Shown here in pieces: positions 1-7,655 of a stretch of DNA of 7,655 nt. Location of the stretch: the NCBI GenBank assembly GCA_046760705.1, contig JBHIER010000150.1:1-7655 (forward strand), in the 5' to 3' direction. A program made the position numbers and the translations under genes. The stretch is from JBHIER01 sp046760705 [NCBI: bacterium]. GTDB lineage: Bacteria; JBHIER01; G020348925. Each line of letters begins with the position of its first letter. The first letter of the stretch is position 1. The notes beneath the pieces are model-generated. The model did not search any database. It saw nothing but the letters and a program-made list of their open reading frames with translations, and was not told the DNA's origin.

Positions 1-521
1 ATGTCCGCATCATCTCAGCCTCCAACAGGGATCTGGCCGAAGAGGTCAAAAAAGGGCGGTTCCGAGAAGACCTGTACTACCGGTTGAATGTCATCTCCAT
101 CCACATGCCTTCTCTGAGGGAACGAAAGGAGGACATCCCCCTCCTGGTCCGGCACTTTCTGGAGAAGCATCGTCAAAAGAGCGCCAAGCCCATCGAAGGG
201 ATCGCACCCAAAGCGATGGATGCCCTCATGAGCTACCATTGGCCGGGCAATGTCAGAGAGCTGGAGAATACTATCGAACGGGCCACTGTATTGGCCAGAG
301 GGAAGACCCTCACGACCGGAGATCTGTACATCCCTAAGGCGGTCGACTTGATGGGTGGGGCGAAGACATTGCGAGAGGTGGAAAGAAATTTCGTGATGAA
401 AGTTCTGGAGGAATGCGACGGAAACAAGACCAAGGCGGCCAAACGGTTGGGTGTTCCCTTCGCTGGCTCCATTATAGACTGCGAGAGTGGGAATGATGAC
501 GGCCCGGATCGGACAGTTTGA
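1..521 (+). CDS. Sigma-54-dependent transcriptional activator (NtrC family), 3' part, frameshifted near its end
   Basis: This is the C-terminal part of an AAA+ enhancer-binding protein that opens sigma-54 RNA polymerase complexes using ATP; the gene begins before the window. Reading from position 3, the protein shows the sensor I stretch RIISASNRDL, then GRFREDLYYRLNV and LRERKEDIP, and the sensor II stretch WPGNVRELENTIERA (240-284), all hallmarks of the family. The Walker motifs, the GAFTGA loop and the N-terminal sensory domain (REC, GAF or FHA) are outside the window, so its input is unknown. A Fis-type HTH starts at about 381 (NKTKAAKRLGV), but the recognition helix is missing in this frame: after codon 453 the reading runs into an unrelated tail and stops at 519-521. 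The expected helix is present in another frame and ends at 494-496, overlapping the kinase start. The family call is secure; whether the gene is intact is not. Confidence 0.93.
   Translation, partial: VRIISASNRDLAEEVKKGRFREDLYYRLNVISIHMPSLRERKEDIPLLVRHFLEKHRQKSAKPIEGIAPKAMDALMSYHWPGNVRELENTIERATVLARGKTLTTGDLYIPKAVDLMGGAKTLREVERNFVMKVLEECDGNKTKAAKRLGVPFAGSIIDCESGNDDGPDRTV
450..460 (+). other. Apparent one-base deletion in the activator's HTH
   Basis: The frame carrying KRLGV changes to an unrelated peptide after the GTT codon at 453-455. Restarting at 455 gives SLRWLHYRLREWE and a stop at 494-496, which is how a Fis-type HTH normally ends. One extra T in the run at 454-455, just before CCC, would join the two frames. 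No classical X-XXY-YYZ slippery heptamer is visible. A sequencing or assembly indel, or a recent mutation, is more likely than programmed frameshifting. Confidence 0.85.
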
Positions 522-2229
522 ACTGTTGGAGGAGATCTCTCGAAGCAGTACCACCTCTGTCTACAAGGCTTTCCAGAGAAGTCTGGATCGGTTGGTTCTG
601 CTGAAGCAGCTCCATCCACACCTGACTCGAGAAGAGGATATTGTCAAAAGGTTCGAGCGTGAGGCCAAAGCAGCCGCCCGCATCAAACACGAACACGTTG
701 TGGACATTTACGACTATGGACGGTGGGAGGATACCTACTACATCGCCATGGAGTATGTGGAGGGCGTCAGTCTGAAAACCATTCTGGACAGAGAGGGGCC
801 CCTACCCCTTGAGGTTGCGGCCACCATTCTGCGCGACGCCCTGAGGGGCCTGGCCTACGCCCACTCAAAGGGGGTGTTTCATCGCGACATGAAACCGGCC
901 AACATCCTCATCTCCTCTGAAGGAACCGTCAAAATAGCCGACTTCGGCCTGGCCCTCATCAGCGACTACCCGTCCATTACGGCCCAGGACGGTGTGGTGG
1001 GAACTCCGGCCTACATGTCCCCAGAACAGGCCAGCGGCGAAGAGATCGACGGCCGCTCGGACATCTTCTCCCTGGGGTTGACTTTCTACGAAATGCTGGC
1101 CGGCAAGAGAGCCTACGACGGCGACTCCTTTTCAGCTTGCATTACAAAACTCCTGACAGAAGAGCCTCCAAGGATGATGGACCTCCGGAAGGACATTCCC
1201 AAAGATGTGGCCGAGGTTTTCGACCGGATGATCAAGAGGCCCGTCTCGAAACGGTATCAGAGCTGCGATGAGGCGTTGCAAGATCTGGAGCGCTGCTCGA
1301 CCCTCCCCGGACGCCTCCTCTCCAAGGAGAGGTTGACCGCATACATCGCCGCCCCCCAGAGAGTCTCGCCCGGTGTGATGCTGCCAAGAGCAAAACCGGC
1401 GAGAACCAAGCGTCGCGCCCTGATGGGAGTTGCCTTCATCTCTTTTGTAATCCTGATCGGGGCCGGGTACATCCTGCTGCTCAAAGGTGCGAACGATACA
1501 ACGGTGGGGACTGTTCCTTTCTCCGGGGCGGAGATCGAGGTCCCCATGGAGCAGACCGAAACCCCCGATTCTCTGGCCCCTCTGGCTCAGAGCGCAGGAG
1601 ATGAGGAACTTCCTGCCGATTCTCTGCCCCCCCTGGCTCAGAGTGCCGAAGAAGAGAACCCTCCTGCAAGAGAGGCGACGGAACCGGTGGGATCGAAGAG
1701 AGCGACCTCCCACTCGGGCCCAGATCGGGGAGAGCCCGATCTGAGGGGTGAGAAGGCAAGAGGCTCCTTCGTAGAGACTCCACCTTCGGAGGCCCAATAC
1801 GGGATTCTGGAGATCAACTGCCTCCCCTGGGCTCACGTCTATGTTGATGATCGACACATCGACACCACTCCGCTCCGAGAAGGGATCTCTTTACAGACCG
1901 GCACCCATAAAGTCGCCCTCGTCAATCCGGACTTCCCCCCGTATTTTGAGACCGTCGACATCGGGCCCGACGAAAGGAGACGGATTGAAGTCTCTCTCTT
2001 TGACATCGTCGGGTTCCTCGAGGTCAAGGCGCGCCCATGGGCCGCAGTCTTCGTCGACGGTGACTCACTGGAGACAACCCCTTTTTATAGACCGCTCATG
2101 CTGAGTGCCGGCAGCCACATCCTCCGTCTGGAAAATCCAAACTTTGCTATCTTAGAGAAGAGGGTGGTGATCGTTGCGGGTGAGACATTGAGGGTGGATC
2201 AAGACCTCACCAAGCTTGGAAGAGAATAG
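493..2229 (+). CDS. Transmembrane Ser/Thr protein kinase with two extracytoplasmic PEGA domains
   Basis: A Hanks-type kinase of 578 residues, expected to phosphorylate Ser/Thr on cytoplasmic partners. Visible residues: VAIK-type Lys38 (LLKQL), alpha-C Glu57 (REA), catalytic loop HRDMKPAN with Asp132, Lys134 and Asn137, DFG Asp150, and TPAYMSPEQ at 171-179. The glycine-rich loop is odd: residues 15-24 read ISRSSTTSVY and contain no glycine. One membrane helix (about 310-330) follows a basic stretch. Then comes an acidic, proline-rich linker with a 17-residue repeat, then two PEGA domains (about 436-505 and 506-578), both with the pattern LPWAHVYVD / RPWAAVFVD followed by TTP. PEGA domains are usually extracytoplasmic and may bind cell-wall or surface partners. 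The start is ATG 493, which overlaps the restored stop of the activator (ATGA) and follows GAGAGTGGGA; ATG 496 and GTG 487 are alternatives. Tight coupling suggests it signals with the upstream activator, which is an inference. Confidence 0.95.
   Translation: MMTARIGQFELLEEISRSSTTSVYKAFQRSLDRLVLLKQLHPHLTREEDIVKRFEREAKAAARIKHEHVVDIYDYGRWEDTYYIAMEYVEGVSLKTILDREGPLPLEVAATILRDALRGLAYAHSKGVFHRDMKPANILISSEGTVKIADFGLALISDYPSITAQDGVVGTPAYMSPEQASGEEIDGRSDIFSLGLTFYEMLAGKRAYDGDSFSACITKLLTEEPPRMMDLRKDIPKDVAEVFDRMIKRPVSKRYQSCDEALQDLERCSTLPGRLLSKERLTAYIAAPQRVSPGVMLPRAKPARTKRRALMGVAFISFVILIGAGYILLLKGANDTTVGTVPFSGAEIEVPMEQTETPDSLAPLAQSAGDEELPADSLPPLAQSAEEENPPAREATEPVGSKRATSHSGPDRGEPDLRGEKARGSFVETPPSEAQYGILEINCLPWAHVYVDDRHIDTTPLREGISLQTGTHKVALVNPDFPPYFETVDIGPDERRRIEVSLFDIVGFLEVKARPWAAVFVDGDSLETTPFYRPLMLSAGSHILRLENPNFAILEKRVVIVAGETLRVDQDLTKLGRE
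1567..1668 (+). repeat. 51-bp imperfect tandem repeat in the kinase linker
   Basis: Two adjacent in-frame 51-bp copies (1567-1617 and 1618-1668) encode DSLAPLAQSAGDEELPA and DSLPPLAQSAEEENPPA. They lie between the membrane helix and the first PEGA domain, where an acidic, proline-rich spacer is expected. The divergence between copies shows the duplication is not brand new. Copy number may vary between strains. Confidence 0.9.
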
Positions 2230-3104
2230 TGCAAAAAGTGCACCATCCGCCCTTGCCCGGCCGAGCCCCACTGCCATATCCGACGAAGCTGAAGAGAGCG
2301 GTTCTTCTCCTGCCTATTTTTCTGGTGCTTTTTGCCTGGGGCAAAACTCAAGCTCAAAGAGAGGAAGGCCCCAGCATCGACAGGATAAAAGAGGCGTATA
2401 ATCGATTTCATTTCCCTGAGGTGGTGTCGTTGGCCACTCAGGCCCTTCAGGTTGAACCACCTCCCTCCTCCGAGGCCCGGGTCGAGATTTACACCTACCT
2501 CGCCTTTGCCCAGATTGCGTTGGGAAAGAATGAAGAGGCCAGAGGAGCCTTCCAGGCCGCACTCGAACTTGACCCTACTCTCACTCTCGATCCTGTCCTC
2601 GTATCTCCCAAAATTATTGCTGTTTTCAACGAGGTAAGATCGGCCCTCGAGGCCAAAAAGGAAAAGGAGACGCTGAGGCCAATTTTGCAGCCCCCCCAAG
2701 AGGACAGACGGTTGGGAGGTGCCTGGAGGTCACTTCTGCTGCCGGGCTGGGGGCAGCTCTACAAGGGCCAAAAGAGAAAAGCCATCGTTATCTTTGCTGT
2801 TCAGACCATCAATATAAGCACACTCTTGTACGCCCACTTCAAAATGGACCGGGCTCACGACGAGTACCTACAGGCTACGGACCCTGACCTCATCGAGTCG
2901 ACGTACGACCGATACAACTCCTACCATAAACTGAGGAATTCCTTCCTCCTCTTGACTGGAGGCGTATGGATCTACTCCCATATAGATGCTGCCCTCATCC
3001 AGCCGGCCTCCGAAAAGGGAAGGGGAGCAGAGCCAGAGGCCAGCTCCTTGATGCCTGCAGTGACATCAGATTCCTTCTACCTCACATTCACGGTCAGATT
3101 TTGA
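2229..3104 (+). CDS. TPR-containing membrane protein with a DUF5683-like C-terminal domain
   Basis: A protein of 291 residues whose function is unknown. The GTG start at 2229 shares one base with the kinase stop codon and lies four bases after GGAAGAG (2218-2224), so the two genes are translationally linked; GTG 2238 is a possible alternative. The N-terminus is a proline-rich lead, then KLKRAVLLLPIFLVLFAW, a signal peptide or anchor with possible cleavage after Ala42 (TQA). Residues about 49-138 are helical and TPR-like (YLAFAQIALGKNEEARGAF, then AALELDPTL). Residues 165-258 resemble DUF5683: LLLPGWGQLYKGQKRKA at 169-185, then two hydrophobic segments (about 185-204 and 238-258). The C-terminus (SFYLTFTVRF) is beta-strand-like and ends in Phe. 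Its position after a PEGA kinase suggests an accessory envelope role for the kinase pathway. The domain calls are from motif recognition only. Confidence 0.85.
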   Translation: MQKVHHPPLPGRAPLPYPTKLKRAVLLLPIFLVLFAWGKTQAQREEGPSIDRIKEAYNRFHFPEVVSLATQALQVEPPPSSEARVEIYTYLAFAQIALGKNEEARGAFQAALELDPTLTLDPVLVSPKIIAVFNEVRSALEAKKEKETLRPILQPPQEDRRLGGAWRSLLLPGWGQLYKGQKRKAIVIFAVQTINISTLLYAHFKMDRAHDEYLQATDPDLIESTYDRYNSYHKLRNSFLLLTGGVWIYSHIDAALIQPASEKGRGAEPEASSLMPAVTSDSFYLTFTVRF

Positions 3105-3160
3105 ATCCTCCCTTGCAGCTTGGATCAACGATGCACGTTTTGCGTTTCTCCCATGAAAAT

Positions 3161-3170
3161 ATTGCGCAAT
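3161..3170. promoter_or_regulatory. Perfect 10-bp palindrome, candidate activator binding site
   Basis: ATTGCGCAAT is an exact palindrome in the intergenic region. It lies about 145 bp upstream of the start predicted from the sigma-54 promoter, a usual distance for an enhancer-type site. TTGCG also occurs at 3140-3144 and within the promoter at 3295-3299. No second full palindrome was found, and activators often bind paired sites, so the assignment is weak. Confidence 0.35.
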
Positions 3171-3250
3171 GCAACCACTGATGAAAGCCACGTTCTGAGC
3201 GCTGTTGTGAAGTCGGAAATATAAACAACTGTTCAACAAGAAGTTACATT

Positions 3251-3280
3251 TTGACTGCGAGTCTTGATTCAGAGTATATG
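3251..3280 (+). promoter_or_regulatory. Possible sigma-70-type promoter
   Basis: TTGACT (3251-3256) and TATATG (3275-3280) are separated by 18 bases, giving five of six and four of six consensus matches. It would start transcription just beside the sigma-54 element. Such pairs occur by chance in AT-rich spacers, and the sigma-54 match is stronger. Confidence 0.3.
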
Positions 3281-3283
3281 CAA

Positions 3284-3299
3284 AGGCACGTAAATTGCG
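3284..3299 (+). promoter_or_regulatory. Sigma-54 (-24/-12) promoter of the giant gene
   Basis: AGGCACGTAAATTGCG matches the sigma-54 consensus TGGCACG-N4-TTGCW at every core base. The invariant GG (3285-3286) and GC (3297-3298) are ten bases apart, as required. Only the flanking T before GG and the W after TTGC differ. The predicted start is near 3310, giving a leader of about 36 bases that contains the ribosome binding site. A sigma-54 activator gene lies about 2.8 kb upstream on the same strand, which makes a regulatory link plausible but unproven. Confidence 0.75.
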
Positions 3300-3330
3300 T
3301 ACTTATGCTTCGGCAAAAAGTCTCTGCAGG

Positions 3331-3336
3331 AAGGAG
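3331..3336 (+). promoter_or_regulatory. Ribosome binding site of the giant gene
   Basis: AAGGAG is a near-ideal Shine-Dalgarno sequence with nine bases before ATG 3346. It fixes that start, which also opens directly onto a signal peptide. Confidence 0.85.
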
Positions 3337-3345
3337 TAAAGAACT

Positions 3346-6300
3346 ATGGCGTCTATTTCATCGCACAATTTCAGATTGATTGCTCTTTTGGGCATCGTTC
3401 TACTTCTCGGAGTTGAAGGTGCTGGGGCATCGGATGGGGAGTGGATTCTCCAGCGTTTTGTGCCCTACGACATCGACGTGATTCGGGACGTCTCCTTCTT
3501 AGAGAACGGACAGACCGGTTGGGTTGTGGGGTACAGCCAATACGGTCGCTTCCATTTCGGTTCCACCATTCTGAAGACGATCGACGGGGGCACGACCTGG
3601 ACGGAACAGGAGATTGGATTGACCAACATCAACGAGGCAGTTCACTTCACCGATGCGCTTCGCGGCTGGATTGTTGGGAGCAATGGGGGGATTGCTTTTA
3701 GCTCCGACGGCGGTGATTCCTGGGTTCCTCAGGCCAGCGGGACCGATGCCCGATTGAAAGATGTCTATTTTGTCAACGACACGGTCGGTTGGGCCGTCGG
3801 CGACTACACCATACTCTACACCTCAAACGGGGGAGAGTTGTGGCAAGGAGCTGGGGTCCATTACGGGTCGCGACTCAGGGCCGTCACCTTTCAAACGGTC
3901 AGGGAAGGATGGGCCGTAGGAAGCAACGGTGCCATCTACCACACCACTGACGGGGGCAGCGAGTGGACGACTGTTGAAAGCCCCACGTCCGAGGATCTTT
4001 GCGACATCTTTTTCATTGACGAGGAAACTGGATGGATCGCTGGAAAGAGCGGAACCATTCTTTCCACCGAAGACGGGGGGAGCACCTGGGGGGTTCAATG
4101 GAGCGGCCCACCGCTCAACGGCCTCTTCTTTACGGACGAAAAGGCGGGATGGGCCGTAGGCTCAGGAGGCACCGTTCTGTTCACCGAGGAGGGGGGCAAG
4201 CCATGGGTGCCAATTCCAGCACCAGCCAGTGCGACCCTGTATGGGGTCCATTTCTTCGATCGAGACCGGGGCTTGATCTTCGGAGCAGGTGGCGTCCTCC
4301 TTCGGACCGGCGACGGCGGAGCCTCCTGGCGTTACGTTATGGACGGCCCTAACGCCAATTTGACGGACGTCTCTTTCGTCGACTCCAAAAACGGCTGGGC
4401 CTGCGGGTGGAGTGGTACTATTCTTCGCACTACGGACGGTGGTGAGCGATGGGTGGCCCAACGATGCGGCCTGGACGCCCTTCTCATGGGTGTAGATTTC
4501 ATCGACCTTCAAAATGGATGGGTTGTTACTTTCGAAGGGGGGATGGTTGAGACCGAAGAGGGTGGGGTGAGCTGGTCGTCTGTCCAGGCACCGGCCGGCA
4601 CCTTCAGAGGCCTGGACTACATCGACCAGGAGAACATCTGGGTCGTTGGCGAACACTCCGGCCTGGGATCAATCTGGCACGGCCCAGAGTGGCGAGTTAG
4701 GGCCCAGGTCCCCATGGGCGGCCCCTTACAGGATGTCTGTTTCGCCGACAGGTCCAACGGCTGGGCTGTGGGAGTGGGGGGAACTATCCTGCACACATCA
4801 GATGGAGGCCAGAGATGGGTCGAACAGCGCTCCGGAACTACGGAAGAGCTGACCCACATCCAGGCTGTCAACTCCGAAACGGCATGGGTGTCAGGAAAAT
4901 TCGATGGCCTCATCAAAACAGTTAACGGCGGCCAGAACTGGACCATCGTCCGACCTGACCCATCCTACATTTTCGGACCGATCGCATTCCCCACTTCCCA
5001 GACAGGATGGGTCGTGGGCCGGTCCAAGACCGACGGATCGGTGGTGATCTTTCATACGACCAATGGAGGGGGCCAGTGGGGTACCACCCCTGTGGCCTCA
5101 AAGGAGGGGTTCACGGCCGTGGACTTTGTGAGCCCGTTCGAAGGGTGGGCTGTTGGGGAGAAGGGAACCATTTGGTATTTTACCGATCTCCCCTTCCACT
5201 CCATATCCGGTCGGGCGATCTATTGCGACAACCTTGAGCCGATCCCAGGAGTCACCTTAGATCTCTCCGGCAACGCCGTTGACACAGTGATCACTGATGA
5301 GGAGGGAACATTTAGGTTCGACCGCCTTCGCCAGAGTCGGAACTTCTGCGTAGAACCTCACATGGCCGGAGCTCCCCGGCAGGTCATCACCTCCTTTGAT
5401 GCCTCCCTGATCCTGAGGAGCATGCTGGGGCAGTATCCCCTCAGCTCCTGTGATTCGGTGGCTGCAGACGTCACTGGCAATGACCAGGTCGGCAGCTTCG
5501 ACGTATCAACCATTCTGCGATATGTGGTGGGCCAGGAGCTCGAGGGGTTGACTGGTAGGTGGACATTTCTGCCTGAAGAATTTTGCTATCCAGACCTTCA
5601 GTCTGACCAGACAGACCAAATCTTTCGAGGTATCATATACGGGGATGTGACTCAGAATTGGCCGGGTATCCCCGATACCGGCGTTCCCGAAGTGAGCGTC
5701 AGCCTCCCTCACACCGGTGCGGCCGCCGGCTCAGATTTTTTCGTCTACATGTTCGCCTCACCCATCACCTATACTTGTTTGGACTCATTGGACATCTTAT
5801 CGTACCAGGCTCGGATAGACTATGATCCCTCTCTTTTGCGAGTCACCGCTGTGTCAGACACCGGACTTGTCACTGAGGGGTGGGGCCCTCTGGTGTCTGA
5901 CATCGACAACGATAATGGTCACCTCTATATAGCCAAAGCGGGGACTTTTCCGCTCCCCTGGTGCGGAGGTTCACCAGCCCCGCTGGTGATCATCCACTCT
6001 TGCGTCGATTCGAAAGCCCCTTCCGGGGCTACAAGCCCCCTGACTATGACTACGATGATCTTTAATGAGGGTACACCCTGGGCCGAAACCAGGGATGGCT
6101 TCTTCCAGGTGTTGAAGCACACCATTTCCGGCACAGTCTCCTACTGTTCGACGGAGGTTGAGGTGCCTGATGTCCTGCTCTCCCTGGCCGGCGATGCCTC
6201 TTTGACCGCCTCAACGGATGAGACCGGCTGGTACGGATTTCACGGTCTTGACCGGGGCGGCGATTACTGTGTGGTCACCATTTCAAAAAGCGGAGTCCCG

Positions 6301-7655
6301 AAACATGTCGTCACCTCCTTCGATGCCTCTCTCATCCTCCGCCGCCAGGCCGGCACCTACGAACTGGACGACTGCGGCACCAGCGCGGCAGATGTGAACG
6401 GAGACGGTACGATCGACTTCGACGACGCCCTCCTCATCTCCCAATATGCAGTCGGCGAAAGGAGCCAGGGACGTGCCGGAGTATGGGCATTTACCCCCCA
6501 AGGCAGTTGCTATGAAGATCTGCCCTCCGATCAGACCTATCAGAATTACGAAGCTTTCGTTTACGGCGATGTGAGCGGGAACTATCCTGGAGCTGTTGAG
6601 CCCTCCGAAGCCCCCTGGATACACGTGGTCATACCCGACCAGAAGGCCGGTCCTGGGGCAACCATCGGTCTGTCCGTGGTCATCGACTCTTTCAGCGGCG
6701 ACCGCCTCGATTCACTGCACATTTATGCATGTGACCTCCAGCTCAATTACGATCCATCCCTCCTCTCAGCCCTCCTCGTCTCCAGCGAGGGACTGGTAAC
6801 CGAAGACTGGGGAACGATCAGCTCCCGGATCGATGAGGCCACCGGGCTGGTGAGTATTGGGATGACCGGTGCTGCTCCCCTCAGCCACGGTGGATTCGAG
6901 GATATACCTCTGGCCAGGATCGAGTTTTATGTCAACAAGGAGGTGGCCCCGGGAACGGAGACCATCATCAGCATCCCGGATGCCATATTCAACGAGGGTT
7001 CCCCGAAAACTTATAGGACAGACGGCCATCTTCGTATTCAGGGGAAAAGCATCTCCGGAACGGTCCGCTACTGCGACTCCGAGCAATCCGTCGGCGGCGT
7101 TGTGCTTCAACTGCAACTCTTCGGTCTCATCTGGGATGAGACGGAGACAGACTCCGACGGCGAATACTCTTTTTCGGACCTTTATGCAGGAGGAGATTAT
7201 TGCGTCTCTCCCATCCGGGCAGCACCGCTGACCTCTGGTCAGAGGGTCATCAGCTCTTATGATGCAGCCCTCATCTCCCGGCATGTGGTTCATCTTCTGC
7301 CTTTCAGTGCTTGTGATTCCGTCGCCGCTGACGTGAGTGGCGATGGGACCATTAGCCCTTACGATGCTTCCATCATTCTCCAGTACGTGGTGTCTGATGC
7401 CTCCGGTGGGTCACCTCTCCTCCCTGGCCAAATCGGCACGTGGCACTTCCAACCGACGGAGCGCTGCTTCACAGACTTAACCTACAATGAGACTTCCGAT
7501 TATGAGGCAGTTCTGTACGGGGATGTAAGCCAGAACTGGCCTGGCCTGCGGTCGGCAAAAGCCGCCGACGGTGCAGGCCTGCAGATCGGTCGGCCGAAAG
7601 TGACACCGGGTCCCAAAAACTCTTTCGCCCTGCCGATAGGAGTCGATAATCCCGG
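3346..7655 (+). CDS. Giant secreted protein: 14 YCF48/BNR-like blades plus repeated dockerin-cohesin modules, 3' end outside the window
   Basis: An uninterrupted reading frame of 1436 codons that is still open at the window edge. It starts at ATG 3346 behind AAGGAG. Residues 1-28 are a signal peptide (FRLIALLGIVLLLG core, possible cleavage after AGA at 28), so the protein is exported. Residues about 44-614 hold 14 repeats of roughly 41 residues with the pattern GWAVG, then GTILxTTDGGxxW, typical of YCF48/BNR propellers. From residue 618 a module of 307-309 residues repeats (618, 925, 1234). Its order is a small beta-sandwich like the carboxypeptidase regulatory fold (ISGTVxYC), a dockerin-like segment, a linker ending YGDVxxNWPG or similar, and a cohesin-like domain (YDPSLL, then IFNEGxP). 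The third module is cut in its cohesin. Likely role: extracellular scaffold, adhesin or surface fibre; no catalytic site is visible. Any C-terminal sorting domain or anchor lies beyond the window. Confidence 0.93.
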   Translation, partial: MASISSHNFRLIALLGIVLLLGVEGAGASDGEWILQRFVPYDIDVIRDVSFLENGQTGWVVGYSQYGRFHFGSTILKTIDGGTTWTEQEIGLTNINEAVHFTDALRGWIVGSNGGIAFSSDGGDSWVPQASGTDARLKDVYFVNDTVGWAVGDYTILYTSNGGELWQGAGVHYGSRLRAVTFQTVREGWAVGSNGAIYHTTDGGSEWTTVESPTSEDLCDIFFIDEETGWIAGKSGTILSTEDGGSTWGVQWSGPPLNGLFFTDEKAGWAVGSGGTVLFTEEGGKPWVPIPAPASATLYGVHFFDRDRGLIFGAGGVLLRTGDGGASWRYVMDGPNANLTDVSFVDSKNGWACGWSGTILRTTDGGERWVAQRCGLDALLMGVDFIDLQNGWVVTFEGGMVETEEGGVSWSSVQAPAGTFRGLDYIDQENIWVVGEHSGLGSIWHGPEWRVRAQVPMGGPLQDVCFADRSNGWAVGVGGTILHTSDGGQRWVEQRSGTTEELTHIQAVNSETAWVSGKFDGLIKTVNGGQNWTIVRPDPSYIFGPIAFPTSQTGWVVGRSKTDGSVVIFHTTNGGGQWGTTPVASKEGFTAVDFVSPFEGWAVGEKGTIWYFTDLPFHSISGRAIYCDNLEPIPGVTLDLSGNAVDTVITDEEGTFRFDRLRQSRNFCVEPHMAGAPRQVITSFDASLILRSMLGQYPLSSCDSVAADVTGNDQVGSFDVSTILRYVVGQELEGLTGRWTFLPEEFCYPDLQSDQTDQIFRGIIYGDVTQNWPGIPDTGVPEVSVSLPHTGAAAGSDFFVYMFASPITYTCLDSLDILSYQARIDYDPSLLRVTAVSDTGLVTEGWGPLVSDIDNDNGHLYIAKAGTFPLPWCGGSPAPLVIIHSCVDSKAPSGATSPLTMTTMIFNEGTPWAETRDGFFQVLKHTISGTVSYCSTEVEVPDVLLSLAGDASLTASTDETGWYGFHGLDRGGDYCVVTISKSGVPKHVVTSFDASLILRRQAGTYELDDCGTSAADVNGDGTIDFDDALLISQYAVGERSQGRAGVWAFTPQGSCYEDLPSDQTYQNYEAFVYGDVSGNYPGAVEPSEAPWIHVVIPDQKAGPGATIGLSVVIDSFSGDRLDSLHIYACDLQLNYDPSLLSALLVSSEGLVTEDWGTISSRIDEATGLVSIGMTGAAPLSHGGFEDIPLARIEFYVNKEVAPGTETIISIPDAIFNEGSPKTYRTDGHLRIQGKSISGTVRYCDSEQSVGGVVLQLQLFGLIWDETETDSDGEYSFSDLYAGGDYCVSPIRAAPLTSGQRVISSYDAALISRHVVHLLPFSACDSVAADVSGDGTISPYDASIILQYVVSDASGGSPLLPGQIGTWHFQPTERCFTDLTYNETSDYEAVLYGDVSQNWPGLRSAKAADGAGLQIGRPKVTPGPKNSFALPIGVDNP
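3475..5187 (+). repeat. Fourteen YCF48/BNR-like propeller blades (protein-level repeats)
   Basis: The first residue of the GW(A/V/I)xG signature falls at residues 58, 107, 148, 188, 229, 268, 309, 350, 391, 431, 472, 513, 554 and 600, a spacing of 39-41 with longer first and last intervals. Most blades add an Asp-box-like T-x-D-G-G-x-x-W. Blade 7 has GLIFG with no Trp, and blade 10 lacks the Asp-box (GSIWHGPEW). YCF48-type propellers are seven-bladed, so 14 blades fit two consecutive propellers, with blade 8 starting near residue 335. Confidence 0.88.
5197..7655 (+). repeat. Three large modules: beta-sandwich, dockerin-like, linker, cohesin-like (third incomplete)
   Basis: Module starts are at 5197 (HSISG), 6118 (HTISG) and 7045 (KSISG), giving lengths of 307 and 309 residues. 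Dockerin-like parts: residues 679-730, 987-1038 and 1300-1350, each with two F/Y-D-A/V-S/A helices. Cohesin-like parts: 781-924, 1090-1233 and 1412 to the edge; the two complete ones are 144 residues each. Four cysteines recur at matching positions. The DNA copies are clearly diverged, so the duplication is old and held at protein level. Confidence 0.85.

Follow-up and report, generated by a model that had tools for sequence, protein, structure and literature searches.

Chains in which a cohesin, a beta-sandwich and a dockerin follow one another are known from the cellulosome, namely the CipA cohesin-X module-dockerin structures (3kcp and 4fl4) and the X-dockerin dyads (4u3s, 4wi0, 5k39 and 2b59), and in these chains the dockerin, as we understand them, ends the polypeptide. 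CnaB-type domains, for their part, build the stalks of surface adhesins and pili. Cohesins plus a dockerin in one polypeptide have also been described for adaptor and other scaffoldins (PMC3413522, PMC11557425), which are part of cellulose-degrading complexes and are presented, in the accessible parts of these papers, with no mention of a nested dockerin. According to the excerpts available of two further papers, no link to cellulose exists for the scaffoldin-like proteins of ANME archaea, which combine a single dockerin with as many as five cohesins (PMC9012536), or for the planctomycete 'planctosome' adaptor model, which places a cohesin and a dockerin in one protein (PMC6461901). Cohesins and dockerins also occur in many microbes that have no cellulosomes.

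The window, i.e. the whole stretch of 7,655 nucleotides that was analysed, encodes a surface protein in which both partners occur in each of three consecutive modules. The initial annotation had taken the presence of both partners in one chain as an oddity, which it is not, going by the excerpts on the scaffoldins cited above; what is new here is the nested dockerin and the recurrent cassette. In the accessible portions of the open-access literature on cohesins, dockerins and this architecture, there is no account of a CnaB-like domain with a dockerin nested inside, although one may exist elsewhere. Stated most cautiously, the cassette is a recurrent unit with a cohesin and a nested dockerin side by side in one chain. 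The protein itself is most likely a T9SS-exported, calcium-dependent surface stalk, whose dockerins either pair within the chain or only stiffen the stalk, and the cohesin and dockerin parts probably hold this stalk together rather than recruit enzymes.

Layout of the surface protein and of its complete relative

The protein is encoded by a single open frame on the plus strand (positions 3346-7653, 1436 residues), which is incomplete and continues past the window end; by eye, its N-terminal 28 or so residues resemble a signal peptide. The head (3463-5181, plus strand) is a YCF48/BNR-type beta-propeller region, matched by Pfam PSII_BNR in eight stretches above the curated cut-off (E 3.6e-54), and a motif count gives 14 repeats of about 41 residues each, which would be enough for two seven-bladed propellers. 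Two propeller-type NCBIfam models match as well, both below their cut-offs (Ycf48, 196 bits against 326; glycosyl_F510_1955, 69 bits against 175). The latter is a glycosylhydrolase model lying on the propeller, and no enzyme domain scores above cut-off in the surface protein with either Pfam or NCBIfam, just as the initial annotation had stated.

Following the head there are three modules (5200-6120, 6121-7047 and 7048 to the window end), and the identity to module 2 is 38% for module 1 and 39% for module 3. Each repeats the order of a CnaB-like domain with a nested dockerin (part A), then a cohesin. Module 1, on the plus strand like the others, consists of a CnaB/carboxypeptidase-regulatory-like sandwich (5200-5667, Pfam and module alignment) with dockerin 1 nested in it (5380-5532, Pfam; calcium loop 2 at 5467-5502, loop 1 reduced), and of cohesin 1 (5677-6120), found by Pfam Cohesin and by a trained cohesin model. 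In module 2, part A (6121-6591) with dockerin 2 (6304-6456, Pfam and fold; calcium loop 2 at 6391-6426) is followed by cohesin 2 (6604-7047), the best Pfam Cohesin stretch (residues 1093-1213). Module 3 has its part A at 7048-7545 (Pfam and module alignment) and, nested therein, dockerin 3 (7243-7395; calcium loop 2 at 7330-7365), the best Pfam Dockerin_1 stretch (residues 1301-1348); of cohesin 3, which the window end cuts off, the first 34 or so residues are present (7552-7653, by alignment with the relative described below). Over the whole protein, Pfam finds Dockerin_1 in three stretches (E 2.9e-17, 63.1 bits against a cut-off of 22.9), Cohesin (PF00963) in two (E 1.3e-13, 51.8 against 24.1) and CarboxypepD_reg in three (E 5.1e-15, 56 against 32.3), and SdrD_B is also matched in the part A sandwich. 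Since the propeller, Dockerin_1, Cohesin and CarboxypepD_reg all lie above their Pfam cut-offs, these assignments are not due to chance. The initial annotation was thus right that both domains alternate in every module, with three dockerins and two complete cohesins in the window, yet its two-part module overlooked a third part, the CnaB-like sandwich inside which each dockerin is nested.

A genome scan with the whole protein as a single sequence returned no relative, and one with the three-module alignment returned 46 loci. The best relative is L001, from the Gemmatimonadota bacterium isolate bin29 (CP070758.1; genome G001). Four genes are syntenic between the window and L001: a sigma-54 regulator (76% identity over 153 residues), a Ser/Thr protein kinase with two PEGA stretches (487-2229, plus strand, Pfam; 60.5%), a TPR/DUF5683 protein (2229-3104, plus strand, Pfam; 54%) and the surface protein (62%). 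The L001 protein is complete with 1670 residues, comprising three dockerin and three cohesin stretches, the third cohesin in full, and a C-terminal FlgD-like/T9SS type A sorting domain; by eye, modules 1, 2 and 3 line up position by position between the two proteins. Its tail scores above cut-off with FlgD_ig (39.4 bits against 27) and narrowly with TIGR04183 (23.6 against 23), this being seen in L001 alone, as the window ends before that part; Pfam Por_Secre_tail (13.5) and CHU_C (25.6) stay below their cut-off of 27. The machinery for this export route is present in G001, where the best SprA stretch scores 568 bits (cut-off 200) and PorU scores 738 bits (cut-off 420). T9SS tails number at least 150 in this genome, from 267 candidates of which 150 were scored.

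The cassette recurs, judging from the record titles, in genomes of several phyla. It is preceded by quite different heads, i.e. the propeller in L001, an M14 carboxypeptidase in L004, an S8 subtilase in L009 and L039, FG-GAP in L002 and NosD/beta-helix in L007, and is followed by a T9SS-type tail in L001, L002, L004 and L005 (as FlgD_ig in L005); the domain search listed no T9SS tail for L007, L009 and L039, a point against the T9SS-exported stalk. With varied heads before it and T9SS-type tails after it, the cassette occupies the place of a stalk. The earlier proposal of a stalk displaying a propeller head fits this order of head, repeated cassette and tail in L001. The surface protein would be expected to leave the cell via the T9SS, with its head, the YCF48-type propeller, mounted on three cassettes that form the stalk.

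A dockerin predicted to lie between the strands of a CnaB-like sandwich

To describe the fold of part A, we have used an AlphaFold2 model of the module 2 copy (A2) folded alone (157 residues, 22 rows; pLDDT 95.2, pTM 0.87), which consists of five strands, then three helices, then three strands. In VIA-align, A2 residues 1..148 pair with 80 of the 81 residues of 5aq0_A (rmsd 2.2, Z 9.5) and with 84 of the 95 residues of 8bdw_A (rmsd 2.6, Z 9.0), both of them single transthyretin-like/CnaB domains, and the pilin SpaD (4hss_A) is matched with a Z of 10.2; A2 thus aligns end to end with single sandwich domains of about 80-95 residues. Since the strands before the helices stop at residue 55, and yet 80 sandwich residues are aligned, the strands after the helices are needed as well. 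VIA-align reports only the first and the last aligned residue, and that the helices are the part skipped is what we infer from them. The dockerin would then be an insertion between strands of a CnaB/transthyretin-like sandwich, with its two ends held inside. As modelled, part A forms a single compact domain that has one canonical calcium site, and its dockerin is no free plug. The Z values of A2 are moderate, and the CnaB-like fold rests also on the Pfam matches to CarboxypepD_reg and SdrD_B. CnaB, SdrD B and carboxypeptidase-D transthyretin-like domains have this same sandwich; here, in contrast, a dockerin appears inserted between its strands.

The dockerin part resembles known dockerins in the model, with an rmsd of 1.7 over 54 columns to 5m2o_B in Foldseek (33% identity, TM-score by target length 0.63, E 0.07) and 38% identity to 4uyp_B (E 0.08). 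For the A domain alone, Foldseek gave no match with E ⩽ 0.001, perhaps because the insertion splits the domain. With these E-values being weak, the dockerin assignment rests mainly on Pfam and is one made at the level of sequence, where the A-domain profile reaches dockerins clearly (4uyp_B, E 6.5e-12; 1ohz_B, E 2.8e-8).

For the cohesins, the AlphaFold2 model of cohesin 1, A2 and cohesin 2 together (465 residues, 21 rows) has a mean pLDDT of 89.2. Cohesin 2 superimposes on 4uyq_A with a Z of 17.9 (rmsd 1.8 over 133 residues), and cohesin 1, over model residues 8..152, on 5nrk_A with a Z of 16.9 (rmsd 2.0 over 134 residues). The check by structure prediction proposed with the initial annotation was run, and both the dockerin and the cohesin folds stood. 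Cohesin 1 also matches the Archaeoglobus non-cellulosomal cohesin 2xdh (Z 15.5), a fold in common with cohesins for which the accessible part of the literature describes no nested dockerin. The pTM of the three-domain model is only 0.71, which does not favour a clamp between its domains.

The likeness to X-dockerins is partial. The A-domain profile reaches 4u3s_B with an E of 4.5e-4 and 2b59_B with an E of only 0.036, no X-dockerin chain stands among the 50 structural matches listed for the A domain alone, an absence that carries no weight, and 4fl4_I pairs with 228 residues of cohesin 1 plus part A (VIA-align, Z 16.3) at an rmsd of 9.2, meaning that the domains are placed differently. In an X-dockerin dyad the X module lies directly before a C-terminal dockerin; here, unlike there, the chain returns after the nested dockerin to complete the sandwich, a further cohesin follows, and the cassette occurs three times. 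In the cohesin-X-dockerin chains 3kcp and 4fl4, similar in order, the dockerin presumably binds another protein, a point that weighs against an in-chain clamp.

The calcium loops, judged by a ligand rule that we have taken over from EF-hand work, were compared in 35 non-redundant full-length A domains (3 from the window; 37 matches before duplicates were removed). The ligand letters of loop 2 are kept in 32 of the 35, those of loop 1 in none, yet Asp12, the final Asp of loop 1, is kept in all 35. A type I dockerin (PF00404) has two calcium-binding loop-helix repeats, whereas the nested dockerin has, by its residues, one canonical calcium site and is a dockerin relative. In both helices, positions 14, 17 and 18, which we take to make contacts in canonical dockerins, are less variable than positions 15 and 19. 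The second helix is freely variable at positions 10, 11 and 22, which are also canonical contacts. Internal symmetry of the two dockerin halves was considered as an argument and dropped, since 4.4 of 9 positions alike is barely above the background of 3.8 of 9 between different domains.

These loops and helices bear on a purely structural alternative, in which the nested dockerin would be a calcium-stabilised CnaB-like insertion that binds no cohesin, the cohesins would be beta-sandwich spacers and the stalk would form by domain stacking. The degenerate loop 1 in every one of the 35 domains and the free variation at positions 10, 11 and 22 are what such a domain would tolerate, but the lower variation at the presumed contact positions 14, 17 and 18 counts against it. 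With the census given below also counting against it, we regard this alternative as unlikely, though deserving serious attention.

Cassettes and ordinary dockerins across genomes

The search for further dockerin proteins that the initial annotation had called for was carried out in the genome of the closest relative, G001, where such proteins abound. An A-only query found 25 A domains there, after which the score falls from 98.5 to 41 bits (150 of 244 candidates scored). Pfam gave 148 dockerin matches at E ⩽ 0.001 (150 scored of 525 candidates) and 81 cohesin matches. Only one of the 148 overlaps an A domain, which shows that nested dockerins score low in Pfam and leaves at least 147 other dockerin stretches, which could compete for the same cohesins and in this respect speak against a clamp.

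When only Pfam matches are counted, 14 of the 25 A domains in G001 have a cohesin within 200 bases, compared with 8 of the 147 other dockerins (Fisher p 6e-9). For a finer count we have used the trained cohesin model, which was built on these loci and is more sensitive, but biased towards this group. In G001, where a partial copy was dropped and 24 full-length A domains remained, this model places a cohesin within 60 residues of 23 of them, and in 14 other genomes it does so for 19 of 23, these 23 being the full-length copies among 30 loci of 40 matches (9 in Membranihabitans and 1 in G009 were left out); in the control, 3 of the 30 top-scoring ordinary dockerins of G001 had one. In total, the nested dockerin adjoins a cohesin in 42 of 47 copies against 3 of 30 ordinary dockerins, and for 5 of the 47 A domains no cohesin could be detected nearby. 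Mere spacers would not require so constant a neighbour, and this weighs against the purely structural alternative. Conversely, a single nested dockerin is present in the genome G013, in which Pfam finds no cohesin whatsoever, as that alternative would allow; together with the 5 A domains lacking a neighbour, it indicates that nesting can exist without a partner. Several neighbouring cohesins are visible with the trained model only, and in L004 and L009 Pfam detects no cohesin at E 0.001, a further point against the clamp.

The A domain is matched at E 1e-15 in 16 of the 19 genomes, and G014 and G016 are matched by the dockerin part only; the strain Membranihabitans marinus CZ-AZ5 has 12 A domains in this search. 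Per-genome counts by Pfam, which miss diverged copies and concern genomes of unstated completeness, gave the following picture. In the WOR-3 bin G002, a single frame of 1023 residues holds the one dockerin and the two cohesins found. The Verrucomicrobiae bin G005 has two dockerins, each of them nested, and two cohesins, each in a frame with the length of an A-domain frame; one dockerin match and one cohesin match are below the Pfam cut-off. Membranihabitans (G012) has 12 dockerins, 11 of them nested, and 13 cohesins, of which 10 adjoin an A domain. Over the 14 other genomes, 30 of 85 dockerins are nested and 23 of 88 cohesins adjoin an A domain, and 9 of the 55 non-nested dockerins also adjoin a cohesin, including all 4 in the KSB1 bin; these totals speak against the clamp.

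The abundance of other dockerins in G001 makes recruitment possible there, and it raises the question whether the protein is an adaptor scaffoldin, i.e. a T9SS-anchored landing platform whose three cohesins recruit dockerin-bearing secreted proteins. Of the 26 frames with ordinary G001 dockerins that were scanned (of 30), 8 have FlgD_ig and 7 have Por_Secre_tail. In favour of the platform, the dockerin lies within 50 residues of the frame end in 17 of these 26, and an enzyme domain, for instance GH99 or peptidase M1, is present in single frames. A T9SS-anchored cohesin scaffold has moreover been proposed for Cloacimonadota in the accessible part of one paper (PMC8542988). Against such a platform stand the cassette genomes G002, G005 and G013, which show no other dockerin for the cohesins to recruit, and the canonical Asp position of the cohesin binding face, which differs between cohesins beside A domains and others as if in specificity (see below). 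We consider the landing platform improbable, and the cassette would rather be self-contained.

The same genomes allow a judgement on the self-assembling fibre proposed in the initial annotation, in which the dockerins of one molecule would bind the cohesins of the next to yield a surface polymer. The L001 chain has equal numbers of both partners, and G002 with its single protein of this kind leaves only self-pairing, in cis or in trans. A T9SS tail fixing each molecule to the surface would limit the growth of such a polymer, though, and among the 32 frames that contain a full A domain, some of them cut by locus ends, 29 contain a single copy and no array. The fibre seems quite improbable to us.

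Proposed pairing within the chain and the cohesin binding face

Taken together, these comparisons lead us to a tentative preference, held at somewhat less than even confidence, for a T9SS-exported surface protein with a propeller head on a stalk of three cassettes, in which each nested dockerin would find its partner among the cohesins of its own chain. The census weakly favours such locking within the chain. The partner would be the cohesin of a neighbouring module, and calcium would clamp successive domains into a stiff stalk. Since the cassette occurs in a few genomes with hardly any other partner, the role of cohesins and dockerins outside cellulosomes becomes directly testable there, by in-chain binding and by stiffening with calcium. 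If pairing holds, one of the strongest known protein-protein bonds would serve as a built-in staple, which would be relevant to cell-surface biology and to protein engineering. A broader reading, that an in-chain calcium-dependent cohesin-dockerin clamp is for non-cellulosomal cohesins and dockerins a widespread and perhaps the original role, in which a dockerin nested in a CnaB-like sandwich would grip the adjoining cohesin and stiffen surface stalks across the FCB group and beyond, with the cellulosomal X-dockerin as a released version of the cassette, is speculative, and we think it rather unlikely.

The cohesin binding face was also inspected, at the position of its key Asp, which we take from work on C. 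thermocellum. This position is Gln in cohesin 1, as would suit the purely structural alternative if the Asp has its presumed role, and Asp in cohesin 2. The key Asp is present in 21 of the 55 cohesins beside A domains compared with 6 of 98 other cohesins (p 1.3e-6), a difference that kinship could explain. That only 21 of the 55 have it, with Gln in cohesin 1, speaks against the clamp as far as it goes. By place, the Asp is found in 7 of the 26 cohesins that precede an A domain, in 12 of the 25 that follow one, in 2 of the 4 that lie between A domains and in 6 of 98 elsewhere.

A tree was calculated for the cohesins beside A domains, of which 54 of 55 were included and a gappy row was left out. 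Since 22 of its 51 inner branches are open, we make no claim of one origin. The position before or after the A domain is clustered on this tree, with 13 changes compared with a mean of 20.8 for shuffled positions, and none of 200 shuffles was as low.

Dockerins, cohesins and T9SS in the closest relative

The genome of the closest relative, labelled as a Gemmatimonadota bacterium (isolate bin29, CP070758.1), carries at least 148 dockerin stretches and 81 cohesin stretches. Passages of PMC3413522 give over 70 dockerins for C. thermocellum and over 220 for R. flavefaciens, and numbers like those of this genome fall within the range of cellulosome producers. The type IX secretion system (T9SS) is represented in the same genome by the machinery proteins SprA and PorU, together with at least 150 C-terminal T9SS sorting tails.

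On the 3′ side of the syntenic ortholog of the surface protein in this relative, five secreted-looking proteins follow in series (L001:12373-20719), the last four of which look alike by eye. Two of the five were scanned, and both had a T9SS tail above the cut-off.

In bacterium BMS3Bbin03, a 2272-residue protein (L015:7790-14605) contains eight cohesin stretches and is adjoined by a dockerin-bearing frame.

Head of the surface protein

The head (window 3463-5181) contains 14 repeats of the propeller type, each about 41 residues long, a number sufficient for two consecutive 7-bladed propellers.

Genes upstream of the surface protein

Three genes lie upstream of the surface protein (window 1-3104): one for a sigma-54 regulator, which is truncated where the window begins, one for a PEGA-domain Ser/Thr kinase and one for a TPR/DUF5683 protein. 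The same gene order is retained at L001, the ortholog locus. These three genes perhaps control expression of the surface protein.

The last residues of the sigma-54 regulator (window 3-521) are out of frame relative to its L001 counterpart, and by the same comparison its expected end is carried on in a different frame at 487-560; either a sequencing error or a true frameshift may account for this break. Within the linker of the PEGA kinase, a 51-base unit is present in two tandem copies (window 1565-1667).
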